DNA of 64,000 nucleotides from Terriglobia bacterium. GTDB taxonomy: Bacteria > Acidobacteriota > Terriglobia > Bryobacterales > Bryobacteraceae. The DNA lies in assembly GCA_020073265.1 (NCBI GenBank), contig JAIQFN010000005.1, forward strand, positions 1 through 64,000, written 5' to 3'. The position numbers were made by a program, and so were the translations under genes. Positions 1 through 64,000 of the stretch are shown piece by piece (position 1 is the first letter of the stretch; the number at the start of each line of letters is the position of its first letter). Below the pieces are notes generated by a model. The model was not told the DNA's origin. It saw nothing but the letters and a program-made list of their open reading frames with translations, and did not search any database.

Positions 1-349
1 GTTGCCGGACGATCACACCCTGACCGAAGCGGTTGAACAGGCGGGAAGCGGGCAGGTCGCCTGCGCCGATGCGCGAAAGGTTGTTGCCTTGCGACCCGGT
101 CAGATCCGCGGTCACGTTGGGATAGTAGGGGGCGCGGCTCACGATGATCTGCTGGTTGGCGAAGTTGACTTCATTCTGAGCGGCCGCCACCTGCGGATGG
201 TTCTGAAGCGCCAGCGCCTCGGCCTGCTGCAGAGTCAATTGAGGGAGAGCCGGCGGATTCTGAGCAGCCACGGCGAAAATGGACAGAGCCAGGACGGCCA
301 GGCTGCCCGCGCTTTTGAGCGAGCGAATAGTCAGCGTTTTTCTGGACAT
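1..349 (-). CDS. TolC-family outer membrane efflux protein (5' part only)
   Basis: This is the N-terminal 116 codons of an outer membrane factor; the rest lies beyond the left edge of the window. It starts MSRKTLTIRSLKSAG, has a hydrophobic signal peptide ending near AVAAQ, and then reads LTLQQAEALALQNHPQV, the usual first helix of TolC/OprM proteins. The ATG lies 16 bases downstream of the RND gene stop, so it closes an operon in the order adaptor, pump, outer membrane factor. By family knowledge it would form the trimeric outer membrane duct of the tripartite pump. The identification is firm; substrate and length cannot be seen. Confidence 0.88.
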   Translation of the reverse strand, partial: MSRKTLTIRSLKSAGSLAVLALSIFAVAAQNPPALPQLTLQQAEALALQNHPQVAAAQNEVNFANQQIIVSRAPYYPNVTADLTGSQGNNLSRIGAGDLPASRLFNRFGQGVIVRQ

Positions 350-365
350 AAATGTGCGAACCAAG

Positions 366-3300
366 TTACGCCAGCGCGGGAGACCTCCGGCGGTAAACCA
401 CCAGGTAAGCGGCCGGCACGATGTAGACGGTGAGCAGAACCGAAACGGTGAGCCCGCCGATGATGGCCTTGGCGAGCGGCGCATATTGTTCGCTGCCGGT
501 GCCCAGTTTGAGCGCCATGGGCGCCATCCCGATGATGGTGGCGAGCGAGGTCATCAGAATCGGGCGCAGCCGCACGCGGCAGGAAGTGATGATGGCTTCC
601 TGGACGGAGCGGCCCTGCTCCTCCAGCCGGTGCGCAAATTCCACGATCAGGATGCTATTGGACGCGGCAATGCCCACCAGCATCAGAACGCCCATCAGCG
701 ACATGACATTCAACGTGGTGTTGGTCAGCGGCAGAACCACCAGCACGCCGATGAATCCCATCGGAATGGCGAGCATGATGAGGAACGGATCCTTGAAGGA
801 GCGGAACTGCGCCACCAGGATCAGGAACAACAGCACCACGGCCAGCGACAATCCCGTGGCGAAACTGCGGAAGGAGGCGTTCATGCCCTGCACCATGCCG
901 CGCAGGTTGATGCGCACGCCGGGGTACTTCTGTTGATCCAGCAGATTGTTGATCCGCGTGGTGAGCCTGCCCAAGTCCTCGCCGGACGGCGTGACGAACA
1001 CGTCCGCGATGCGCTGAATCTGATAATGATCGATCTCGGTGGGGGATTGCACGAATTCGAGATTGGCGACGTTTCCCAGCACCGTGATGGGGCGCTTGGA
1101 ATCAGCCATCCGAGCAGGACCGTACGGGCGAACGCCGTCAATCATCCGGCTGGCATCCGAGCTTCCGCGCAATGGGATCTGCTGCAGATCGACAAAGTTG
1201 TGAATGGCGGGCTTCCCGTTTTCGTAATACTGCACGGTGAGGAAATAATCGTTGCCGGTCTGGTGATCCACCCAGTAATTCGGCGCGATCATGGTGTTGG
1301 AGTTGAGCGCGGTGATTACGTTGTCGACGATTTCCTTCTGGCTGAGACCCAGCTCGGCGGCGTGGACGCGGTCCACGTTCAACCGAATGGCCGGGTAGTT
1401 CATGTCCTGCGGGATGTACACTTCGCCGGCGCCCGGCAGCTTGCGGATGCGCGTCGCCAAGTCCTGCGCGATGCCGTAGGCGCGGTCCAGGTTGCGGCTG
1501 CTGACCTGAATATCGATGGGCGCGGCCATGCCGGAATTCAGAATGGCGTCCACCATGGAACCGCTCGAAAAGAACGCGCGCAGCTCCGGATATTTCTGGG
1601 CGATGTCGTGCTGCACCCGATCCATGTACGTGAAGCTGCTGGTCTTGTGAGTCTCTTTCAACTGAGCCTGAATGGTCGCGGTGTAGGGGCCGGCGTTGCT
1701 GCTGTAGAGCGCCGAGAAGTCCGGGACGATTCCGATGTTGGAGACCACCATATCGAAGTCCGACGGATCGACGTCCTGCTTGATCAGATTCTCGACCTTC
1801 TTGACGGCGTCCTCGGTCCCCTCGATCCGCGTGCCGGTGGGAGCTTTCAGATTGATGGTGAATTGGCCCGCGTCGGTGCGCGGAAAGAACGAAACGTCCA
1901 GCAACGGATAGATGGCCAGGCTGGCCACGAAGGCGCCCATCAGAACCAGGACCGTCAGGATCGGAAAGCGCAGCGCGCCCCGCACGGTGAACTCATAAAC
2001 GTTCAGCAGGCCCTGGAAGCCCCGGTTGAACCAGGCGTTGAAGCCCTTGCTTTCGGCCGCGTCGTGAGCGTGATGAACGCGCTTGAGGAACCGCGCGCAG
2101 AACAACGGGATGACGGTCATCGCGACGAAGTAGGAAGCGAACAGGGAAAGCACCACCGCCAGCGCCAGGGCGGAAAAAAGAAACTTGCTGACGCCGGTCA
2201 GCAACGTCACCGGGAAAAACACCACCACGGTGGTAAGCGTGGCTGCCAGCACCGCGAGGCTCACTTCGGAACCGCCTTGCTCGGCGGCCGCTTCGGGCGA
2301 TTCTCCGTTTTCAAGATGGCGATAGATGTTCTCGAGCGCGATCACGGAGTTGTCGATGACGCGCGAAAAGGCCAGCGCCAGGCCGCCCAGAATCATGGTG
2401 TTCACGGTGCTGCCGAAAAGATACAGCACCACGAAGGTCGCGAGCGCGCTGAGCGGGATGGAAAGAAACACCGCCACCGTGGCGCGCAGGCTTCCCAAGA
2501 AAATCAGGATCATCAAGCTGGTGAGGGCCAGGCCGATCAAGCCTTCGTGCAGCAACGTCTGGATAGCTTCCTTCACGAACGCCGATTGATCGAAGACCAC
2601 GCTGGTGGCGAGCTGCCGCGGGATATCCACCAGCTTGGGCAGCACGTCGCGGATGCCGTTGACTACCTGGATGGTGTTGGTGTCGCCGCCTTGCTTCAAG
2701 ATCGGCAGGTACACCGAGCGCTGGCCATCCACGCGAACCACGTTGTACTGGATCTGATTGGCGTCTTTCGCTTCTCCGATGTCCCCGATGGTCACGGTCT
2801 GCTGGCCGACGGTCTTGATCGGAAGCTGGTTGACGTCCTCGACATTGCGGACCAGGCTGTTGGAATACAGATAGTAGTCGAACGGGCCCATCTTCACGTC
2901 GCCGGCCGGAAGGATGAGATTGCTGCTGTTCAGCGCGTTCACCACGTCCATGGGGCTCAACTGGCGTGACAGCAGTTTGAGCGGGTCCACATACACCATG
3001 GCCTGGCGATACTCGCCGCCGAAGGGCGGTGGAATCGCCGAACCCGGCACCACCACGATCTGGTTGCGGATGGTGAACTGGCCGATGTCGTGGAGCTGCG
3101 TCTCATTCAGCCCCTGCCCTTTCAGAGTGACCAGGCAGACCGGAAGACTGGAGGCGTCCATCTTCAACACCACCGGCGGCAGCGTCCCGGGTGGCAAGCG
3201 CTTCAGGTCCGCCAGGGCCAGGTTGGCCAGCGCGGTCACGTCGGCGTCCGGGCTGGTTCCCGGTTGAAAGAAGACCTTGATCATGCTGATGCCCAGCATG

Positions 3301-3545
3301 GAGCGCGATTCCATGTGGTCCATCCCGCTGACCAGAGTGAAGAAGCGTTCCAGCGGATTGGTGATGTCGGTCTCAACGTCTTCCGGAGGCATTCCGGAGT
3401 AGAACGTGGCCACCACTACTTCCGGCAGGTTGATGGAAGGGAACAGGTCCACCGGCATGCGAACCAGGCTGGTGACGCCGATCAACGCGATCACCAGGCA
3501 GACCACGACGATGAAGTACGGATTTCGGATGGAAAAGCGCGACAC
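366..3545 (-). CDS. RND efflux pump, inner membrane permease (system 1)
   Basis: A 1059-residue protein with full RND layout: TM1 from residue 9 (YFIVVVCLVIALIGVTSL), a first periplasmic loop beginning RMPVDLFPSINLPEV, a central TM2-TM6 block, a second large loop and a C-terminal TM7-TM12 block. It should export a small hydrophobic or toxic compound with its adaptor (3 bases upstream) and TolC-type partner (16 bases downstream). Where AcrB has the TM4 pair DD, this protein reads VIDNSVIALENI, so the second Asp is Asn. In TM10, where AcrB has Lys940, it reads AASNSILIVEF with Asn. The proton relay therefore differs from the HAE1 type. Family assignment is secure and substrate unknown. Confidence 0.95.
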   Translation of the reverse strand: MSRFSIRNPYFIVVVCLVIALIGVTSLVRMPVDLFPSINLPEVVVATFYSGMPPEDVETDITNPLERFFTLVSGMDHMESRSMLGISMIKVFFQPGTSPDADVTALANLALADLKRLPPGTLPPVVLKMDASSLPVCLVTLKGQGLNETQLHDIGQFTIRNQIVVVPGSAIPPPFGGEYRQAMVYVDPLKLLSRQLSPMDVVNALNSSNLILPAGDVKMGPFDYYLYSNSLVRNVEDVNQLPIKTVGQQTVTIGDIGEAKDANQIQYNVVRVDGQRSVYLPILKQGGDTNTIQVVNGIRDVLPKLVDIPRQLATSVVFDQSAFVKEAIQTLLHEGLIGLALTSLMILIFLGSLRATVAVFLSIPLSALATFVVLYLFGSTVNTMILGGLALAFSRVIDNSVIALENIYRHLENGESPEAAAEQGGSEVSLAVLAATLTTVVVFFPVTLLTGVSKFLFSALALAVVLSLFASYFVAMTVIPLFCARFLKRVHHAHDAAESKGFNAWFNRGFQGLLNVYEFTVRGALRFPILTVLVLMGAFVASLAIYPLLDVSFFPRTDAGQFTINLKAPTGTRIEGTEDAVKKVENLIKQDVDPSDFDMVVSNIGIVPDFSALYSSNAGPYTATIQAQLKETHKTSSFTYMDRVQHDIAQKYPELRAFFSSGSMVDAILNSGMAAPIDIQVSSRNLDRAYGIAQDLATRIRKLPGAGEVYIPQDMNYPAIRLNVDRVHAAELGLSQKEIVDNVITALNSNTMIAPNYWVDHQTGNDYFLTVQYYENGKPAIHNFVDLQQIPLRGSSDASRMIDGVRPYGPARMADSKRPITVLGNVANLEFVQSPTEIDHYQIQRIADVFVTPSGEDLGRLTTRINNLLDQQKYPGVRINLRGMVQGMNASFRSFATGLSLAVVLLFLILVAQFRSFKDPFLIMLAIPMGFIGVLVVLPLTNTTLNVMSLMGVLMLVGIAASNSILIVEFAHRLEEQGRSVQEAIITSCRVRLRPILMTSLATIIGMAPMALKLGTGSEQYAPLAKAIIGGLTVSVLLTVYIVPAAYLVVYRRRSPALA

Positions 3546-3548
3546 GGC

Positions 3549-4793
3549 CTAACTTCCTTTCCGCTGATCTTCGCTCTGTTCCACTAGCTGTGGCCTTACT
3601 TCCTGGCCCGGTTTGAGGGCGCTTCGATCGCTGACCACGACGGCTTCGCCATCGCTCAAACCGGAAACCACTTCTGCCTCGCTGGCGGTTTGAATCCCGA
3701 GCGTAACCGGACGCACGTCAATCTTCTTGGAAGGCGTAACCACGTACACGCTGGTCTTGTCGCCCTCGTGATTGATCGCCTGTAACGGCACCGCCAGCGC
3801 CCCATCTCGTCGCGCCAGCGTGATGGTGGCTTCCGCGTACAGGCCCGGAATCAGGGCGCCGTTCGGGTTGGGCACGTCCACCTCGGTGTGCATGGTGCGC
3901 GTGTCTTCCCGAACATCCACGGAGAACCGGGCGATCTTGCCCGGAATCGTCCGATTCAGCGACGCCACGTTGACATTCACTGGATCGCCGGCGTGGATGT
4001 AGCGGACGTACGATTCCGGCACCGGAATCACCAGGCGGAAAAGATTGTCCTGCGAAAGCCGGACCAGCGGCATGGCCTGGGTGCTGGAACTGGTGCCGGC
4101 CTGCATGAGCGTCCCGAGGTTGGCAAAGCGCTGGGTAATGATGCCCGAAAACGGGGCCGTGATCTTGGCATAATCGAACAGCACCTGGTCGTGCTCGCGC
4201 TTGGCTTGCGCTTCGATCAGCTTACTGCGCGCCGTCTCCAGGCTCGACTTGGACGCCTCCACCTGGGCTTCGGCAGCCAGATCCTGACCCTGCGCGACAT
4301 CCACTTCCTGTTGCGCCACCAGTCCGGGTTTGCTTTTGATCACGCCATCCAAGCGCTGGAACTGAAGGTGCAGCACTTTGTGTTGCGCTTCCACGCGGTT
4401 CAACTCGTGCTCGGCGTGAGTGATCTGATCGCGCGCACTGGTCACGGCGGCATCGTCCTGCTGCAACTGCGACTGCAGCTCGGGGATCTCGAGCGTCGCG
4501 AGCACCTGGCCCGTTTTCACATGGTCGCCGTAATCGACGTTGAGCTGTTTGACATAACCCGATTCCTTGGCATAGACATCGATTTCCTGGAACGGGACCA
4601 GTTCGGAGGAAAGCGTCAACTGCTGCGCCAAGGTCTTTCTAGCGACGGTGGCGACTCCCACCGATATCTCCGCCTGGGCGACGCTGGCCGGGTCTTTGGC
4701 CTGCACTTTCTCCGCGCTGCCGCAGGAGGATAACACCGCGCCTGACGCGGCTATCAAACCAAACACCAGAAGGCTACGTATCTTGAGACTCAT
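3549..4793 (-). CDS. RND periplasmic adaptor (membrane fusion protein), lipoprotein
   Basis: A 414-residue HlyD/AcrA-type adaptor. The N-terminus has a lipoprotein signal with lipobox LSSC at about residues 21-24, so it should be lipid-anchored facing the periplasm. Next come a biotinyl-lipoyl half (YVKQLNVDYGDHVKTGQVLA), a coiled-coil hairpin around residues 110-205, the second lipoyl half (FDYAKITAPFSGIITQRFA), a beta-barrel domain and a membrane-proximal domain (SLNRTIPGKIARFSVDVRE). It is 8 bases downstream of the RraA-like gene and 3 bases upstream of the pump gene, a tight operon. It would bridge the pump and the outer membrane duct. Confidence 0.95.
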   Translation of the reverse strand: MSLKIRSLLVFGLIAASGAVLSSCGSAEKVQAKDPASVAQAEISVGVATVARKTLAQQLTLSSELVPFQEIDVYAKESGYVKQLNVDYGDHVKTGQVLATLEIPELQSQLQQDDAAVTSARDQITHAEHELNRVEAQHKVLHLQFQRLDGVIKSKPGLVAQQEVDVAQGQDLAAEAQVEASKSSLETARSKLIEAQAKREHDQVLFDYAKITAPFSGIITQRFANLGTLMQAGTSSSTQAMPLVRLSQDNLFRLVIPVPESYVRYIHAGDPVNVNVASLNRTIPGKIARFSVDVREDTRTMHTEVDVPNPNGALIPGLYAEATITLARRDGALAVPLQAINHEGDKTSVYVVTPSKKIDVRPVTLGIQTASEAEVVSGLSDGEAVVVSDRSALKPGQEVRPQLVEQSEDQRKGS

Positions 4794-4801
4794 GCCTGCA
4801 C

Positions 4802-5551
4802 TTACCTGTTCTTCTTCCCATCGCTTGACTGCCAGGGCTGGCCGCCATTTTCGGGCATACGCCGGATGCGCCGGTCCAGCTCCTCGAGCGAAAACTGCGG
4901 CGATCGGCAGAACTCAATCAGCTCCCGTTCTTCGGCTGACATTTTGGCCACCTCCGCCGGAATATCCGCCCCGATCTCCGCCGGGATCGTCAGCACGCCG
5001 TGCCGGTCCCCGTGGAGCAAATCTCCGGGCCGGATCTTCAATCCACCGATCTCCACGGGCTCGCCGAACTCGGTGATATGCGCGTAAGAGTGGGACACCG
5101 AAACGCTTCCGGCGAACAAATGAAAGCCCAGCGCCTCCACCACCGGCAGATCGCGCACCGCGCCATTGGTGACGCAACCCACGCAATTCAACGCCAGGCC
5201 GATATTGGCGTGCACTTCCCCCACGAATGCTCCCACGCCGGGTTTGTGATCGACGTCCTGCAGAACGATTACGCGCGGTTCAGGGATGGATGCCACGTAG
5301 GTCCACCAATCTAACCGGTCATAATAGCAGCGCTGGCCGGTCATGGGTGGCGCGGCGGTCCGGATTCGTCCGGTGGCGGCGTAGCCGAGCATGGGAGTGA
5401 AATGTGGAAACCGGCATTGCACCGTGTCGACGATGAAGCCCTCGTTCCGCAGCCTCACATCCAGCCTCTCGATGGCGTTTGAGACCCTGCAGGTGTCCAG
5501 CGCGCGCAGCTTCTCGAAGTCGACCGCCCGAAGAACGCTTTGGTGAGACAT
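4802..5551 (-). CDS. RraA-like / demethylmenaquinone methyltransferase-like family protein
   Basis: A 249-residue protein of the RraA-like fold. The core GFHLFAGSVSVSHSYAH, the preceding CVTNGAVRDLP and the metal/phosphate-side motif GEVHANIG match the family, whose members include RNase E inhibitor RraA, HMG/CHA aldolases and proteins misnamed as MenG. Arg and Asp of AVRDLP are the family's conserved active-site pair. It is longer than E. coli RraA (about 160 residues), with extra N- and C-terminal segments, as in the aldolase-like members. It is the first gene of the efflux operon, 8 bases before the adaptor gene. Whether it is an aldolase or a regulator cannot be told from sequence. Confidence 0.85.
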   Translation of the reverse strand: MSHQSVLRAVDFEKLRALDTCRVSNAIERLDVRLRNEGFIVDTVQCRFPHFTPMLGYAATGRIRTAAPPMTGQRCYYDRLDWWTYVASIPEPRVIVLQDVDHKPGVGAFVGEVHANIGLALNCVGCVTNGAVRDLPVVEALGFHLFAGSVSVSHSYAHITEFGEPVEIGGLKIRPGDLLHGDRHGVLTIPAEIGADIPAEVAKMSAEERELIEFCRSPQFSLEELDRRIRRMPENGGQPWQSSDGKKNR

Positions 5552-5723
5552 TTATCTTGTCATTCCAGAACTGGGGCCAAGCGGCCACGGCTCGGGCCGG
5601 AGCATCCATTCAAGGATACCCTTTGTCCCTTAAGATACGACGCCCGCGAGCCGCCCCCCCATACCCTGGAGTTGGTATTTTTGGGACAAAGGCTTGGTAG
5701 TCAGCCCGGTCGTCGTCGGCCGG

Positions 5724-6254
5724 TTACCTCCACGAATTCGGCTCCTGAGCCACTGGCACGGATGCGACACGCCAATACGATAATGCCAGTTTGATGACCC
5801 GTGCAACATCCCCGGCGCGAAGCGGCTTCGCCAGCACATCGTAGCCGCCGCTGCGGATCAACTCCTGGCACAGATATTCGTCCGCCACACCGGACACCAG
5901 GATCACGCAGGTCCGTTGCGGCGATAGCGCCAGGTTCTGAACGGCCGTTCGCCATTCCGCGCCGGGACAATCGCGATCAAACACGGCCACCGGCGCACTC
6001 AATCGATTGGTTGCGTCGCAAGCCTCTTCACACGATTTCGCAAAATGTACGTCCCACAGCTCCTGAGCGGAGATATCCGTCAGTACTTGCCGGTCCCCAT
6101 CGCCGATGACCAGCGCGACGATAGGAATGCGGCTCGGCGTGCCCGGTTGCCCGTCCGGCCGCGTGAGCAGGCGTGAGCCGTTGGAGCGTTCTCCCCGAAT
6201 CCGGCTTGGCAGGCTGGTGAAGAACGAATATATGGCTGGCCACATGGCGCGCAT
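5724..6254 (-). CDS. Receiver-like (CheY-fold) single-domain protein
   Basis: A 176-residue protein. Residues from about 45 on follow the response-regulator receiver fold: an acidic start (VIGDGDRQVL), a probable phospho-acceptor strand (APVAVFDRDCPG), a strand ending in Ser where receivers have Thr/Ser (VILVSG), and the conserved Lys-Pro (LAKPLR). No output domain follows, so it may act by protein contact. The first 40 residues are basic and unassigned; a start at the second Met (position 6245) is also possible. No histidine kinase gene is adjacent. Receiver fold likely, partner unknown. Confidence 0.72.
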   Translation of the reverse strand: MRAMWPAIYSFFTSLPSRIRGERSNGSRLLTRPDGQPGTPSRIPIVALVIGDGDRQVLTDISAQELWDVHFAKSCEEACDATNRLSAPVAVFDRDCPGAEWRTAVQNLALSPQRTCVILVSGVADEYLCQELIRSGGYDVLAKPLRAGDVARVIKLALSYWRVASVPVAQEPNSWR

Positions 6255-6286
6255 CCCGAGCTTACTCGCTCGCGCCGCCTTTTCGT

Positions 6287-6306
6287 AATACCAGAGCGCT
6301 GGTATT
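6287..6306. promoter_or_regulatory. 8-bp inverted repeat between divergent genes
   Basis: AATACCAG and CTGGTATT form a perfect 8-bp dyad around AGCG, between the divergently transcribed receiver-like gene and the amidohydrolase gene. There is no T-run on either side, so an operator is more likely than a terminator. What binds it is unknown. Confidence 0.4.
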
Positions 6307-6390
6307 CCGAGCGCCGGAATTCAAGTAGGCACGCGCGGCGAAACCGCAACTGGGCTGCTTCGCGCGGCCCCCGGACTTGACCGCCGTTGA

Positions 6391-6396
6391 TACACT
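6391..6396 (+). promoter_or_regulatory. -10-like hexamer with leaderless spacing
   Basis: TACACT lies 7 bases before the ATG at 6404. A transcript starting the usual 6-8 bases after a -10 box would begin at or next to the start codon. No Shine-Dalgarno sequence is visible before this ATG, which fits a leaderless mRNA. No convincing -35 box. Confidence 0.35.
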
Positions 6397-6403
6397 GAAA
6401 ACC

Positions 6404-7471
6404 ATGTCCAGCCGCAGAGCGTTCTTCAAAGACGCCGCCAGCGCGGCTGGAATTGTTTCGTGCGGCTGTTGTTTCGCCGACGCGGCGCGGGCGTTTCAAC
6501 AGGCGGCCAGCACATCGCGCCGCCCGGTCACTCTGGGCGGCCGGCGAATCAAAGTGATCGATTTCCACGCCCATTGCGCCGTTCCGGAAGCCATGGCTCT
6601 GATGGGCCGCAAACCCTCCGCGCAAGATCCGCTGATCCTGGGCCCCGGCCGGCTGCGCGAGATGGACGAACAGCGCATCGATGTCGCGGCGCTCAGCATC
6701 AATCCCTACTGGTACGCCGCCGAGCGCGACCTGGCTGGCCGCATCATCCAACTCCAGAATGAAAAGCTGGCCGAGCTCTGCGCGGCCCATCCGGACCGCT
6801 TCGTGGCGTTCGCTTCCGTCGCGCTGCAGCATCCGGACCTGGCAGCCGCCCAGTTGGAGGAAGGCGTCAAGAAGTTGGGACTGCGGGGCGCCATGATCGG
6901 CGGCAGCGTGAATGGCGAAGAACTCTCGGCGCCCAGGTTCGAGCCGTTCTGGGCGAAGGCGGAGTCGCTCGGCGTGCCGGTCTTCATTCACCCTCAAGGC
7001 GTCCCGGAACTGCAGAAGCGCCTGGCGGGCAACGGCCTGCTGACTAACGTGATCGGCAATCCGCTGGAGACCACCATCGCGCTTTCGCATCTGATCTTCG
7101 ACGGCACGCTGGATCGCTTCCCCGCCCTCAAGATATGCGCGGCACACGGAGGCGGCTACCTGCCTTCCTACGCCGACCGGTCCGACCACGGTTGCCCGAC
7201 GTTTCCCTCCGCCTGCACCAAGACGCTCCAGAAACGACCCACCGAGTATCTGAAGCAGCTCTACTTCGACTCGCTGGTATTCACTGGGGAAGCCCTGCGG
7301 CACCTGGTGGCCCAATGCGGCGCGAGCCAGATCGTGCTGGGCAGCGACTGGCCGTATCCCTGGAACAGCACCTCCGTGGATCACGTCCTTGCCACTCCCA
7401 GCTTGAGCGACGCCGAACGCGAGGCGATCCTAAGCGGCAACGCCCGCAAACTGCTGCGAATCGACTCCTGA
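6404..7471 (+). CDS. Tat-exported amidohydrolase-family protein (ACMSD-like)
   Basis: A 355-residue metal-dependent hydrolase/decarboxylase of the amidohydrolase-2 (ACMSD-like) group. The chosen ATG gives MSSRRAFFKDAASAAG, a twin-arginine signal (SRRAFFK), so the enzyme should fold in the cytoplasm and be exported; an in-frame TTG at 6377 would only bury this signal. Metal-site motifs are visible: HxH in VIDFHAHC, the strand VFIHPQG, AAHGGGYLPSYADR, and the late Asp in VLGSDWPYPW. The family acts on carboxylated aromatic or muconate substrates; the substrate here is not evident. It stands alone between the receiver-like gene and the NusG-like gene. Confidence 0.87.
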   Translation: MSSRRAFFKDAASAAGIVSCGCCFADAARAFQQAASTSRRPVTLGGRRIKVIDFHAHCAVPEAMALMGRKPSAQDPLILGPGRLREMDEQRIDVAALSINPYWYAAERDLAGRIIQLQNEKLAELCAAHPDRFVAFASVALQHPDLAAAQLEEGVKKLGLRGAMIGGSVNGEELSAPRFEPFWAKAESLGVPVFIHPQGVPELQKRLAGNGLLTNVIGNPLETTIALSHLIFDGTLDRFPALKICAAHGGGYLPSYADRSDHGCPTFPSACTKTLQKRPTEYLKQLYFDSLVFTGEALRHLVAQCGASQIVLGSDWPYPWNSTSVDHVLATPSLSDAEREAILSGNARKLLRIDS

Positions 7472-7617
7472 GATCCGCTGCTGCAGATCGATGCTGCGCG
7501 GCTGCTGAACCAGTTCGCGGTCTGGGCGCCCGATCCGGCCGTTTCCGGACGAAAATACGGCTCGAAGCCCGGCCCGGCCGTACGGATTCTGAAACGGAAA
7601 GGTACTAGGACCCACAG

Positions 7618-7650
7618 CGTGTTGACAAATGTCAAATGTTCGGTCAACCT
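7618..7650 (+). promoter_or_regulatory. TTGAC operator, copy 1 (upstream of NusG-like gene)
   Basis: CGTGTTGACAAATGTCAAA, a 6-base spacer, then GTCAACCT. The first part contains the dyad TTGACA-AA-TGTCAA and the last part adds a further GTCAA half-site. The same 27 fixed bases with the same spacer length recur at 8433-8465. The site ends 24 bases before the NusG-like start codon. TTGACA resembles a -35 box but no -10 follows at 16-18 bases, so a regulator site is more likely. Confidence 0.7.
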
Positions 7651-7674
7651 GAAGAGGGTCGACGAGCTATCGTT

Positions 7675-8241
7675 ATGATTCCTGGGCAAACAGCCTCCCA
7701 TGTCGAGACAGACTGTGAAGCAACTTACCCATGGTTCGCTGTCCGAGTGCGATCCAACTTTGAGCGGACCGCGGAACTGCACTTGCGAGACCGCGGCTTC
7801 GAGCAGTTCGCGCCTTCCTACAAAAGCGAGCGAAAGTGGTCGGACCGTAAGAAAGAAGTCGATCAACTTCTTTTCCCGGGCTATGTCTTTTGCCGGCTGA
7901 ATCCGAACGACCGCCTTCCGGTACTATCGGTCCCCGGTGTGGTGGGCTTGGTGGGATTCGGCAAGGTTCCAGCGCCTATACCGGACCCAGAGATTGAGCG
8001 AATCCGCCGGATGGTCCAGTCCGGTTTGCTGGTGGGTCCCTGGCCATTCCTGGAAGTGGGCCAGACGGTCTTGATCGAGCGGGGACCGCTGGCCGGGATG
8101 GAAGGGATTCTGGTGGAGGAGAAAGGCAACTGGCGCCTGGTGGTTACCATCAACCTTCTAAAGCGATCCGTGTTCGCCCAGGTGGATCGGAACTGGGTGC
8201 GTCCGGTGGGATCGCAACCGAAAGCCAAGCGCGTTCTCTGA
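7675..8241 (+). CDS. NusG-like (UpxY/LoaP-type) transcription antitermination protein
   Basis: A 188-residue specialised NusG paralogue. The NGN domain starts YPWFAVRVRSNFERTAELHL and continues through FPGYVFCRL and VPGVVGLVGFG; the C-terminal KOW domain includes VGQTVLIERGPLAGMEG. Such paralogues usually sit at the head of polysaccharide clusters and help RNA polymerase through long operons, which fits the export gene starting 355 bases downstream. The ATG at 7675 was chosen because an earlier in-frame ATG (7636) falls inside the TTGAC operator. Its own Shine-Dalgarno is weak. The housekeeping nusG would sit with ribosomal genes, so this is a locus-specific copy (inference). Confidence 0.88.
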   Translation: MIPGQTASHVETDCEATYPWFAVRVRSNFERTAELHLRDRGFEQFAPSYKSERKWSDRKKEVDQLLFPGYVFCRLNPNDRLPVLSVPGVVGLVGFGKVPAPIPDPEIERIRRMVQSGLLVGPWPFLEVGQTVLIERGPLAGMEGILVEEKGNWRLVVTINLLKRSVFAQVDRNWVRPVGSQPKAKRVL

Positions 8242-8596
8242 CCCGAAATCAATCGCAGCTGGTTTTCAAGAAATGCTGGAATTCGGGGAAAATTCGGCGC
8301 CAGAAATGCAGAAATCATCCAGTGAAAGTGTCGGCGAGGGAACAATGCGCCGACGCATGCGCTGCGGCGGCATCTCGTATTGCCGAACCCATTCTGGCAG
8401 TACTAGTCCGGCAACGGTTCTAGAACGTTGAACGTGTTGACAAATGTCAAAAGATCCGTCAACCTATGGGAGTGTTCCAAAAGGGGACGTGCCGACTGCT
8501 TCCTTCCAGTTGAACGGACCTCTCCTTAGAGATCGCGGCGCCCGATCCAGGTTCCGCACGACCGGCGGCTAGAACGATCGATATTGAGAAGAAACC
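8242..8596 (+). other. Intergenic region with operator and long leader
   Basis: 355 bases without a gene. It holds a perfect 10-bp palindrome GTTCTAGAAC (8417-8426), the second TTGAC operator (8433-8465), and a leader of about 130 bases before the exporter start codon. A small hairpin CTCT-cctt-AGAG lies in the leader. The leader is a plausible target for the NusG-like protein, but no specific element was recognised. Confidence 0.5.
8433..8465 (+). promoter_or_regulatory. TTGAC operator, copy 2 (upstream of exporter operon)
   Basis: Identical to copy 1 in the 19-base block CGTGTTGACAAATGTCAAA and in GTCAACCT, with a different 6-base spacer of the same length. The retained spacing with a changed spacer sequence points to a protein-binding site rather than a chance duplicate. 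It lies 131 bases before the export gene. Confidence 0.7.
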
Positions 8597-9643
8597 ATGT
8601 TTCCTATTAGGCATTGGCAGTTCTTGGCTACTATTCTGTTCTCGGCGACTCTGGCGCTCCAGGCCCAGCCGCCTGCTCCGGGTGCGGGTCAGGCGGGTCA
8701 AAATCCAACGGCCAATCCGCAGGCCCAACCCCTGGGAGCCGGGCAGACCAGGGAACTGCCTCCGGGCGCGATTCGGCCCAACTACGTGCTCCGGCCGAAC
8801 GATCAGTTCCTGATGCGCACCAACGTGGAAGAGCTCAACGAAAAGCCGTTCCGCATCGACGCCGACGGCAATGTCAATTTGCCTTTGCTGAGCCGGGTGC
8901 ACGTGGGCGGCATGACGGTCGAGGAACTGGAGACGGACCTGGTGAAGCGGTTGCGGGACTTTTACAACGCGCCTCAGGTGATCATCAATATCACGCAGTT
9001 CAGCAGCGAACCGGTCTTCTTCATAGGGGCGTTCCGAGCGCCGGGAATCTACGGACTGCAGGGGGCCAGAACACTGCTTGAAATGTTGATTCAAGTGGGA
9101 GGCTTTCAACCCAATGCCGCCCGGCACCTCAAGATCACCCGCCGGGCCGAGTACGGTCCGATTCCCCTGCCTAACGCCATCGAGGATCCGGCCAAGAAGA
9201 TCAGCACGGTCGAAATCAGCCGCGGCAGTCTAACGGAGAACGTGAATCCGGCCGAAGACATACTTTTGCAACCTTATGATCAGATTTCGGTAGAGCGCGC
9301 CGAGGAACTGTATGTCACCGGAGAGGTGGCCAAGACCGGGCCCTTCGAACTGGGCGACCGGGAATCGATTTCGATCGCTCAGGCTATCACCATGGCCGGT
9401 GGAATGAGCCGGGACGCGCTGCGCAGCAAGGTCACGATCTTGCGGCCGGTCATGAACACCAGCCGGCGGGCGGCGATCCACGTGGACGTCAAGCGTATCT
9501 TCGAAGGAAAAGACAACGACGTGCCTTTGTTGCCGAACGATATACTCGTCGTTCCCCGATCGTACAGCGGGGTATTCTGGCGCACGTTCGCCTCGGTCGC
9601 AATTCCAATGCTTCCGTACGCGATATTCCTGGCCACCCAATGA
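8597..9643 (+). CDS. Polysaccharide export protein (Wza-type, SLBB domains)
   Basis: A 348-residue exported protein. After a signal peptide (TILFSATLALQAQ) and a Pro/Gly-rich linker it carries a poly_export domain (NYVLRPNDQFLMRT, then FRIDADGNVNLPLLSRVHV) and SLBB-type repeats (VFFIGAFRAPGIYGLQG; LYVTGEVAKTGPFELGD). The C-terminus has a hydrophobic stretch (FASVAIPMLPYAIFL). By family knowledge it forms a multimeric outer membrane channel for exopolysaccharide. It lacks the N-terminal lipobox Cys of E. coli Wza. A GAGAAG Shine-Dalgarno sits 5 bases before the ATG. It leads a four-gene operon and lies under TTGAC operator copy 2. Confidence 0.92.
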   Translation: MFPIRHWQFLATILFSATLALQAQPPAPGAGQAGQNPTANPQAQPLGAGQTRELPPGAIRPNYVLRPNDQFLMRTNVEELNEKPFRIDADGNVNLPLLSRVHVGGMTVEELETDLVKRLRDFYNAPQVIINITQFSSEPVFFIGAFRAPGIYGLQGARTLLEMLIQVGGFQPNAARHLKITRRAEYGPIPLPNAIEDPAKKISTVEISRGSLTENVNPAEDILLQPYDQISVERAEELYVTGEVAKTGPFELGDRESISIAQAITMAGGMSRDALRSKVTILRPVMNTSRRAAIHVDVKRIFEGKDNDVPLLPNDILVVPRSYSGVFWRTFASVAIPMLPYAIFLATQ

Positions 9644-9685
9644 GCGCGCTGGTTGCTGAAAACTGAATGATTAAACCGAGGATTC

Positions 9686-10408
9686 ATGATGCAATCCCCT
9701 GGATCTAGAAGTTCGCGAATGCACGGCTGGTTGCCGCAGTTGCTGTCCGCGCTGCTGGCCTTCATGCCGGTTCTTGCTAACGGGCAGGCCGCACCCGCGC
9801 AAACGCCCGCCGCGCAGCCGCCCGCCGCTGCAACGCAGCCGGCCGCGCCCCCGCCTCCCATCGCGGCGGCAACCATAGAGTCTCTCAAGGTGATTCCTCT
9901 GGCCGGAAAAGGCGAAGTGAACGATCTGCAGCGCAAGCTGATGGCTCCCCTGGTGGTTCAGGTAGTCGACAACAACGACCGCCCGGTGGAGAACGCCGAG
10001 GTGATCTTCCGCTTCCCCATTAAAGGCCCCAGCGCGATGTTTCCGGGCGGGAAGACCTCGCAGACCACCCGGACCAACGGCCAAGGCCAAGCCGCGGCCA
10101 TGAACTGGATCGCCAATAGCGAAGTCGGCTCCTTTGAGGTCCACGTCAACGCCAGCTATGGCAACCAGATCGGCGAGGCCACTTTTTCGATGTCCAATGC
10201 AAACCAGGTGGTCCGGCACACGGGCGACAATGCGATTCGAGGGAAGCAAGACCACTGGTATTCGCCGACCTGGGTGAAAATAGCGCTCGCGGCCGGCGCG
10301 GCCGGCGTGGTAGCGGGCATCGTGCTGGCGACTCGCGGAGGCGGCAGCTCCTCGAGTCCTGGCGTGCCCATCACCATTTCACCGGGAACTCCCACCATTG
10401 GACACTAG
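9686..10408 (+). CDS. Secreted/anchored Big-like Ig-fold protein
   Basis: A 240-residue protein of unknown function. It has a signal peptide (LLSALLAFMPVLANGQA), an Ala/Pro/Gln-rich linker to about residue 60, one Ig-like domain resembling bacterial Big_1 folds (LVVQVVDNNDRPVENAEVIF, then TNGQGQAA and VGSFEVHVNAS), a predicted membrane helix near residues 195-212 (VKIALAAGAAGVVAGIVLA), and a short Gly/Ser tail. The Ig domain should lie outside the cytoplasm. It lies 42 bases after the export gene. A GAGG element favours ATG 9686 or the next codon, 9689. A cell-surface structural or polysaccharide-contact role is inference. Confidence 0.8.
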   Translation: MMQSPGSRSSRMHGWLPQLLSALLAFMPVLANGQAAPAQTPAAQPPAAATQPAAPPPPIAAATIESLKVIPLAGKGEVNDLQRKLMAPLVVQVVDNNDRPVENAEVIFRFPIKGPSAMFPGGKTSQTTRTNGQGQAAAMNWIANSEVGSFEVHVNASYGNQIGEATFSMSNANQVVRHTGDNAIRGKQDHWYSPTWVKIALAAGAAGVVAGIVLATRGGGSSSSPGVPITISPGTPTIGH

Positions 10409-10412
10409 GTTC

Positions 10413-11471
10413 ATGCGTAGCTCACTGCTGTGGCTCGTTGGAATCGCCTGCGGCGTCGCCGCTTCGGCGCAGCCCGTCGGTTTCGCCGGCCCGATTGAAA
10501 GCTATACCTTCGATCTGCCCACCGCCAGCCTGCGCGCCGTAGTCGGCTTTCCGGGCGCTGCGTCCTTCGGACCGGCCCTGCTGGATGGTCTCGATTTTGG
10601 CTCCGTCGCCCCGCATCAGGACTTTGCGATCGCGTTCCGCGGCGGCGACTGCCTGCTGGTTACCGGGCTGAGTTCCGGTCAGATTTCCACGGCTTCCATC
10701 TCGGGCGTGGCCAGACAACCGGATGCCATAGCCTGGTCCGGCGATGGCGCCTCCGCGATCCTGTACTCGCTGAGCGGCCACTGGATGCAGACCGTTTCCG
10801 GGCTTCCCGGCAACCCCAGCGCGGGTGCCTGGGTGGATCTATCGTACCTGGGCGGGCCGCTTTCGGCGGTGGCCATGGACGCTCAGGGAATGCAGGTTGC
10901 GGTGGCCGTCGGTGGCCATGCAGCCGGCGTCTACCTGTCGCCGGACGGCCGGTCTTTCAACTCCGTTCTACGGCTCGCGAATCCGGTGGCGCTGGCGTTC
11001 TCGATCGACGGAGCCAGCCTGTTTGCCTTGGACGCCTCCGCGCTCCAGCTCTCGGTGCTGAACCTGAGCAGTTTCGACCGCCAGACGATCCCACTGGACG
11101 GACTGGCCGATCCGTTTGCCGTTCGTCCCGTCCTGGACGCGGACGGCCGGAGATTGGCGTACGTCGCCAGCCGCAGCGACCGGTTGCTCCGCGAGTACGA
11201 CGTTTCCAGCCGGCAGGTGCTGGCGGAACTTCCGCTTTATTTCGTGCCGACCGGCATCGAGGTATTCGGGCGCGATAGTTTCCTGGTGGCTTCCCGCATG
11301 CGGCCCGCCGAGCCGGCCTGGCTTCTGACCAGCCAGCCCCAGCCTGCGGTTTATTTCGTCCCGGCGGTCTCGGACGGTTCGCAAGATCCAGTCTCACCAG
11401 GAACCGGACGTGGCAGCCAATCCCCGTCGTTACCGCGGTCTATGTCGACTCGGGAGGGCCGGATTCGATGA
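10413..11471 (+). CDS. Secreted beta-propeller-like protein
   Basis: A 352-residue exported protein (signal LLWLVGIACGVAASAQP). The remainder is made of repeating units such as VARQPDAIAWSGDGASAIL, LANPVALAFSIDGASLFAL and VLDADGRRLAYVASRSD, the pattern of WD40/lactonase-like beta-propellers. No catalytic residues were recognised. The ATG at 10413 starts the signal peptide; it follows the previous stop closely, and the reading frame ends in an ATGA overlap with the next gene, so the genes are translationally coupled. Its job beside a polysaccharide exporter is unknown; binding or scaffolding at the surface is a guess. Confidence 0.75.
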   Translation: MRSSLLWLVGIACGVAASAQPVGFAGPIESYTFDLPTASLRAVVGFPGAASFGPALLDGLDFGSVAPHQDFAIAFRGGDCLLVTGLSSGQISTASISGVARQPDAIAWSGDGASAILYSLSGHWMQTVSGLPGNPSAGAWVDLSYLGGPLSAVAMDAQGMQVAVAVGGHAAGVYLSPDGRSFNSVLRLANPVALAFSIDGASLFALDASALQLSVLNLSSFDRQTIPLDGLADPFAVRPVLDADGRRLAYVASRSDRLLREYDVSSRQVLAELPLYFVPTGIEVFGRDSFLVASRMRPAEPAWLLTSQPQPAVYFVPAVSDGSQDPVSPGTGRGSQSPSLPRSMSTREGRIR

Positions 11472-13669
11472 CCCGCAGCTTCCTGGCCCGCGCTGTTGCG
11501 CTGCTGGCTTTGACGGCCGGACTCGCGGCCGCTCAGCAATTCCCCTTTCAACTCCTGGTTACGTCCGGCGCCAATGTGATCAGCGTCGCCAACGGCACCA
11601 CCCTGCCGTTCAACATCGAAGTCGGCCAGTCGCAGAGCTTCAGTGTCAAAGCGACTTACATTGGCACCTCGCAGGCCACCATCACGCTGCCGCCGCAACT
11701 GCTCGGCGCGGTGACCTTTACCGTGAGCTTCAAGGATACTTTGCCGCTGGTTCTCAACCGCGGCGACAGCACGTCTTTCGACATCGCGTACAGGCCAACC
11801 AGCGCCAGCGCGGCCAGCGCACAGCTCACCATTTTCTTCACCGAACCGGTAGCTTCGACAACCGGAGGGACCCCGACCACCTCGCAGAATTCGATCCTGC
11901 TGTCGCTGCAGGGCACCAGCCCTTCGTTCCAGTTGAGCTATTTCCTGCAGGCCACTCCGAACGTGGTGCCGCTCGCATCCGGCGGCTCGATCCTCTTTCC
12001 GGGCACGCAGACCAACACCACCGCCCTGACTAGCTTGAACACCAGCAACCTGGGTAGCGGCGCCGGCACCATCAAGAGCATCACGCCTCCGGCGGGTCCC
12101 GCATTCAAGCTGACCGGCCTGCCTCTTCTCCCGGCCACGCTAGCGGCTGGCAATACGCTGCAATTGCAGGTCTCCTACAATCCCACGGCGGTTGGCACGG
12201 ACAACGATCAAGTGCAAATCACGCTGGCTTCCGGCACCGTGCTCACGGTGAACTTGAGCGGCAGCGGCATCTCCGCCACGTTCACTTATCAATTGCTGCA
12301 GGGAGATACGCCTACACCGGTTACGCCGCCGGGACCCATCACGCTGCCCGACACCAATCTTGGCGACACCAGCAGCCTGATTGTTCGCGTGCAAAACGTG
12401 GGGAACGCGGATGGAGCCGTCAATGCCGCGGCCCTGGCGGGTCTGGGATTCTCGCTCAGCGATACGCCGCTGTTCCCGCAGACGCTGAAGCCCAGCGACA
12501 GCTTCACCTTCACCATCAACTTCGCGCCCACCCAGCCCGGAGCTCAAAAGGGACAGTTGGTGATCGGCAAGGACCTGTTCACTGTGACCGGAAACGGCCT
12601 GGGCCCCAAGCTGGCCTTCTCCTATGTTTCGGGGGCCGGCAGCATCGACGTGAGCGCCACCGGCGCCGTGGTCTTCGGCCCGATCATCGTCACGCAGTCC
12701 GAACAGGTGACCTTCGTGATCACCAACAAGGGCACGCTGCCAGCCAAGGTTTCCAACATCGGAATCGGGGAATCCAAGAGCCCGTTTTCAGTTTCCGGGC
12801 TGCCGGCCTTCCCGGTCAGCTTGGATCCCGGCGGAACGACTCAGTTCGTCATCAAGTTCGCGCCGCTTACCACCGGTTTTTTGAATGGAACGCTGCGGGT
12901 GGATACCACCATCATCGTCGTAACGGGATCGGGCAACGAGCCGCCCCCGCTGCCGACGTATACGATTCAGGGCCCCACCGGCAATGTCGCCCCGCAGACG
13001 CAGCCGGCCGTGAGCCTGAAGCTGGCGAGCGCTTATCCGGTAGCCCTGGTTGGAACGCTGACCTTGACCACCAGCAGCACCCAGGTGAGCGATCCGGCGG
13101 TTCAATTCTCGACCGGCGGCCGCGTGGTCCCCTTCCTCATTCCGGCCAACAGCACCGACGCTAATTTCGGGGGACTGGGACCACAGATCTTCCTGCAGAC
13201 CGGAACCGTGGCAACCAGCATCATTTTGACGCCGGCTTTCCTGACGCAGGACGGAGGTCTCGACATTACGCCGACCAACCCAGCCACGCTGCAGTTCACC
13301 GTTCCATCAGCCGCGCCCACTCTGCTGGCAGTTCAGGTGACTGGTGCGACCACCAACGGCTTCACGGTTAGCGTGTTCGGGTATTCCACCACTAGAAGCG
13401 TGAACTCTATGACTCTCCAGTTCACCCCCGCCACGGGATTCAACTTCTCCGCTTCGCAGGTCACAGTCGACCTTAAGCAGGCCTCCGCGGCGTGGTTCCA
13501 GAGTTCCACGTCCACGTCCTTTGGCGGGCAGTTCACCGTAGCGGTCCCGTTCACCCTGCAAGGTACGGTGGCAACCAACCAGACGCTCTTGCAGGCCATC
13601 GCCTCGGTCTCCGCGACCGTCAGCAATGACCAGGGCACGTCGAACTCAGTGCAGCAGAAGCTGCAGTAG
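11468..13669 (+). CDS. Large secreted protein with ASH/choice-of-anchor-D type Ig repeats
   Basis: A 733-residue exported protein (signal AVALLALTAGLAAAQ). It has at least four Ig-like units of the ASPM-SPD2-Hydin/choice-of-anchor-D kind, each with a phrase like VSYNPTAVGTDNDQVQITL or INFAPTQPGAQKGQLVIG followed by VTGNGLG or NLSGSGI. The last 230 residues form a different beta-rich region (FTVSVFGYSTTRSVNSMTLQF). No membrane anchor, LPXTG or PEP-CTERM tail is present. It is the last gene of the exporter operon. A stalk or matrix role is inferred from the repeat architecture only. Confidence 0.8.
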   Translation: MTRSFLARAVALLALTAGLAAAQQFPFQLLVTSGANVISVANGTTLPFNIEVGQSQSFSVKATYIGTSQATITLPPQLLGAVTFTVSFKDTLPLVLNRGDSTSFDIAYRPTSASAASAQLTIFFTEPVASTTGGTPTTSQNSILLSLQGTSPSFQLSYFLQATPNVVPLASGGSILFPGTQTNTTALTSLNTSNLGSGAGTIKSITPPAGPAFKLTGLPLLPATLAAGNTLQLQVSYNPTAVGTDNDQVQITLASGTVLTVNLSGSGISATFTYQLLQGDTPTPVTPPGPITLPDTNLGDTSSLIVRVQNVGNADGAVNAAALAGLGFSLSDTPLFPQTLKPSDSFTFTINFAPTQPGAQKGQLVIGKDLFTVTGNGLGPKLAFSYVSGAGSIDVSATGAVVFGPIIVTQSEQVTFVITNKGTLPAKVSNIGIGESKSPFSVSGLPAFPVSLDPGGTTQFVIKFAPLTTGFLNGTLRVDTTIIVVTGSGNEPPPLPTYTIQGPTGNVAPQTQPAVSLKLASAYPVALVGTLTLTTSSTQVSDPAVQFSTGGRVVPFLIPANSTDANFGGLGPQIFLQTGTVATSIILTPAFLTQDGGLDITPTNPATLQFTVPSAAPTLLAVQVTGATTNGFTVSVFGYSTTRSVNSMTLQFTPATGFNFSASQVTVDLKQASAAWFQSSTSTSFGGQFTVAVPFTLQGTVATNQTLLQAIASVSATVSNDQGTSNSVQQKLQ

Positions 13670-13800
13670 GAACCAGGGAACCGGTTCGTTCCGAGCACTG
13701 CGACAGTAGCGCGTCGTTCCACGAACCTGCTCTGTACCGCTGAGACCAGCTTTCCACTGAGAGGAGGACCGCCGCGCTTCCGTTGGAACATAATCCAGGC

Positions 13801-14241
13801 ATGCTCCCAGACAAGAACGCATGGACCTTTGAGCATTCCGTCGATTGTGGCGTACCCGCTGAATTCGCGTGGAACTTTTGGACGAACGTCAGCAATTGGG
13901 CCTTAGACCCGGACGTAGAGTCAGTGGAAATCGATGGGCCATTCACCGCCGGCGCCCGCGGGTTCACGAACAGCAGGAGCTCCGGCCGGGTGGAATGGCG
14001 GATCGTTGAAGCTCAGCCTGGAAAGGCTGTGATCGAGTTTCCCCTGAAGAATGCCGTCGGTCGATTCGTCTGGACCTTTGAAGCTATGGGTGGACGGACC
14101 AGAATCACCCAGCGCTGCACGCTCCATGGCGAGCAGGCCGGCGTCTATGCCAAGGCAGTCGGCCCCAGTCTGGAGGCCGGTATCCCCGCGGGCATGCGAA
14201 AGCTGTGCGAAGCGATGGAGAAATCGGCTCGGTTGGACTAG
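13801..14241 (+). CDS. SRPBCC-family (START-like) protein
   Basis: A 146-residue protein of the polyketide cyclase/dehydrase-like SRPBCC fold: it opens with the characteristic first strand and helix (WTFEHSVDCGVPAEFAWNFW), followed by a Trp-containing helix (NWALDPDVESVEIDG) and the closing strands and helix (VWTFEAMGGRTRITQRCTL; IPAGMRKLCEAMEKS). These proteins bind hydrophobic ligands in a deep cavity; no ligand can be named. The start at ATG 13801 fits the domain boundary; an upstream in-frame TTG (13783) is less likely. It seems monocistronic. Its nearest neighbour downstream is convergent. Confidence 0.8.
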   Translation: MLPDKNAWTFEHSVDCGVPAEFAWNFWTNVSNWALDPDVESVEIDGPFTAGARGFTNSRSSGRVEWRIVEAQPGKAVIEFPLKNAVGRFVWTFEAMGGRTRITQRCTLHGEQAGVYAKAVGPSLEAGIPAGMRKLCEAMEKSARLD

Positions 14242-14340
14242 CCGAACATCGCCGAACGGCGTTGTGGATGGGCTGGCGAAGAGAGAGTGATCGAAGGTCA
14301 CGGAAGGAAAGCGCGGAGGGCCGGGCACCGAGAAACAGAT

Positions 14341-14379
14341 GCACAAACGAAAAATGGGCGAGCCATTCGACTCGCCCAT
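14341..14379 (-). terminator. Intrinsic terminator of the PEP-CTERM gene
   Basis: ATGGGCGAG (14354-14362) and CTCGCCCAT (14371-14379) make a perfect 9-bp stem with an 8-base loop. Read on the minus strand, the stem is followed by TTTTCGTTT. It lies about 80 bases after the stop codon of the PEP-CTERM gene. Confidence 0.8.
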
Positions 14380-14461
14380 GACTGAAATTGTTCTGGGACC
14401 GTCTGCTAAGGACCGTTCGCTGGGAACAGTCCTTCAGGCAAACACAACCGACAGAGGTTGC

Positions 14462-15199
14462 TTAGACAGCCGTGGCGCGCTTGCGCCAGATCATCAGGGC
14501 CAAGCCCAAGCCGAGCATCAGAGCGTAGTCGCGCGGTTCAGGAATCTGCGAGAAGCGCTGCTGAATCGTAGAGAGCGTAACCGGGGCGTTGGTGCTGCCA
14601 TTGAGCAACTGGATGTCCTTGTTGACGCTCACGAAGTTCGGGAAACCGATCGGCGTACCGAAAATGAGTTGATCGCTCTGGAATGTTTCTCCCGGCGGAT
14701 CGCCAATGTCAGTGAGGGTTACAGTCGATCGCCCAAAGTTGCTCGAATCGTTAGACGCGACCGCAAGTTCCGTGATCGAGCTGCCCGCGGGTCCCGCCAG
14801 GTTGGCAAGCTGGGTGATATCGTGGATGAGCATCCCGGAGTCGCTTGCCGTTTCCACGTCGTAGTTAATGTGGAAGTCCAGGAAATCCGTCGTGGAAACA
14901 ATCGCGCCGGCGAACTGGATACCGTAAAGCCCCGTATGTGTATCGAATTGAGGGCTGCCGGTGTCGACACCGTTACCGATGGCAGTCGCCGTAATGGTGA
15001 AAGGCCCATCCGTGTCGATGTTCCAGAACACCTTGTCTCCGCTGACCAGGCAGACACCTGCCGTCGGAGTGCTTGTGAGCACGAGCGTGGTAACATAGCT
15101 GGTGCAGTTCGCTTGCCCCTGGGGATTAACTTGAGCGTTCGCAGTGCCTAAGAACAGAGCCCCAACCGCTAATAGCCCCAAAAATAGTCTCAGTCTCAT
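14462..15199 (-). CDS. PEP-CTERM sorting-domain protein
   Basis: A 245-residue exported protein with an N-terminal signal (LFLGLLAVGALFLGTANAQ), a beta-rich middle (about residues 24-215) and a classic PEP-CTERM tail: PEP motif (IPEPRDY), a hydrophobic helix (ALMLGLGLALMIW) and a basic end (RKRATAV). Exosortase enzymes cut such tails and attach the protein to the surface in bacteria that make exopolysaccharide. The start was set by the strong Shine-Dalgarno AGGAGGAG, which is 6 bases before ATG 15199 and abuts an alternative ATG at 15205. The middle matches no family I recognise. The gene is divergent from the TPR lipoprotein gene. Confidence 0.87.
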   Translation of the reverse strand: MRLRLFLGLLAVGALFLGTANAQVNPQGQANCTSYVTTLVLTSTPTAGVCLVSGDKVFWNIDTDGPFTITATAIGNGVDTGSPQFDTHTGLYGIQFAGAIVSTTDFLDFHINYDVETASDSGMLIHDITQLANLAGPAGSSITELAVASNDSSNFGRSTVTLTDIGDPPGETFQSDQLIFGTPIGFPNFVSVNKDIQLLNGSTNAPVTLSTIQQRFSQIPEPRDYALMLGLGLALMIWRKRATAV

Positions 15200-15306
15200 G
15201 TACATCTCCTCCTTAACGTCTAAACTTTCTAAGAATCCTACAGGGGCTAGTATACGACGGATTCTGGGTGATGAGTAGGGCTAATGTACTGTTTTGCTAC
15301 GGGATT

Positions 15307-15318
15307 CGTACTAGTACG
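15307..15318. promoter_or_regulatory. 12-bp perfect palindrome in divergent promoter region
   Basis: CGTACTAGTACG is a perfect palindrome between the PEP-CTERM gene and the TPR lipoprotein gene. Its core GTACTAG also occurs at 7602-7608 and 8400-8406, just upstream of both TTGAC operators. The recurrence is suggestive but short. Confidence 0.35.
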
Positions 15319-15412
15319 TAGTCTAGCCAGATACGGCGCGAAAGTAAGACAGTGGAGGGATTGCCGTTGTCGGCGCCACCATGCTAAGACTGGTATCCAG
15401 AGGCGCGGACCT

Positions 15413-17704
15413 ATGAAAAATCTGCTGTTTGCATCCATCTTCTTCGTGCTGGCACTGACCAGTTCGTGCTCGCGGAGTCCGGCATCCTACGTGAACAAAG
15501 GGAATCAACTCCTATCACAGGGTAAGTTCGACGACGGCGTCCTGAACTATCGCAAGGCGATTCAAAAGGATGCGAACTACGGCCCGGCCTACCTGGCGCT
15601 CGGAAAAGCCCAATTGCAGCACAAGGACTTAGCGGCTTACGAGTCGCTGCTTCGGGCCAGCCAACTGATGCCCAGTAACGATGAAGCCCAGGTTCAGTTC
15701 GGCGACTTGGCCGTCAGTGTGCTGGTCCAGGAGAAGAGCCATCCGCAATCTCTATACGATCAGGTCACCAAGCTCAAGAACACTTTCCTGAAAAGAGATC
15801 CCAATTCCTTTGATGGACTTAGATGGAAGGGCTACCTGGCGATGGTGGATCGAAAGCCGGCCGAAGCTGTCGAAAGCTTCACCAAAGCCAGGCAATTGAA
15901 GCCGGCCGATGCCGTGGTGGCCTCCGCGCTCGTGGAGTCGCTTTTTCAGGCTGGCCGCGCCACCGAGGGCGAGAAACTGGGTCTGGAACAGATCCAGAAT
16001 CGGACGGCTACGCCCGAGCTCTATGACGCGCTCTACTGGCACTATCGTGGTATCCACCACCAGGAGGACGCGGAATCGGTAATTAAGAACAAGGTGGCGG
16101 CCTTCCCCTCCGAGACGGAATACGTGTTCCAGCTCGCCTTGCACTATGAACGGACCGGCAATGCTGCTGAACTGAAGCGCGTGCTGGCAGATTTCATTCA
16201 AAAGAAAGGAGATTATTTAGCACGACTCCAGGTTGGAGACTTCTATATGGCCGTCGGAAGGATTGCCGAAGCCACAGCGATATTCGAAGAAGGAGCCAAG
16301 AGCGACCCCAAGAACGCTGCGACCTACAAAAAGCGGCTGGCCAACGCCTACATGGACAGCGCCCGGCTGAAAGAGGCCCAGGCGCTTGTCGATCAGATGA
16401 GCCAGCAGAATCCGACCGATCGCGGCGCGCGCGCGGTACGCGCTTCGTTGTGGTCGCGAAGCAACAATCCCGCCGACGTCGATCGCGCGATCCCGGAGTT
16501 TCAGGACCTGTTAAAGCAGACGCCGCAGGACTCGATCCTGCACTTCGGACTCTGTCAGGCTCTCTGGCGGAAAGGCAAGCTGGATGATGCGCACAGGGAG
16601 TGTCAGACCTCCGTCAGTGGCAATCCGAATTCCGCGCCGCCGCGCTACATCCTGGCTGAAATCGCCGTGGCCCAGAACAATGCCACGGAACTCCTGCGCC
16701 AAGGCCAGGAGTTGGTGCGCCTGCAACCGTCCAGCGTCAGGGCCAACCGTCTCGACGCCATGGGACTGGCTCAGAATGGGAGGACCGAAGAGGCGCGCAA
16801 CATCTTCCGCCGCATCCTGAACGCTAATCCCACGGACAATGAAACCAGATCTCAACTGGCGCTGCTGGAGATTGGCGCCAAGCAGTTCCGGGCGGCCGAG
16901 CAAGTTCTGCAGGCGGGCAGCTCCGGCAAGGACCCCGCCGCGGATCTGCGCCTGTTGCCGGCCTGGGTGCAGTTGCGGGTGGGAGAGAATCAGCCTAAGC
17001 AGGCCATTGCTTTGCTGACGGAGGCGTCGCGAAAGCAACCCGACAATGCATCCATCCGGCTCATGCTGGCACGAACCGCCGCCCGGATTGGCGAATATGG
17101 AACTGCCATCGACCAGTACAAGTACCTGGCGAGTCAGACTAAGTCAGCCGAGCTCTACTACGAACTGGCGCGGACTCAGGAACTGCGAGGCGATTCACGC
17201 GCGGCCTTGACTTCGTACGAGGACATGAAGCGCTCCGCTCCCGGTGATGCCCGCGCGGATTTCGGCATGGGACGCGTCTGCGAGATGCTTGGACAGAACG
17301 CGGCCGCCATCGCCCACTACGAAAACGCCGCTCACATGAACTACGACGATCCCCAGTTGTTCGTCAACCTCTCGTTCCTGCTTTCGGATTCGGGCGGCAA
17401 TCTGGATCGGGCCGTCGAGCTGGCGCGCAGGGCGCAAGCCAAGCTTCCCGACAATCCAGTGGTGGTCGACGCTTTGGCTTATGCCTACCTGAAGAAGAAC
17501 ATCACCGACAGTGCCATGCCGGTGTTCAATGGCCTGGTGAAGAAATACCCCAAAGCCTCCACCTATCGCTACCATCTCGCGCTGGCGTTGCTGCAGAAGG
17601 GTGACAAGACCAGCGCAAAGAGAGAACTCGAGGCGTGTCTGAAGAATCCGGAACCGGACCGGCAGACTGAGAAGATCCATGCTCTGCTGGCGAGTCTCCG
17701 ATAA
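15413..17704 (+). CDS. TPR-repeat lipoprotein (PEP-CTERM-system PrsT-like)
   Basis: A 763-residue lipoprotein. The chosen ATG gives a short signal with lipobox TSSC (about residues 16-19), followed by tandem TPR units through the whole length, e.g. GKFDDGVLNYRKAIQKDANY, KPAEAVESFTKARQLKPADA and GQNAAAIAHYENAAHMNYDD. It resembles the long TPR lipoproteins found with exosortase/PEP-CTERM exopolysaccharide loci, and it sits divergent from a PEP-CTERM gene and upstream of three glycosyltransferases. It probably scaffolds export or assembly proteins at a membrane face in the periplasm. An open frame extends upstream to 15284 but would bury the signal peptide. Confidence 0.85.
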   Translation: MKNLLFASIFFVLALTSSCSRSPASYVNKGNQLLSQGKFDDGVLNYRKAIQKDANYGPAYLALGKAQLQHKDLAAYESLLRASQLMPSNDEAQVQFGDLAVSVLVQEKSHPQSLYDQVTKLKNTFLKRDPNSFDGLRWKGYLAMVDRKPAEAVESFTKARQLKPADAVVASALVESLFQAGRATEGEKLGLEQIQNRTATPELYDALYWHYRGIHHQEDAESVIKNKVAAFPSETEYVFQLALHYERTGNAAELKRVLADFIQKKGDYLARLQVGDFYMAVGRIAEATAIFEEGAKSDPKNAATYKKRLANAYMDSARLKEAQALVDQMSQQNPTDRGARAVRASLWSRSNNPADVDRAIPEFQDLLKQTPQDSILHFGLCQALWRKGKLDDAHRECQTSVSGNPNSAPPRYILAEIAVAQNNATELLRQGQELVRLQPSSVRANRLDAMGLAQNGRTEEARNIFRRILNANPTDNETRSQLALLEIGAKQFRAAEQVLQAGSSGKDPAADLRLLPAWVQLRVGENQPKQAIALLTEASRKQPDNASIRLMLARTAARIGEYGTAIDQYKYLASQTKSAELYYELARTQELRGDSRAALTSYEDMKRSAPGDARADFGMGRVCEMLGQNAAAIAHYENAAHMNYDDPQLFVNLSFLLSDSGGNLDRAVELARRAQAKLPDNPVVVDALAYAYLKKNITDSAMPVFNGLVKKYPKASTYRYHLALALLQKGDKTSAKRELEACLKNPEPDRQTEKIHALLASLR

Positions 17705-17765
17705 TTTCGCAATCGGCTGGAGCAGTTGAAGCCACCGGTTCGCCGACCTGGCGCGTGTTTCCCTC

Positions 17766-17771
17766 TATCAT
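17766..17771 (+). promoter_or_regulatory. -10-like hexamer with leaderless spacing
   Basis: TATCAT ends 6 bases before the ATG at 17778. The GAAGG between them directly abuts the start codon, too close to act as a ribosome binding site. Leaderless transcription would fit. Confidence 0.35.
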
Positions 17772-17777
17772 CGAAGG

Positions 17778-18854
17778 ATGAAGATCGCGCTGGACGCCAC
17801 CCCGCTGACCGTTCCCAGCGGCGGCGTGCGCCGGTACACCGAGGAGTTGAGCCGGGCGCTGGCCGAAAATTTCCCGGCCGACGAGTTCTGGCTGCTCTCG
17901 GACCAGCGCTTCGATCCGCGCGTCAATGGCCTCGCCAACCTCAAGGCCGGCCGGGGACCGCGCAACCTGCTGGAGCGGCGCTGGTGGTCGTGGGGCCTGC
18001 AGCGCCAGATCGCGCGCCTGGGAATCGAGCTGTTCCACGGTACCGATTTTGCAGTCCCCTATCTGCCGGTTTGCCCCAGCGTGATGACGTTCCACGATAT
18101 GTCGCCCTGGATGGATCCGGCCTGGCACAGCCAGGCGGATCGCGTGCGCAACCGCACGCCTTTGCTGCTACGCTTGGGCCTGGCTACGCTGGTGATCACG
18201 CCGTCGGAAGCGGTGAGGAAACAAGTCATCGAGCGTTTTCATTTGCAGGCCGCGCGCGTCGTAGCCGTGCCTTTGGCGGCCGCATCGTTTTTTCGGCCTG
18301 CCGGCGGCGTGCTCCCCGCCTCGCCGCCCTATCTGCTGTACGTGGGGACCATCGAGCCTCGCAAGAACCTCCCGCTGTTGCTGGAGGTCTGGCGCGAGGT
18401 GCGGCGCGATTATCCGGTGGACCTGGTGATCGCCGGCCGGCCCCGCGCGGACGCTCCGGAAATCGCCGCTGAACCGGGGCTGCGCGTCCTGGGACTCACC
18501 GGCGAGCAGGAGCTGCCGAAGCTTTTTTCCGCCGCTCTGGCCTTCATCTACCCGTCTTACTATGAAGGCTTCGGCCTGCCGGTGCTGGAGGCCATGCAGT
18601 GCGGCGCCGCCGTGATTGCGTCGCGCGATCCGGCCATCGGCGAAGTGGCCGGCGACGGTGCGATTCTGCTGGACTCCGGCGACCGGCGCGCCTGGGTGGA
18701 GACGCTGCGCGGCGCGGTTGCGCAGCCGGAGTGTCTCCGCGATTTGCGCCAACGCGCCCTGGCTCGAGCCGCCGAATTCTCCTGGACGCGAACCGCCCAA
18801 CTGACCAGAGATGTGTATGCACAAGCCGCCCGGCGCTTCCGGCACAAAACCTAG
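17778..18854 (+). CDS. Glycosyltransferase family 4 (GT-B)
   Basis: A 358-residue GT-B fold glycosyltransferase. The N-terminal acceptor half opens MKIALDATPLTVPSGGVRRY with the usual Gly-Gly-containing loop; the C-terminal donor half has YVGTIEPRKNLPLLLEVW and the GT4 E-x7-E signature in YEGFGLPVLEA. It should move a sugar from an NDP-sugar to a lipid-linked or growing glycan on the cytoplasmic side. Its 3' end overlaps the next glycosyltransferase gene by 44 bases. The family is clear; the sugar and linkage are not. Confidence 0.93.
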   Translation: MKIALDATPLTVPSGGVRRYTEELSRALAENFPADEFWLLSDQRFDPRVNGLANLKAGRGPRNLLERRWWSWGLQRQIARLGIELFHGTDFAVPYLPVCPSVMTFHDMSPWMDPAWHSQADRVRNRTPLLLRLGLATLVITPSEAVRKQVIERFHLQAARVVAVPLAAASFFRPAGGVLPASPPYLLYVGTIEPRKNLPLLLEVWREVRRDYPVDLVIAGRPRADAPEIAAEPGLRVLGLTGEQELPKLFSAALAFIYPSYYEGFGLPVLEAMQCGAAVIASRDPAIGEVAGDGAILLDSGDRRAWVETLRGAVAQPECLRDLRQRALARAAEFSWTRTAQLTRDVYAQAARRFRHKT

Positions 18855-20019
18855 AGCGCTGTTTCTGTCGCCGGAAGCGCCCTACCCGCCCATCGGCGGC
18901 GGACCGCTGCGTTCAGCGTCCCTGCTGGAATACCTGGCCGCCCGCTTCTCTGTGCATGCCATCGTGTTTCGCGAGCCCGGCGCGCCCGATCCGGCGCGCG
19001 CGATCCCTGCAGGCCGCATCGAACGGCTGGATGTCTTGGAGTTGCCGTTCCATTCCAAGCGCCCGGTCGCGCGCGTGCTGCGCAATTGGCGGCGGCTGAT
19101 CCGCGCGCGCCCCCCGCTGCTGGATCGCTTCTCTGGATTCGACCTCGCTCTCGAGCGTGTGCTCGCAGACCAGACCTACGAAACGGCCGTGATCGAGCAC
19201 TTCTGGTGCGCGCCGTACGTCCGGCAAATCCGCCCGCATTCCAAGCGCGTCATTCTAGACCTGCACAATATCGAATCGGCGTGGCATGCCAGCCTGGCGG
19301 CCCGCATGGGACCGCTGCACGCATTCGCGCTACATCGATTCGCGGCTGCGTCGCGCCGTCTGGAGCGCCACTGGCTCCCGGAATTCGATTCCATCCTGGT
19401 GACTTCAACCCAAGAGGAACAGCGGGTGCGCAACCTCGCTCCCGGCGCGCGGACCGTCGTTTATCCGAATGCGCTACCCGAGCTGAGGGCCCCCGAGCGG
19501 CTGGAGCGCGACGAAATCGTCTTCAGCGGCAATCTCGAGTACCCGCCCAACATCCTGGCCATCCGTTTTTTTCGCGATCGCATTTGGCCTGCGCTGCGCA
19601 CGCGTCCGGGCTTGAGGTGGAGGATCATCGGCAAGAATCCGGAAGCCGTCCGCCACCTGGTGGCCGGCGACTCGCGCATCCAGTTGACTGGTTTTGTCGA
19701 CGACGCGGTGGCGGAGCTAGCGGCCGCGCAGGTGGCCGTGATCCCGTTGCTCGCGGGCAGCGGCACGCGCGTCAAGATTCTGGAGGCCTGGGCCGCGGGA
19801 ACTCCCGTGGTGGCTACAACACTCGGCGCCGAAGGCCTGCCCGGGCGCGACGGCGAGCATTTGCTGGTGGCGGACACAGCGGAGCGCTTTCAGGCCGCCG
19901 TCTCAAAGCTGCTGGACTCGCCCAGCGAGCGGCGCAGAATCGGCGCGGCGGGACGGATGTTGTACGAGAAGCGTTTTACCTGGCCGGCCGCCTGGGAAAG
20001 CCTCCGGGACGTGCTCTAA
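18811..20019 (+). CDS. Glycosyltransferase family 4 (GT-B)
   Basis: A 402-residue GT-B glycosyltransferase. The N-terminal half starts ALFLSPEAPYPPIGGGPLRS; the middle carries ILDLHNIESAWHASLAARM, typical of a GT4 subgroup common in exosortase-associated clusters; the donor half has VFSGNLEYPPNILAI and a nucleotide-sugar loop in GSGTRVKILEAWAAGTPVV. The E-x7-E pattern is relaxed. It begins within the 3' end of the preceding gene (44-base overlap), implying coupled translation. Start ATG 18811 or the nearby 18817. It likely works in the same glycan pathway as its two neighbours. Confidence 0.92.
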   Translation: MCMHKPPGASGTKPRALFLSPEAPYPPIGGGPLRSASLLEYLAARFSVHAIVFREPGAPDPARAIPAGRIERLDVLELPFHSKRPVARVLRNWRRLIRARPPLLDRFSGFDLALERVLADQTYETAVIEHFWCAPYVRQIRPHSKRVILDLHNIESAWHASLAARMGPLHAFALHRFAAASRRLERHWLPEFDSILVTSTQEEQRVRNLAPGARTVVYPNALPELRAPERLERDEIVFSGNLEYPPNILAIRFFRDRIWPALRTRPGLRWRIIGKNPEAVRHLVAGDSRIQLTGFVDDAVAELAAAQVAVIPLLAGSGTRVKILEAWAAGTPVVATTLGAEGLPGRDGEHLLVADTAERFQAAVSKLLDSPSERRRIGAAGRMLYEKRFTWPAAWESLRDVL

Positions 20020-20087
20020 GAATCAGAACCCAATGCGCCGATTCGGGTTAGTATAGCTAAAGGGTCGCCGGGGTGTTGGGGGTCCAG

Positions 20088-20107
20088 TTTTGTGAACGTT
20101 TTGTGAA
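20088..20107 (+). promoter_or_regulatory. Tandem direct repeat, 11-bp period
   Basis: TTTTGTGAACGTTTTGTGAA holds two exact copies of TTTTGTGAA starting 11 bases apart, on the same face of the helix. It lies 43-63 bases before the ATG of the next glycosyltransferase and 27 bases before a TATACT (20135-20140). The arrangement suits an activator site. No factor is known. Confidence 0.45.
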
Positions 20108-20150
20108 TAGTCCCGTGCACGCTCGGAAACCCTCTATACTGGAGAAGGCA

Positions 20151-21308
20151 ATGCGCTTTTCCGTCGATGCTCACGCGATCGGCCAACACCTCACGGGCAA
20201 TGAAACCTACATCCGCAACCTGCTGCATTGTTTCGCGGCCCTGGACCAGGACGCCGAATTCGTAACTTATCTTTCACGCCAGGCCGGCCTGGAGGACCTC
20301 CCGGATCGTTTTGTCAAACGGCGTGTGTCGACCAATCCCTTTGTCCGGCTGGGCTTCGATTTGCCGAGCAAGCTGCGCCAAGACCGGCCGCACCTGTTAC
20401 ATGTCCAATACACCGCACCGCTGTACTGTCCCACGCCGCTGGTGGTGAGCGTGCACGATGTCAGCTTTCTGGAGCATCCGGAATACTTCACACGGTTTCG
20501 CGCCATGCAGCTCCGCTGCACGGTACGGCGCACCGTGCGAGCAGCCGCGAAAATCCTCACGCCCAGCGAATTCTCCAAACGCAGCATCCTGGCCGCTTAT
20601 GAGCTGGACGAGGAAAAAGTGGAGGTGTTGCCCAACGGCGTAGCTTCGGCTTTCCGCCCGATTTCGCGGGAAGTAGCGCAGCGCTCCGTGCGGGCGTCGA
20701 GAGGTTTGGAAGCCCCGTTCATCCTCACGGTGGGCGACCTGCAACCGCGCAAGAACCACTTGGGTTTGATCAGCGCCTTCGAGCAGATGGTGAGCGCGCA
20801 TCCACAGTTGCCGCATCACCTGGTAATGGTCGGCAAGGAGACCTGGTATGGGCCGACCATTCAGGCCGCGATCCGGCGTTCGAGCGTCGCCTCGCGGATC
20901 CACTTGACCGGTTTCGTATCGGATGAAGAGCTGCTCCGGCTGTACGGAGCCTGCGACCTTTTCGTGTATCCGTCCTTTTACGAGGGATTCGGGCTGCCGA
21001 TTTTGGAAGCCATGGCGTGCGGCCGCGCGGTGGCGTGCTCGAATACCTCCGCCATGCTGGAGGTAGCCGACTCGGCCGCGATCCTGTTCGACCCGCATGC
21101 GGAAAGCGAGCTGGTGCTGTCCATGCGCGACCTGCTGCTGAATCCGGAACTGCGCACGCGCATGGAACGGCTGGGCACGCAGCGCGCGGCCATGTTCAGC
21201 TGGGAGCGTACCGCCGCGAAGACGCTCGACCTGTACTATCAAGTGGCGGGCAATGCAAATGGCGCGCCCGCGGTACGGAGAAAGCGCGCTTCGGCTGCTC
21301 TGCCATGA
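20151..21308 (+). CDS. Glycosyltransferase family 4 (GT-B)
   Basis: A 385-residue GT4 enzyme. The start at ATG 20151 follows GGAG at a 6-base gap and gives MRFSVDAHAIGQHLTGNETY, the usual first strand and loop; the open frame upstream contains the direct repeat and is not coding. The donor half has ILTVGDLQPRKNHLGLISAF, LTGFVSDEELLRLYGACDLF and the E-x7-E signature YEGFGLPILEA. It opens a coupled chain: its TGA overlaps the next ATG (ATGA), and that chain runs to the ABC permease. It should be cytoplasmic and act on the exopolysaccharide repeat unit. Confidence 0.93.
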   Translation: MRFSVDAHAIGQHLTGNETYIRNLLHCFAALDQDAEFVTYLSRQAGLEDLPDRFVKRRVSTNPFVRLGFDLPSKLRQDRPHLLHVQYTAPLYCPTPLVVSVHDVSFLEHPEYFTRFRAMQLRCTVRRTVRAAAKILTPSEFSKRSILAAYELDEEKVEVLPNGVASAFRPISREVAQRSVRASRGLEAPFILTVGDLQPRKNHLGLISAFEQMVSAHPQLPHHLVMVGKETWYGPTIQAAIRRSSVASRIHLTGFVSDEELLRLYGACDLFVYPSFYEGFGLPILEAMACGRAVACSNTSAMLEVADSAAILFDPHAESELVLSMRDLLLNPELRTRMERLGTQRAAMFSWERTAAKTLDLYYQVAGNANGAPAVRRKRASAALP

Positions 21309-22021
21309 GGCGTTTGGCGTCAATGCGCGGGCCGATCCTGCTGTTCGCGGCTCTCGCGATGGCGGCGGCGCCAGCCTCTTCCCCGGTCGTCCAGAACGAG
21401 CAAGTACACTACAACATCAATTGGCCGAGCGGTCTGAGCCTGGGCGAGGCGGAATTGTCCGCTTCCAGTTCCGCCGCGTCCGCCAACTCGGAGCCGCGCC
21501 TGCACTTCGGATTCGACCTGGATGCCTCCATTCCGGGCTTTTCCGTTACCGACCGCTATCGTTCGGAAGCATCCGGCGACTTCTGCTCGGTGGAATTTCA
21601 GAAGAACGCGACGCACGGGAAAAAGAAAACCGAGGAGAAGACCACCTTCGATCCTCAAGCCGGCACGGCGACCCGTGAGACCGAGGGCGGAGGGAAATCG
21701 CAGATCCAGGCCCCGCAGTGCGCCCGGGACGCTCTGGCGCTCTTGTATTATGTGCGGCACGAGCTGAGCCAGGGACGCATTCCCCCTCCCCAAACCGTGT
21801 ACTTCGGATCCACTTACGAAATCAGCGTGGCGTTTGCCGGGACGCAAAGCATTCGCGTCGCCGACAAGCCGGTGGACGCGGATCGCGTGACGGCGTCGGT
21901 GAAGGGCCCCTCATCCGGGATCAGCTTCGAAGTGTTTTTTCTGAAGGACCGCGCGCGCACGCCCGCCCTGGTGCGGGTCCCGCTGGCGCTGGGCACATTC
22001 TCCATGGAGCTGGTGAAATAA
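21305..22021 (+). CDS. DUF3108-like exported protein
   Basis: A 238-residue protein starting at the ATG that overlaps the previous stop. It has a signal peptide (GPILLFAALAMAAAPASS), then a single beta-rich domain with phrases typical of DUF3108: EQVHYNINWPSGLSLGEAEL, ALALLYYVRHELSQG and TVYFGSTYEISVAF. DUF3108 proteins are periplasmic and of unknown function. Location inside a glycosyltransferase chain suggests a role in handling or assembly of envelope glycan, but this is context only. There is no lipobox and no membrane anchor. Confidence 0.78.
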   Translation: MRRLASMRGPILLFAALAMAAAPASSPVVQNEQVHYNINWPSGLSLGEAELSASSSAASANSEPRLHFGFDLDASIPGFSVTDRYRSEASGDFCSVEFQKNATHGKKKTEEKTTFDPQAGTATRETEGGGKSQIQAPQCARDALALLYYVRHELSQGRIPPPQTVYFGSTYEISVAFAGTQSIRVADKPVDADRVTASVKGPSSGISFEVFFLKDRARTPALVRVPLALGTFSMELVK

Positions 22022-22033
22022 TTCCAGGGATCC

Positions 22034-24040
22034 GTGTCATCCCCGATTAAGATCGCGTTTTTCTCTCCCTTGCCGCCGGCGCGGAGCGGGATCGCCGATT
22101 ACTCCGCAGCGCTGCTCGATGAGCTTCGGACCCTGGCCGAGGTGGAGGTATTTCGATCCATGCCGGCGCACTTCCGTCCCGCCGACTTCGACGTCACGCT
22201 CTACCAGATCGGCAACAACCTGGACCACGACTTCTGCTACCAGACCGCGCTGGAGCATCCCGGCGTGGTGGTGATCCACGAAGCCAATCTGCACCACCTG
22301 GTCGCCGATCTCACCATCAAGCAAGGCGACTGGGATGCTTACCTGCGCGCGGTGGCCGAGGAAGGCGACGAGCAGGCGCTCGAATACGCTCAGCGCGTGC
22401 GCGCGCTGGAGGTGGGGCCGGACTACGAAGGCCTGCCCATGCTGCGGCGCCTCTTGGAACGGTCCAGCGCGGCCATCGTTCACAGCGGCTGGGTGGAACG
22501 CGAGCTGCGCGAGGCCGGCTTCCAGCGTCCGGTGGCGAAGATTCACCACGGCGCCTGGATTCCGGAAGCCAGCCGCCTGGACTACCGCCAGCGCCTGGGC
22601 CTGGACGAGAGCACGCCTCTCATCGGCATCTTCGGGTTCTTGAAGCCCTACAAGCGAATCGCCGAATCGCTGCGCGCCTTCCGGCGGCTGATCCGCGTGG
22701 AGCCGGCCGCAAAGATGATTCTGGTGGGCGAGCCGCATCCTGAATTGCCGCTGGATTCCTTGATTCAATCGCTCGGTCTCGCGCCGCACGTGCGCGTGCT
22801 GGGCTACCAGCCGATCGAAGAATTCGTGGGCTACCTGGCCGCGTGCGACATCGTGTTGAATCTCCGCTATCCCACCGTGGGCGAGAATTCCGGAACGCTG
22901 ATGCGTGCGCTCGGTTTGGGCAAAGCGGTGATCGTTTCCGAGGTCGGTTCGTTCTGCGAGTTGCCGGCCAGCATCTGCTTGAAGGCGCCCGTCGATCGCA
23001 GCGAGGAAGATCACCTGTTCGAGTACTTGAACCTGCTGGTGAGCCGTCCAGAGTTCCGGCGTGAGCTGGGCGCTCGGGCGCGGGCCTGGGTGGAAGCCGA
23101 GTGTACCTGGCCGCACGTGGCGCGACGATACGCCGATTTCCTGGAGCGGGTGGCCAATCATGTCGAGATCGGCGCTGCGGACGAAGACGCGCACCTGCCG
23201 GATACAGGTCGCTCGACGTCTGCCGAGGCGGTGGCCGAAGCGCCGGGCGTCCAGGTGGAACCGGAGTACATCAGGTCCTGGGCGCCGGATCAAGCCGCTT
23301 TGACCTATGTCGAGACCCACCTGACCCGTTTCGAAAAGACGCTCGCGATCACGCCGCCCGGGGGCGCGGACGATCGCATTCTCGAGATGGGTTCCTATCT
23401 GCAAATCACGCCCGCTCTCAAAGAACGCCTGGGATACGGCGAGGTGCGCGCATGCTACTATGGTCCCTCCGGCAAGATCGACCACCGCACCGTGACCTCG
23501 AGCAGCGGCGAACAATTCAACTGCGATCTGGAACTCTTCGATGCCGAGCGGGACCGCTTCCCCTATGCGGACGACTATTTTTCCACCGTATTGTGCTGCG
23601 AACTGATCGAACACCTCACTGCGGATCCTGTGCACATGCTGGCGGAAATCAACCGCATTCTGAGGCCGGGCGGCCACCTGGTGCTCACCACACCCAACCT
23701 AGGATCGCTGCGCGCCATCGCGGCCATCCTGGAAGGCTATCATCCTGGCTTTTTCCCTGCCTACATCCGTCCTCCCGCCGAGGGTCAGGAAGCCGAAGCG
23801 CGTCACAACCGCGAATACACGCCGCGAGAAGTCGCGCGGCTTCTGGTGGACTCCGGATTTGAGATCGCGCTGCTCGAAACCGGACCGTTTCTGGAAGAAC
23901 CCAAACCGGAACACGAGTGGACAAAGCATCTGCTGGCCCGCTATGAACTCGCTCAGGAATTGCGGGGCGACGGGATCTACGCGGTGGGCCGCAAGACCAG
24001 CCGCGTGCGCGAGCGCTATCCGAGCTGGCTTTATCAATGA
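22034..24040 (+). CDS. Glycosyltransferase family 4 fused to SAM-dependent methyltransferase
   Basis: A 668-residue two-domain enzyme. Residues 1-375 form a GT-B glycosyltransferase (IAFFSPLPPARSGIADYSAA; GIFGFLKPYKRIAESLRAF; YPTVGENSGTLMRALGLGKA). After a linker (about 375-420), the C-terminal part is a class I methyltransferase with a motif I-like ILEMGSYLQ, LCCELIEHL, RPGGHLVLTTPNL and EYTPREVARLL. It may add a sugar and methylate the glycan, or methylate to cap the chain. GTG start. Its stop overlaps the next ATG, coupling it to the ABC permease. The fusion has no internal stop or frameshift. Confidence 0.9.
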   Translation: MSSPIKIAFFSPLPPARSGIADYSAALLDELRTLAEVEVFRSMPAHFRPADFDVTLYQIGNNLDHDFCYQTALEHPGVVVIHEANLHHLVADLTIKQGDWDAYLRAVAEEGDEQALEYAQRVRALEVGPDYEGLPMLRRLLERSSAAIVHSGWVERELREAGFQRPVAKIHHGAWIPEASRLDYRQRLGLDESTPLIGIFGFLKPYKRIAESLRAFRRLIRVEPAAKMILVGEPHPELPLDSLIQSLGLAPHVRVLGYQPIEEFVGYLAACDIVLNLRYPTVGENSGTLMRALGLGKAVIVSEVGSFCELPASICLKAPVDRSEEDHLFEYLNLLVSRPEFRRELGARARAWVEAECTWPHVARRYADFLERVANHVEIGAADEDAHLPDTGRSTSAEAVAEAPGVQVEPEYIRSWAPDQAALTYVETHLTRFEKTLAITPPGGADDRILEMGSYLQITPALKERLGYGEVRACYYGPSGKIDHRTVTSSSGEQFNCDLELFDAERDRFPYADDYFSTVLCCELIEHLTADPVHMLAEINRILRPGGHLVLTTPNLGSLRAIAAILEGYHPGFFPAYIRPPAEGQEAEARHNREYTPREVARLLVDSGFEIALLETGPFLEEPKPEHEWTKHLLARYELAQELRGDGIYAVGRKTSRVRERYPSWLYQ

Positions 24041-25263
24041 GCCGTATCGACTACCGCCAGGTTGAAGTTCACACGGAAGGGCTGACGCTGCGGGTGCACG
24101 TTGAAGTGGAGAACGAGTCGCGCCAGGCCTGGGCGCCGCGGAAGTTCGCCATGGGCTGGCAGTTTTTCGATCCAGAGACGAATTTCTTCATTCTGGAAGG
24201 CGCCTGGACCGCGCTCGAGCGGGAGGTCGCGCCGGGCGAGTCCGCGAGCTTCGATATTTCCATTCCGTTTCCTCCCGAGGCAGGCGGCTATCAGGTCTAC
24301 GTCTCGCCCATCGAGGAGCCGGCCGGATGGGCGTACGCGCGCGGCGAACCGTTTCTGAGGATCGCCGCGGAAACATCCGGCAGCGAGGTCCGCGTTGTCG
24401 GCCAGGAAATCGCAACCACAAGCAAATTGCGCTGGCGGCGATTCCGCGCGGCGCTGCCCAGGCTCTTCACCAACCCGCTCGGCACCATCCTCCGCAATCG
24501 CCGCCTGATTCGTTCCATGGCCCGCCGCGATATCCTGGCGCGCTACCGCGGATCGTTCGGCGACGTATTCTGGACGATTCTCAACCCGCTGTTGCTGATG
24601 GCCACGTACTTTTTCGTATTCGGCGTGGTGCTGCAGACCAGGTTCGGGGCCGACCGCAGTCCCACCGGCTTCGCCCTGTACTTCCTGGCCGGCATGCTGC
24701 CCTGGCTGGCCTTCTCCGAGCCGGCCGGACGCGCGCCTTTCGTCATCCTGGAGCACCGCAATTTCGTCAAGAAGCTGATTTTTCCGCTGGACACTCTGCC
24801 GGTGAACCAAGTGGTGGCCGGGCTGGTGACGGAGCTGTTCGCCGCCGGAGTCTTTATCGTCGCGCTGCTGCTGATCCGCGGCTCGGTTCCTCCGCAAGTG
24901 TTGTGGCTGCCCGTGCTGCTGATCCCGCAGTTGCTGTTCACGCTGGGTGTGTGCTGGTTTCTCGCGGCCCTAGGCGTTTTCGTGCGCGACCTCAGCCAGA
25001 TCATGGGCTTCGTGCTGACGTTGTGGTTTTTCGTGACGCCCATCTGTTACCCCGAGCCGACCACGCTGCCCGCATCGGCCATGGCGATTTTGCGGAAGAA
25101 TCCGATCTTCGTCCTGGTGCGCGGATATCGCGCCATCTTTCTCGAACATCGGGCGCCCGAGCTGCTTCCGGTGATGAAGCTTTGGCTGGTGGCGGCGGTG
25201 GTGTTCCTGCTGGGCCACGCCTGGTTCTACAAGCTGCGCAAGAGCTTCGCGGACGTGATCTGA
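24037..25263 (+). CDS. Polysaccharide ABC-2 permease (Wzm-like) with N-terminal beta-sandwich domain
   Basis: A 408-residue protein. Residues 150-408 are an ABC-2 permease: the amphipathic entry ARRDILARYRGSFGDVFW, then about six membrane helices (NPLLLMATYFFVFGVVLQ; LYFLAGMLPWLAF; ending FLLGHAWFYKL). The first 130 residues are not membrane and look like a beta-sandwich (LTLRVHVEVENESRQAW; PPEAGGYQVYVSPIEEP), resembling the glycan-binding C-terminal domain normally carried by the Wzt ATPase. Wzm with Wzt exports finished O-antigen-like chains. No ATPase gene lies within the window, so the partner must be elsewhere. Confidence 0.85.
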   Translation: MSRIDYRQVEVHTEGLTLRVHVEVENESRQAWAPRKFAMGWQFFDPETNFFILEGAWTALEREVAPGESASFDISIPFPPEAGGYQVYVSPIEEPAGWAYARGEPFLRIAAETSGSEVRVVGQEIATTSKLRWRRFRAALPRLFTNPLGTILRNRRLIRSMARRDILARYRGSFGDVFWTILNPLLLMATYFFVFGVVLQTRFGADRSPTGFALYFLAGMLPWLAFSEPAGRAPFVILEHRNFVKKLIFPLDTLPVNQVVAGLVTELFAAGVFIVALLLIRGSVPPQVLWLPVLLIPQLLFTLGVCWFLAALGVFVRDLSQIMGFVLTLWFFVTPICYPEPTTLPASAMAILRKNPIFVLVRGYRAIFLEHRAPELLPVMKLWLVAAVVFLLGHAWFYKLRKSFADVI

Positions 25264-25302
25264 ACGGTGGCGTCGCGCACAGATAGTAAAATCGAAGAAC
25301 AC

Positions 25303-26283
25303 ATGCATGTATTGGTCACTGGCGGCGCAGGCTACATCGGCAGTCACACTGCGAAGTGCCTGGCTCAGTCCGGATTCCAGCCGGTGGTGGTCGACAATCT
25401 CGGGCGAGGACACCGCGAGGCCGTGAAGTGGGGGCCGCTGATTGAAGCGGACATCGCCGATCGCAAGGCGCTCGATAGCGTATTCGAGCGGTATCCGATC
25501 CAAGCCGTGTTCCATTTCGCGGCGTTCGCTTACGTCGGCGAATCGATGCAGGCTCCCGATCTTTACTTCCGCAACAATGTCTTCGGCACCTTGGCGCTGC
25601 TCGAAGCCATGCGCGCGCGCCAGGTGCGGAACATAGTCTTCTCGTCGACCTGCGCGACCTACGGGAATCCCGTCAAGATTCCGATCTCCGAGGATCACAT
25701 TCAAGATCCGGTGAATCCTTACGGCGAATCCAAGCGCATGGTGGAGCGCCTGTTGCATTGGTACGGCGTGAGCTACGGATTGCGCTCGGTGGCGTTGCGC
25801 TATTTCAACGCGGCCGGCACGGACCCGGATGGCGAACTGGGCGAAGATCACGATCCGGAGACGCACCTGATCCCGTTGGCCATTTCGGCGGCCCTGGGGC
25901 TGACCAAGGCGCTCGAGATTTACGGGACCGACTACGAGACGCCCGACGGAACCGCGATCCGCGATTATCTGCACGTCACCGACCTGGCCGAAGCGCATCT
26001 GGCGGCGCTGCGTTATCTGGACGGCGGCGGATCGAGCACGGCGTTCAATCTCGGGACCGGCCGTGGGTATTCAGTTCGCGAAGTGACCGCGATGGTGGAG
26101 CAGGTTTCCGGACGAAAGGTTCCCGTTCGCGAGGTGGGCCGCAGGGCGGGCGATCCACCGTGTCTGATCGCCGACGCCGCGAAATCGGCCAGCATGATGG
26201 GATGGCGTCCACACCACTCCTCGCTCGAGGAAATCGTCCGCACCGCCTGGAACTGGAAGGCGAAGTCGACCGTCAAGGTCTGA
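25303..26283 (+). CDS. galE: UDP-glucose 4-epimerase
   Basis: A 326-residue short-chain dehydrogenase/reductase epimerase interconverting UDP-glucose and UDP-galactose in the cytoplasm. The NAD-binding GxxGxxG is at the start (VTGGAGYIGSHT); the catalytic Ser/Thr region reads FSSTCATYGNP and the Tyr-x3-Lys pair is YGESK; RYFNAAGTDPDGELGEDHDP is the typical GalE substrate segment. ATG 25303 was chosen because it directly starts the Rossmann fold; a longer in-frame GTG start (25267) adds no homology. It closes the glycan block and ends 1 base from the convergent gmhA-like gene. It would feed sugar donors to the nearby glycosyltransferases. Confidence 0.93.
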   Translation: MHVLVTGGAGYIGSHTAKCLAQSGFQPVVVDNLGRGHREAVKWGPLIEADIADRKALDSVFERYPIQAVFHFAAFAYVGESMQAPDLYFRNNVFGTLALLEAMRARQVRNIVFSSTCATYGNPVKIPISEDHIQDPVNPYGESKRMVERLLHWYGVSYGLRSVALRYFNAAGTDPDGELGEDHDPETHLIPLAISAALGLTKALEIYGTDYETPDGTAIRDYLHVTDLAEAHLAALRYLDGGGSSTAFNLGTGRGYSVREVTAMVEQVSGRKVPVREVGRRAGDPPCLIADAAKSASMMGWRPHHSSLEEIVRTAWNWKAKSTVKV

Positions 26284-26284
26284 T

Positions 26285-26896
26285 CTAACCGCGCGGCGGC
26301 TCCGTCAACAGCGCCTCAATCCTGCCGCACAGGTAGTGATACAGACACACGTGCACCTGTTGGATGAGCGGAGTGCTGCGCGAAGGAACCGACAGAGCAA
26401 AATCGGCCAGCGAAGCGAGCGGGCAATCGGATGCACCGGTGAAGGCGATGGTCTTGAGTCCCATCCGCCGGGCCTCGCGGAACGCAGCCAGCATGTTCTT
26501 GGAAGATCCGGACGTGCTCAAGCCGAGCAGGACCGCGCCTGGCTCGCCATACGCCTCCACCTGGCGCGCGAACACGGTTTCGTAAGATTGATCGTTGCTC
26601 CAGGCGGTCAGAACCGCCGGGTTGTCCGACAGGCAGATGGCGCGCAACGCTCGACGATCGCGCAGAAAGCGTCCTACCAGCTCGCCGGTGATGTGCATGG
26701 CGTCTGAGGCGGACCCGCCGTTGCCGCAGACCAGCAGGGGTTTTCCGGCAGCCAGGGCCGTGACGGCGGCCTGCACCGCACCATCCATCGCCGCTTGCGA
26801 GATCGAATCGGCCGCGGCAGTCAGAACCGCGCTGGACTCGACGAGATAAGCCCGCAGATCGGTTGACATGCTGGCCGCTACTGCCGTTTCAGGCAT
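26285..26896 (-). CDS. gmhA: Sedoheptulose-7-phosphate isomerase (GmhA-like SIS protein)
   Basis: A 203-residue SIS-domain protein. The signature CGNGGSASDAMHITGELVG and the later LSTSGSSKNMLAAFREAR match GmhA, which turns sedoheptulose 7-phosphate into D-glycero-D-manno-heptose 7-phosphate for LPS core or S-layer glycan heptose. ATG 26896 is preferred because AAGGAA sits 8 bases upstream; this makes it overlap the tsaC gene by 19 bases. ATG 26869 is the alternative. Other heptose genes (hldE, gmhB) are not in the window. Confidence 0.88.
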   Translation of the reverse strand: MPETAVAASMSTDLRAYLVESSAVLTAAADSISQAAMDGAVQAAVTALAAGKPLLVCGNGGSASDAMHITGELVGRFLRDRRALRAICLSDNPAVLTAWSNDQSYETVFARQVEAYGEPGAVLLGLSTSGSSKNMLAAFREARRMGLKTIAFTGASDCPLASLADFALSVPSRSTPLIQQVHVCLYHYLCGRIEALLTEPPRG

Positions 26897-27516
26897 TCGG
26901 CGATTTCCTTTTCGGAAATCGCGCCTTCCCGGATCACCTTCCACTCGGGCTCGGTGATGTCCACGGTGGTGGCGCCAGGACCGGCGCAGGTGCCCGCATC
27001 GAGGACCAGGTCCACCCGGCCGTCCATCATGCCGAACACTTCGATGCCGCTGCGGCAAGTGGGCTGGCCGGAAATGTTGGCGCTGGTTGCGATCAAGGGC
27101 TGATCCAGCCAGTCGAGCAATGCCTGCGCGACACGCGAGCGGGATTGCCGCAGCGCCAGCCGTCCGGTGTTGCCGGTCACCTTGAGCGGAACCTTGGCGG
27201 ACGCCGGCACGATCACGGTGAGCGGTCCGGGCCAGAAGTGCCGGGCCAGCAGATGAAAGCGGGTGGACAGCTCCTTGGCCAGCTCTTCGGCCATGAAGGG
27301 GCCGCTGATCAGCAGCGGGAGCGCGCGGTGGATCTCCCGGCCCTTGGCCGCAAACACGCGCCCTACCGCGTTCAGGTTCAGCGGGTCGGCCACCAAGACG
27401 TACAACGCCTCGGTGGGAATCGCAACCACGTCGCCACGGCGCAGGTGTGCGGCCGCGCGCTCGATGGCTTCGGGCAGCGGATGATTGGCGTCAATCTCGA
27501 TGAGGTCGGTGGCCAC
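26878..27516 (-). CDS. tsaC: L-threonylcarbamoyladenylate synthase (TsaC/Sua5/YrdC)
   Basis: A 212-residue YrdC-domain protein that makes threonylcarbamoyl-AMP from Thr, bicarbonate and ATP for the t6A modification of ANN-decoding tRNAs. Visible family motifs: VVAIPTEALYVLVADP, FAAKGREIHRALPLLI, HFWPGPLTVIVPAS and IATSANISGQP. Length equals single-domain TsaC; the Sua5 C-terminal domain is absent. The motif is slightly relaxed (PTEALYVL where PTETVYGL is usual). It lies 3 bases after the methionine-cycle fusion gene and overlaps gmhA, forming a compact minus-strand operon. Confidence 0.92.
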   Translation of the reverse strand: MATDLIEIDANHPLPEAIERAAAHLRRGDVVAIPTEALYVLVADPLNLNAVGRVFAAKGREIHRALPLLISGPFMAEELAKELSTRFHLLARHFWPGPLTVIVPASAKVPLKVTGNTGRLALRQSRSRVAQALLDWLDQPLIATSANISGQPTCRSGIEVFGMMDGRVDLVLDAGTCAGPGATTVDITEPEWKVIREGAISEKEIAECLKRQ

Positions 27517-27519
27517 TTA

Positions 27520-29403
27520 TCAGTCCCGCGATCCAATCGCTTCGGCGACCTCGATCGCCATGGAATAGCGCCCAAACGGCGCGCTCAATTGTACACCCTG
27601 AACCAGTTTTCGCGCGCGCTCCACCATCTCGCGGCCAATGGCGACGCCTTCGTGCCGCGCCTTCTCGGCGTTGTCGGCCTTCAGCATCCGCTTCATGAAC
27701 GGCTCCGGCACAGGCACGCGCAGCTCGTTCACCATGAACTCCGCGTTCCGGTAGCTGGTGAGCGGCCAGACGCCGCAGATGACCGGCAGCTTGAGATGTT
27801 CGGTGCGCTTCAAGAACTGCTCGAGCAAATCCAGATCGAACACCGGCTGCGTAACAATGTATTCCGCGCCTGCCTGGGCCTTCCATTCCATGCGGCGGAT
27901 CTCCTCGTCCATGTTCAAAGCGCCGGGATTGGCGCCCACGCCGATGAGCAGCGCGGTTTGCGATCCCATGGGGTTCCCGCCGATATCGAGGCCATGGTTC
28001 AGATTGTTGACGATGTTGGTGAGCCCGATGGCGTCCACATCGAAGACCGCGGTGGCGTCCGGATAGGTGCCCATGCGTGGCGGATCGCCGGTGATGCAGA
28101 TCAGGTTGCGGACGCCGACGGTGTGCGCGCCCAGCAGCTCCGACTGGATGCCCAAAATGTTGCGGTCGCGGCAACAGAAATGCATCACCGCTTCGATGTG
28201 CGCCTCCTGCTGGATGAGCTGGCAGGTGACCTGATTGCTCAGGCGGGCGCTGGCGCGCGGCCCATCCGGCACGTTGATGCAGTCGATGCCATGCCCGGCG
28301 CACAGCTTGGCGCCTTCGATCTCCTTGGACGCGTCCACGCCACGCGGCGGCAGGATCTCGACGAAGGAGACAAATTTCCCGGCCGCCAGCTTCGCTCCCA
28401 GCTTGCTCTTGGCGGCCACCGGCACTTTGGCCAGCGCCTTGGCTTTGGCCACCGGCTCTTCGATGGTCACGCTGAGCTTCTTGGTCTGCGGTTGCAGCGA
28501 TCGCGCTTCGGAGCGGATCAGCTTGATGTGCTCGGCGGTGGTGCCGCAACAGCCGCCCACGATTTTGACGCCCGCCCACAGCAGGCGGCGCGCGTACTGC
28601 GCCATGTACTCGGGCGAGCACAGATAAATCTTGCGCCCTTCCACCACGGCCGGCAATCCGGCGTTGGGCATCGCGCTCATGGGCTTGCGCGAATACTGCA
28701 TCATCCGCTCGATGGTTTCGAAGGTGGCCTTGGGTCCCACCGAACAATTGAGTCCGATGACGTCGGCCGGCCATTCGTCCAGCTTCTGGGTGTAAGTCTC
28801 CGGCGTGGCGCCGCCCGGCATGTTGCCGGCGTCGTCGATGGTGACCTGCGCGACGATCACCATGTCGTTGCCCGCCGCTTCGCGCGCCGCGAAGATGGCT
28901 TCGCGGATCTCGTTCAGATCGGAAAACGTTTCGAGGATCAGCAGATCGACGCCCGCGTCCAGCAAGGCTTCGGCTTGCTCGCGAAAATCGGCCTTGGCTT
29001 CGGCGAAGGACATGGCTCCCAATGGCTCGATACGCACGCCCAATGGGCCGATGGCTCCGGCGACGAACGCGCTGTCTCCGGCCGCCTCGCGGGCCAGACG
29101 AACACCGGCGCGGTTGATCTCCTTGAGGTTCTCCGAGAGCCCGAAAGCAGCCAGGCGCGTGCGGGTGGCGCCGAAGGTATTGCTTTCGATGATTTCCGCG
29201 CCGGCCTTGACGTATTCCTGATGCGTTTCCTTCACCAGCGCCGGCATCGAAAGGTTCAGCTCGTCGAAGCAGCGATTGATGAAAACGCCTTTCGAATAGA
29301 GCACTGTCCCCATGGCGCCGTCGGCCACCAGGGCGCGCTCGAGGAGTTGTTCGCGAAACTCCTTCGGCCTGGACTGGCTCTTGGGCGGCGAGGTTGCGGT
29401 CAT
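27520..29403 (-). CDS. Bifunctional homocysteine S-methyltransferase / methylenetetrahydrofolate reductase
   Basis: A 627-residue fusion. Residues 10-310 are a homocysteine methyltransferase barrel (ALVADGAMGTVLYSKG) with the zinc cysteines in VIGLNCSVGP and IVGGCCGTT. After a Lys/Ala-rich linker, residues 340-627 are a MetF-type reductase (VSFVEILPPRGVD; LICITGDPPRMGTYPDA; YIVTQPVFDLDLLEQFL). The pair would supply methyl-THF and use homocysteine to make methionine; which methyl donor the first half takes is not clear from sequence. The organisation matches the YitJ type. First gene of the tsaC-gmhA operon. All key cysteines are present. Confidence 0.93.
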   Translation of the reverse strand: MTATSPPKSQSRPKEFREQLLERALVADGAMGTVLYSKGVFINRCFDELNLSMPALVKETHQEYVKAGAEIIESNTFGATRTRLAAFGLSENLKEINRAGVRLAREAAGDSAFVAGAIGPLGVRIEPLGAMSFAEAKADFREQAEALLDAGVDLLILETFSDLNEIREAIFAAREAAGNDMVIVAQVTIDDAGNMPGGATPETYTQKLDEWPADVIGLNCSVGPKATFETIERMMQYSRKPMSAMPNAGLPAVVEGRKIYLCSPEYMAQYARRLLWAGVKIVGGCCGTTAEHIKLIRSEARSLQPQTKKLSVTIEEPVAKAKALAKVPVAAKSKLGAKLAAGKFVSFVEILPPRGVDASKEIEGAKLCAGHGIDCINVPDGPRASARLSNQVTCQLIQQEAHIEAVMHFCCRDRNILGIQSELLGAHTVGVRNLICITGDPPRMGTYPDATAVFDVDAIGLTNIVNNLNHGLDIGGNPMGSQTALLIGVGANPGALNMDEEIRRMEWKAQAGAEYIVTQPVFDLDLLEQFLKRTEHLKLPVICGVWPLTSYRNAEFMVNELRVPVPEPFMKRMLKADNAEKARHEGVAIGREMVERARKLVQGVQLSAPFGRYSMAIEVAEAIGSRD

Positions 29404-29577
29404 GGGCGGTAAGTATCAACCCGGGCTTTAGTATGGCTGAGCGGGTAAGGTCACGCCGTCCCGGGGAAGAAAATGAGAATCAAGTTTAGTGTAGCGCAAC
29501 GGGGGAAATCGAACAATCGGCGAGCCAGCCGGTAAGGAACCTGCCAGATTTGTGAACGGACGGCCCCCGGCTGTGAT

Positions 29578-29937
29578 ATGATCGCCTTTCGTAATCGAAT
29601 GGCGAAATCCAAATCCGAGCCTGAAAGCTCCGCAGCGGACCGCGATTTGTACTCCGGCCTGATTCGCCTGCACGTGCTGCATCATGCGGCGGAGGAGCCC
29701 ATCTTCGGCCTGGGCATGATCGAGGAGCTGGCGCGGCACGGATACCGCATCAGTCCGGGAAGTCTGTACCCATTGCTGCAAGCGCTCGAGAAAAAAGGTT
29801 ATCTGCGCTCCACCGAGCAGCGCAACGGCAAGTCCTTCCGGCGAGTGTACCGGGCCACACCGCTCGGCCGGAAGGCGTTGGCAGCGGCAAAAAGCAAAGT
29901 GCGGGAACTCTTTCATGAACTTATCGAGGGTGACTAG
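29578..29937 (+). CDS. PadR-family transcriptional regulator
   Basis: A 119-residue winged-helix repressor. After a short basic lead the PadR core reads LYSGLIRLHVLHHAAEEP, FGLGMIEELARHGYRISPGS and LYPLLQALEKKGYLRSTEQ, followed by a short C-terminal helix (GRKALAAAKSKVRELF). These proteins usually repress adjacent transporter genes and release DNA on binding a drug or phenolic. The gene overlaps the TolC gene by 23 bases, so it probably autoregulates the efflux operon. ATG 29578 and ATG 29599 are both possible. Confidence 0.9.
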   Translation: MIAFRNRMAKSKSEPESSAADRDLYSGLIRLHVLHHAAEEPIFGLGMIEELARHGYRISPGSLYPLLQALEKKGYLRSTEQRNGKSFRRVYRATPLGRKALAAAKSKVRELFHELIEGD

Positions 29938-31315
29938 CTCCGGCGCGGCAATCTCAGCGGCCTTGCTGCTGGTGGCGACCTTGCCGGCACAGCCGCCGGC
30001 TCCGTCATCCGGCTTGACGCTGAGCCAGGCGGTGGCCGACGCACTGAAGAACTACCCTTCGATCCGCGTGTCCCAGGAGCAGATGAACGCGGCGGCGGCC
30101 GGCATTCAACTGGCGCGGACCTCCTACCTGCCCCGCGCGGACCTGCTCGCGCAGGCCAACCGCGCCACCAGGAACAACGTTTTCGGGCTGCTGCTGCCGC
30201 AGAGCGTGATACCGTCTATTTCCGGCCCGGTGCTGGGCACCAACAACTTCGGAACCGCGTGGGGCAGCGCCCTGGGAGCACTGGTCACCTGGGAGCCGTT
30301 CGATTTCGGACTGCGGCGCTCTAACGTTGCGGCCGCAAGCGCGGCGCGGGCCCAGGCGGAGGCAGCGCTCAAGCGAACGCAGTATGATGTCGCCGTCGCG
30401 GCCGCGGATGCCTACGTCACGCTGGCTGCCGCCCAGGAAACGGTGCGCGCGGCGCAAGCCGGCGTCGACCAGGCGCAGGTGCTCATAACAACCATCAACG
30501 CCCTGGTGAACGCTCAGTTGCGCCCGGGAGCCGATGCTTCCCGAGCGGAGGCGGAGCTGGCCGCGGCGCGAACCCAACTGATTCAGGCCCAGCAGGCCGT
30601 CGAGGTTGCGCGCGCGAACCTGTCGCGGTTTATCGGCTTGGATCCCGCTCAGATTACGATTTCGGCGCCGCGACTGCTGCAGTTGCCGCCCGCTCAGCCA
30701 GTCGCGCCTTTGGACACCGCGCGAAATCCCATCGCGCTGGAACAGAATGCCGTCGTCGTCGAGTTGCAGGCGCAGCTCCGAGCTCTGGAACGGTCGTACT
30801 TTCCGCGTTTCTACTTGCAGGGGTCGGCTTACGCGCGCGGGACCGGGGCCCAGACCGACGGGAAGATCCAGGAATACCTCAACGGGCTTGCTCCCACCAC
30901 GCAAAACTACGCGCTCGGCTTCAGCGTCACTTTTCCGGTGATGGATCTGGCATCCATCCGGGCGCGGGAGACCGAGCAATCGGCGAGCATCCGCGCCGAG
31001 ACGGCACGCTATCAGCAGATCGCCGTGGATCTGAAGGCGCAGTGGAACGGCGCGGTCGCCAATCTGCAGGGGGCTAGAAACGTCGCCGCGAACACTCCGG
31101 TTCAGGTGAGCGCAGCGCGCGCGGCGACCGACCAGGCCACGGCGCGCTATCGATCGGGACTGGGGAACATCGATGAAGTCGCCGAAGCCCAGCGGCTGCT
31201 GACGCAAGCCGAGATCGACGATGCGTTAGCCAGGCTGGGTGTCTGGCGCGCGCTGCTGGGAGTCGCCACGGCCGCTGGAGACATCCAGCCATTCGTCGCG
31301 GAGGCCAGCCAATGA
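29915..31315 (+). CDS. TolC-family outer membrane efflux protein (system 2)
   Basis: A 466-residue outer membrane factor: signal peptide (ALLLVATLPAQPP), then two repeats of coiled-coil helices with the usual openings LTLSQAVADALKNYPSIRVS and NPIALEQNAVVVELQAQLRA, and the beta-strand motifs LGALVTWEPFDFGLRR and NYALGFSVTFPVMDLAS. No lipobox. It overlaps the PadR gene and precedes the RND pump by 19 bases. It would form the outer membrane exit duct of efflux system 2. Confidence 0.93.
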   Translation: MNLSRVTSSGAAISAALLLVATLPAQPPAPSSGLTLSQAVADALKNYPSIRVSQEQMNAAAAGIQLARTSYLPRADLLAQANRATRNNVFGLLLPQSVIPSISGPVLGTNNFGTAWGSALGALVTWEPFDFGLRRSNVAAASAARAQAEAALKRTQYDVAVAAADAYVTLAAAQETVRAAQAGVDQAQVLITTINALVNAQLRPGADASRAEAELAAARTQLIQAQQAVEVARANLSRFIGLDPAQITISAPRLLQLPPAQPVAPLDTARNPIALEQNAVVVELQAQLRALERSYFPRFYLQGSAYARGTGAQTDGKIQEYLNGLAPTTQNYALGFSVTFPVMDLASIRARETEQSASIRAETARYQQIAVDLKAQWNGAVANLQGARNVAANTPVQVSAARAATDQATARYRSGLGNIDEVAEAQRLLTQAEIDDALARLGVWRALLGVATAAGDIQPFVAEASQ

Positions 31316-31334
31316 ACAACTCGAGAGAGGCCGC

Positions 31335-34300
31335 ATGCGTTTTGTTCTAGCCGCTCTCAGCCGGCCAATCACCGTCGTGGTGGCGCTCATCGCCATCGCG
31401 CTTTTCGCTTTTCTCGCGGTGCAGCGCATGCCGGTGGATATTTTTCCGAAAGTGGGCGAGAACGCGATCTACGTGGCGCAGCCGTACGGCGGCATGGACC
31501 CGGCCCAGATGGAAGGCTACCTTACCTACTATTACGAGTATCACTTCCTCTACATCACCGGAATCGATCGAGTGGAAAGCAAGAGCATTCAAGGCGCGGC
31601 TCTGATGAAGCTGATCTTTCATGAAGGCACCGACATGGCCCAGGCGATGGCCGAGACCGTCGGCTACGTGAACCGCGCGCGGGCATTCATGCCGCCCGGG
31701 ACGGTGCCTCCCTTCATCACGCGATTCGACGCGGGCAGCGTGGCGGTGGGTCAACTGGTTTTTAGCAGCGCCGCGCACACGCAAGGGGAATTGCAGGATT
31801 TCGCGCTCAACCGGGTGCGGCCTTTGTTTGCGACGCTGCCCGGAGTTTCGGCGCCGCCGCCCTTTGGCGGAAACCAACGAACGATTGTCATCACACTCGA
31901 TCCCGGCAAGCTTCAGCAATACAGGATCTCGCCGCAGGAGGCCATCTCGGCGGTGAGCAAAGCCACGCTGGTGATGCCCTCGGGAAACATGTGGACGGGC
32001 GAGATCAACCGCATCGCCAGGACCAACGCGGCGTTGGGCGGCAACCTTGCGGAACTGATGAGCACGCCCATTCGGCCGGTGTCCGGGACTACGATCTACC
32101 TGCGAGACATCGGCAGCATCGAGAACGGCACGGACATCATCACGGCCTACGCGCACGTCAACGGCAAGCGAACCGTGTACATCCCGGTGACCAAGCGCGC
32201 GGATGCCTCGACGCTGGCCGTCATCAGCGCCGTCAAAGCGGCTATACCGGATTTCAAGAAAGTCGTGCCGGACGACGTGGATGTCAGCCTGCAATTCGAC
32301 CAGTCGCCGTTCGTCACCAACTCTCTGCGCGGGCTGATCACCGAAGGCTTGCTCGGCGCGGGCCTGACCGGCCTGATGGTGCTGATCTTCCTGCGGGACT
32401 GGCGCAGCGCCGTGATTGTGATCATGAACATCCCGTTCGCTTTGCTGACCGCCGTAATCCTGTTGTGGGCTACCGGGCAAACCATAAACATCATGACGCT
32501 CGGCGGTCTGGCGCTGGCGGTCGGCGTTCTGGTGGATGAAGCCACGGTGTCCATCGAGAACACGCACACGCACATGCTGCCGGGGATTTCGCGCGCGCGT
32601 GCCGTGGTCCAGGCGGCCGGCAATACGGCCATGGCGCGGCTGCTCTCGATGGCTTGCATCCTGGCCGTCTTCGTTCCGTCCTTCTTCATGATCGGCGTGA
32701 GCCGGCAGCTCTTCGTGCCGCTGTCGCTGGCGGTTGCGTTCTCGATGATCGCTTCCTACTTGCTTTCGAGCAGCCTGGTGCCGGTGTTCTCCACCTGGCT
32801 CATGCGGGAGGCGCATCGCGGAGAAGAGCGGGAAGGAATTTTCGGACACCTTCGTTCCTTCTACGAAGGCTATCTGCGGCTGGTGCTGAAGCTGCGATGG
32901 CCGCTGGTGCTCGGCTATCTGGCGGCGGCGTTCGCGCTGCTGTATGTCCTGGCGCCGCGCATGGGGACCGAATTATTTCCGGATGCCAATGCTCCGCTGT
33001 TGCGGCTGCGGCTGCGCGCGCCGGCCGGAACACGGATCGAAGAGACCGAGCGCATCGTGCTGCGGGCGCTCGACGTCATTCAGCGCGACGCCGGCAAGGA
33101 CAACGTGGAAATCACCAGCGACTTCATGGGCGTGGTGCCCTCCAGCTATCCGGTGGACTTGATTCACCTGTTCACCAGCGGACCCCAGGAGGCGATCATA
33201 CAGGTCGCCGTGAAGCCCGCTACTCCGCGAGGCGAAGCGCTGCGCGAGCGTATCCGGGAAGACCTGCGGCGCGAGTTGCCCGCTTGCCAGGTTTCTTTCG
33301 AGGCCGCCGACATCGTTTCCCAGGTGATGAGCTTCGGATCGCCCACGCCCATCGAGGTGGCGGTGCAGGGACCCAGCCTGGCGGACGATCATGGCTACGC
33401 GCAGAAGATTCAAGCGCAACTGGCCAAGCTCAGCTTCGTGCGGGATTTGCAGCTTGCGCAAGAGTACAGCTACCCGACGCTGGACATCAATATCAACCGC
33501 GAACGGGCGGGCCAGTTCGGGCTGACCATGTCGGACGTGGTGCGTTCGGTGGTGCCAGCCACTTCCTCTTCAAGGTTCACCGAGCCGAACTACTGGCGCG
33601 ATCCGAATTCCGGCAACGCGTTTCAGATTCAGGTGGAGCTGCCGCAGAATCAGATTCAGAGCGTGGACGAGATGGGAAATCTTCCGGTGATGCCAAGCGG
33701 CCGTCCGGAGCCGCTGCTCGACAACATCGCGTCGCTGAAGCTGGGCACCATGCCGGGTCTGATCGAGCGCTTCAACGGCCAGCACATCGTCAGCGTCACC
33801 GGAAATATTCACGGAATCACGCTGGGAGAAGCCGCGCAAAAGCTGGACCAGGCGCTGGCGGGCGCCGGGACGCCGCCTCGAGGCGCCAAGCTTGTCATGA
33901 AGGGCCAGATTCCGCCCTTGCAACAAACCATCTCCGCGCTGCGGACCGGTCTGCTGCTGGCCGTGGTGGTGATCTTTCTGCTGCTCTCGGCGAACTTCCA
34001 GTCGATGCGGCTCGCGCTGGCCGTCGTTCTTACGGTTCCCGCGGTGCTGTGCGGCGTTCTGCTGATGTTGCGGGCCACCGGCACGACGCTCAATATTCAG
34101 TCCTTCATGGGAGCGATCATGGCCATCGGAATTGCAGTCGCAAACTCGATTCTGTTGGTCACCTTCGCCGAGCGGATTCGCCACGAGAACAGGCCGGTGA
34201 TGGATGCGGCCCGCGAAGGCGCCGCCAGCCGGCTTCGCGCGATTCTGATGACTGCCGCGGCAATGATCTTTGGCATGGTGCCCATGGCGATCGGCTTGGG

Positions 34301-34481
34301 CGAAGGCGGGTCGCAGTCGGCGCCGCTGGCTCGCGCCGTCATCGGCGGCCTGCTGGTTTCCACCTTTGCTACTTTGACGATTCTGCCCTCCATCTACGCC
34401 ATCCTGCAGGGGCGGGCTTCGGTGGCCTCTCCCTCGCTCAATCCGACGGACCCGACGAGTCGATACTATGACGCGCACTAG
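31335..34481 (+). CDS. RND efflux pump, inner membrane permease (system 2)
   Basis: A 1048-residue RND transporter with complete architecture. ATG 31335, behind GAGAGG, gives MRFVLAALSRPITVVVALIA as TM1; a longer open frame upstream lies inside the tolC end. The TM4 motif reads LAVGVLVDEATVSIENT, with Glu where AcrB has Asp408, and TM10 reads GIAVANSILLVTFAE, with Asn at the usual Lys. This pattern belongs to a divergent branch of pumps seen widely in Acidobacteriota. It sits between the OMF and adaptor genes, an unusual order (PadR, OMF, pump, adaptor). Substrate unknown. Confidence 0.95.
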   Translation: MRFVLAALSRPITVVVALIAIALFAFLAVQRMPVDIFPKVGENAIYVAQPYGGMDPAQMEGYLTYYYEYHFLYITGIDRVESKSIQGAALMKLIFHEGTDMAQAMAETVGYVNRARAFMPPGTVPPFITRFDAGSVAVGQLVFSSAAHTQGELQDFALNRVRPLFATLPGVSAPPPFGGNQRTIVITLDPGKLQQYRISPQEAISAVSKATLVMPSGNMWTGEINRIARTNAALGGNLAELMSTPIRPVSGTTIYLRDIGSIENGTDIITAYAHVNGKRTVYIPVTKRADASTLAVISAVKAAIPDFKKVVPDDVDVSLQFDQSPFVTNSLRGLITEGLLGAGLTGLMVLIFLRDWRSAVIVIMNIPFALLTAVILLWATGQTINIMTLGGLALAVGVLVDEATVSIENTHTHMLPGISRARAVVQAAGNTAMARLLSMACILAVFVPSFFMIGVSRQLFVPLSLAVAFSMIASYLLSSSLVPVFSTWLMREAHRGEEREGIFGHLRSFYEGYLRLVLKLRWPLVLGYLAAAFALLYVLAPRMGTELFPDANAPLLRLRLRAPAGTRIEETERIVLRALDVIQRDAGKDNVEITSDFMGVVPSSYPVDLIHLFTSGPQEAIIQVAVKPATPRGEALRERIREDLRRELPACQVSFEAADIVSQVMSFGSPTPIEVAVQGPSLADDHGYAQKIQAQLAKLSFVRDLQLAQEYSYPTLDININRERAGQFGLTMSDVVRSVVPATSSSRFTEPNYWRDPNSGNAFQIQVELPQNQIQSVDEMGNLPVMPSGRPEPLLDNIASLKLGTMPGLIERFNGQHIVSVTGNIHGITLGEAAQKLDQALAGAGTPPRGAKLVMKGQIPPLQQTISALRTGLLLAVVVIFLLLSANFQSMRLALAVVLTVPAVLCGVLLMLRATGTTLNIQSFMGAIMAIGIAVANSILLVTFAERIRHENRPVMDAAREGAASRLRAILMTAAAMIFGMVPMAIGLGEGGSQSAPLARAVIGGLLVSTFATLTILPSIYAILQGRASVASPSLNPTDPTSRYYDAH

Positions 34482-34505
34482 ACATCTGCTGAAAAACTTG
34501 TCCAA

Positions 34506-34584
34506 CCACTCCCTAACGGTCGCGGCTCAGAATCGGCGTTCTGCGTTCACGGCAACTTACAGAGCCGTGACCGTTAGGGAGCGG
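34506..34584. repeat. Long-armed palindromic repeat (REP/MITE-like)
   Basis: Left arm CTCCCTAACGGTCGCGGCTC (34509-34528) pairs with 34562-34581 with one mismatch in 20; two more pairs extend outside after a mismatch. The 33-base loop holds a smaller AGAA/TTCT stem. The element lies between the RND and adaptor genes, and its right arm carries GGGAG, the only plausible ribosome binding site for the adaptor gene. No transposase is nearby. Dispersed-repeat status is inferred. Confidence 0.65.
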
Positions 34585-34593
34585 GTGTACCGC

Positions 34594-35673
34594 ATGCTTT
34601 GCGTTCTCGTGCTGCTCGCGCAAACCGGTTGGGCGCAGAGCAGCGACCTGGTTGCGGTGGTGTCCAAACCGGTGTCGCGAACCGTGGAATTGCCGGGCGA
34701 GTTTCTGCCGTTCCTGAGCGTGTCGCTGCATGCCAAAGTTCCGAGCTACGTGGAACGCGTCCTGGTGGACCGGGGAAGCATCGTCAAGCAAGGCGATCTT
34801 TTGGTGGAATTGAGTGCTCCGGAAATGGCCGCGCAAATTGCCGAAGCTCAGTCGAAAGTGCAGGTGGCCGAAGCGGACCGCCTGCAAGCCGAGGCGCAAC
34901 TGGCGGCCGCGCAGAGCACTTACGATCGCACGAAATTGGCGGCGGCAACACCCGGCGCCATCGCGGGCAACGAGTTGATCCTGGCAGAAAAGCAGGTGGA
35001 TGCCGGCAAGGCTCTGCTGAATTCGCGCGCGCAAGCCAGCCGTGCGGCGGAGTCGGCCGTGCGGGCGCTCCAGGATTTGCAAGCTTATCTGAAAATCACC
35101 GCGCCTTTCGACGGAGTGGTGACGGACCGCCTGGTGCACCCGGGCGCGCTGGTCGGCCCTGGAAACGACGCCGTGCTCCTGGTGGTCCAGCAAGTGTCGC
35201 ATTTGCGGCTGGTGGTGCCGGTGCCGGAGGAGAACGTCAGCGGAATCGTGAACGGGGCGAGCGTGCCGTTCCAGGTGCCCGCCTGGCCCGAGCGCGCTTA
35301 CTCAGGGACCATCGCGCGCATTTCGCATGTCCTCGATCAAAAGACGCGCACCATGGCGGTTGAGCTGGACGTCGCAAATCGCGACGGATCGTTAGCTCCG
35401 GGAATGTATCCGACGGTGAAGTGGCCGGTGCGCCGCGCGCGGCCTTCGCTGTTCGTGCCAAGGTCCAGCGTGGTCACTACCACCGAGCGCACCTTCGTGA
35501 TTCGCGACCAAAGCGGCCAGGCGGAATGGGTGGATGTCAAGAAGGGCGTCGCCGAGGGAGACCTGGTGGAAGTGATCGGCAATTTGAAATCGGGCGATCG
35601 CATAGTCCGGCGCGCGACGGACGAAATCCGCGATGGCACGGCGATCCAGCTTTCGGCGAAAAAGGTGCCTTGA
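34594..35673 (+). CDS. RND periplasmic adaptor (membrane fusion protein, system 2)
   Basis: A 359-residue adaptor: signal peptide (MLCVLVLLAQTGWAQ), lipoyl half SYVERVLVDRGSIVKQGDLL, a coiled-coil hairpin at about residues 80-155, second lipoyl half LKITAPFDGVVTDRLVHPGA, beta-barrel and membrane-proximal domains (ARISHVLDQKTRTMAVELDV). It is a cleaved periplasmic protein rather than a lipoprotein. ATG 34594 is preferred over in-frame ATG 34468 because the extra 42 codons would be translated palindromic repeat. It is the last gene of efflux operon 2. Confidence 0.92.
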   Translation: MLCVLVLLAQTGWAQSSDLVAVVSKPVSRTVELPGEFLPFLSVSLHAKVPSYVERVLVDRGSIVKQGDLLVELSAPEMAAQIAEAQSKVQVAEADRLQAEAQLAAAQSTYDRTKLAAATPGAIAGNELILAEKQVDAGKALLNSRAQASRAAESAVRALQDLQAYLKITAPFDGVVTDRLVHPGALVGPGNDAVLLVVQQVSHLRLVVPVPEENVSGIVNGASVPFQVPAWPERAYSGTIARISHVLDQKTRTMAVELDVANRDGSLAPGMYPTVKWPVRRARPSLFVPRSSVVTTTERTFVIRDQSGQAEWVDVKKGVAEGDLVEVIGNLKSGDRIVRRATDEIRDGTAIQLSAKKVP

Positions 35674-36182
35674 GTCCCGCCGCGCCCTGGAATGCGACGC
35701 CCGCTTGCTAACACAAAGAAAGGGAGCGTGAGGATTTCGCCCCCTTTAGTCTGCTCGGAGTGTAGCAATGGAACACCCGGGGAGATCAATTCAAGAGCGG
35801 CGAATGCGCTGTGAGTGCCGGCTCCTGAAATCCGAACTCCCGAGGTGCGCCACTCACAGTTGAACACGACCGCGAGGCGGCGGCAACCTATCTTTCGTAT
35901 AGCATCGCGAGCCATAACGAAAGATAGGTGGACGACGCCAAGGGGTTGCCTCAACATTGAGACATGGGCGCCTCACCGAGCGCAGGTACGGGAACCAGGA
36001 TGGTTCGCGTCCATTTGCTCTGGCCGGGCATCCGCGGAGTCTCCGAACCAATGCCGAGCCAGGAAGCGCGGGCCTGGGCGAAGGCGACTCTCCGGATGTT
36101 TCCTGGTCTGCGCACGCGCATCGTGCATTGCCACGAAGATTCGGCTGGCAGCTCGGAAACGACGCGGCAACGCCCATAACCG
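35674..36182. other. Non-coding stretch with two hairpins
   Basis: 509 bases between convergent genes. CTGTGAGTG (35809-35817) pairs perfectly with 35851-35859. ACCTATCTTTCGT (35886-35898) pairs perfectly with 35917-35929 across an 18-base loop. GGCAACC (35882-35888) can alternatively pair with GGTTGCC (35944-35950). No T-runs follow, so simple terminators are unlikely. No convincing gene; short open frames here match nothing I know. The remainder (35955-36182) has no recognised structure. Confidence 0.55.
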
Positions 36183-36971
36183 TCAGTAAAGCGTCAGTTC
36201 GACCGGCGATCCGGCTCCGCATCCCAGCAGCTTCTGCGCCGAGCCTTGATTGGTGGCCACTTCCAGGTAGCCGGAGCTTCCTACCACGACGAAAAGCTCG
36301 TTCGGCTCGCATTCGGTAAAGGTCAGCGCCAGGCGCGTCACGATCTGCAGGCCCACGTTCAGCTCGAATGGGCGCGTGTTCACCTGCGGGAAGTCGTCGA
36401 TGTGCAAGTTAGTGATGATGTTTCCGAAGCGATCGATTTTCAGCACGCTGCCGGTCCACACGCGCTTGCCGGTGCGTGTGGGCTTGTCGAAGGTGAGCCG
36501 CAGATGATCCTCGATGCGTGGGCCGAATTTGGGCGGCGGCACTCCCGAGGCCAGGTGCGCGGCCACCGGCGCGAACACGTCACGGCCATGAAAGGTCCGG
36601 CTCAGCGGGCTCAGGAAGTAGCGCTGGTTGGTGATGTGCCGCACCTTGGCGGTTTCGCGCGAGAAGATCATCGAGAGCACGCCGTTGTCGGGCGCGATGA
36701 AATATTGGCCCGCCATTTCGGCCACGATCGGCCGGCGCGTCGAGCCGACCCCGGGATCGACCACCACCACGTGGATCGTTTTCTTCGGAAAATACCGGTA
36801 GGCCTGCGCGATGGTGAAGCCTCCATCCGGGATCTCGAAGGGTGCCACCTCGTGCGTGATGTCGACGATCTCGGCGGCGGGCTGAATCGACAGGATGACC
36901 CCCTTCATGGTTCCGGCGAAGTGCTCCGTGGTTCCGAAATCGGTGGTGAGGGTGATGATTCGTTTCGGCAT
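36183..36971 (-). CDS. SAM hydroxide adenosyltransferase (DUF62) family protein
   Basis: A 262-residue member of the DUF62 / chlorinase-fluorinase superfamily; characterised bacterial members hydrolyse S-adenosylmethionine to adenosine and methionine. The N-terminal domain shows ITLTTDFGTTEHFAG, VVDPGVGSTRRPI and FHGRDVFAPVAAHLA, with Asp, Arg and His placed as in the hydroxide-adding enzymes; the C-terminal domain has KIDRFGNIITNL. It lies 19 bases after the sortilin-like gene on the same strand and may be co-transcribed, although no functional link is apparent. Confidence 0.9.
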   Translation of the reverse strand: MPKRIITLTTDFGTTEHFAGTMKGVILSIQPAAEIVDITHEVAPFEIPDGGFTIAQAYRYFPKKTIHVVVVDPGVGSTRRPIVAEMAGQYFIAPDNGVLSMIFSRETAKVRHITNQRYFLSPLSRTFHGRDVFAPVAAHLASGVPPPKFGPRIEDHLRLTFDKPTRTGKRVWTGSVLKIDRFGNIITNLHIDDFPQVNTRPFELNVGLQIVTRLALTFTECEPNELFVVVGSSGYLEVATNQGSAQKLLGCGAGSPVELTLY

Positions 36972-36990
36972 TTAGAATCGGTACGGCGCT

Positions 36991-39990
36991 TTACTTCACT
37001 TTGGCCTTGAGTTCTCGAACCCGGACCAGGAGCGCGTCCAGTTCGCGCTGTAGCTCCGCGACTGAGGCGACCGCCTGCGTGGTGGGCGTCGCGTCGGCAC
37101 CTTCGATCACATCCAGCGCTCTCGACAGTTGACCGTTGAGCGCCGCCAGGCTCGCATCGCCACCGCCCTCGAGCGCAACCGCTTGTTTGCCGAGGTCCGC
37201 ATCCTGCGCCTGCAGCTTCGGCCGCAGCTCGCGGACCTCCTGAAGCGCCTGGTAATCCTGATGCAGCATTCCCGCGATCCTAGCGGCGAGCCGGAACTGC
37301 TCGAGCAGCCCGGCCGGCGGTGTTTTGACGCGTGGGTCCATCTTGACCGTAAGTGGCTGCGTGTAGCTGGCACCCGCGACGGTAAGCTTCACCGCGTACT
37401 GGCCCGGCGGCACGGCTGCACCGAGCGGATAGCGCGGCGTGTCGCCATAGATCGCCGAGATCGGGTACTCGTGCCGCAGCGCATCCGGCGGGGGATAGTG
37501 CAGGTCCCACACGAAGCGATGCATGCCGGCGGCGGCCTGCAGAATCCGCGGCGGCTGAATCCAGTAAGTGGGTACGTTCAGCGCGGGATCGATCGGATCC
37601 GGTTGGTCGTCGCTCGAATAGCGGCGCACCAGCTTCTTCGCGGCATCGAAAATCTCCAGCGTGACCGGCGAGGAGGCAGCGGACTTCAGCCAGTAGTAGA
37701 CGATCGCGCCATCCGGGGGATTCTGGCCGGCCGGCTCCTCGGGCGGAAGCGGCGTGTCGGTGTTCTCATTCCGACGGACACGATACGCGGCGCTGGGGCG
37801 GAACAAATGCGCGTCGGAGGCCGCGATCTGAGAGTTGATCTGGCGCAGCGGCGCGATGTCGTCGAGAATCCAGAAGCCGCGGCCATGCGTGCCAACCACC
37901 ACATCGTTAGCGTGGATCACCAGGTCGCGAATCGAAATAGCCGGCATGTTGAGCCGCAGCGGCTCCCAACGATCGCCGTCGTCGAGCGAAACGTAGACCG
38001 CCAGTTCCGTGCCGGCGAACAGCAGGCCTTTGCGCACCGGATCTTCGCGCACGGTGTTCACCGGACCATCCGGCAATCCGTTGACGATCTCCTTCCAGGT
38101 TTTGCCGCCGTCGTGCGTGCGGTAGATGTGCGGCTTCAAATCGTCCAGCCGGAAGCGGTTGATGGCGGCGTAGACGGTGAGGTCGTCGAAGTGCGACGCG
38201 TCGAGTTGCGAAACCTTGCTCCAGGGCGTAAGCTCCGGCGGCGTCACGTTGTTCCAGGTCTTGCCGCCGTCGCGTGTCACGTGAATCAGGCCGTCATCGG
38301 TCCCGGCCCAGATCACGTTGACGTCCAGATGCGACGGCGCGATCGCGTAGATCACCCCTCGGCGAGTGGCTTGTTTGCGCGCCTCGTCGCTGAAGACGCC
38401 CACGCTGGGCGCAACATCATATTTTTCGCGCGTCAGGTCCGGACTGATGACATCCCAACTGTGACCGCCGCTCATGGTTTTGAACAACACCTGAGATCCG
38501 AGATAGAGCGCGTGCGGATCGACCGGAGAGAAGATCAGCGGCATGGTCCGGAGGAACCGGTATTTCCCGCCCCGCAGCACGGACGGACCGACCTGTTGCA
38601 CTTCGCCGGTAGTCTGATCGAAGCGCGACACTTTGCCGCCATAAATGTTGTTGGGATTCAGCGGGTCGGGCGCGACGTAGCCGTACTCTTCGACGCCCAC
38701 GGTGTGCCAGTCGCGGAAAGTGATCTGGCCGAAATCGCTGCGGCTCACGACCGCCGCCGATCCGCTCTCCTGCTGGCCGCCATACACCCAATATGGAAAG
38801 CGGTTGTCGGTGATCACGTGATAAAACTGCGCCGTGGGCTGGTTGTACCAGGAACTCCAGGTGCGCCCGCCGTTCACCGTGATGGTGGCGCCCTGGTCGG
38901 CCGCGAGCAGGATGATTTGCGGGTTCAGCGGATTGATCCAGATGGTGTGGTAGTCGTCGCCTCCGGGCGCGCCCTTGAAGGCTGTGAAGGTCTGGCCGCC
39001 GTCGGTGGAACGGTAGGTGCTGGTGTCGGCAACGTAGATGAGGTCCTTATTATTCGGATCCACGCGCACGCAAGCGAAATCGGACGCGCGGCCGTTGATG
39101 CGATTCTCCGTGTTCACGCGGCGCCAGCTGGTCCCGGCATCGTCGGAGCGATAGAGCGCGCTGGGCCGGGCCTCCACCAGCGCGTACATGCGTCTGGGAT
39201 CGCTGGGAGCGATCGCGATGCCGATGCGTCCCAGCCCTTCGGCCGGCGTAGGGAGACCGCCGGTGAGTTGCTGCCAGGTCTCGCCGCCATCGGTGGACTT
39301 GAACAGTCCGCTGGTGGGCCCGTTCCAGGCGCCGTTCTCCCACGGCCCCTCGCGCGCGGCCCACAGCACAGCGTAAACCGTCCGCGGATTGGTAGGGTCG
39401 AAGGCCAGATCCACGGCCCCGGTGTTCTCGTCCTTGTACAGCACCTTCTGCCAGGTGGCCCCGCCGTCGGTGGAGCGGAACACGCCACGCTCGGCGTTCG
39501 GCCCGTAGGGATGGCCCAGCACGGCCACGAAGACGCGGTTGGGATCGCGCGGGTCCACCAGGATCGCGGGAATCTGCTGCGCGTCGCTCAAGCCCAGATG
39601 CCGCCAGGTCTTGCCGGCGTCGGTGGACTTGTACATTCCGTCGCCCACCGCGAGGTCGGGGCGATGCAGTCCTTCGCCGCTGCCTACGTAGATGACGTTG
39701 GGATCGGAGGGAGCAATGGCGAGCGCGCCGATCGATCCAGTGGGCTGCTGGTCGAAGAACGGCTGCCAGGTGCGCCCGGCGTCGTCGGTCTTCCAGACGC
39801 CCCCGTTGTTGACAGCCACGTAGAACACGTTCGGCTGCGAAGGAATGCCGGCGGCCGCCACGGTGCGTCCGGCTCGGAAGGGTCCAATCATGCGCCAGCG
39901 CAAACCGGCGTAAAGATCCGGCGAAAGTTCCTGCGCTGCCAGTGGCGCAAGGCCGGCGAGAATCCAGAACCAACACGCGAGTCGGGACAC
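36991..39990 (-). CDS. Large exported sortilin/VPS10-like beta-propeller protein
   Basis: A 999-residue exported protein (signal CWFWILAGLAPLAAQ). Residues 25-700 are BNR/Asp-box units of the sortilin-like propeller (GGVWKTDDAGRTWQPFFD; MYKSTDAGKTWRHLGL; VFRSTDGGATWQKVLY; YRTHDGGKTWKEIVNG), ending VVGTHGRGFWILDDI. The last 300 residues hold an Ig-like segment and helices (QAQDADLGKQAVALEGGGD). Relatives are abundant in Acidobacteriota and Bacteroidota and annotated as glycosyl hydrolases, but no catalytic residues can be shown here. Location outside the cytoplasm is likely, ligand unknown. Confidence 0.88.
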   Translation of the reverse strand: MSRLACWFWILAGLAPLAAQELSPDLYAGLRWRMIGPFRAGRTVAAAGIPSQPNVFYVAVNNGGVWKTDDAGRTWQPFFDQQPTGSIGALAIAPSDPNVIYVGSGEGLHRPDLAVGDGMYKSTDAGKTWRHLGLSDAQQIPAILVDPRDPNRVFVAVLGHPYGPNAERGVFRSTDGGATWQKVLYKDENTGAVDLAFDPTNPRTVYAVLWAAREGPWENGAWNGPTSGLFKSTDGGETWQQLTGGLPTPAEGLGRIGIAIAPSDPRRMYALVEARPSALYRSDDAGTSWRRVNTENRINGRASDFACVRVDPNNKDLIYVADTSTYRSTDGGQTFTAFKGAPGGDDYHTIWINPLNPQIILLAADQGATITVNGGRTWSSWYNQPTAQFYHVITDNRFPYWVYGGQQESGSAAVVSRSDFGQITFRDWHTVGVEEYGYVAPDPLNPNNIYGGKVSRFDQTTGEVQQVGPSVLRGGKYRFLRTMPLIFSPVDPHALYLGSQVLFKTMSGGHSWDVISPDLTREKYDVAPSVGVFSDEARKQATRRGVIYAIAPSHLDVNVIWAGTDDGLIHVTRDGGKTWNNVTPPELTPWSKVSQLDASHFDDLTVYAAINRFRLDDLKPHIYRTHDGGKTWKEIVNGLPDGPVNTVREDPVRKGLLFAGTELAVYVSLDDGDRWEPLRLNMPAISIRDLVIHANDVVVGTHGRGFWILDDIAPLRQINSQIAASDAHLFRPSAAYRVRRNENTDTPLPPEEPAGQNPPDGAIVYYWLKSAASSPVTLEIFDAAKKLVRRYSSDDQPDPIDPALNVPTYWIQPPRILQAAAGMHRFVWDLHYPPPDALRHEYPISAIYGDTPRYPLGAAVPPGQYAVKLTVAGASYTQPLTVKMDPRVKTPPAGLLEQFRLAARIAGMLHQDYQALQEVRELRPKLQAQDADLGKQAVALEGGGDASLAALNGQLSRALDVIEGADATPTTQAVASVAELQRELDALLVRVRELKAKVK

Positions 39991-40046
39991 CTTGATTAGG
40001 ATAGCCTGCTCCAGACCGAAATGTTGGCTTGTTATCCGCCCAAGAA

Positions 40047-40712
40047 CTAACGGCGAACGATCACTTCGCGCAAGTGATCGCGCGTCAGGAAGAATTTGAT
40101 GGACTGGAACTTCTGAAACAGTTTCTCCAGGCTGCGATTGTTGAAATACTGCGCCGGCCGGAGCTGTCCACGCGGCGTCAAAGACATACTCTTGGGTCCC
40201 AGAATGCGATAGGAGTAGAAGGGCGCGGAAACAGCTTTTTCTTCAGCATGGAAAAACGCGAGCAGAGATGAGTTCGGCTGCAGGACGTGGAACAACCGGT
40301 CCACGGTTTCCTCCAGCAGCGGCGGAACCAGAAACTGCAGCGTGTCCCAGACCAGCGCGCCGTTAAAGCTTTGATCGGGAAACGCCAGGCTCTCGCGCAG
40401 GAAGAAAGCGGCGCGCTCGGGATCGGACTGATGGGCGGCGAAATCTCCCTCGCCTCCGAACGCCTCTTCCAGCGCGCGCAGGATGTCGTTGGAATAGATG
40501 CGATGCCCCAGCGCGGTGATGAAACTGACGTTGGCCTGGGTCGCGCCGGCGAAATCCAGAATGGACAGGTTCTCCTCGTCCTGGATGGACGAGAAGAACT
40601 GCTCCAACCCGTGGCTGGATCGCGTTTGCGGCTGCGCCTCCGATCCCACGTTGCGGTGGGGTGAAAAGAGTGAAGGAGCAGCCGTCTCCGTTTTCCAACG
40701 GTCTTTCAGCAA
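40047..40712 (-). CDS. Methyltransferase-like protein
   Basis: A 221-residue protein with a class I methyltransferase-like core: LSILDFAGATQANVSFITAL in the place of motif I, an acidic strand end (RIYSNDILRAL), SFNGALVWDTLQFL as motif IV and a later LFHVLQPNSSLLAFFHAEE. The glycine-rich loop is weak (DFAGATQAN), so cofactor binding is uncertain. The N-terminal 45 residues are polar and disordered in composition. It lies 25 bases after the bactofilin gene on the same strand. Substrate unknown. Confidence 0.7.
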   Translation of the reverse strand: MLKDRWKTETAAPSLFSPHRNVGSEAQPQTRSSHGLEQFFSSIQDEENLSILDFAGATQANVSFITALGHRIYSNDILRALEEAFGGEGDFAAHQSDPERAAFFLRESLAFPDQSFNGALVWDTLQFLVPPLLEETVDRLFHVLQPNSSLLAFFHAEEKAVSAPFYSYRILGPKSMSLTPRGQLRPAQYFNNRSLEKLFQKFQSIKFFLTRDHLREVIVRR

Positions 40713-40737
40713 AGCACGTACCTTAACCAGGAAGTCG

Positions 40738-41316
40738 CTAGCGCTTCATGTCTCCCGACAGCGGCGCCGTTGGAGAAGCGGCCGCTGCCGCGCTCGCCGT
40801 CGGCGGAGTAGTGGTCACCGTGGCTGCCGGCCTGGGCGCCGTGGCCGCGGCGGCTTTCGCCTCCGGCCGAACGATGTCGATGCTTCCCTTGAAAAAAGCG
40901 CCGTCCTCAATCACGATGCGCACGGTCTTGATATCGCCCACCAGCTTGGCGTCCTTGCGAATGTCGATCTTGTCGGTCGCCTCGACGTTGCCGTGAATGG
41001 TTCCCAGCACTACCACTTCGCGCGCCTTCACGCCCGCCTGCAGTTTGCCGTTCGGTCCCACCGTCAGCCGGTGCTCTTGCAACTCCACCGAACCATCGAT
41101 CTCGCCGTCGATGGTCAAGTCTTCGCGGCTGAAGATCTGACCCTTGATCATGACGGATTTCCCAATCACGGCAGGGCCGCCGCGCGACTCGGATGAATAT
41201 TGCGCAGGTGCAGGTGCTGAAGACATGGCAGAGCTCTCCTTAACTGGATTGGCCGGCGCCGCCGGAGCTGCGGTCGATTTCGGCGGATACTCCTCTTCTT
41301 TACGTTTATTCCACAT
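40738..41316 (-). CDS. Bactofilin (polymer-forming cytoskeletal protein)
   Basis: A 192-residue bactofilin. The central right-handed beta-helix (about residues 47-145) shows IGKSVMIKGQIFSREDLTID, IDGSVELQEHRLTVGPNGKL and KIDIRKDAKLVGDIKTVRIV, flanked by Ala/Pro-rich disordered tails, as in BacA/BacM. Bactofilins self-assemble without nucleotide and position cell-wall or polysaccharide machinery at the inner membrane. A strong AGGAGGAG lies 10 bases before the ATG, next to an 11-bp palindrome TATGAATCATA (41334-41344) that may be an operator. Confidence 0.92.
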   Translation of the reverse strand: MWNKRKEEEYPPKSTAAPAAPANPVKESSAMSSAPAPAQYSSESRGGPAVIGKSVMIKGQIFSREDLTIDGEIDGSVELQEHRLTVGPNGKLQAGVKAREVVVLGTIHGNVEATDKIDIRKDAKLVGDIKTVRIVIEDGAFFKGSIDIVRPEAKAAAATAPRPAATVTTTPPTASAAAAASPTAPLSGDMKR

Positions 41317-41486
41317 TTACGATGATCTCCTCCTATGAATCATAAGGATGCAACCATGGTACTACGCCGGTCAGCCGTTATCCAGCACAATGTGCGCTTA
41401 GGCGCTCGGCTCGCGCGCGTGGCCTGCCAGTCGCTCTGTACCGGTCGCCGGCTCGGCGCAAAGGAGACGCTTTCGCGTGGGATAAT

Positions 41487-42086
41487 ATGATCGTGTCCAG
41501 GTCGAAAGAACTAGAGCAACGTCTGGAGCGCACCGAGCAACAACTCCGGTTACTGCAGAAGATCAGCCGCTGCATGGTCCGCGAGATGAGCCTCGACCAG
41601 GCCCTGGACGGCGTGGTCACCCTGGTGGTGGATTTCATGGAGTGCGACTCCTGCCTGCTTTATCTGCTCGACAACAACGAGCTGGTGCTGCGCGCCACCA
41701 ACACGCCGCATCCGGCCGCGGTCGGCACGGTGAAACTCGCCCTCAGCGAAGGATTGACCGGCTGGGTGGCACGGGAGAAGCGCCTGTTGTCCATTTCCCG
41801 CGAGGCCTATCATGACCCGCGCTTCAAGTTTTTCAGCGATCTGCCCGAGGACACCTACGAAGCTTTCTTGTCGGCGCCCGTGATCTCGCGCCGCGGCGTT
41901 GAAGGCGTCATCAACGTGCAGCACCGCGATCCGCATCCGCACACCGGCATGGAAATGGAGCTGCTCACCACCGTCGGCGAGCAGGTGGGTTGTCTGCTCA
42001 TGCTGTCCAGGATGGAAGGCAAGCCGGCGGATGGGACTCGAGACCTGGTGCTGTCTTCAGGACCGGAACGTGTCCGCAGCAGCTAA
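41487..42086 (+). CDS. GAF-domain protein
   Basis: A 199-residue protein: an N-terminal coiled coil (ELEQRLERTEQQLRLLQKI) and one GAF domain at about residues 28-170 (MVREMSLDQALDGVVTLV; CDSCLLYLLDNNELVLRA; SEGLTGWVAREKRLLSI; APVISRRGVEGVINVQHR). GAF domains bind small ligands or chromophores and often dimerise; no output domain follows, so it may act on a partner kinase. A GATAAT hexamer abuts the ATG, and the in-frame GTG at 41493 could be the true, leaderless start. Its 3' end overlaps the next gene. Confidence 0.88.
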   Translation: MIVSRSKELEQRLERTEQQLRLLQKISRCMVREMSLDQALDGVVTLVVDFMECDSCLLYLLDNNELVLRATNTPHPAAVGTVKLALSEGLTGWVAREKRLLSISREAYHDPRFKFFSDLPEDTYEAFLSAPVISRRGVEGVINVQHRDPHPHTGMEMELLTTVGEQVGCLLMLSRMEGKPADGTRDLVLSSGPERVRSS

Positions 42087-43194
42087 CACCCTCGGGATCT
42101 TCCCCGCCCTGCTGCTCTGCCTGGCTTTTTCCTTACACGCCGAGGAACGCTGGAAGATTCAATACTTCTACGATCAAGCGGATTCCGTGCTCGACATCCG
42201 GGACCTCCGCTGTCCTTCGCCGCAGCGCTGCATCGCCGCCGGCGTGATTGAGGACAAGAGCGGCCACGTGAAGGGCGCCACGATTCTCACCACCGATGGC
42301 GGCCAGCACTGGTCGCTGAGCGATGTCAAAGAGCGGCCGGTATCGCTTTTCTTGCCCGACGAATCCTCCGGCTGGATGGTCACCGACCGCGGAGTCTGGA
42401 AGACCGAGGAGAGCGGGCGCTCCTGGAAAAAGCTGGAAGGGATGAAAGGCATCGTGCGGGTGTACTTTCTCGACCAGCATCACGGATTCGCCATCGGCTA
42501 CCCGAAAGCCATCTACGAGACCACTGACGGCGGGGACAAATGGACCAAGGTGGCGGCCGCTCTCAAGCCGGCCGGCGCTCCGGAAGAAACCATCTACGAT
42601 TGCATCGATTTTCTGGGGAACCAAGGCGTCATCGTGGGGCGCGTCATCACGAACCTGGACGAGCGCTACCCGCTGTGGATGAATCCCAACACCGCGCGCT
42701 TCCGGCGCGAGCGGGAATCGCCCACGCTGTTGCTGGAAACATCCGACGCAGGCAAGAGCTGGCATTCGTCCACTGCCGCGTTCCTCGGCAACATCACCGA
42801 GCTGCGCTTTACACAAGATGAATTCGCCGTCGGGCTGGTCCAGTATCACGACTACTACACGCTGCCTTCGGCGCTGCTGAAAATGAAGCTCGGCGGGCGG
42901 GGATCACAAGTCATCTTCGGGGAGCGCGACCGCGCCGTCACGGACTTCGCCTTGCTCCCCGGCGGCGGAGCCCTGATCGCGTCCGTGGAGCCGCCCGGAA
43001 ATTCCAACCAGGTTCCGATTCCAGGCAAGCTGAGGATGCTTCGCAGCAGCAATCTGAAGGTATGGCTGGAGATGGACGCCGACTATCGCGCGGTGGCGCA
43101 GCGCGCCGTGATCGCGGCGCCGGACGCGCGGCACGCCTGGGTGGCCACCGATACGGGCATGATTCTCGCGCTGACCGGCGACGAAGCGCGCTGA
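42070..43194 (+). CDS. Exported YCF48-type beta-propeller protein
   Basis: A 374-residue protein. The GTG at 42070 overlaps the GAF gene end by 17 bases and gives a clear signal peptide (GIFPALLLCLAFSLHAEE). Propeller units resemble the YCF48/BNR family: ATILTTDGGQHWSLSDV, RGVWKTEESGRSWKKLEG and AIYETTDGGDKWTKVAAA, ending HAWVATDTGMILALTG. YCF48 relatives assist photosystem assembly in cyanobacteria, but bacterial homologues are functionally open. A longer frame starting at 41899 is inside the GAF gene and rejected. Confidence 0.82.
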   Translation: MSAAANTLGIFPALLLCLAFSLHAEERWKIQYFYDQADSVLDIRDLRCPSPQRCIAAGVIEDKSGHVKGATILTTDGGQHWSLSDVKERPVSLFLPDESSGWMVTDRGVWKTEESGRSWKKLEGMKGIVRVYFLDQHHGFAIGYPKAIYETTDGGDKWTKVAAALKPAGAPEETIYDCIDFLGNQGVIVGRVITNLDERYPLWMNPNTARFRRERESPTLLLETSDAGKSWHSSTAAFLGNITELRFTQDEFAVGLVQYHDYYTLPSALLKMKLGGRGSQVIFGERDRAVTDFALLPGGGALIASVEPPGNSNQVPIPGKLRMLRSSNLKVWLEMDADYRAVAQRAVIAAPDARHAWVATDTGMILALTGDEAR

Positions 43195-43233
43195 AACGCT
43201 CGTGCGTCAAAGACAATCCCACGCCCACTTGTT

Positions 43234-43253
43234 TTATCCACATCTTGTCCACA
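43234..43253 (+). promoter_or_regulatory. Pair of DnaA boxes
   Basis: TTATCCACA (43234-43242) equals the strongest E. coli DnaA box, and TTGTCCACA (43245-43253) is a one-base variant. They point the same way and start 11 bases apart, one helical turn. A further partial match lies at 43322. No dnaA, dnaN, gidA or parAB is in the window, so this is not shown to be an origin; a DnaA-titrating or regulatory site is possible. Confidence 0.6.
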
Positions 43254-43359
43254 ATTGCGTGATTGTAACCCGCTGAAAGCACTGTCAAAAAAAGCTTAGG
43301 AAAAGCCTCTTGTCTGGCTACTTATCCGTTGACTCCCCCAGCGTTTCAGTGCAACATGG

Positions 43360-43860
43360 ACATGGTTCCAAGAGGTTCAGAGAGCAGTAAGCCTGGTGAA
43401 CGGTAGCGAACCTGGAACGATGATCCGAGAGCGGCTAGTTATCAAAAGTAATTGACGCTTTCGGGGAGCGAAGGGAAATCGGGCCGGGCACAAGGGTAAG
43501 CTTCTCAAACTCAGCCGCTGACCGAGCGCTTCGATCCGGAGGGATGAAAGTCCTGAAGGGGAGCGAAAGTTAGAGGGACGTTTGGGAGTTCCGGGCTTCA
43601 AAGACGGCAACGGGCTTTGAGCATTGAAAGCCCCCGGCGGCGTGAAGAACGCAGTCGAGGGTGGGAGTTCAAGGCCGAACGGGCTGGAAGAAAGGTTCGG
43701 GATTTCGTCGAAGAGATAGGCCGGGAGCGTTGACCTCGCCGCGGTGGTTCTCGAAAGAGGACAGTCGTTGCGGGCGAGCAAAAGGCCGTTTCGAGGCGTA
43801 GGCTTCTAACAGGTAGAAAGGCAGATGAGCTCTGGCGCACCGATCCGTGGTGGGATAAGA
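43360..43860 (+). ncRNA. Candidate structured RNA segment (unassigned)
   Basis: About 500 purine-rich bases with several good helices. TTCC (43366-43369) plus AGGTTC (43373-43378) pair with GAACCT plus GGAA (43408-43417) around one bulge. GGGCTTT (43612-43618) pairs with AAAGCCC (43627-43633). TTCAAAG just upstream can compete with it. It does not show the landmarks of RNase P RNA, tmRNA, SRP RNA, 6S or group II intron domain V. Strand is guessed from the purine bias. It may also be a decayed repeat. Confidence 0.3.
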
Positions 43861-43970
43861 TCCGCCGCGGGGAGCAAGAGGGCACCGTCTCGGCTACACT
43901 GTATGCCAAGCTCTGGCCGCGCATGCCGGTCGGGAGAGCGGGCTGTTCGATGGGTCACTTGGAACCATTT

Positions 43971-44846
43971 TTATTTTGGCGCAGTTACCGACGCCGTCCT
44001 CGCCACGTAAGCCCGCCGGTATTCCTCGAAAGCTCCCGATAGTTCTCCTAGCACCGACCCCTGGCTGCGCACCGTCAGTCCCTCGATGTACGCCACCGGC
44101 AGAAAATCGCGCGTGGAGGAGCTGACGAACACCTGATCGGCGGCCTCCAGATCTTTCGGGAACAGCGTTTTCTCCAGAGCCGTGATTCCGGGCACGCGGA
44201 TCTCTTCGATTAGCAGCGCGCGCGTGACCCCGGGCAGGCAGCCGGAGGCCAGCGGAGGCGTCCACACTTCGCGGCCCCGGATGGCGAAAATATTCGCCGA
44301 AGTACACTCGCTCGCTTCGCCGCGCTCGTTCAGCAGCAGCGCCTCGTCGAAGCCCCGCTGATGCGCCTCCTCATACCAAGTCAGATTCTGCGCCCAGGAC
44401 ATGACCTTGACTCCAGCGAATTCGCTCGCGGCGTAGCGCCCGTTCGGTTTGACGGCCAGCCGCAGGCTGCTGCCCCAGGGATTCAGGTCGGTGGTGAACG
44501 CGATCACGTCGAAGTCCCGCGTCTGATCCGGGCCTTCAAACAGCCCACCGTGATTCCGCACCACAGCCACGCGCAAGGTAGCGTTCCACGCCGCGTTGGC
44601 TTCCACCAGGCGCAGCAGCCGCGACTTGAGCCAATCCGCGGCGGAGGGAAAAGGGACGTGCGTCAGCGCGGCATCGTGGCGCATCCGGTCCCAGTGCCGC
44701 TCGAAAGCGAACAGCACTCCGTCGGCTACCCGCATGGTGCTGAACACGCCCCAGCCGTTCAGCAGTCCCACTTGTCCGGCCGAGAGCGTCCTGGCGTGCG
44801 TGTCCAGGACGTCGTCGTTGTGAAGGAAGTAGTGGTGCAAATTCAA
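43971..44846 (-). CDS. Class IV (branched-chain/aminodeoxychorismate lyase-like) PLP enzyme
   Basis: About 291 residues of a fold-type IV PLP enzyme, the group of IlvE, D-amino acid transaminase and PabC. Visible signatures: HARTLSAGQVGLLNGWGVFS near the start, an Arg in FERHWDRM, the probable Schiff-base Lys in EFAGVKVMSWAQN, then FDEALLLNERGEASECTSAN and SGCLPGVTRALLIEE. No good ATG exists at the right place; TTG at 44846 gives the usual family start, while the frame upstream to 45008 has no homology. PabC and transaminase roles cannot be separated by eye. Confidence 0.85.
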   Translation of the reverse strand: MNLHHYFLHNDDVLDTHARTLSAGQVGLLNGWGVFSTMRVADGVLFAFERHWDRMRHDAALTHVPFPSAADWLKSRLLRLVEANAAWNATLRVAVVRNHGGLFEGPDQTRDFDVIAFTTDLNPWGSSLRLAVKPNGRYAASEFAGVKVMSWAQNLTWYEEAHQRGFDEALLLNERGEASECTSANIFAIRGREVWTPPLASGCLPGVTRALLIEEIRVPGITALEKTLFPKDLEAADQVFVSSSTRDFLPVAYIEGLTVRSQGSVLGELSGAFEEYRRAYVARTASVTAPK

Positions 44847-44895
44847 TTCTAGCGGATGTCGCGCGATCCGGCCGCAGGTCCGGCGCTGGCTCCGG

Positions 44896-46911
44896 TCAGG
44901 AGAACTGCGGAACCAGAGCCGCGTCTTCAACCACGCTATCGACTTCGCGTTGGTCGAAGACAGCCAGCGACCTGGGCTTGCCGAGCAGAAAACCCTGGAC
45001 CTCGTCACACTCGATCCGCCTCAGAGTCGCCAATTGATCCTCGGTCTCGACTCCCTCCACCACCACTCGCTTGCCGATGCTGTGGGCCAGCGATATCATC
45101 CCCTCCATCAACGATAGAGCGGTATCGTTCAGACCCAGCTCCGCCACAAAACTTCGGTCGATCTTGAGAGTGTCAATGGGCAGTCGCGGCAGGTAGCCGA
45201 GCGAAGAATATCCCGCGCCGAAATCGTCAATCGAGATGCGGATGCCGCGCTCGCGCAGCTCGGACACCCTGCGGATGGAGTCGTCCATGTCGCGCATCAG
45301 CATGGTCTCGGTGAGTTCCAGCTCCAGCAAGTCCGCCGGCAAGCCGGTCTCCTCCAGGATGGCCAGGACATTTCCGACGAATTCGGGCCGGGCGAATTCC
45401 AGCGCGGAGACATTCACTCCGACCCGCACTGAAGCGTAACCGCCATCCTGCCACGAGCGGCATCGCCGGCAAGCCTCCCGCAACACCCAGGCTCCCAACT
45501 GGACGATCAAGCCGGTCTCTTCGGCCACGCGAATAAACTTCGCGGGCGGGACGCTCCCCAGCGTGGGGTGGACCCAGCGAGCCAGGGCCTCGAAGGCCGT
45601 CTGCCGGTTGCCGCTCACTTCAAATATGGGTTGGTATTCGATAGACAACTCGCTTCGTTCGAGCGCCCGTCTGAGTTCGGTTTCCAGCTCCAGCCGTTCC
45701 AGCACAGTGGTTCTCAAGGCAGGCGTAAAGAAGAGCACCCGGTCCTTGCCGCTGTGCTTGGCCTGGTACATGGCGGCATCGGCGTTGCGGCGCAGCGTGC
45801 TAACGTCGCCTCCATCGCGAGGATACATGCTGATGCCCATGCTGGCGGTGACATACAGCTGGCGGTCGGCGACCGAGAATGGCTTTTTCAGCGCGGCCCT
45901 GAGCCGCTCGGCGATCGCCAGGGCAATGGCGTCCTCCGGCACCAGGTTGAGCACCAGCATGAACTCGTCGCCGCCCATGCGAGCCAGCGTATCGGGATCC
46001 CGAATGCAGGCCCGCAACCGGTCCGTCACCTGTTGCAGGAGCTCGTCTCCGGCCTCGTGTCCCAAGGTGTCGTTGACGAGTTTGAATCCGTCCAGATCCA
46101 CGTAGATAACCGCCGTCATGAGCCCGCCTTGCCGGGCCCGATCGATACTGGACGCCAGCCGATCGGCCAGCAGGATCCGGTTAGGCAGTCCGGTCAAATG
46201 ATCGTGCTGGGCCTGATAGGCCAGTTGGTCTTCAGAGCGCTTGCGGGCGCTGATGTCGCGAGCGATGGTGGCAACTCCGGCGATCCCGCCACTCGCTTTG
46301 CGAATGGGCGAGACCGTCAGCGAGACGGGAACTTCGGTGCCGTCCTGCCGTTTGAAGACCGCCTCATCCCGCCGGCTCACTTCCCCGCGCGCGCTGGGAT
46401 CCAGGATCTCGGCGGCCTGATCCGGCCGAGCCAACAGAATCGAGAAGGGCGCCGACAGGGCCTCGGCGGCCGTGAAGCCCAGCAGCTTTTCGGCGCCGCC
46501 GTTCCAGGTGGTGATGCTTCCTTCCAGACTGGTCCCGATGATCGCGTCCTCCGAAGACTGGACGATGGCGGCCAGTTGCGATACAGCTTCCTCGGCGGTT
46601 TTGCGCTCGGTAATATCGGTCGCCAAACCGATCCACTTGTACGGCTCCCCGGCCGGATTTCGAATCGACTGGCCACGCGAGGAGTAATGATAAGTCTGCC
46701 CGTTCCGGCCAATCACCCTGAATTCGCCGCTATACCGCTCGCCGCTCCGAATGTGCCGCGACATGTTCGAGAGCACTTGCTCGAGATCCTCGGGATGAAC
46801 CATGCTCTTCCAGGCCTCAAAGCTTCGCGGCGCCGGCCAGTCTCCCAGGCGGTCCGCGAGTGCGCCGCACACTTCTACCTCGCCGGTCCGCAGGTCCCGT
46901 TCGAAAATCAA
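44896..46911 (-). CDS. PAS-PAS-GGDEF-EAL half of a frameshifted c-di-GMP enzyme
   Basis: A 671-codon frame with two PAS domains (1-105 and 112-228), GGDEF (235-400) and EAL (415-660). The diguanylate cyclase site GGDEF (313-317) and the inhibitory RxxD site RDPD (304-307) are intact. The EAL half keeps FEALARW, ELTETM, IDDFGAGYSSLGYL and VVVEGVET, so both making and breaking cyclic di-GMP look possible. It is the 3' part of one gene with the upstream frame: reading back across 46911 gives FRIAAENASDLIFERD, a PAS start. Alone it would need to start within a PAS domain. Confidence 0.88.
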   Translation of the reverse strand: MIFERDLRTGEVEVCGALADRLGDWPAPRSFEAWKSMVHPEDLEQVLSNMSRHIRSGERYSGEFRVIGRNGQTYHYSSRGQSIRNPAGEPYKWIGLATDITERKTAEEAVSQLAAIVQSSEDAIIGTSLEGSITTWNGGAEKLLGFTAAEALSAPFSILLARPDQAAEILDPSARGEVSRRDEAVFKRQDGTEVPVSLTVSPIRKASGGIAGVATIARDISARKRSEDQLAYQAQHDHLTGLPNRILLADRLASSIDRARQGGLMTAVIYVDLDGFKLVNDTLGHEAGDELLQQVTDRLRACIRDPDTLARMGGDEFMLVLNLVPEDAIALAIAERLRAALKKPFSVADRQLYVTASMGISMYPRDGGDVSTLRRNADAAMYQAKHSGKDRVLFFTPALRTTVLERLELETELRRALERSELSIEYQPIFEVSGNRQTAFEALARWVHPTLGSVPPAKFIRVAEETGLIVQLGAWVLREACRRCRSWQDGGYASVRVGVNVSALEFARPEFVGNVLAILEETGLPADLLELELTETMLMRDMDDSIRRVSELRERGIRISIDDFGAGYSSLGYLPRLPIDTLKIDRSFVAELGLNDTALSLMEGMISLAHSIGKRVVVEGVETEDQLATLRRIECDEVQGFLLGKPRSLAVFDQREVDSVVEDAALVPQFS

Positions 46912-48434
46912 GTCGCTGGCATTCTCGGCGGCGATCCGGAAACTTCTTCGGAAGTTCGCAGGGCGGCCTCGGCCCGTTTGCGGAGGGTGATGTCGCGCAT
47001 CACCGCCGCCAGGCAGATAATTTCCCCCGTCTCCGGTTTGCGCAGTAAGAACGCGTTCAGCAGCACGTCGACGAGAGCGCCCGTTTTCAGGTTCCGAAGC
47101 TGTGCTTCCTCTTCGTGGTGACCGGCTTTCATCACCGCGGGTATCACCTCGTTTTCAATCCGCTTCCAGGCCGATTCGGAATGGAACGCCGAGATGTCCA
47201 TGCCTATCGCTTGCCGCGGACTCTCGATCCCCGCCATTTTCGCTCCTCCTTGGTTGAGGTAAAGTATTTTCCTCTCCGGCGAGGCAATGACGATAAAGTC
47301 GCTGCTGGTTTCCACCAGCGCAACCAGCTTGTGTTGCTCTTCCTCGGCCCGCTTGCGGGCGCTGATATCCAAGAACGTCACCACCGCACCGACGATCTGG
47401 CCGGATTTCCGCACCGGATAGGACCAGTATTCGGCCGGGAAACTGGTCCCGTCGGCGCGCCACAGCACCTCGTCGTCGGCGTGGCTTCCTTCCCCTCTGC
47501 GGACGGCCTGAAAGATGCGGCACTCGGCAATGGGATACGCGCCTCCGCCCGGGCGAGTGTGATGCATCAAGTCGTGCATGTTCCTTCCGAGCAGGTCTTT
47601 CTGCTTTTCATATCCGAGCAGTTCGAGGCAGGCCCGGTTGGCCAGCGTGCACCGGCCGTCCAGATCCATTCCATAAATGGCTTCGGCGGCGGAATCCAGA
47701 AGCAAACGAGTCTTCTCTTCGCTCTCCAGCAGCGCCACCTCCACCCGCTTGCGCGCCAAAAATTGAGCGATACTTCCAGCCAGCAGCTCAAAGGCCTGAA
47801 ACCCGGCGACTGTGATGCGCTGGCGGGCGAAGGCCCCCACCACCCCAACCACCCGGTCTTCCACCATCAAGGGGTAGCCGGCGAACGCGACCATCGCTTC
47901 CCTTCGAGCCCACTCCTTGTTGCCTACCCAGGAATCCTCCTGGACGTTGTTGGTCAGATGGGGCTGGCCCTCCTGCGCGATGCGGCCGATCTTGAACTTG
48001 CCCACCGGAACGCGCCCATGGCCGCCGTCGAGATGCGTGTACATTCCCGCACTGGCGTGCAGCTCCAGGACGTCGCCGGCCTGGTTCAGGGTCCAGATGC
48101 GGGCGAAGGCTCCCTCCACGCAGCGCAGCACAATCTCGGCGGCGCGCTGCAGGGTCACGTCCACGGCGTCGCCCCGCGCCAGCACCATGCCGATCTCCGC
48201 CGTGAGAGCCGCCAGCCGGCTGCGTTCCGCCAGGTCCGCGGTGCGCGTCGCGATTCGAGCTTCCATTTCATAACGCGCTTGTTCCAGCGCCTCTTCGGCC
48301 CGCCGCCTTTTCCGGACTTGGCTGGCGAGCCACGGGACCAGCCCCAGTCCACCGGCCACAAACGCCAGCACCGCGGCGACAGCTTCCAAAACCAGGCGCG
48401 GATCTAAGCGTGCGCTCCCCATCGAATCACTCAT
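46908..48434 (-). CDS. Membrane-GAF-PAS-PAS half of the same frameshifted c-di-GMP enzyme
   Basis: A 508-codon frame: one membrane helix (VLEAVAAVLAFVAGGLGLVPW), a coiled coil, GAF (about 75-215), then two PAS domains with PAC tails (VVTFLDISARKRAEEE; AAVMRDITLRKRAEAAL). After LRTSEE the frame reads VSGSPPRMPAT and stops. The other frame continues exactly where the family would (SFRIAAENASDL). One missing base at about 46943-46948, in the plus-strand run CTTCTTC, restores a single protein of about 1180 residues. The fragment has sensory domains but no output domain. Confidence 0.85.
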   Translation of the reverse strand: MSDSMGSARLDPRLVLEAVAAVLAFVAGGLGLVPWLASQVRKRRRAEEALEQARYEMEARIATRTADLAERSRLAALTAEIGMVLARGDAVDVTLQRAAEIVLRCVEGAFARIWTLNQAGDVLELHASAGMYTHLDGGHGRVPVGKFKIGRIAQEGQPHLTNNVQEDSWVGNKEWARREAMVAFAGYPLMVEDRVVGVVGAFARQRITVAGFQAFELLAGSIAQFLARKRVEVALLESEEKTRLLLDSAAEAIYGMDLDGRCTLANRACLELLGYEKQKDLLGRNMHDLMHHTRPGGGAYPIAECRIFQAVRRGEGSHADDEVLWRADGTSFPAEYWSYPVRKSGQIVGAVVTFLDISARKRAEEEQHKLVALVETSSDFIVIASPERKILYLNQGGAKMAGIESPRQAIGMDISAFHSESAWKRIENEVIPAVMKAGHHEEEAQLRNLKTGALVDVLLNAFLLRKPETGEIICLAAVMRDITLRKRAEAALRTSEEVSGSPPRMPAT

Positions 48435-48610
48435 CGGCTCTCGGTGAGCAAGTAATACTCAGCGCGAGTCCAGCGGAAGCCCGCCTGGCACCATCCGCCC
48501 CCAAGCCGGCCGCGCCGGCCCCGCCAAATTCGCTAGAATGAAATTTCAAAAACTTGAGCGCGCTTCAGCGCCCCACCGAAGAAGCCACGCTCAGGAACAG
48601 AGGACAACTA

Positions 48611-49732
48611 ATGCCAGTCACACAAGCGGGACTCGAAGGCATCGTCGCGGCCGAGTCCAATATTTGTTTCATCGATGGAGATCTGGGAATCCTCAGTTAC
48701 CAGGGTTTTGACATCCATACCCTGGCTGAGCACGCCACCTTCGAGGAAGTCATCTATCTGCTCTGGCACGGCAGGCTTCCCAGGCAATCCGAACTGGATG
48801 CGCTGAAAGCCGATCTGGTAAAGTACCGGCCGATTCCGAAGGAAGTCACCGGTTTCTTAGGCACGGTTTCCAAGAGCGCGCCCATGGATGTGCTGCGCAC
48901 GGTAGTCTCCATGCTGGGCCTTTACGATCCCGACGCGCGCGACAATTCCATCGACGCGAGCGTCCGCAAGGCCACCCGCTTGATGTCCCAGACCTCCACC
49001 ATCGTCACCACCTTCGACCGCCTGCGCAAAAGCCAGCCGGAGGTGGATGGCGATCCCAAACTCGGCTTCGCGGCGAACTTCCTCTACACGCTCACCGGCA
49101 AGAAGCCCGACGAGGTGATGGAGCGCGTCTTCGATATCGCTCTCATCCTGCACGCCGATCATGAGTTGAACGCTTCCACGTTTGCCGCCCGCGTCACCGC
49201 CGCCACGCTCTCCGACATCCACTCCGCCGTCACCTCCGCTATCGGAGCTCTCAAAGGACCGCTGCACGGCGGCGCCAACGAGGAAGTGATCCGCATGCTG
49301 CTCGACGCCGGCAATGAGCAGAACGCGGTCGCGCACGTGCAGAACATGCTCGCCACCAAGCAGAAGGTTCCCGGCTTCGGGCACCGCGTGTATCGCACCG
49401 AAGATCCGCGCGCCACCCATCTGCGCGCACTCTCGGAAGATCTAGGCCGCCGCACCGGTCACCTGGACCTGTATCTCACTTCCAAGAAGCTCGAGGAGCT
49501 CATCAAGGACGCCAAGAAATTGAACGCCAACGTGGATTTCTATTCGGCCTCCACCTACTATTCGCTCGGCATCCCGATCGACCTGTTCACGCCGATCTTC
49601 GCGGTCAGCCGCATGTCCGGATGGACCGCCCACGTGCTGGAGCAGTTCCGGAACAATCGCCTGATTCGCCCGCGCGCCGAATACACCGGCAAACCAGTAG
49701 GCCAACCCTGGGTCCCGATCTCCGCGCGATAA
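48611..49732 (+). CDS. gltA: Citrate synthase
   Basis: A 373-residue citrate synthase condensing acetyl-CoA and oxaloacetate. The catalytic His, His, Asp appear in order: GALKGPLHGGANEEV, VPGFGHRVYRTEDPRA and NVDFYSASTYYSLGIP. The small form (about 370-380 residues) resembles the archaeal/Gram-positive dimeric type rather than the larger E. coli enzyme. ATG 48611 is preferred because GAGGAC precedes it; the in-frame TTG at 48554 adds 19 residues without homology. A 2-methylcitrate synthase role cannot be excluded. The gene is monocistronic. Confidence 0.92.
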   Translation: MPVTQAGLEGIVAAESNICFIDGDLGILSYQGFDIHTLAEHATFEEVIYLLWHGRLPRQSELDALKADLVKYRPIPKEVTGFLGTVSKSAPMDVLRTVVSMLGLYDPDARDNSIDASVRKATRLMSQTSTIVTTFDRLRKSQPEVDGDPKLGFAANFLYTLTGKKPDEVMERVFDIALILHADHELNASTFAARVTAATLSDIHSAVTSAIGALKGPLHGGANEEVIRMLLDAGNEQNAVAHVQNMLATKQKVPGFGHRVYRTEDPRATHLRALSEDLGRRTGHLDLYLTSKKLEELIKDAKKLNANVDFYSASTYYSLGIPIDLFTPIFAVSRMSGWTAHVLEQFRNNRLIRPRAEYTGKPVGQPWVPISAR

Positions 49733-49739
49733 GCAATCC

Positions 49740-49783
49740 GTGGCGCACGCACTCGTGCGTGCCACGTTCACACTCGTGTGAAC
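49740..49783. repeat. Tandem CTCG-loop hairpins between gltA and serS
   Basis: Two adjacent hairpins share the core CACTCGTG. The first, 49740-49765, has stem CACGCA/TGCGTG with outer GTGG/CCAC pairs. The second is the perfect GTTCACACTCGTGTGAAC (49766-49783). Both have a CTCG tetraloop. No T-run follows, so this is not a classic terminator. They lie 17 bases before serS and may be dispersed palindromes. Confidence 0.5.
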
Positions 49784-49800
49784 GCTATTAGAAAGCGCAT

Positions 49801-51087
49801 ATGCACGACCTGTCTTTTTTCCGCAACAACCTCGACTCGGTCGCCCAGCGCCTGGCCACGCGCGGGTTCTCGCTCGACGTGGCGCAGTTCCGCGAGCTGG
49901 ACGCCCGGCGCCGCGCCGCCGTCACCGAAGCCGAACAGCTCAAGGCCCAGCGCAACGCCGAGAGCGCCGAGATCGCGAAACTCCGCAAGCAAAACCTCGA
50001 CACCGCCGAACGCCAGCAGCACATGCGCGCGGTGGGCGAGCGCATCTCGGCGCTCGACGAGAACGTCAAAGCCCTGGACGATTCGTTCCGCGACCTGCTG
50101 GCCGGGATCCCGAATATCCCGCACGAGTCCGTCCCGGTGGGCCGCAGCGAGGCCGACAACGTCGAAGTCCGCCGCTGGGGCCAGCCGCGCCAGTTCGACT
50201 TCGAACCGAAAGCCCACTGGGACCTCGGACCTGAGTTGAAGATCCTCGACCTGGAGCGCGCCGCCAAAATCACCGGGGCACGGTTCGCGGTCTACTGGGG
50301 CATGGGCGCGAAACTCGAGCGCGCCCTGATGAGCTTCATGCTCGACGTCCATACCCGCGAGCACGGCTACACCGAAGTCTTCCCGCCGTGCATGATCAAC
50401 TCCGCCAGCCTTTTCGGCACCGGCCAGCTTCCCAAGTTCAAAGCCGACCTCTTCAAGGTGGAGGACCACGACCTGTGGTTGTCGCCCACCGCCGAAGTCC
50501 CGGTGACCAACCTGTTCCGCGACGAGACGCTGGACGCCGAGCTCCTGCCCATCTCCTTGTGCGCCTACACGCCCTGCTTCCGCAGCGAAGCCGGGTCCTA
50601 TGGCCGCGACGTCCGCGGCATCATCCGCGTGCATCAATTCCATAAGGTCGAAATGGTCAAGTTCGCCCTCGCCGAACACAGCTACAATGAGCTCGAAAAA
50701 ATGACCGCCAACGCCGAGGACATTCTGAAGCGCCTCGGCCTCCCGTTCCGCACCGTGGTTCTTTCCACCGGCGACACCGGAGCGGCCGCCGCCAAGACCT
50801 ACGATGTCGAAGTCTGGCTCCCCGGTCAAAACGGCTACAAGGAAATCTCCTCCTGCTCCAACTGCGAAGCCTATCAGGCGCGGCGCGCCTCCATCCGGGC
50901 CAAGTCCGGCAAAGGAAAAGCCGAGTACGTTCACACGCTGAACGGCAGCGGTTTGCCGATCGGCCGCACCTGGGTCGCCATCATCGAAAACTACCAGCAG
51001 GCCGACGGCAGCGTCATCGTGCCGGAAGTTTTGCGGCCTTACCTCGGCGTGGACCGCATTCAAGCCGAGTCACAGAAGTTCCACTAA
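49801..51087 (+). CDS. serS: Seryl-tRNA synthetase
   Basis: A 428-residue class II synthetase charging tRNA-Ser. The N-terminal antiparallel coiled-coil arm that grips the tRNA long variable arm spans about residues 28-105 ([20 protein letters not shown]). Class II motif 2 is [20 protein letters not shown] and motif 3 lies in [20 protein letters not shown]. Serine-binding TAEVPVTNL is present. Length is standard. It follows gltA by 68 bases that hold the paired hairpins; separate transcription is possible. Confidence 0.97.
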
Positions 51088-51234
51088 ATTTCTTCGCCCG
51101 GAACGCGTTGGAGTTCCTGAGCTTGCTCCATCCCGCCGCCCTTCGCCTGGGTGGAAACTTCGCCACCCGCAGCTAATCTGAAGCCGGACTTGTAGTCCTC
51201 GACTACTCCATCTCACAACGTCTCTGGAGGCAGC

Positions 51235-52314
51235 ATGTTCCGTTTCCGATGGTGGCTCCTGTGCGCCGCCCTGGCACTCGGCCCGAGCCTGGAGGCCACG
51301 CCACCCCTCAGCACCATTGCAGACGTCCTGTTCACGGCGGATGGAAACCGTTTCAATGGTCTCATGACCATCTCGTGCCAGAGCTTCCAGGCCTCGGATG
51401 CTTCCAACGTCGCCGCCGAAGTCAAGCGCGTCCAGATTACCAACGGCATTCTGTACGTTCAGTTGATTCCCACCACGGACGCCAGAACCCCGGCCATCTA
51501 CACGGTTCAATACAACGGCAACAGCAACGTTGTTTACGGCGAGACCTGGGCCGTGCCTCCCAGCCTGATCGCTCTGCGCGTCGCCGACGTGCGTCTGGCG
51601 CCTGGCAGCGTAACCGGTTCGGCTCCGCCGTCCAGTTCCATCAGCGTCCAGATCTCCGACGTAACCGGGCTACAGAACGCGCTCAACGTGCGGCCCGTCG
51701 CTGGTACCGGATTTACCGTTTCTCGAGCCGCCGTCATCAACTCCAACGGCTCGATCGACGGCGCCACCGGCAATCTTTCCGATTGCCTGCACGTAGACGG
51801 AACCTCGGGCGCCTGCGGCACGGGAGGAAGCGGTACCAGTCCCGTCACTTTCGTGGATGGCGAAGTTCCCAGCGGCACCCTGGACGGCAGCAATGCCGCT
51901 TTCACTCTGTCGAGCGCTCCGAATCCGCCCGCGAGCCTGGAGATCTTTCGCAACGGACTGCTGCTCCGGCCGGGAGGAGACTACAGCCTGTCGAGCAACG
52001 CTCTCACGTTCCTGGCCGGCGCCGCGCCGCAGCCCGGCGACGCTCTGCTGGCTTCCTATCGCGTCTCGGTGGTGCTTTCCGGAATCGGCTTCGTTGACGG
52101 CGAGACGCCTTCCGGTGTCATGAACGGCGTCAATACCTCCTTCACGCTCTCCCAGATACCGAACCCCGCAGCCAGCCTGGCTGTTTTTCGCAATGGCATC
52201 CGGCTAAAGCCGGGCCTCGACTACACCAGCAGCAACAACACCATCACATTCGTCACGGCGTCGATGCCCCAGTCGGGCGACGTCGTGTTGTGCGCTTACC
52301 GGGTCGCTCAGTAG
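51235..52314 (+). CDS. Exported protein with two tandem tail-fibre-like repeats
   Basis: A 359-residue exported protein of unknown function; signal WWLLCAALALGPSLEA, preceded by a good Shine-Dalgarno (TGGAGG). After a beta-rich N-terminal 200 residues come two homologous units of about 75-80 residues, opening FVDGEVPSGTLDGSNAAFTL and FVDGETPSGVMNGVNTSFTL and continuing LEIFRNGLLLRPGGDY and LAVFRNGIRLKPGLDY. Such units recur in acidobacterial surface and phage tail-like proteins. No membrane anchor. It appears monocistronic. Confidence 0.75.
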   Translation: MFRFRWWLLCAALALGPSLEATPPLSTIADVLFTADGNRFNGLMTISCQSFQASDASNVAAEVKRVQITNGILYVQLIPTTDARTPAIYTVQYNGNSNVVYGETWAVPPSLIALRVADVRLAPGSVTGSAPPSSSISVQISDVTGLQNALNVRPVAGTGFTVSRAAVINSNGSIDGATGNLSDCLHVDGTSGACGTGGSGTSPVTFVDGEVPSGTLDGSNAAFTLSSAPNPPASLEIFRNGLLLRPGGDYSLSSNALTFLAGAAPQPGDALLASYRVSVVLSGIGFVDGETPSGVMNGVNTSFTLSQIPNPAASLAVFRNGIRLKPGLDYTSSNNTITFVTASMPQSGDVVLCAYRVAQ

Positions 52315-52488
52315 CGGTCTTCGCACCGCTTGGCTAGGGTATTTGCCGGCTATTCCTACGGCGATTCTTGCATTGCGCGTTCGCCCTCGATGCGGCAAGA
52401 TGGGAGTCGGCAGTGAGCCGGGAGAAAGTGCTCCCGGGGTTTCATCTCTCGAGGATCGACAAGTGGTTGGCGATCCCGTGAGGACTGC

Positions 52489-52562
52489 GACAGTTACCGA
52501 TCTCGAGCGCCTTGAGTGAGGAATGATCGAGCCATTCTAAAAGGCGGGGTCCGGTAACTGTC
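52489..52562. repeat. 11-bp inverted repeat flanking 52 bases
   Basis: GACAGTTACCG (52489-52499) and CGGTAACTGTC (52552-52562) are perfect inverted repeats around a 52-base centre, in the 294-base gap between convergent genes. The outward form GGGACAGTTACCGG recalls palindromes near REP-type transposases, but no transposase is here. It could also be a terminator stem for the efflux operon. The rest of the gap (52315-52488) shows nothing. Confidence 0.4.
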
Positions 52563-52608
52563 CCAGTTCTTATCCTTCAAACTTCTCCGCCAGACACCCA
52601 GAACGCTT

Positions 52609-54003
52609 CTACTGCCAGCCGCCGCCCAGCGCGCGATAGAGCTGCACCACCGATTCCAGTTCCTGCAGACGCAACTGCGCCAGCGTCAACTGGCCGCTGA
52701 ACAGGTTGCGCTCGGCGTCCAACACCTGCAGATAGCTGTCCAGTCCACCCCGGTAGCGTAGGGTCGACAGCCGCACGCTTTCTGAAAGTGCGCCCACCAG
52801 CTTCTCCTGCTCCTGGCGCTGCTCGCTCGTGCGCTGATGGGACACCAGCGCGTCCGATACCTCGCGCAGCGCTCCGTAGATCGACTTCTGATACGCCACC
52901 AGCATCTCGCGCTTCTGCGCTTCGGTGAACTGAACTCCGGCTCGCAGGCCGGCGCGGAAGATCGGAAGCAGGGCCGCCGGGCTGATGCTCTCCATGCGCG
53001 CGGGACTGGCGAACAGCGACGACAACGCCCGGCTCTGCCCGCCCAGAAATCCGGTCAGCGAAATTTGCGGGAAGAACAGCGCCCGCGCCGCGCCGATCTG
53101 CGCGTTGGCGGCGATCAGGCTGTCCTCGGCCTGCCGGATGTCCGGCCGCCGCTCCAGCAGCGCCGAAGGCAGACCGGGCGGCAGCTCCGGCGCGATGCTG
53201 ATCTGTTCCAGATTCTTGCCGCGCGGCACATCGGCGGGCGCGCGGCCGAGCAACAGGTTGAGCGCGTCCTCGCCCTGGCCGATGGCGCGCTGCGTACTCG
53301 CGATCTGAGCCGTCGCGGCGTAGAGGAACTGCTCGGCCTGGTGAACTTCCAGGCCATTGGCCGCGCCGCGGTCCTTCCGAAGCTGGATCAGCCGCAAGTT
53401 GTCTTGTGCGGCGTCGCGCGTTCGCTGCGCGATCTCCAGTTCCAGATCCTGCTCGCGCAGCGCGAAGTACGTCGTGGTCACGTCCCCGATCAATGAAATG
53501 ACCACCCCGTGCCGCACCTCTTCGGTGGCCAGGTACTGCGCCCGCGCCGCTTCGGTGAGCCTGCGAACACGTCCCCACAAATCCAGTTCCCAGGAGAGAG
53601 CCACGCCGGCCTGCGTGTAAGCGGTCCTGAAAGGACGGCCCCCGGGGAACGGAAACGATCCGATCGCGGACGCCTGAGAAGCCGTAAACTGCCCCGACGC
53701 ATCCACCGACGGGTATAACTCCGAGCCAGTGATTCCGATCTGCGCGCGCGCTTCGAGCACGCGCTCGGCGGCGATTCGAACGTCGAAGTTCTGCTCCAGC
53801 GCGGTTCTTCCCAGTTGCGTCAGCGTGTCGTCTTGAAACAGGTCGAACCACTTCGTGTCGGCGATGGACGCGGGGCTGCTGGCGGGCGGCGCGTTGCGGA
53901 ACTGGTCCGGCAGAGCTTCTTTCGGCCGCTGGTACTTCGGCCCCATCAGACAGCCCGTGAGCGTGAGCGTCAGCGCAGCGCCAATGAATGAGCAGCGTCT
54001 CAA
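52609..54003 (-). CDS. OprM/NodT-type outer membrane efflux lipoprotein (system 3)
   Basis: A 464-residue outer membrane factor. A TTG start at 54003 overlaps the pump's TGA (TTGA) and gives a lipoprotein signal with lipobox LTGC (about residues 15-18), followed by MGPKYQRPKEALPDQFRNA, typical of the OprM/NodT branch. Later signatures: WFDLFQDDTLTQLGRTALEQ, LSWELDLWGRVRRLTEAARA, ERRPDIRQAEDSLIAANAQI and LSTLRYRGGLDSYLQVLDAE. The open frame upstream of 54003 is pump sequence in another frame. It completes an adaptor-pump-OMF operon. Confidence 0.93.
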   Translation of the reverse strand: MRRCSFIGAALTLTLTGCLMGPKYQRPKEALPDQFRNAPPASSPASIADTKWFDLFQDDTLTQLGRTALEQNFDVRIAAERVLEARAQIGITGSELYPSVDASGQFTASQASAIGSFPFPGGRPFRTAYTQAGVALSWELDLWGRVRRLTEAARAQYLATEEVRHGVVISLIGDVTTTYFALREQDLELEIAQRTRDAAQDNLRLIQLRKDRGAANGLEVHQAEQFLYAATAQIASTQRAIGQGEDALNLLLGRAPADVPRGKNLEQISIAPELPPGLPSALLERRPDIRQAEDSLIAANAQIGAARALFFPQISLTGFLGGQSRALSSLFASPARMESISPAALLPIFRAGLRAGVQFTEAQKREMLVAYQKSIYGALREVSDALVSHQRTSEQRQEQEKLVGALSESVRLSTLRYRGGLDSYLQVLDAERNLFSGQLTLAQLRLQELESVVQLYRALGGGWQ

Positions 54004-57000
54004 TCCGCGAACTCCGGTTGGCGGCCATCCGTGGCTCGCCGCTTGCGCCGCCCCGCGATGGTCTCGATGACGTAATACTGCACCGGCACGAAGAAGATCG
54101 CCAGCAACGTCGCCGCGTTCATCCCGCCGAACACAGCGGTGCCGAGCGACCGCCGCGAGGCCGCGCTCGCCCCCGTAGCCAGAAATAGCGGCAGAACCCC
54201 CAGGATAAATGCGAACGACGTCATCAGGATCGGGCGCAGCCTTAACCTCGCGGCGTGCAGCGCGGCCTCGCGCACGGGCATGTGGTCCCGTGTGTGGCTC
54301 TCCTTGGCGAACTCGACGATCAGAATCGCGTTCTTCGCCGCCAGTCCAATCAACGTTACGATTCCGATCTGCGTGTAGATGTCGTAGGGATAGTTCCGCA
54401 GATAGACCGCCAGCAGCGCGCCGAACAGGCCCAGCGGCAGCGAAAGCAGCACCGCAAATGGAATCGACCAGCTCTCGTACAGCGCCGCCAGGCAGAGAAA
54501 CACCAGCACCGTCGCAAATCCGAAGATCACTCCTTCGTGCCCCTGCGCGAGCTTCTGCTGATAGGTGGTGCCGGTCCATTCGTAACCGTAGCCGCCGGGA
54601 AGCGATTGCGCCGCCAACTTTTCCATCACGTCGATGGCCTCGCCCGAACTGACGTTCTGGGCCGGGCCGCCGAGAATCTGCACCGCGCGGAAGCGATTGT
54701 AGCGATACACCACGTCCGGGCCGCTGGTCGGCGCAACCGACGCCAGCGTGCCCAGCGGCACCATGTTGCCGTCCGCGCTGCGAACGTAAAATCGATCGAT
54801 GTCCGACGGGCGATCGCGAAACTCCGGCTCGGCCTGCACCAGCACCTGCCAGGTGTGGCTGAAGCGGTTGAAGTCGTTCACGTACAGGCCGCCCAGGAAA
54901 GTCTGCAACGCGTTGTAGGCGTCGGTCACCGAAATCCCCAACGTCTGCAGCTTGTCCACGTCCATGTCGACCTTGTACGACGGAACCGCGGCGCGAAACG
55001 TGCTGATCATGTTCCCGATTTTCGGCTGCCGGTGACCCGCGTCCACCAGCGAGTCGGCCACCTGGCTCAGTTGGTCGAGCTCGCCGCCGGCGCGGTCTTC
55101 CAGCATGAATTGAAATCCGCCGGTGATGCTCAGCCCGGTAATCGGAGGCAACCCGAAAGCGAACGTGACCGCTTCAGGAACCTTCGCGAAGGCCGCGTTG
55201 GCGCTCGCGATAATCGCATTCAATTGCAAGTCTTCCGACTTGCGCTCGTCCCAAGGCTTCAGATCCATGATCACCGAGGCGACGTTGGAGCTATTGGTCT
55301 GAGTGGCGAAGTCCGTGCCGCCGATGACGAACCAGGATTGGATGCCCTTCAATTGCCTGACCTGATCTTCGATCTTGAGCACGGCCGCCTGGGTGCGATC
55401 CATGGACGCGCCATCGGGCAGACGGACCGATACGAAAACCGCGCCCTGGTCCTCGTCGGGCAGAAAACCGCTGGACAGTGTCTTGAACAGCCACGCGCCC
55501 GCCCCCCAGAAACACCCCAGCGCGATGAGCGCGAGCGCCGCGCGCCGGATCATCACGCCGACGCCCGCGATGTAATGGTCGGTGGCCCACTTGAAAGCGC
55601 GGTTGAAGTAGTCGCCCAGCCGCCTCAGCGGCCCCCGCGACGGACGGTGCGGCTTGAGCAGCATCGCGCTGAGCGCCGGACTCAGAGAAAGCGCGCTGAA
55701 GGCCGACAGCAGTACCGACGTAGCAATGGTCAGCGCGAACTGCTTGTAGATCTGGCCGCTGATCCCGCCCAGAAACGCGACCGGAATAAACACCGCCGCC
55801 AGGATGAACGCGATCGCGACCACCGGCGCGGACACCTGGTCCATGGCGCGCACCGTGGCTTCCCGCGGCGCAAGCCCGTCGTCGATGTTGCGCTGTACCG
55901 CCTCCACCACCACGATGGCATCGTCCACCACGATGCCGATCGCCAGCACCAGTCCGAACATGCTGGTGATGTTGATGGAAAAGCCGAGCAGCGGGAACAG
56001 CGCCAGGGTTCCCACGATGGCCACCGGCACGGTGAGCAGCGGAATCAAAGTGGCGCGCCAGTTCTGCAGGAAAATGAACACCACCAGGATAACCAGGCCA
56101 ACGGCGGAGAACAGCGTGAGCGCCACGTCGCGAATGGCCGCGCGAACGAACACCGTGGAGTCGTACGGAACCTGGTAGTCGAGGCCGGCCGGAAAGCTTT
56201 CTTTGGCGCGCGCCAGAAACGCCTTCACCGCGTCCGCGGTTTGGACCGCATTAGCCCCGGGCGACAGAAAAACGATGATGGCGCCCGCCGGATGCCCGCT
56301 CAGCCGGTTGAAGCCGGAGTAAGTCTGCGCGCCCAGTTCCACGCGGCCGACATCGCGAACCCGCACCAGCGACGCATCCGGCTGAGCCCGCACCACGATA
56401 TCGCCGAACTCCGCGGGATCCAGCAAACGGCCCGGCGCGCTGACCGGATATTGAAATGACGTTCCCGGAGGCGCGGGCGCCTGGCCCAGAGAGCCGGCCG
56501 GATTCTGGCGGTTCTGCGCGTTGATGGCCGCGCTGATGTCGGTGGCCGTCAATCCCAGCTTGGCCATCTTGTCCGGGTTCACCCACACGCGCATCGAATA
56601 CACCAGCGGTGTGCTGAGCCGCGTGTCGCCGACGCCCGGCAGGCTTCCGATCTGGTTCAACAGGTTGATCTGCGCGTAGTTCGTCAGGAACACCGAGTCA
56701 TAGCGGTTGTCCGGCGAAATCAATCCCACCACCATCAGGAACGCGCTCGAAACTTTCTTCACCACCACGCCCTGGCGCTGCACCTCCGGCGGCAAGCGCG
56801 GCAGCGCGAGATTCACCTTGTTCTGAGTCTGGACCGTGGCGGTGTCCGGGTTGGTGCCCAACTGGAACGTGACCGAGATGGTCACCGATCCGTTGTTGGA
56901 GCTGCTGGACAGGAAATAGAGCATGCCGTCGAGGCCCGCCAGTTGTTCCTCAATCGGCTGCGCGACCGTTTTCTCGAGATCGATGGAGTTGCCGCCCAGA

Positions 57001-57146
57001 TAATTCGCCGAGATCTGAACCACCGGCGGCACCACTTCGGGGTACGTGGCGATGGGCAGCGTGGGAATCGCCACCCCACCGAGAATGATGATGACGATGG
57101 CGATGACGATCGCGAACACCGGGCGTCGGATGAAAAAATGCGCCAT
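54000..57146 (-). CDS. RND multidrug efflux pump, HAE1/AcrB-type (system 3)
   Basis: A 1048-residue hydrophobe/amphiphile efflux pump very like AcrB. ATG 57146 gives MAHFFIRRPVFAIVIAIVII, the canonical start; it follows the adaptor gene by 7 bases. Proton-relay residues are all present: TM4 LAIGIVVDDAIVVVEAV (Asp-Asp) and TM10 AAKNAILIVEFAKES (Lys). Other family landmarks: GGNSIDLEKTVAQPIEEQLA, PSYKVDMDVDKLQTLGISV and PLSLPLGLFGA-like TM segments. Contrast with systems 1 and 2, which lack the DD/K set. Antibiotic or solvent export is likely. Confidence 0.97.
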   Translation of the reverse strand: MAHFFIRRPVFAIVIAIVIIILGGVAIPTLPIATYPEVVPPVVQISANYLGGNSIDLEKTVAQPIEEQLAGLDGMLYFLSSSSNNGSVTISVTFQLGTNPDTATVQTQNKVNLALPRLPPEVQRQGVVVKKVSSAFLMVVGLISPDNRYDSVFLTNYAQINLLNQIGSLPGVGDTRLSTPLVYSMRVWVNPDKMAKLGLTATDISAAINAQNRQNPAGSLGQAPAPPGTSFQYPVSAPGRLLDPAEFGDIVVRAQPDASLVRVRDVGRVELGAQTYSGFNRLSGHPAGAIIVFLSPGANAVQTADAVKAFLARAKESFPAGLDYQVPYDSTVFVRAAIRDVALTLFSAVGLVILVVFIFLQNWRATLIPLLTVPVAIVGTLALFPLLGFSINITSMFGLVLAIGIVVDDAIVVVEAVQRNIDDGLAPREATVRAMDQVSAPVVAIAFILAAVFIPVAFLGGISGQIYKQFALTIATSVLLSAFSALSLSPALSAMLLKPHRPSRGPLRRLGDYFNRAFKWATDHYIAGVGVMIRRAALALIALGCFWGAGAWLFKTLSSGFLPDEDQGAVFVSVRLPDGASMDRTQAAVLKIEDQVRQLKGIQSWFVIGGTDFATQTNSSNVASVIMDLKPWDERKSEDLQLNAIIASANAAFAKVPEAVTFAFGLPPITGLSITGGFQFMLEDRAGGELDQLSQVADSLVDAGHRQPKIGNMISTFRAAVPSYKVDMDVDKLQTLGISVTDAYNALQTFLGGLYVNDFNRFSHTWQVLVQAEPEFRDRPSDIDRFYVRSADGNMVPLGTLASVAPTSGPDVVYRYNRFRAVQILGGPAQNVSSGEAIDVMEKLAAQSLPGGYGYEWTGTTYQQKLAQGHEGVIFGFATVLVFLCLAALYESWSIPFAVLLSLPLGLFGALLAVYLRNYPYDIYTQIGIVTLIGLAAKNAILIVEFAKESHTRDHMPVREAALHAARLRLRPILMTSFAFILGVLPLFLATGASAASRRSLGTAVFGGMNAATLLAIFFVPVQYYVIETIAGRRKRRATDGRQPEFAD

Positions 57147-57153
57147 GATCGAA

Positions 57154-58443
57154 TCAGTTCCCGGTGGGCGGCGTCGCTCCGCCCGCTCCACGGTAAGGCT
57201 GGGGCTGGACCGTGGCACCCGGACGCACCTTGAGCTGGCCTTCGACGATCACTCGATCCCCCGGCTTCAGTCCTTGCGTGACCACCGAGTTCTCTCCCAC
57301 GCGATTGGCGATGGTGATGACCCGCAGTTCCACCGTATTGTCGCGGCCCACAGTGAACACGTTCTGCATGTTCTGCAATTGCTGCACGGCGCGCTGCGGA
57401 ACCAGCACAACATTCTTCAGCAGGTCCGTTTGCACGCGAATCTTTCCGAACTGGCCCGGCAGCAGCGTGTGCTGCGGATTCGAAAAGCTGGCCTGCATCT
57501 CGAGCGTGCCGGTCTTGGGATCCACCTGGTTGAGCGTGTTCTGGATGTGGCCTTGCTGTGGAAACTCGCTGTTGTCGGCCAGCACCAGAGTGAGCGGCGA
57601 TTCGAACAGCGTGCCGCGTTTCTTGAACGCCAGGTAGTGCGCCTCGGTCACTTTGAAGCGCACCCAGATGGGATCCAGCGGAACGATGGTGGTGAGCGGC
57701 TGCTGCGCGTTGGCGGTCACCAGCCCCCCCACCGGCACCAGCGTATCGCCGATCAGCCCGCTGATGGGCGCCCGAATGGTGGCGTAGTCGAGATTCAACG
57801 TCGCGGTGCGCAGCGCGGCACTCTGCGCTTCCACCTTGCCCTGTGTGGAAGAGATCTGCGTTTGCGTGGAGAGGCGCGTCTGGTCGACGTTGGCCTGGCT
57901 GGCGCGGACGTTCGCTTCTCCGGCGTGCAGCGCGGCCACGGCCGCATCCAGCTCCTGCTTGGCGGCGGCCTCCTCCTTCACCAGCGGCGCCAGGCGATCG
58001 TAGTCCTGCTGCGCCTTCAATTGATTGGCTTGCGACGCCGCAAGGTTGGCTTCCGCCTGCAACAGCGCCACCTGCTTGCGCGCGAACTCCAGGTCGGCCT
58101 CGCTCTGGTTGAGATTGCCTCTCGCCTGTTCCACGGCGGCCTGGTAGGGCCGCTGATCCAGGACATACAAGATGTCGCCGGCGTTCACCTGCTGGCCCGG
58201 CCGGAACATCCATTTGTCGATGTAGCCGTCCACGCGTCCCCGCACTTCCACGCTGTTGCGCGCGTAAGTCTGCGCCGGGTACTCGGAAAAAATCGGGACG
58301 TCGGACGCGCTCACCTCGGTCACCAGCACCACCGGCGCAGGCGCACTTGCGTTCTTATTCTGCGCGGACGAAGTGCACCCCGACGTCGCCATCCAGGCGA
58401 AGGCTGCGAGCGCCGCGAAAGTCCGCCAGTGATTAGATAGCAT
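57154..58443 (-). CDS. RND periplasmic adaptor (AcrA-type lipoprotein, system 3)
   Basis: A 429-residue AcrA/MexA-like adaptor. ATG 58443 gives MLSNHWRTFAALAAFAWMAT and a lipobox TSGC. Domains in order: lipoyl half (VRGRVDGYIDKWMFRPGQQV), long coiled-coil hairpin (about 95-200; ARKQVALLQAEANLAASQAN), second lipoyl half (LDYATIRAPISGLIGDTLV), barrel (DPIWVRFKVTEAHYLAFKK) and membrane-proximal domain ending in a Pro/Gly-rich tail. First gene of the operon; upstream in-frame extension to 58686 has no homology. No regulator gene is adjacent. Confidence 0.94.
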   Translation of the reverse strand: MLSNHWRTFAALAAFAWMATSGCTSSAQNKNASAPAPVVLVTEVSASDVPIFSEYPAQTYARNSVEVRGRVDGYIDKWMFRPGQQVNAGDILYVLDQRPYQAAVEQARGNLNQSEADLEFARKQVALLQAEANLAASQANQLKAQQDYDRLAPLVKEEAAAKQELDAAVAALHAGEANVRASQANVDQTRLSTQTQISSTQGKVEAQSAALRTATLNLDYATIRAPISGLIGDTLVPVGGLVTANAQQPLTTIVPLDPIWVRFKVTEAHYLAFKKRGTLFESPLTLVLADNSEFPQQGHIQNTLNQVDPKTGTLEMQASFSNPQHTLLPGQFGKIRVQTDLLKNVVLVPQRAVQQLQNMQNVFTVGRDNTVELRVITIANRVGENSVVTQGLKPGDRVIVEGQLKVRPGATVQPQPYRGAGGATPPTGN

Positions 58444-58631
58444 GTCGCCGCATGCAGGACTTGCCGTGCTCCTATGGGATGTGCGAGGGTGCACCAACGA
58501 TCCGTGTTCTCTCGGAGGCGCGGCTGTGCTGCCGCAAAATATTATTTTACGACAATGCAAGGACACCCGCTGATGACCCAGTCCGATGTTTCTGCTTCGC
58601 TTGCAGGATAATGGTCGGCGGAGGCAAGCCA

Positions 58632-59510
58632 ATGCTCTCAAGCGCGGTTTCTCAACTGGTGGCGGCGTACGCCTCGGTGAAACCAATCACGTACCTCGGC
58701 GTTCTGGGTCTAGCGCTGGCATTCGGCTGTGCGGTGGTCGCCGCGTTGCATGGCATGACCATTGCGCCGGAAGGCGATCTCACCAAGGCCATCTCGTTCG
58801 ACGCCGCCGTCGGCATTTACCTTTTGACCATCGCGCTGTTTGTGCCTCTCGCCGGCTTCACTCCGGCCGGCCGCCGCAAGTGGCTGGGATGGACCACCGG
58901 CGTCATAATTTATGCCTTTGGGGTCGAGACCATCCAGATCCTGCGCGGCCTGGATCCGCGCTTTTCCCGCGTGGCTGGCCCCGCCGATCAACTGGCCGGC
59001 ATCCTGTTCTTCGTTGCAGCGCTCGGAGTCATCGTTTTGTTCGCGATCCTGGCCATGAAGCTGCTACGGCGCAAGGCCGAGGGAGCCGAGGGACTGCTGC
59101 TGCTCGGCATCCGCTACGCCGCCGCCGCTACCGCCATCGCTTTCGCCGCCGGCCTCTGGATGAGCGCAATGCAAGGCCGCAAGTTCGGAGCGCAGGGCAA
59201 CATCCTGCCGCTGCACGCGCTCGGCTTCCATGCGCTGCAAGCCACTCCGCTGGTGGCCTGGCTGTTGGGTCGCTCGGGCCTGGCGTCCGAAGTAGCACGC
59301 AAGTGGATTCACATCGCCGGAGTGGCGTGGATCGCGGCCTGCATCATGGTAGCTGGCCAGACCGCCATCGGCCGCCCGGTGACCGAACCATCACCGGCCA
59401 TCGTGCTAGCGGCAGCCGCCCTCCTGGTATGGACCGTCACTTTTCTTCGAGCCGCGCGCGCATGTGGGGCGGGCAATCCTGCCCGCAGCCGGCTTTCAGC
59501 CGGCATCTAG
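58632..59510 (+). CDS. Multi-pass membrane protein of unknown function
   Basis: A 292-residue integral membrane protein with about eight helices, for example ITYLGVLGLALAFGCAVVAAL, AAVGIYLLTIALFVPLAGF, QLAGILFFVAALGVIVLFAI and WIHIAGVAWIAACIMVAG. Loops are short and no enzymatic motif is obvious; His/Gln residues around ILPLHALGFHALQATPLVAW recur in relatives. ATG 58632 is chosen because GGAGG lies 9 bases upstream. The last 15 or so residues are encoded by a dispersed palindromic repeat, so the original C-terminus was probably different. It converges on and overlaps the DUF457 remnant. Confidence 0.65.
   Translation: MLSSAVSQLVAAYASVKPITYLGVLGLALAFGCAVVAALHGMTIAPEGDLTKAISFDAAVGIYLLTIALFVPLAGFTPAGRRKWLGWTTGVIIYAFGVETIQILRGLDPRFSRVAGPADQLAGILFFVAALGVIVLFAILAMKLLRRKAEGAEGLLLLGIRYAAAATAIAFAAGLWMSAMQGRKFGAQGNILPLHALGFHALQATPLVAWLLGRSGLASEVARKWIHIAGVAWIAACIMVAGQTAIGRPVTEPSPAIVLAAAALLVWTVTFLRAARACGAGNPARSRLSAGI
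59462..59504. repeat. Double-hairpin repeat forming the end of the membrane-protein gene
   Basis: GCGGGCA-ATCC-TGCCCGC (59469-59486) is followed directly by GCCGGCT-TTC-AGCCGGC (59488-59504). Both stems are perfect 7-bp. They encode CGAGNPARSRLSAG at the protein end. From memory, this tail sequence recurs at gene ends in Acidobacteriota; that is not checked here. Confidence 0.6.
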
Positions 59511-59966
59511 TCGCAACGCAACGCCCTCAGCGGATCCATCCCCTGGGTGATGTTGCCATACCAGATCAGAGTCAGCAGCGCGATTCCAACCCAGAACGAT
59601 AGGCGCCAGACCGCGACGTGGCACGCGTGGCTCGAACACAAACCGCGATAGCGCCCAACCACAAGCCACCCTCGACAATCAGAGTCGCAGGAATCGAATT
59701 CCACAGCCCGAAGCCACCGGCCCAACCGAAGCCCGGCACCAGCGGCATATCCGGTCTGTGGCTCACGAAATCCAACAGCCAGTGACTGAGCACGGCCACG
59801 AACAACACCCAAGCTCCACGCGGGTAACGCCGGCGTAGAAAGTACGCCGCCGCGAAGAGTCCGGCCCACAACGTGTCCATCAACAGGCCGTGAGTATAGA
59901 CGATGTTCACGCCAACGGCGCGATTCAATCGGAGCTCAGGGTGAATGCCAAAAGATTCGATACCGC
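59507..59966 (-). pseudogene. DUF457-like membrane protein remnant (5' truncated, frameshifted)
   Basis: The minus strand reads IVYTHGLLMDTLWAGLFAAA, then LSHWLLDFVSHRPDMPL, the signature of a family of small membrane-bound metal-dependent-hydrolase-like proteins (DUF457), and LGLWNSIPATLIVEGGLWL-type text. The frame then derails after ATSRSGAY, while the next frame continues FWVGIALLTLIWYGNITQGM to a stop at 59507. One missing base near 59600 would join them. About 60 N-terminal residues of the family are absent; instead the sequence abuts a PadR fragment near 59960. Non-functional as it stands. Confidence 0.7.
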
Positions 59967-60080
59967 CTCGATGTTTTTCATGAGCGCATAGCCGTGCCGC
60001 GGCCGGTCCGCCAGGCTAGCCAGGATCACCAGAACCGCCTCGCTCAGCGGGCGTCCTTCGCTGCCGTCAGGTCGTTCCAC
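59925..60080 (-). pseudogene. PadR-family regulator remnant (N-terminal 51 codons)
   Basis: A GTG-initiated frame of 51 codons reads RPLSEAVLVILASLADRPRH and GYALMKNIEAVS, the first two helices of a PadR winged-helix domain. After the Ser the expected recognition helix and wing (the LSTGTLYGAL-like stretch of PadR proteins) are missing; the frame runs 10 unrelated codons to a stop inside the DUF457-like remnant. The junction looks like a deletion joining two genes. It is divergent from the M13 peptidase gene, 20 bases apart. Confidence 0.72.
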
Positions 60081-60088
60081 AACGGGAC

Positions 60089-60094
60089 TAAAAT
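60089..60094 (+). promoter_or_regulatory. -10-like hexamer with leaderless spacing
   Basis: TAAAAT ends 6 bases before the GTG start of the M13 peptidase frame. There is no Shine-Dalgarno in between, so a leaderless transcript would fit. No clear -35 box. Confidence 0.35.
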
Positions 60095-60100
60095 CTAGAT

Positions 60101-62022
60101 GTGAGACTCACATTCCTGGCAGTTCTGTTTACGCTCCCGGCGGCCGCGCAAACGCTCCCTGGATTCAGCACCGCCAACATGGATCTGACCGCCGATCCGT
60201 GCCAGAACTTCTACCAATACGCCTGCGGAACCTGGATGGCCAAGCACCCGATTCCTGCCGACCAGTCCCGCTGGGGAGTCCTGGCGCTGATCAACGACCG
60301 CAATCGCGCCGTTCTTCAGAACATCCTCGAAAAGGCCGCCGTCAGCGATGCCAAGCGCACGCCGGACGAACAGAAGATCGGCGATTTCTACGCCTCCTGC
60401 ATGGATGAGCCGGCCATCGAAAAACTCGGAACGAAACCGCTGCAGCCCGACCTCGATCGCATCCACGCACTCGCCGCCAAGTCCGCCGTCGCCCAAGAGC
60501 TCGCGCGCCTGCACCTGCAGAACGTCGCCGCTCTGTTCCGTTTCTCTTCCAGTCCGGATTACAAGAACTCGGACGTCAATATCGCCGAAGCCGACCAGGG
60601 CGGACTCGGGCTCCCCGATCGCGACTACTACCTGAAAGACGACCCCAGGTCGACGGAAGTACGCGCGCACTACCTGGCGCACGTGCAGAAGATGCTCGAG
60701 CTCCTGGGCGAAGCCCCGGGCCAAGCGCAGGCCGACGCCCAAGCGAATCCTGCGCTTCGAAACCCAGCTCGCCAAGGCATCGCTCGATCGCGTATCGCGG
60801 CGCGAGCCCTCCAGGATCTATCACAAACTCACGCGCCAGCAGCTCTACGCGCTCACGCCGGATTTCTCCTGGCAGACCTACTTGACGGGCCTCGGCACGC
60901 CCGCCTTCGCCGATCTGAACGTCGCAGTGCCGGACTACTTCAAAGCCCTGAACTCGATCCTGGCGGAGACCGATCTCGCCGTCATCAAGACCTACCTCCG
61001 CTGGCACCTGGTCCACGCCGAAGGCGCGCTGGAAACGTTGTGTCGCGGCCGTGGATGGCGACCTCGGCTACGCGCTCGGCCGCAAATTCGTGGATGAGAC
61101 CTTCGGCGCCGAAGGAAAGGCCCGCACTCTGAAGATGGTCCAGCAAATCGAACAGGCCCTGAACAGCGACATCCACTCGCTCTCCTGGATGACCCCCGCC
61201 ACCAGGCAACAGGCCCTGGCCAAGCTCCAGGCCGTCGCGAACAAGATCGGATACCCGGACAAATGGCGCGACTACTCCGCGCTCAAAATCGTCCGCGGCG
61301 ACGCGGTGGGCAACGACGAGCGTGCTACCGAGTTCGAACGACGCCGGCGCCTGGACCAGATCGGCAAAGCGGTGGACCGCTCGGACTGGCGCATGACGCC
61401 TCCCACCGTGAACGCCGGTTACTCGCCGCTCGAGAACAGTATCAATTTCCCGGCCGGCATTCTCCAGCCGCCGCTGTACGACAACCGCATGGACGCCGCC
61501 GTGAACTTCGGGGCCGGAGGATCCGCGATCGGGCACGAGCTCACCCACGGCTTCGACGATGAGGGCCGGAAGTTCGACTCACAGGGAAACCTGACCGACT
61601 GGTGGACTCAGGAAGACGCCCAGGAATTCGAAAAGCGCGTCGACTGTTTCGTTCAGGAGTATTCGTCCTTCACGCCGGTCGATAATGTGCACCTGAACGG
61701 TAAGCTGACGCTCGGCGAGAATACCGCCGACAATGGCGGACTGCGCCTGGCGTTCATGGCTCTGATGCAATCGCTCGAAGGCCACACGCAGCCGAAAATC
61801 GATGGATTCACTCCCGAGCAGCGCTTCTTCCTGGCGTACGGACAGACCTGGTGCGAGAACATGCGGCCCGAGGAAGCCCGCTTGCGCGCCCAGACCGATC
61901 CCCACTCGCCCGGAAGATTTCGCGTCAACGGCGTCTTGCAAAACATGCCCGAATTCCAGCAGGCGTTCTCCTGCCAGGTGGGCCAGCCCATGGTACGCAT
62001 ACCGCCGTGCCGGGTCTGGTGA
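60101..62022 (+). pseudogene. M13-family metallopeptidase, disrupted
   Basis: A neprilysin/PepO-like secreted zinc peptidase gene in three frames. Frame 1 (from GTG 60101): signal peptide, NMDLTADPCQNFYQYACGTW, to QADAQA. An extra A near 60746 shifts frame; FETQLAKASLDRVSRREPSR through YLRWHLVHA follows in frame 3. Near 61020-61035 the family segment between YLRWHLVHA and RWKRC (about 27-30 residues) is missing and the frame changes again. The last frame holds the zinc site IGHELTHGFDDEG, the third ligand in ENTADNGGLRLAF, and the closing CRVW. The C-terminal half is intact but cannot be made as one chain. Confidence 0.82.
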
Positions 62023-62049
62023 GCGCGATTTGCTTTTCGTCCGGCAGCC

Positions 62050-62078
62050 TGTAACCTTTTCATCACGGCGCGGTATTC
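62050..62078 (+). promoter_or_regulatory. Candidate ECF-type autoregulatory promoter
   Basis: TGTAACC (62050-62056) and GGTATTC (62072-62078) lie with a 16-base gap between GTAACC and GTATTC, just before the sigma factor GTG at 62085. ECF sigma factors commonly use AAC-type -35 boxes and control themselves. The match is by eye only. Confidence 0.4.
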
Positions 62079-62084
62079 AATAAC

Positions 62085-62633
62085 GTGTACGAGGCAACGG
62101 ACAGCAGCCTGATGCAGGCCGTCCCCGAGGGCGATCTGGGTGCGCTGGCCATCCTGTTTGAGCGCCATCACCGGCCGCTGTTCAACTACTTCGTCCACAT
62201 CAACGGAAATCGCGACCTGAGCGAAGACCTGGTCCAGGACGTCTTTTTCCGCATGTTGAAATACCGGCAGACCTACCAGCCTGAGCGGCCGTTCACCGCC
62301 TGGATGTACCAGATCGCGCGCAACGCCAACGCCGACTCGGCCGGGAAGCGGAAGCTCGAAGTGGGTCTGGGCGACAAGGAGTTCGCCGTGGTGAATGTCG
62401 CGGACGAAAGCTTGAAACGGAAGCAGGAGATTTCGCTGTTGAAGAAGGCCATGGCCCGCTTGCCGCTCGACAAGCGCGAACTGCTGGTGCTCAGCCGCTT
62501 TCAAAATCTGAAGTACGAGGAGATCGCATCCATCCTGGGATGCGACGTGGGAGCAGTGAAGGTCCGAGTATATCGCGCCGTGCGGGCGTTGAGTGCGATC
62601 TATTTCGAGCTCTCGGGAGAGAAGACAGCATGA
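62085..62633 (+). CDS. ECF-family RNA polymerase sigma factor
   Basis: A 182-residue group IV sigma factor. Region 2 reads LFERHHRPLFNYFVHINGNR and DLSEDLVQDVFFRMLKYRQT, and PFTAWMYQIARNANAD covers the core and -10 contact; region 4 is LPLDKRELLVLSRFQNLKYE plus EIASILGCDVGAVKVRVYRA, the helix-turn-helix for the -35. Region 1.1 and region 3 are absent, as expected. The stop overlaps the anti-sigma ATG (ATGA). GTG 62085 is the likely start; ATG 62112 would cut little. It would direct an envelope-stress-like regulon. Confidence 0.94.
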   Translation: MYEATDSSLMQAVPEGDLGALAILFERHHRPLFNYFVHINGNRDLSEDLVQDVFFRMLKYRQTYQPERPFTAWMYQIARNANADSAGKRKLEVGLGDKEFAVVNVADESLKRKQEISLLKKAMARLPLDKRELLVLSRFQNLKYEEIASILGCDVGAVKVRVYRAVRALSAIYFELSGEKTA

Positions 62634-63400
62634 ATTGCGAACAAGCGAGAACACAATTCGTCGACTACTGGCGCGGAACGCTCGAAGACGCGGGCGGCGA
62701 GTTTCGCGACCACCTGGCCTTTTGCGAGCGCTGCCGCGCCGAAGCCGAAGATCTCAAGGATATGTGGAGCACGCTCGGAACGCTGCCGGAACAAGATCCC
62801 AGCCTGAGCCTGCGCGGGCGCTTCTACGATTCGCTGCGCAACTGGCGGCAGCGCGAAGCCGAACGCCGGCAGCCTTTCGCCTGGATGCGTCATCCGGCCT
62901 TTCAAGCCGCCGCGGCCATGGCCATTCTCGTGCTTGGAATTGGAGCGGGCTTCCTGGTGCGCGGCCGCGATTCATCCGAGATCTCGCAACTGCGCGGGGA
63001 GGTTTACAACATGCGTCAACTGGTTGCGCTTTCGCTGCTGCAGCAACAGAACGCCAGCGACCGTCTGCGCGGCGTCAACTACACTTATCGCGTCGAGCCG
63101 GACGATCCGCAAGTGCTGTCGGCCCTGCTGACCACCATCAATCACGATCCCAGCGTGAACGTGCGGCTGGCCGCCGTGGATGCGCTGCGCAAGTTCACCG
63201 ACGGTCCGGTGGGACGACGGGCGCTGGTGCAGGCTTTGGGAAAACAGAATTCGCCGCTGGTCCAGATCGCGATCCTGGATCAGATCGTGGAGCTGCGCGA
63301 GCGGTCGGCGGCGTCGGCCATTCAACTCCTGGAGTCCGGCCAGGACGTGAATCCGGACGTCAAGCAGCACGCGCAATGGGCGCTGAGGCAACTGCAATGA
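62630..63400 (+). CDS. Anti-sigma factor with zinc finger, membrane helix and HEAT-like repeats
   Basis: A 256-residue membrane protein. The N-terminal anti-sigma zinc finger (zf-HC2/ZAS) shows MNCEQARTQFVDYW and HLAFCERC, the H-x3-C-x2-C set that binds the ECF sigma in the cytoplasm. A single membrane helix lies near residues 90-108 (AAAAMAILVLGIGAGFLV). The outer part has a coiled coil and HEAT-like repeats (ALLTTINHDPSVNVRLAAVD; ALGKQNSPLVQIAILDQIVE). HEAT repeats on the sensor side suggest protein binding. It overlaps both neighbours by ATGA. Confidence 0.9.
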   Translation: MNCEQARTQFVDYWRGTLEDAGGEFRDHLAFCERCRAEAEDLKDMWSTLGTLPEQDPSLSLRGRFYDSLRNWRQREAERRQPFAWMRHPAFQAAAAMAILVLGIGAGFLVRGRDSSEISQLRGEVYNMRQLVALSLLQQQNASDRLRGVNYTYRVEPDDPQVLSALLTTINHDPSVNVRLAAVDALRKFTDGPVGRRALVQALGKQNSPLVQIAILDQIVELRERSAASAIQLLESGQDVNPDVKQHAQWALRQLQ

Positions 63401-64000
63401 AGATTCTGATCGTGCTGGCGAGCGCGCTCACGCTGGCGTACGGTTTCGACCAGCAGGAGAAGGAAACCATCCGACAGACCTTCCCCGCGGCCACGCGCGT
63501 CGAAATCGACAACGTGCACGGATCGATCCGTGTCACCGGCTACGACGGCCGGGAAATCCAGATGGTGGCGGAGAAAACCATCGACGCCGAATCGCAGGAA
63601 CGGTTGGACGCCGCCAAGCGCGAAGTGAAGCTGGACATCTCACAGTCGGGCGGAACGCTCAAGCTGTTCGTCGACGGCCCGTTCCGCTGCCAATGCGGCG
63701 ACGGCGGGTCGGGGATTCATGACAGCGGGCATCGCGGCTACGCCGTCAACTACGATTTCGAACTCAAGGTCCCGGTGGCTACGGCCTTGCACCTCGCTAC
63801 CGTGAACCACGGCGAGATACGCGTCGAGAACGCGGCCGGGGATTTCGACCTGGGTAACGTCAACGGCGGAATCGAACTCGCGGAGGTGGCGGGTTCCGGC
63901 AACGTCCACACGGTGAACGGCAAGATCTCGGCGACGTTCGCGAAAAACCCCGCGGCTAGCTGTTCGTTCAAAACCGTGAACGGAACCATCGAGGCATCGT
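63397..64000 (+). CDS. DUF4097-family beta-repeat protein (3' end off window)
   Basis: The first 201 codons of an exported DUF4097 protein; the window ends inside it. It has a short signal (ILIVLASALTLAYG), then TFPAATRVEIDNVHGSIRVT and recurrent right-handed beta-helix-like turns: LATVNHGEIRVENAAGDF, DLGNVNGGIELAEVAGSG and VHTVNGKISATFAKNP. These repeats resemble auto-adhesive beta solenoids. A short Cys-containing loop (FRCQCGDGGSGIHDSGH) is unusual. Its ATG overlaps the anti-sigma stop, so it is a probable sigma-operon member and perhaps envelope sensor or target. Function unknown in this family. Confidence 0.88.
   Translation, partial: MKILIVLASALTLAYGFDQQEKETIRQTFPAATRVEIDNVHGSIRVTGYDGREIQMVAEKTIDAESQERLDAAKREVKLDISQSGGTLKLFVDGPFRCQCGDGGSGIHDSGHRGYAVNYDFELKVPVATALHLATVNHGEIRVENAAGDFDLGNVNGGIELAEVAGSGNVHTVNGKISATFAKNPAASCSFKTVNGTIEAS

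Follow-up and report, generated by a model that had tools for sequence, protein, structure and literature searches.

Why does the same short stretch of DNA stand in front of two neighbouring genes of a polysaccharide cluster, one for a NusG-like protein and one for an outer-membrane exporter? We met this question in a Terriglobia bacterium (Acidobacteriota; Bryobacteraceae), in a stretch of 64,000 nucleotides of contig JAIQFN010000005.1 (C49 in our numbering), which was analysed as a whole and is called the window in the following. A first-pass annotation had taken the two copies as operators through which one regulator of the FleQ type switches on both the exporter operon and its antiterminator. 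Among the papers listed in our literature searches there was none on the control of matrix production in Acidobacteriota.

Results and Discussion

The repeat is present as the annotation had described it. Two 33-mers lie at 7618-7650 and 8433-8465 and agree in all 27 of their non-spacer bases. With up to 3 mismatches allowed they are the only two matches to the repeat in the window, and 100 dinucleotide shuffles gave none. In the whole genome (6,410,776 bases on 131 contigs) the 20-base core was found twice at up to 3 mismatches, again as the window pair, with no match in the reversed control; the core is thus rare in 6.41 Mb and not scattered over many random places, which the annotation had named as the outcome that would speak against its proposal. 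The likeness of the copies extends beyond the 33 bases, as a block GGTwCTAGrAC is common to both (7601-7611 and 8416-8426). Over 7601-7650 the copies are 80% identical with the spacers counted, and the flanking 50 bases on each side show 32% and 16% identity. Identity is limited to the GTACTAG block, the -35/dyad block and the -10 block, and the spacers between them have drifted at equal length. The distance from the end of the copy to the start codon is 25 bases for copy 1 and the NusG-like gene (ATG at 7675) and 132 bases for copy 2 and the SLBB/Poly_export gene (ATG at 8597), so that the placement given in the annotation is also correct.

The gene at 7675-8241 (plus strand; Pfam NusG, E 2.5e-19) belongs to the UpxY type of antiterminators, as its product reaches 107.5 bits with NF033644 (cut-off 100) and stays below the cut-offs for RfaH (TIGR01955, 82.5 vs 144.5), LoaP (55.2 vs 125) and NusG (41.6 vs 135.7). 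The search for NusG domains in the genome gave two genes, the one in the window and another on contig C93 whose frame reads as a NusG-like protein, and the window UpxY is the only NusG paralog that we found there. It heads a polysaccharide cluster with the SLBB exporter and glycosyltransferases behind it. The gene for the outer-membrane polysaccharide export protein (8597-9643, plus strand; Poly_export E 7.4e-17, SLBB_2 E 8.7e-11) is the first of the exopolysaccharide (EPS) genes, and those behind it encode Hydin-type Ig, TPR, glycosyltransferase, ABC-2 and epimerase domains. Within the cluster, 11468-13669 encodes a protein of 733 amino acids with several Ig-like domains of the ASPM-SPD-2-Hydin type. 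Upstream of the cluster a small receiver-domain-like protein is encoded on the minus strand (5724-6254; Response_reg E 1.7e-5, 25.4 bits, cut-off 30.2).

To judge the nature of the repeat we used the regions upstream of 90 UpxY genes among the matches listed, with up to 800 bp each; these rows are related, some genomes contribute more than one of them and for L026 the upstream sequence is only about 30 bp long. TTGACA was found 35 times in sense and 15 times in antisense orientation, the latter including palindromic dyads, and 10 times in the reversed sequences. It is followed by nnTGT in 13 of the 35, 6 of the 15 and none of the 10 cases, respectively. Of the sense sites, 24 lie no more than 300 bp from UpxY, and at these a hexamer NANNNT (A2, T6) follows with a spacer of 17 in 14 and of 18 in 5 cases, and with every other spacer from 8 to 33 in at most 4, which owing to the related rows is support rather than a probability. 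Because of this comparative spacing the repeat reads as a duplicated promoter of the sigma-70 type on the plus strand, with TTGACA as putative -35 (7622-7627 and 8437-8442) and the last GTCAA(CCT) as putative -10 region 17 bp downstream (CAACCT; 7645-7650 and 8460-8465). The annotation had described a TTGACA/TGTCAA dyad with an extra GTCAA. Both are there, and the dyad TTGACAAATGTCAA (7622-7635 and 8437-8450), whose inverted half TGTCAA falls into the spacer, overlaps the -35 and the spacer; the idea of the GTCAA as a third half-site in a triple operator was given up, as the spacing would make it the -10 region. The -10 hexamers of the window are weak (2/6) and a standard sigma-70 scan of the two copies called no promoter, which fits regulated promoters and is also a fair objection to the promoter reading. 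By eye, the 25 bases that separate copy 1 from its gene show no sigma-54 elements, -24 (GG) and -12 (GC), and the -35/-10 spacing fits.

Further upstream promoter 1 carries one GTACTAG box (GGTACTAGGAC, 7601-7611, about 20 bp before the -35), and promoter 2 carries two GTACTAG-like boxes 17 bp apart (AGTACTAG, 8399-8406, and GGTTCTAGAAC, 8416-8426, together spanning 8399-8426). The consensus of 13 aligned sites is AGTACTAGnAC. The order GTACY..TTGACA occurs in 11 of the 90 UpxY upstream regions, with 2 cases on the opposite strand and none in the reversed sequences. Across whole loci GTACY-N8-32-TTGAC is not enriched (30 vs 45 in the reversed control), nor is GTACT-N9-39-TTGACA across the genome (25 vs 26 in the control), the excess being confined to the regions upstream of UpxY. 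As far as can be judged from sequence, the box is a better candidate for an activator site than the dyad.

Searched as TTGACAnnTGTCAA at up to 1 mismatch, the dyad occurs at 5 distinct sites of the genome, namely the window pair, two sites on contig C91 and one on C43, and twice in the reversed control. The C91 dyads are 42 bp apart and precede an open reading frame for a ribbon-helix-helix (RHH)-like protein, which is followed by a Wzc-type autokinase, the exosortase EpsH, DUF3485 and glycosyltransferases. This site upstream of the exosortase operon keeps the layout of the window promoters and is the third place of the module in the genome. A sequence-only model, R1, was built from 11 of the 13 aligned sites picked by eye, leaving out L040:2935 and L042:16052, which have no dyad; it returned 3 sites in the genome (150 of 632 candidates scored), the window pair and C91, all of them training sites. 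A second dyad lies exactly 42 bp downstream of the first in L005 (the C91 locus of this genome), L164 and L170, and 22 bp downstream in L165, and each window copy has one dyad. These distances correspond to about 4 and 2 turns of DNA, and the pairs look like paired dimer sites on one face of the DNA. Since the dyad sits on the -35 and the spacer and a second dyad lies further downstream in the exosortase promoters, it looks more like the site of a repressor, and we consider repression the probable sign of control. Of the claim that one regulator switches on exporter operon and antiterminator, the co-regulation is supported and the activation is not. In two genomes a gene for a protein of about 300 amino acids with tandem Cys-containing repeats (RRN...C..G...CDP..L) lies divergent from the exosortase promoter (L005:2268-3167 and L121:6879-7790, both minus strand); at C91 this Cys-rich protein was considered as a regulator and dropped, having no confident family match.

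The open reading frame behind the C91 site encodes 115 amino acids from a GTG start, with an RHH-like beginning and a helical tail. In the alignment of RHH proteins 6 of 10 members match the Pfam family NikA-like (best E 7e-5), 4 match DUF6290 (8e-4) and 4 match RHH_1 (0.006), with the C91 protein itself reaching 12.4 bits for NikA-like (cut-off 27). Its predicted structure has a mean pLDDT of 72.5 and shows no strand in DSSP. Foldseek gave NikR as best match (E about 1), VIA-align gave ParD (Z 4.1, rmsd 6.9 over 74 residues), and a PDB sequence search with the RHH profile had mainly coiled-coil chains among its top matches. From its sequence the C91 product is probably a ribbon-helix-helix protein, which is a weak assignment. 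The genome has one RHH gene of the strand type VYFR(V/I)SE, and this is the gene on C91. In the RHH open reading frames that we compared, TTGACAnnTGT lies upstream of 9 of the 9 with this strand type and of 0 of the 10 others, among which L175 lacks a strand within the matched part and for two at most 605 bp of upstream sequence is available. If the three loci that were found only via the dyad or R1 are left out, the numbers are 6/6 vs 0/10, corresponding to 1.2e-4 if the rows were independent, but the rows share ancestry. The pairing of RHH type and dyad is our best lead to the protein that may bind the dyad, and that this protein is the one encoded on C91 is a tentative proposal, which we would rather doubt than assert. 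AmrZ is said to be an RHH regulator of EPS and c-di-GMP genes in Pseudomonas; it resembles the proposed regulator as an RHH protein controlling exopolysaccharide operons, and it is likened by this role alone, binding sites aside.

A different protein might occupy the same dyad, and a winged-helix repressor of the CopY/BlaI/MecI type would leave the co-regulation of the promoters unchanged. PMC7253601 describes operators of CopY and BlaI in pairs and a refined CopR-CopY operator, RNYKACANNTGTMRNY; the core of our dyad fits the KACAnnTGTM within it. An inverted repeat ACA-nn-TGT, often paired, is common to both systems, and their target genes differ. In a comparison with the full RNYKACANNTGTMRNY the core fits both window copies and the last Y is an A in both. 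Such a repressor is nevertheless unlikely, since no gene of this type was among 50 Pfam-scanned proteins from a few loci and since it is the RHH strand type that tracks the dyad.

The RHH protein stays our candidate for the dyad, and we turn to the occurrence of the promoter in relatives. UpxY/NusG homologs are present in 141 of 150 genomes of the family, and upstream of UpxY homologs a wider layout is found, with a GTACT/GTACC box, about 20 bp, TTGACA, about 17 bp and a -10-like hexamer. With up to two mismatches allowed, the 20-base core itself was found in 3 of 61 genomes, which are the genome under study and G001 and G002 from the same genus, and in each of these two it precedes the UpxY ortholog. 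Among the 11 closest UpxY orthologs in the matches listed (at least 63% identity, own included) TTGACA lies within 260 bp upstream in 7, and it was not found at this distance in the other 4 (L009, L015, L016 and L017). Model R1, with 46 candidates scored per genome, gave 44 places in 34 of 121 family genomes at E of at most 1; 11 of them had E below 0.01, of which 8 are training sites, and the other 33 had E above 0.01. The non-training places below 0.01 are one in G004 (contig C81), again from the genus of the window, before RHH, Wzc and EpsH genes, and two in G090 (contig C356), at 34265 before RHH and UpxY genes and at 13617 on the same contig. A strict pattern, GTACTNG-N12-20-TTGACANNTGT, matched 6 of 237 family genomes at one place each and the control gave 5. 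In G000, G001, G002 and G004 this place is before UpxY, in G217 it is before UpxY and RHH genes with an exosortase gene divergent, and in G090 it is on the UpxY contig, which also carries a DegT aminotransferase. All six places are on EPS-type loci, and as their number is hardly more than in the control it is the places alone that speak for the pattern, G090 and G217 being the sole genomes independent of its design. Rfam gave nothing at gathering scores on 20 loci. These sequences are best read as a sign that antiterminator and exporter are co-regulated, because the module is rare in the genome, goes with exopolysaccharide genes and is retained at several of the orthologous UpxY loci.

The relatives do not bear out all of the module to the same degree, as the annotation, which had named loss at orthologous loci as evidence against it, is supported at several UpxY loci and not for copy 2. 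In G001 and G002 the exporter gene follows UpxY, and no second copy was found between the two genes. Copy 2 therefore looks like a gain in the window lineage, and its absence in G001 and G002 counts against a conserved link to the exporter. One could take copy 2 as promoter DNA that was duplicated locally and recently and means nothing for regulation, and indeed the window copies resemble each other more than either resembles the sites in G001 and G002, and G090 also has two similar promoter-leader copies at a distance of 20 kb. A mere duplication is nevertheless very unlikely in our view, since identity is confined to the three blocks named above, between which the spacers have drifted at unchanged length as if under selection, since both copies head genes and since the C91 site keeps the layout.

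Even less can be said for an NtrC-type enhancer-binding protein of the FleQ/PrsR kind, which would bind TTGAC/GTCAA half-sites and activate both operons and which we regard as improbable. It is favoured by a histidine kinase and an NtrC-type response regulator encoded just upstream of UpxY in G145 and G028, and by PrsR and sigma-54 having been proposed for PEP-CTERM genes in Proteobacteria (Haft 2006, PMC1569441). The PrsK/PrsR regulon resembles our locus in a shared cis element before EPS/exosortase-associated genes and in two-component genes near EPS loci; its element, according to that paper common to Proteobacteria only, combines an activator site with -24/-12, whereas here TTGACA and a -10 with an overlapping dyad stand before the UpxY, exporter and exosortase operons. 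FleQ boxes of Pseudomonas EPS promoters, given as GTCAAT-N2-ATTGAC in PMC10723142, have the same half-sites in the inverse arrangement, as here TTGAC comes first and GTCAA second, and the FleQ-type regulator of the annotation is for this reason a poor candidate. Moreover, the response regulators of L040 and L042 reach 350.4 and 323.3 bits with PrsR (TIGR02915), whose cut-off is 502.6, the nearest match to the L040 protein in our genome has 43% identity to it, and all 17 matches that include the AAA+ part are on contigs other than C49. Receiver-only matches to the L040 protein do occur on C49, at 5748-6062 and 125432-125821. The TTGACA at L040 and L042 is without a dyad, and the spacing in the window fits -35/-10. 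The kinase/regulator pairs are located at L040:2935-6093 and L042:13120-16052, with GTACY..TTGACA before the kinase gene (L040:2935 and L042:16052). That TTGACA-nn-TGT is the favoured core promoter of this family and no operator would agree with its directional and -10-spaced occurrence, but is just as improbable, as four loci have a second dyad 42 or 22 bp further downstream and its 5 sites within 1 mismatch in 6.4 Mb are far fewer than promoters.

Beside the promoters, their leaders deserve attention. In E. coli RfaH is recruited by the 12-base ops element GGCGGTAGCGTG (PMC5995543), and the recruitment modes of operon-encoded NusG paralogs are stated as unknown in PMC7593976. Downstream of several of the promoters described here we found GGGACnnAAAGGGCGGTAGCnTG, which contains the 12-base ops; the n is a G in the E. 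coli element. The form GGCGG(T/C/G)AGCnTG is present in 27 of the 90 UpxY upstream regions in sense and in 1 in antisense orientation, in none of the reversed sequences and in 0.15 in shuffles; without the match in L008, which falls into an amidohydrolase coding region, it is present in 26 of 90, of which 21 are exact (T) and 5 have one base changed (C or G). As GGCGGTAGCnTG the element precedes UpxY genes and in the C91 leader also the exosortase operon (L005:3366, equal to C91:72365), and it is often preceded by GGGACnnAAAG. A conserved RNA hairpin around ops, suggested by GGGAC...GTCCC ends, was dropped, as many members are unpaired. In G090 two similar copies of promoter and leader on one contig (L123:7266-7309 and L122:5618-5660, both minus strand; 148 of 204 aligned columns identical, 21 with gaps) are each followed by a variant element GGCCGAAGGCTGCC instead of ops, which is another promoter duplication. 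The extended form of ops was found in 15 stretches of GTDB genome contigs, 14 from Acidobacteriota and one from Hymenobacter, a search that is uninformative on ops elsewhere as its pattern was derived from the family of the window. Downstream of it a homolog of UpxY, RHH, Wzc, EpsH or SLBB is encoded in 12 of the 14 Acidobacteriota, the other two being L168 and L174.

The genome under study has a perfect ops in the C91 leader (C91:72374). A second perfect match, C57:42719, is inside long open frames on both strands and was taken as chance. Ops alone shows no enrichment either in the genome (39 matches with at most one mismatch vs 83 in the reversed control) or in the window (23 at up to 2 mismatches vs 27.6 expected), where two matches with 1 mismatch, at 6899 in the amidohydrolase gene and at 11683 on the minus strand, were likewise taken as chance. 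In the leader of the exporter operon (8466-8596, plus strand) no ops was found, the best match having 5 mismatches and being no better than in shuffled sequence. The ops-contacting residues K10, H20, R23 and R73 of RfaH correspond to R, H, D and P in the window UpxY, and by alignment position K10 is kept in 5 and R73 in 0 of 8 ops-bearing relatives (L019 with a 1-base variant). Compared with RfaH and ops as described in PMC5995543 and PMC7593976, the locus is alike in having a NusG paralog beside a polysaccharide operon and a leader element equal to ops at C91 and in some relatives; it differs in that the protein is UpxY by its model, few of the contact residues are retained and the exporter leader of the window has no ops. 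Our literature search returned no paper joining the ops element, RfaH and Acidobacteria. That UpxY acts in trans on the ops-bearing C91 operon has in our view a nearly even chance, with a slight lean against it.

Conclusion

We propose as the probable explanation that twin promoters of the sigma-70 type with a shared operator co-control UpxY, the SLBB exporter with its EPS genes and the exosortase operon on C91, with the RHH protein as candidate repressor. Comparison of the sequences supports the twin modules, the third site, the -35/-10 spacing and the recurrence at EPS loci of relatives. Each promoter would consist of a perfect -35 TTGACA, a 17-bp spacer and the weak -10 CAACCT, with a symmetric operator TTGACA-nn-TGTCAA across -35 and spacer and one or two GTACTAG boxes about 20 bp or more upstream of the -35. 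Promoter 1 would drive the UpxY-family antiterminator and promoter 2 the exporter and the EPS genes after it, and, with the same promoter also found ahead of the exosortase operon, all three units are most likely under the joint control of one dyad-binding protein. The small RHH protein, first in the C91 operon, would repress by blocking the -35, while a separate activator may act at the GTACTAG boxes; the RHH gene is probably autoregulated, because it comes first behind its own site. UpxY in turn could serve the C91 operon through its ops.

Duplicated EPS promoters and UpxY/ops antitermination are kinds already known, of which we see a variant here, and among the papers listed in our literature searches none was on this dyad at EPS genes or on ops in Acidobacteriota. 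A more far-reaching version, in which ops-dependent, RfaH-like antitermination is combined with an EPS-specific promoter code, so that an RHH repressor and UpxY from two loci cross-control operons via TTGACA-nn-TGTCAA and an ops read through residues other than those of RfaH, appears rather doubtful to us. The presence of ops before UpxY genes bears on the question of how NusG paralogs are recruited, stated as open in PMC7593976. For this bacterium the analysis offers a concrete regulon that can be put to the test. It would comprise UpxY, the exporter and the exosortase operon and comes with a promoter code, a candidate regulator and one NusG paralog.
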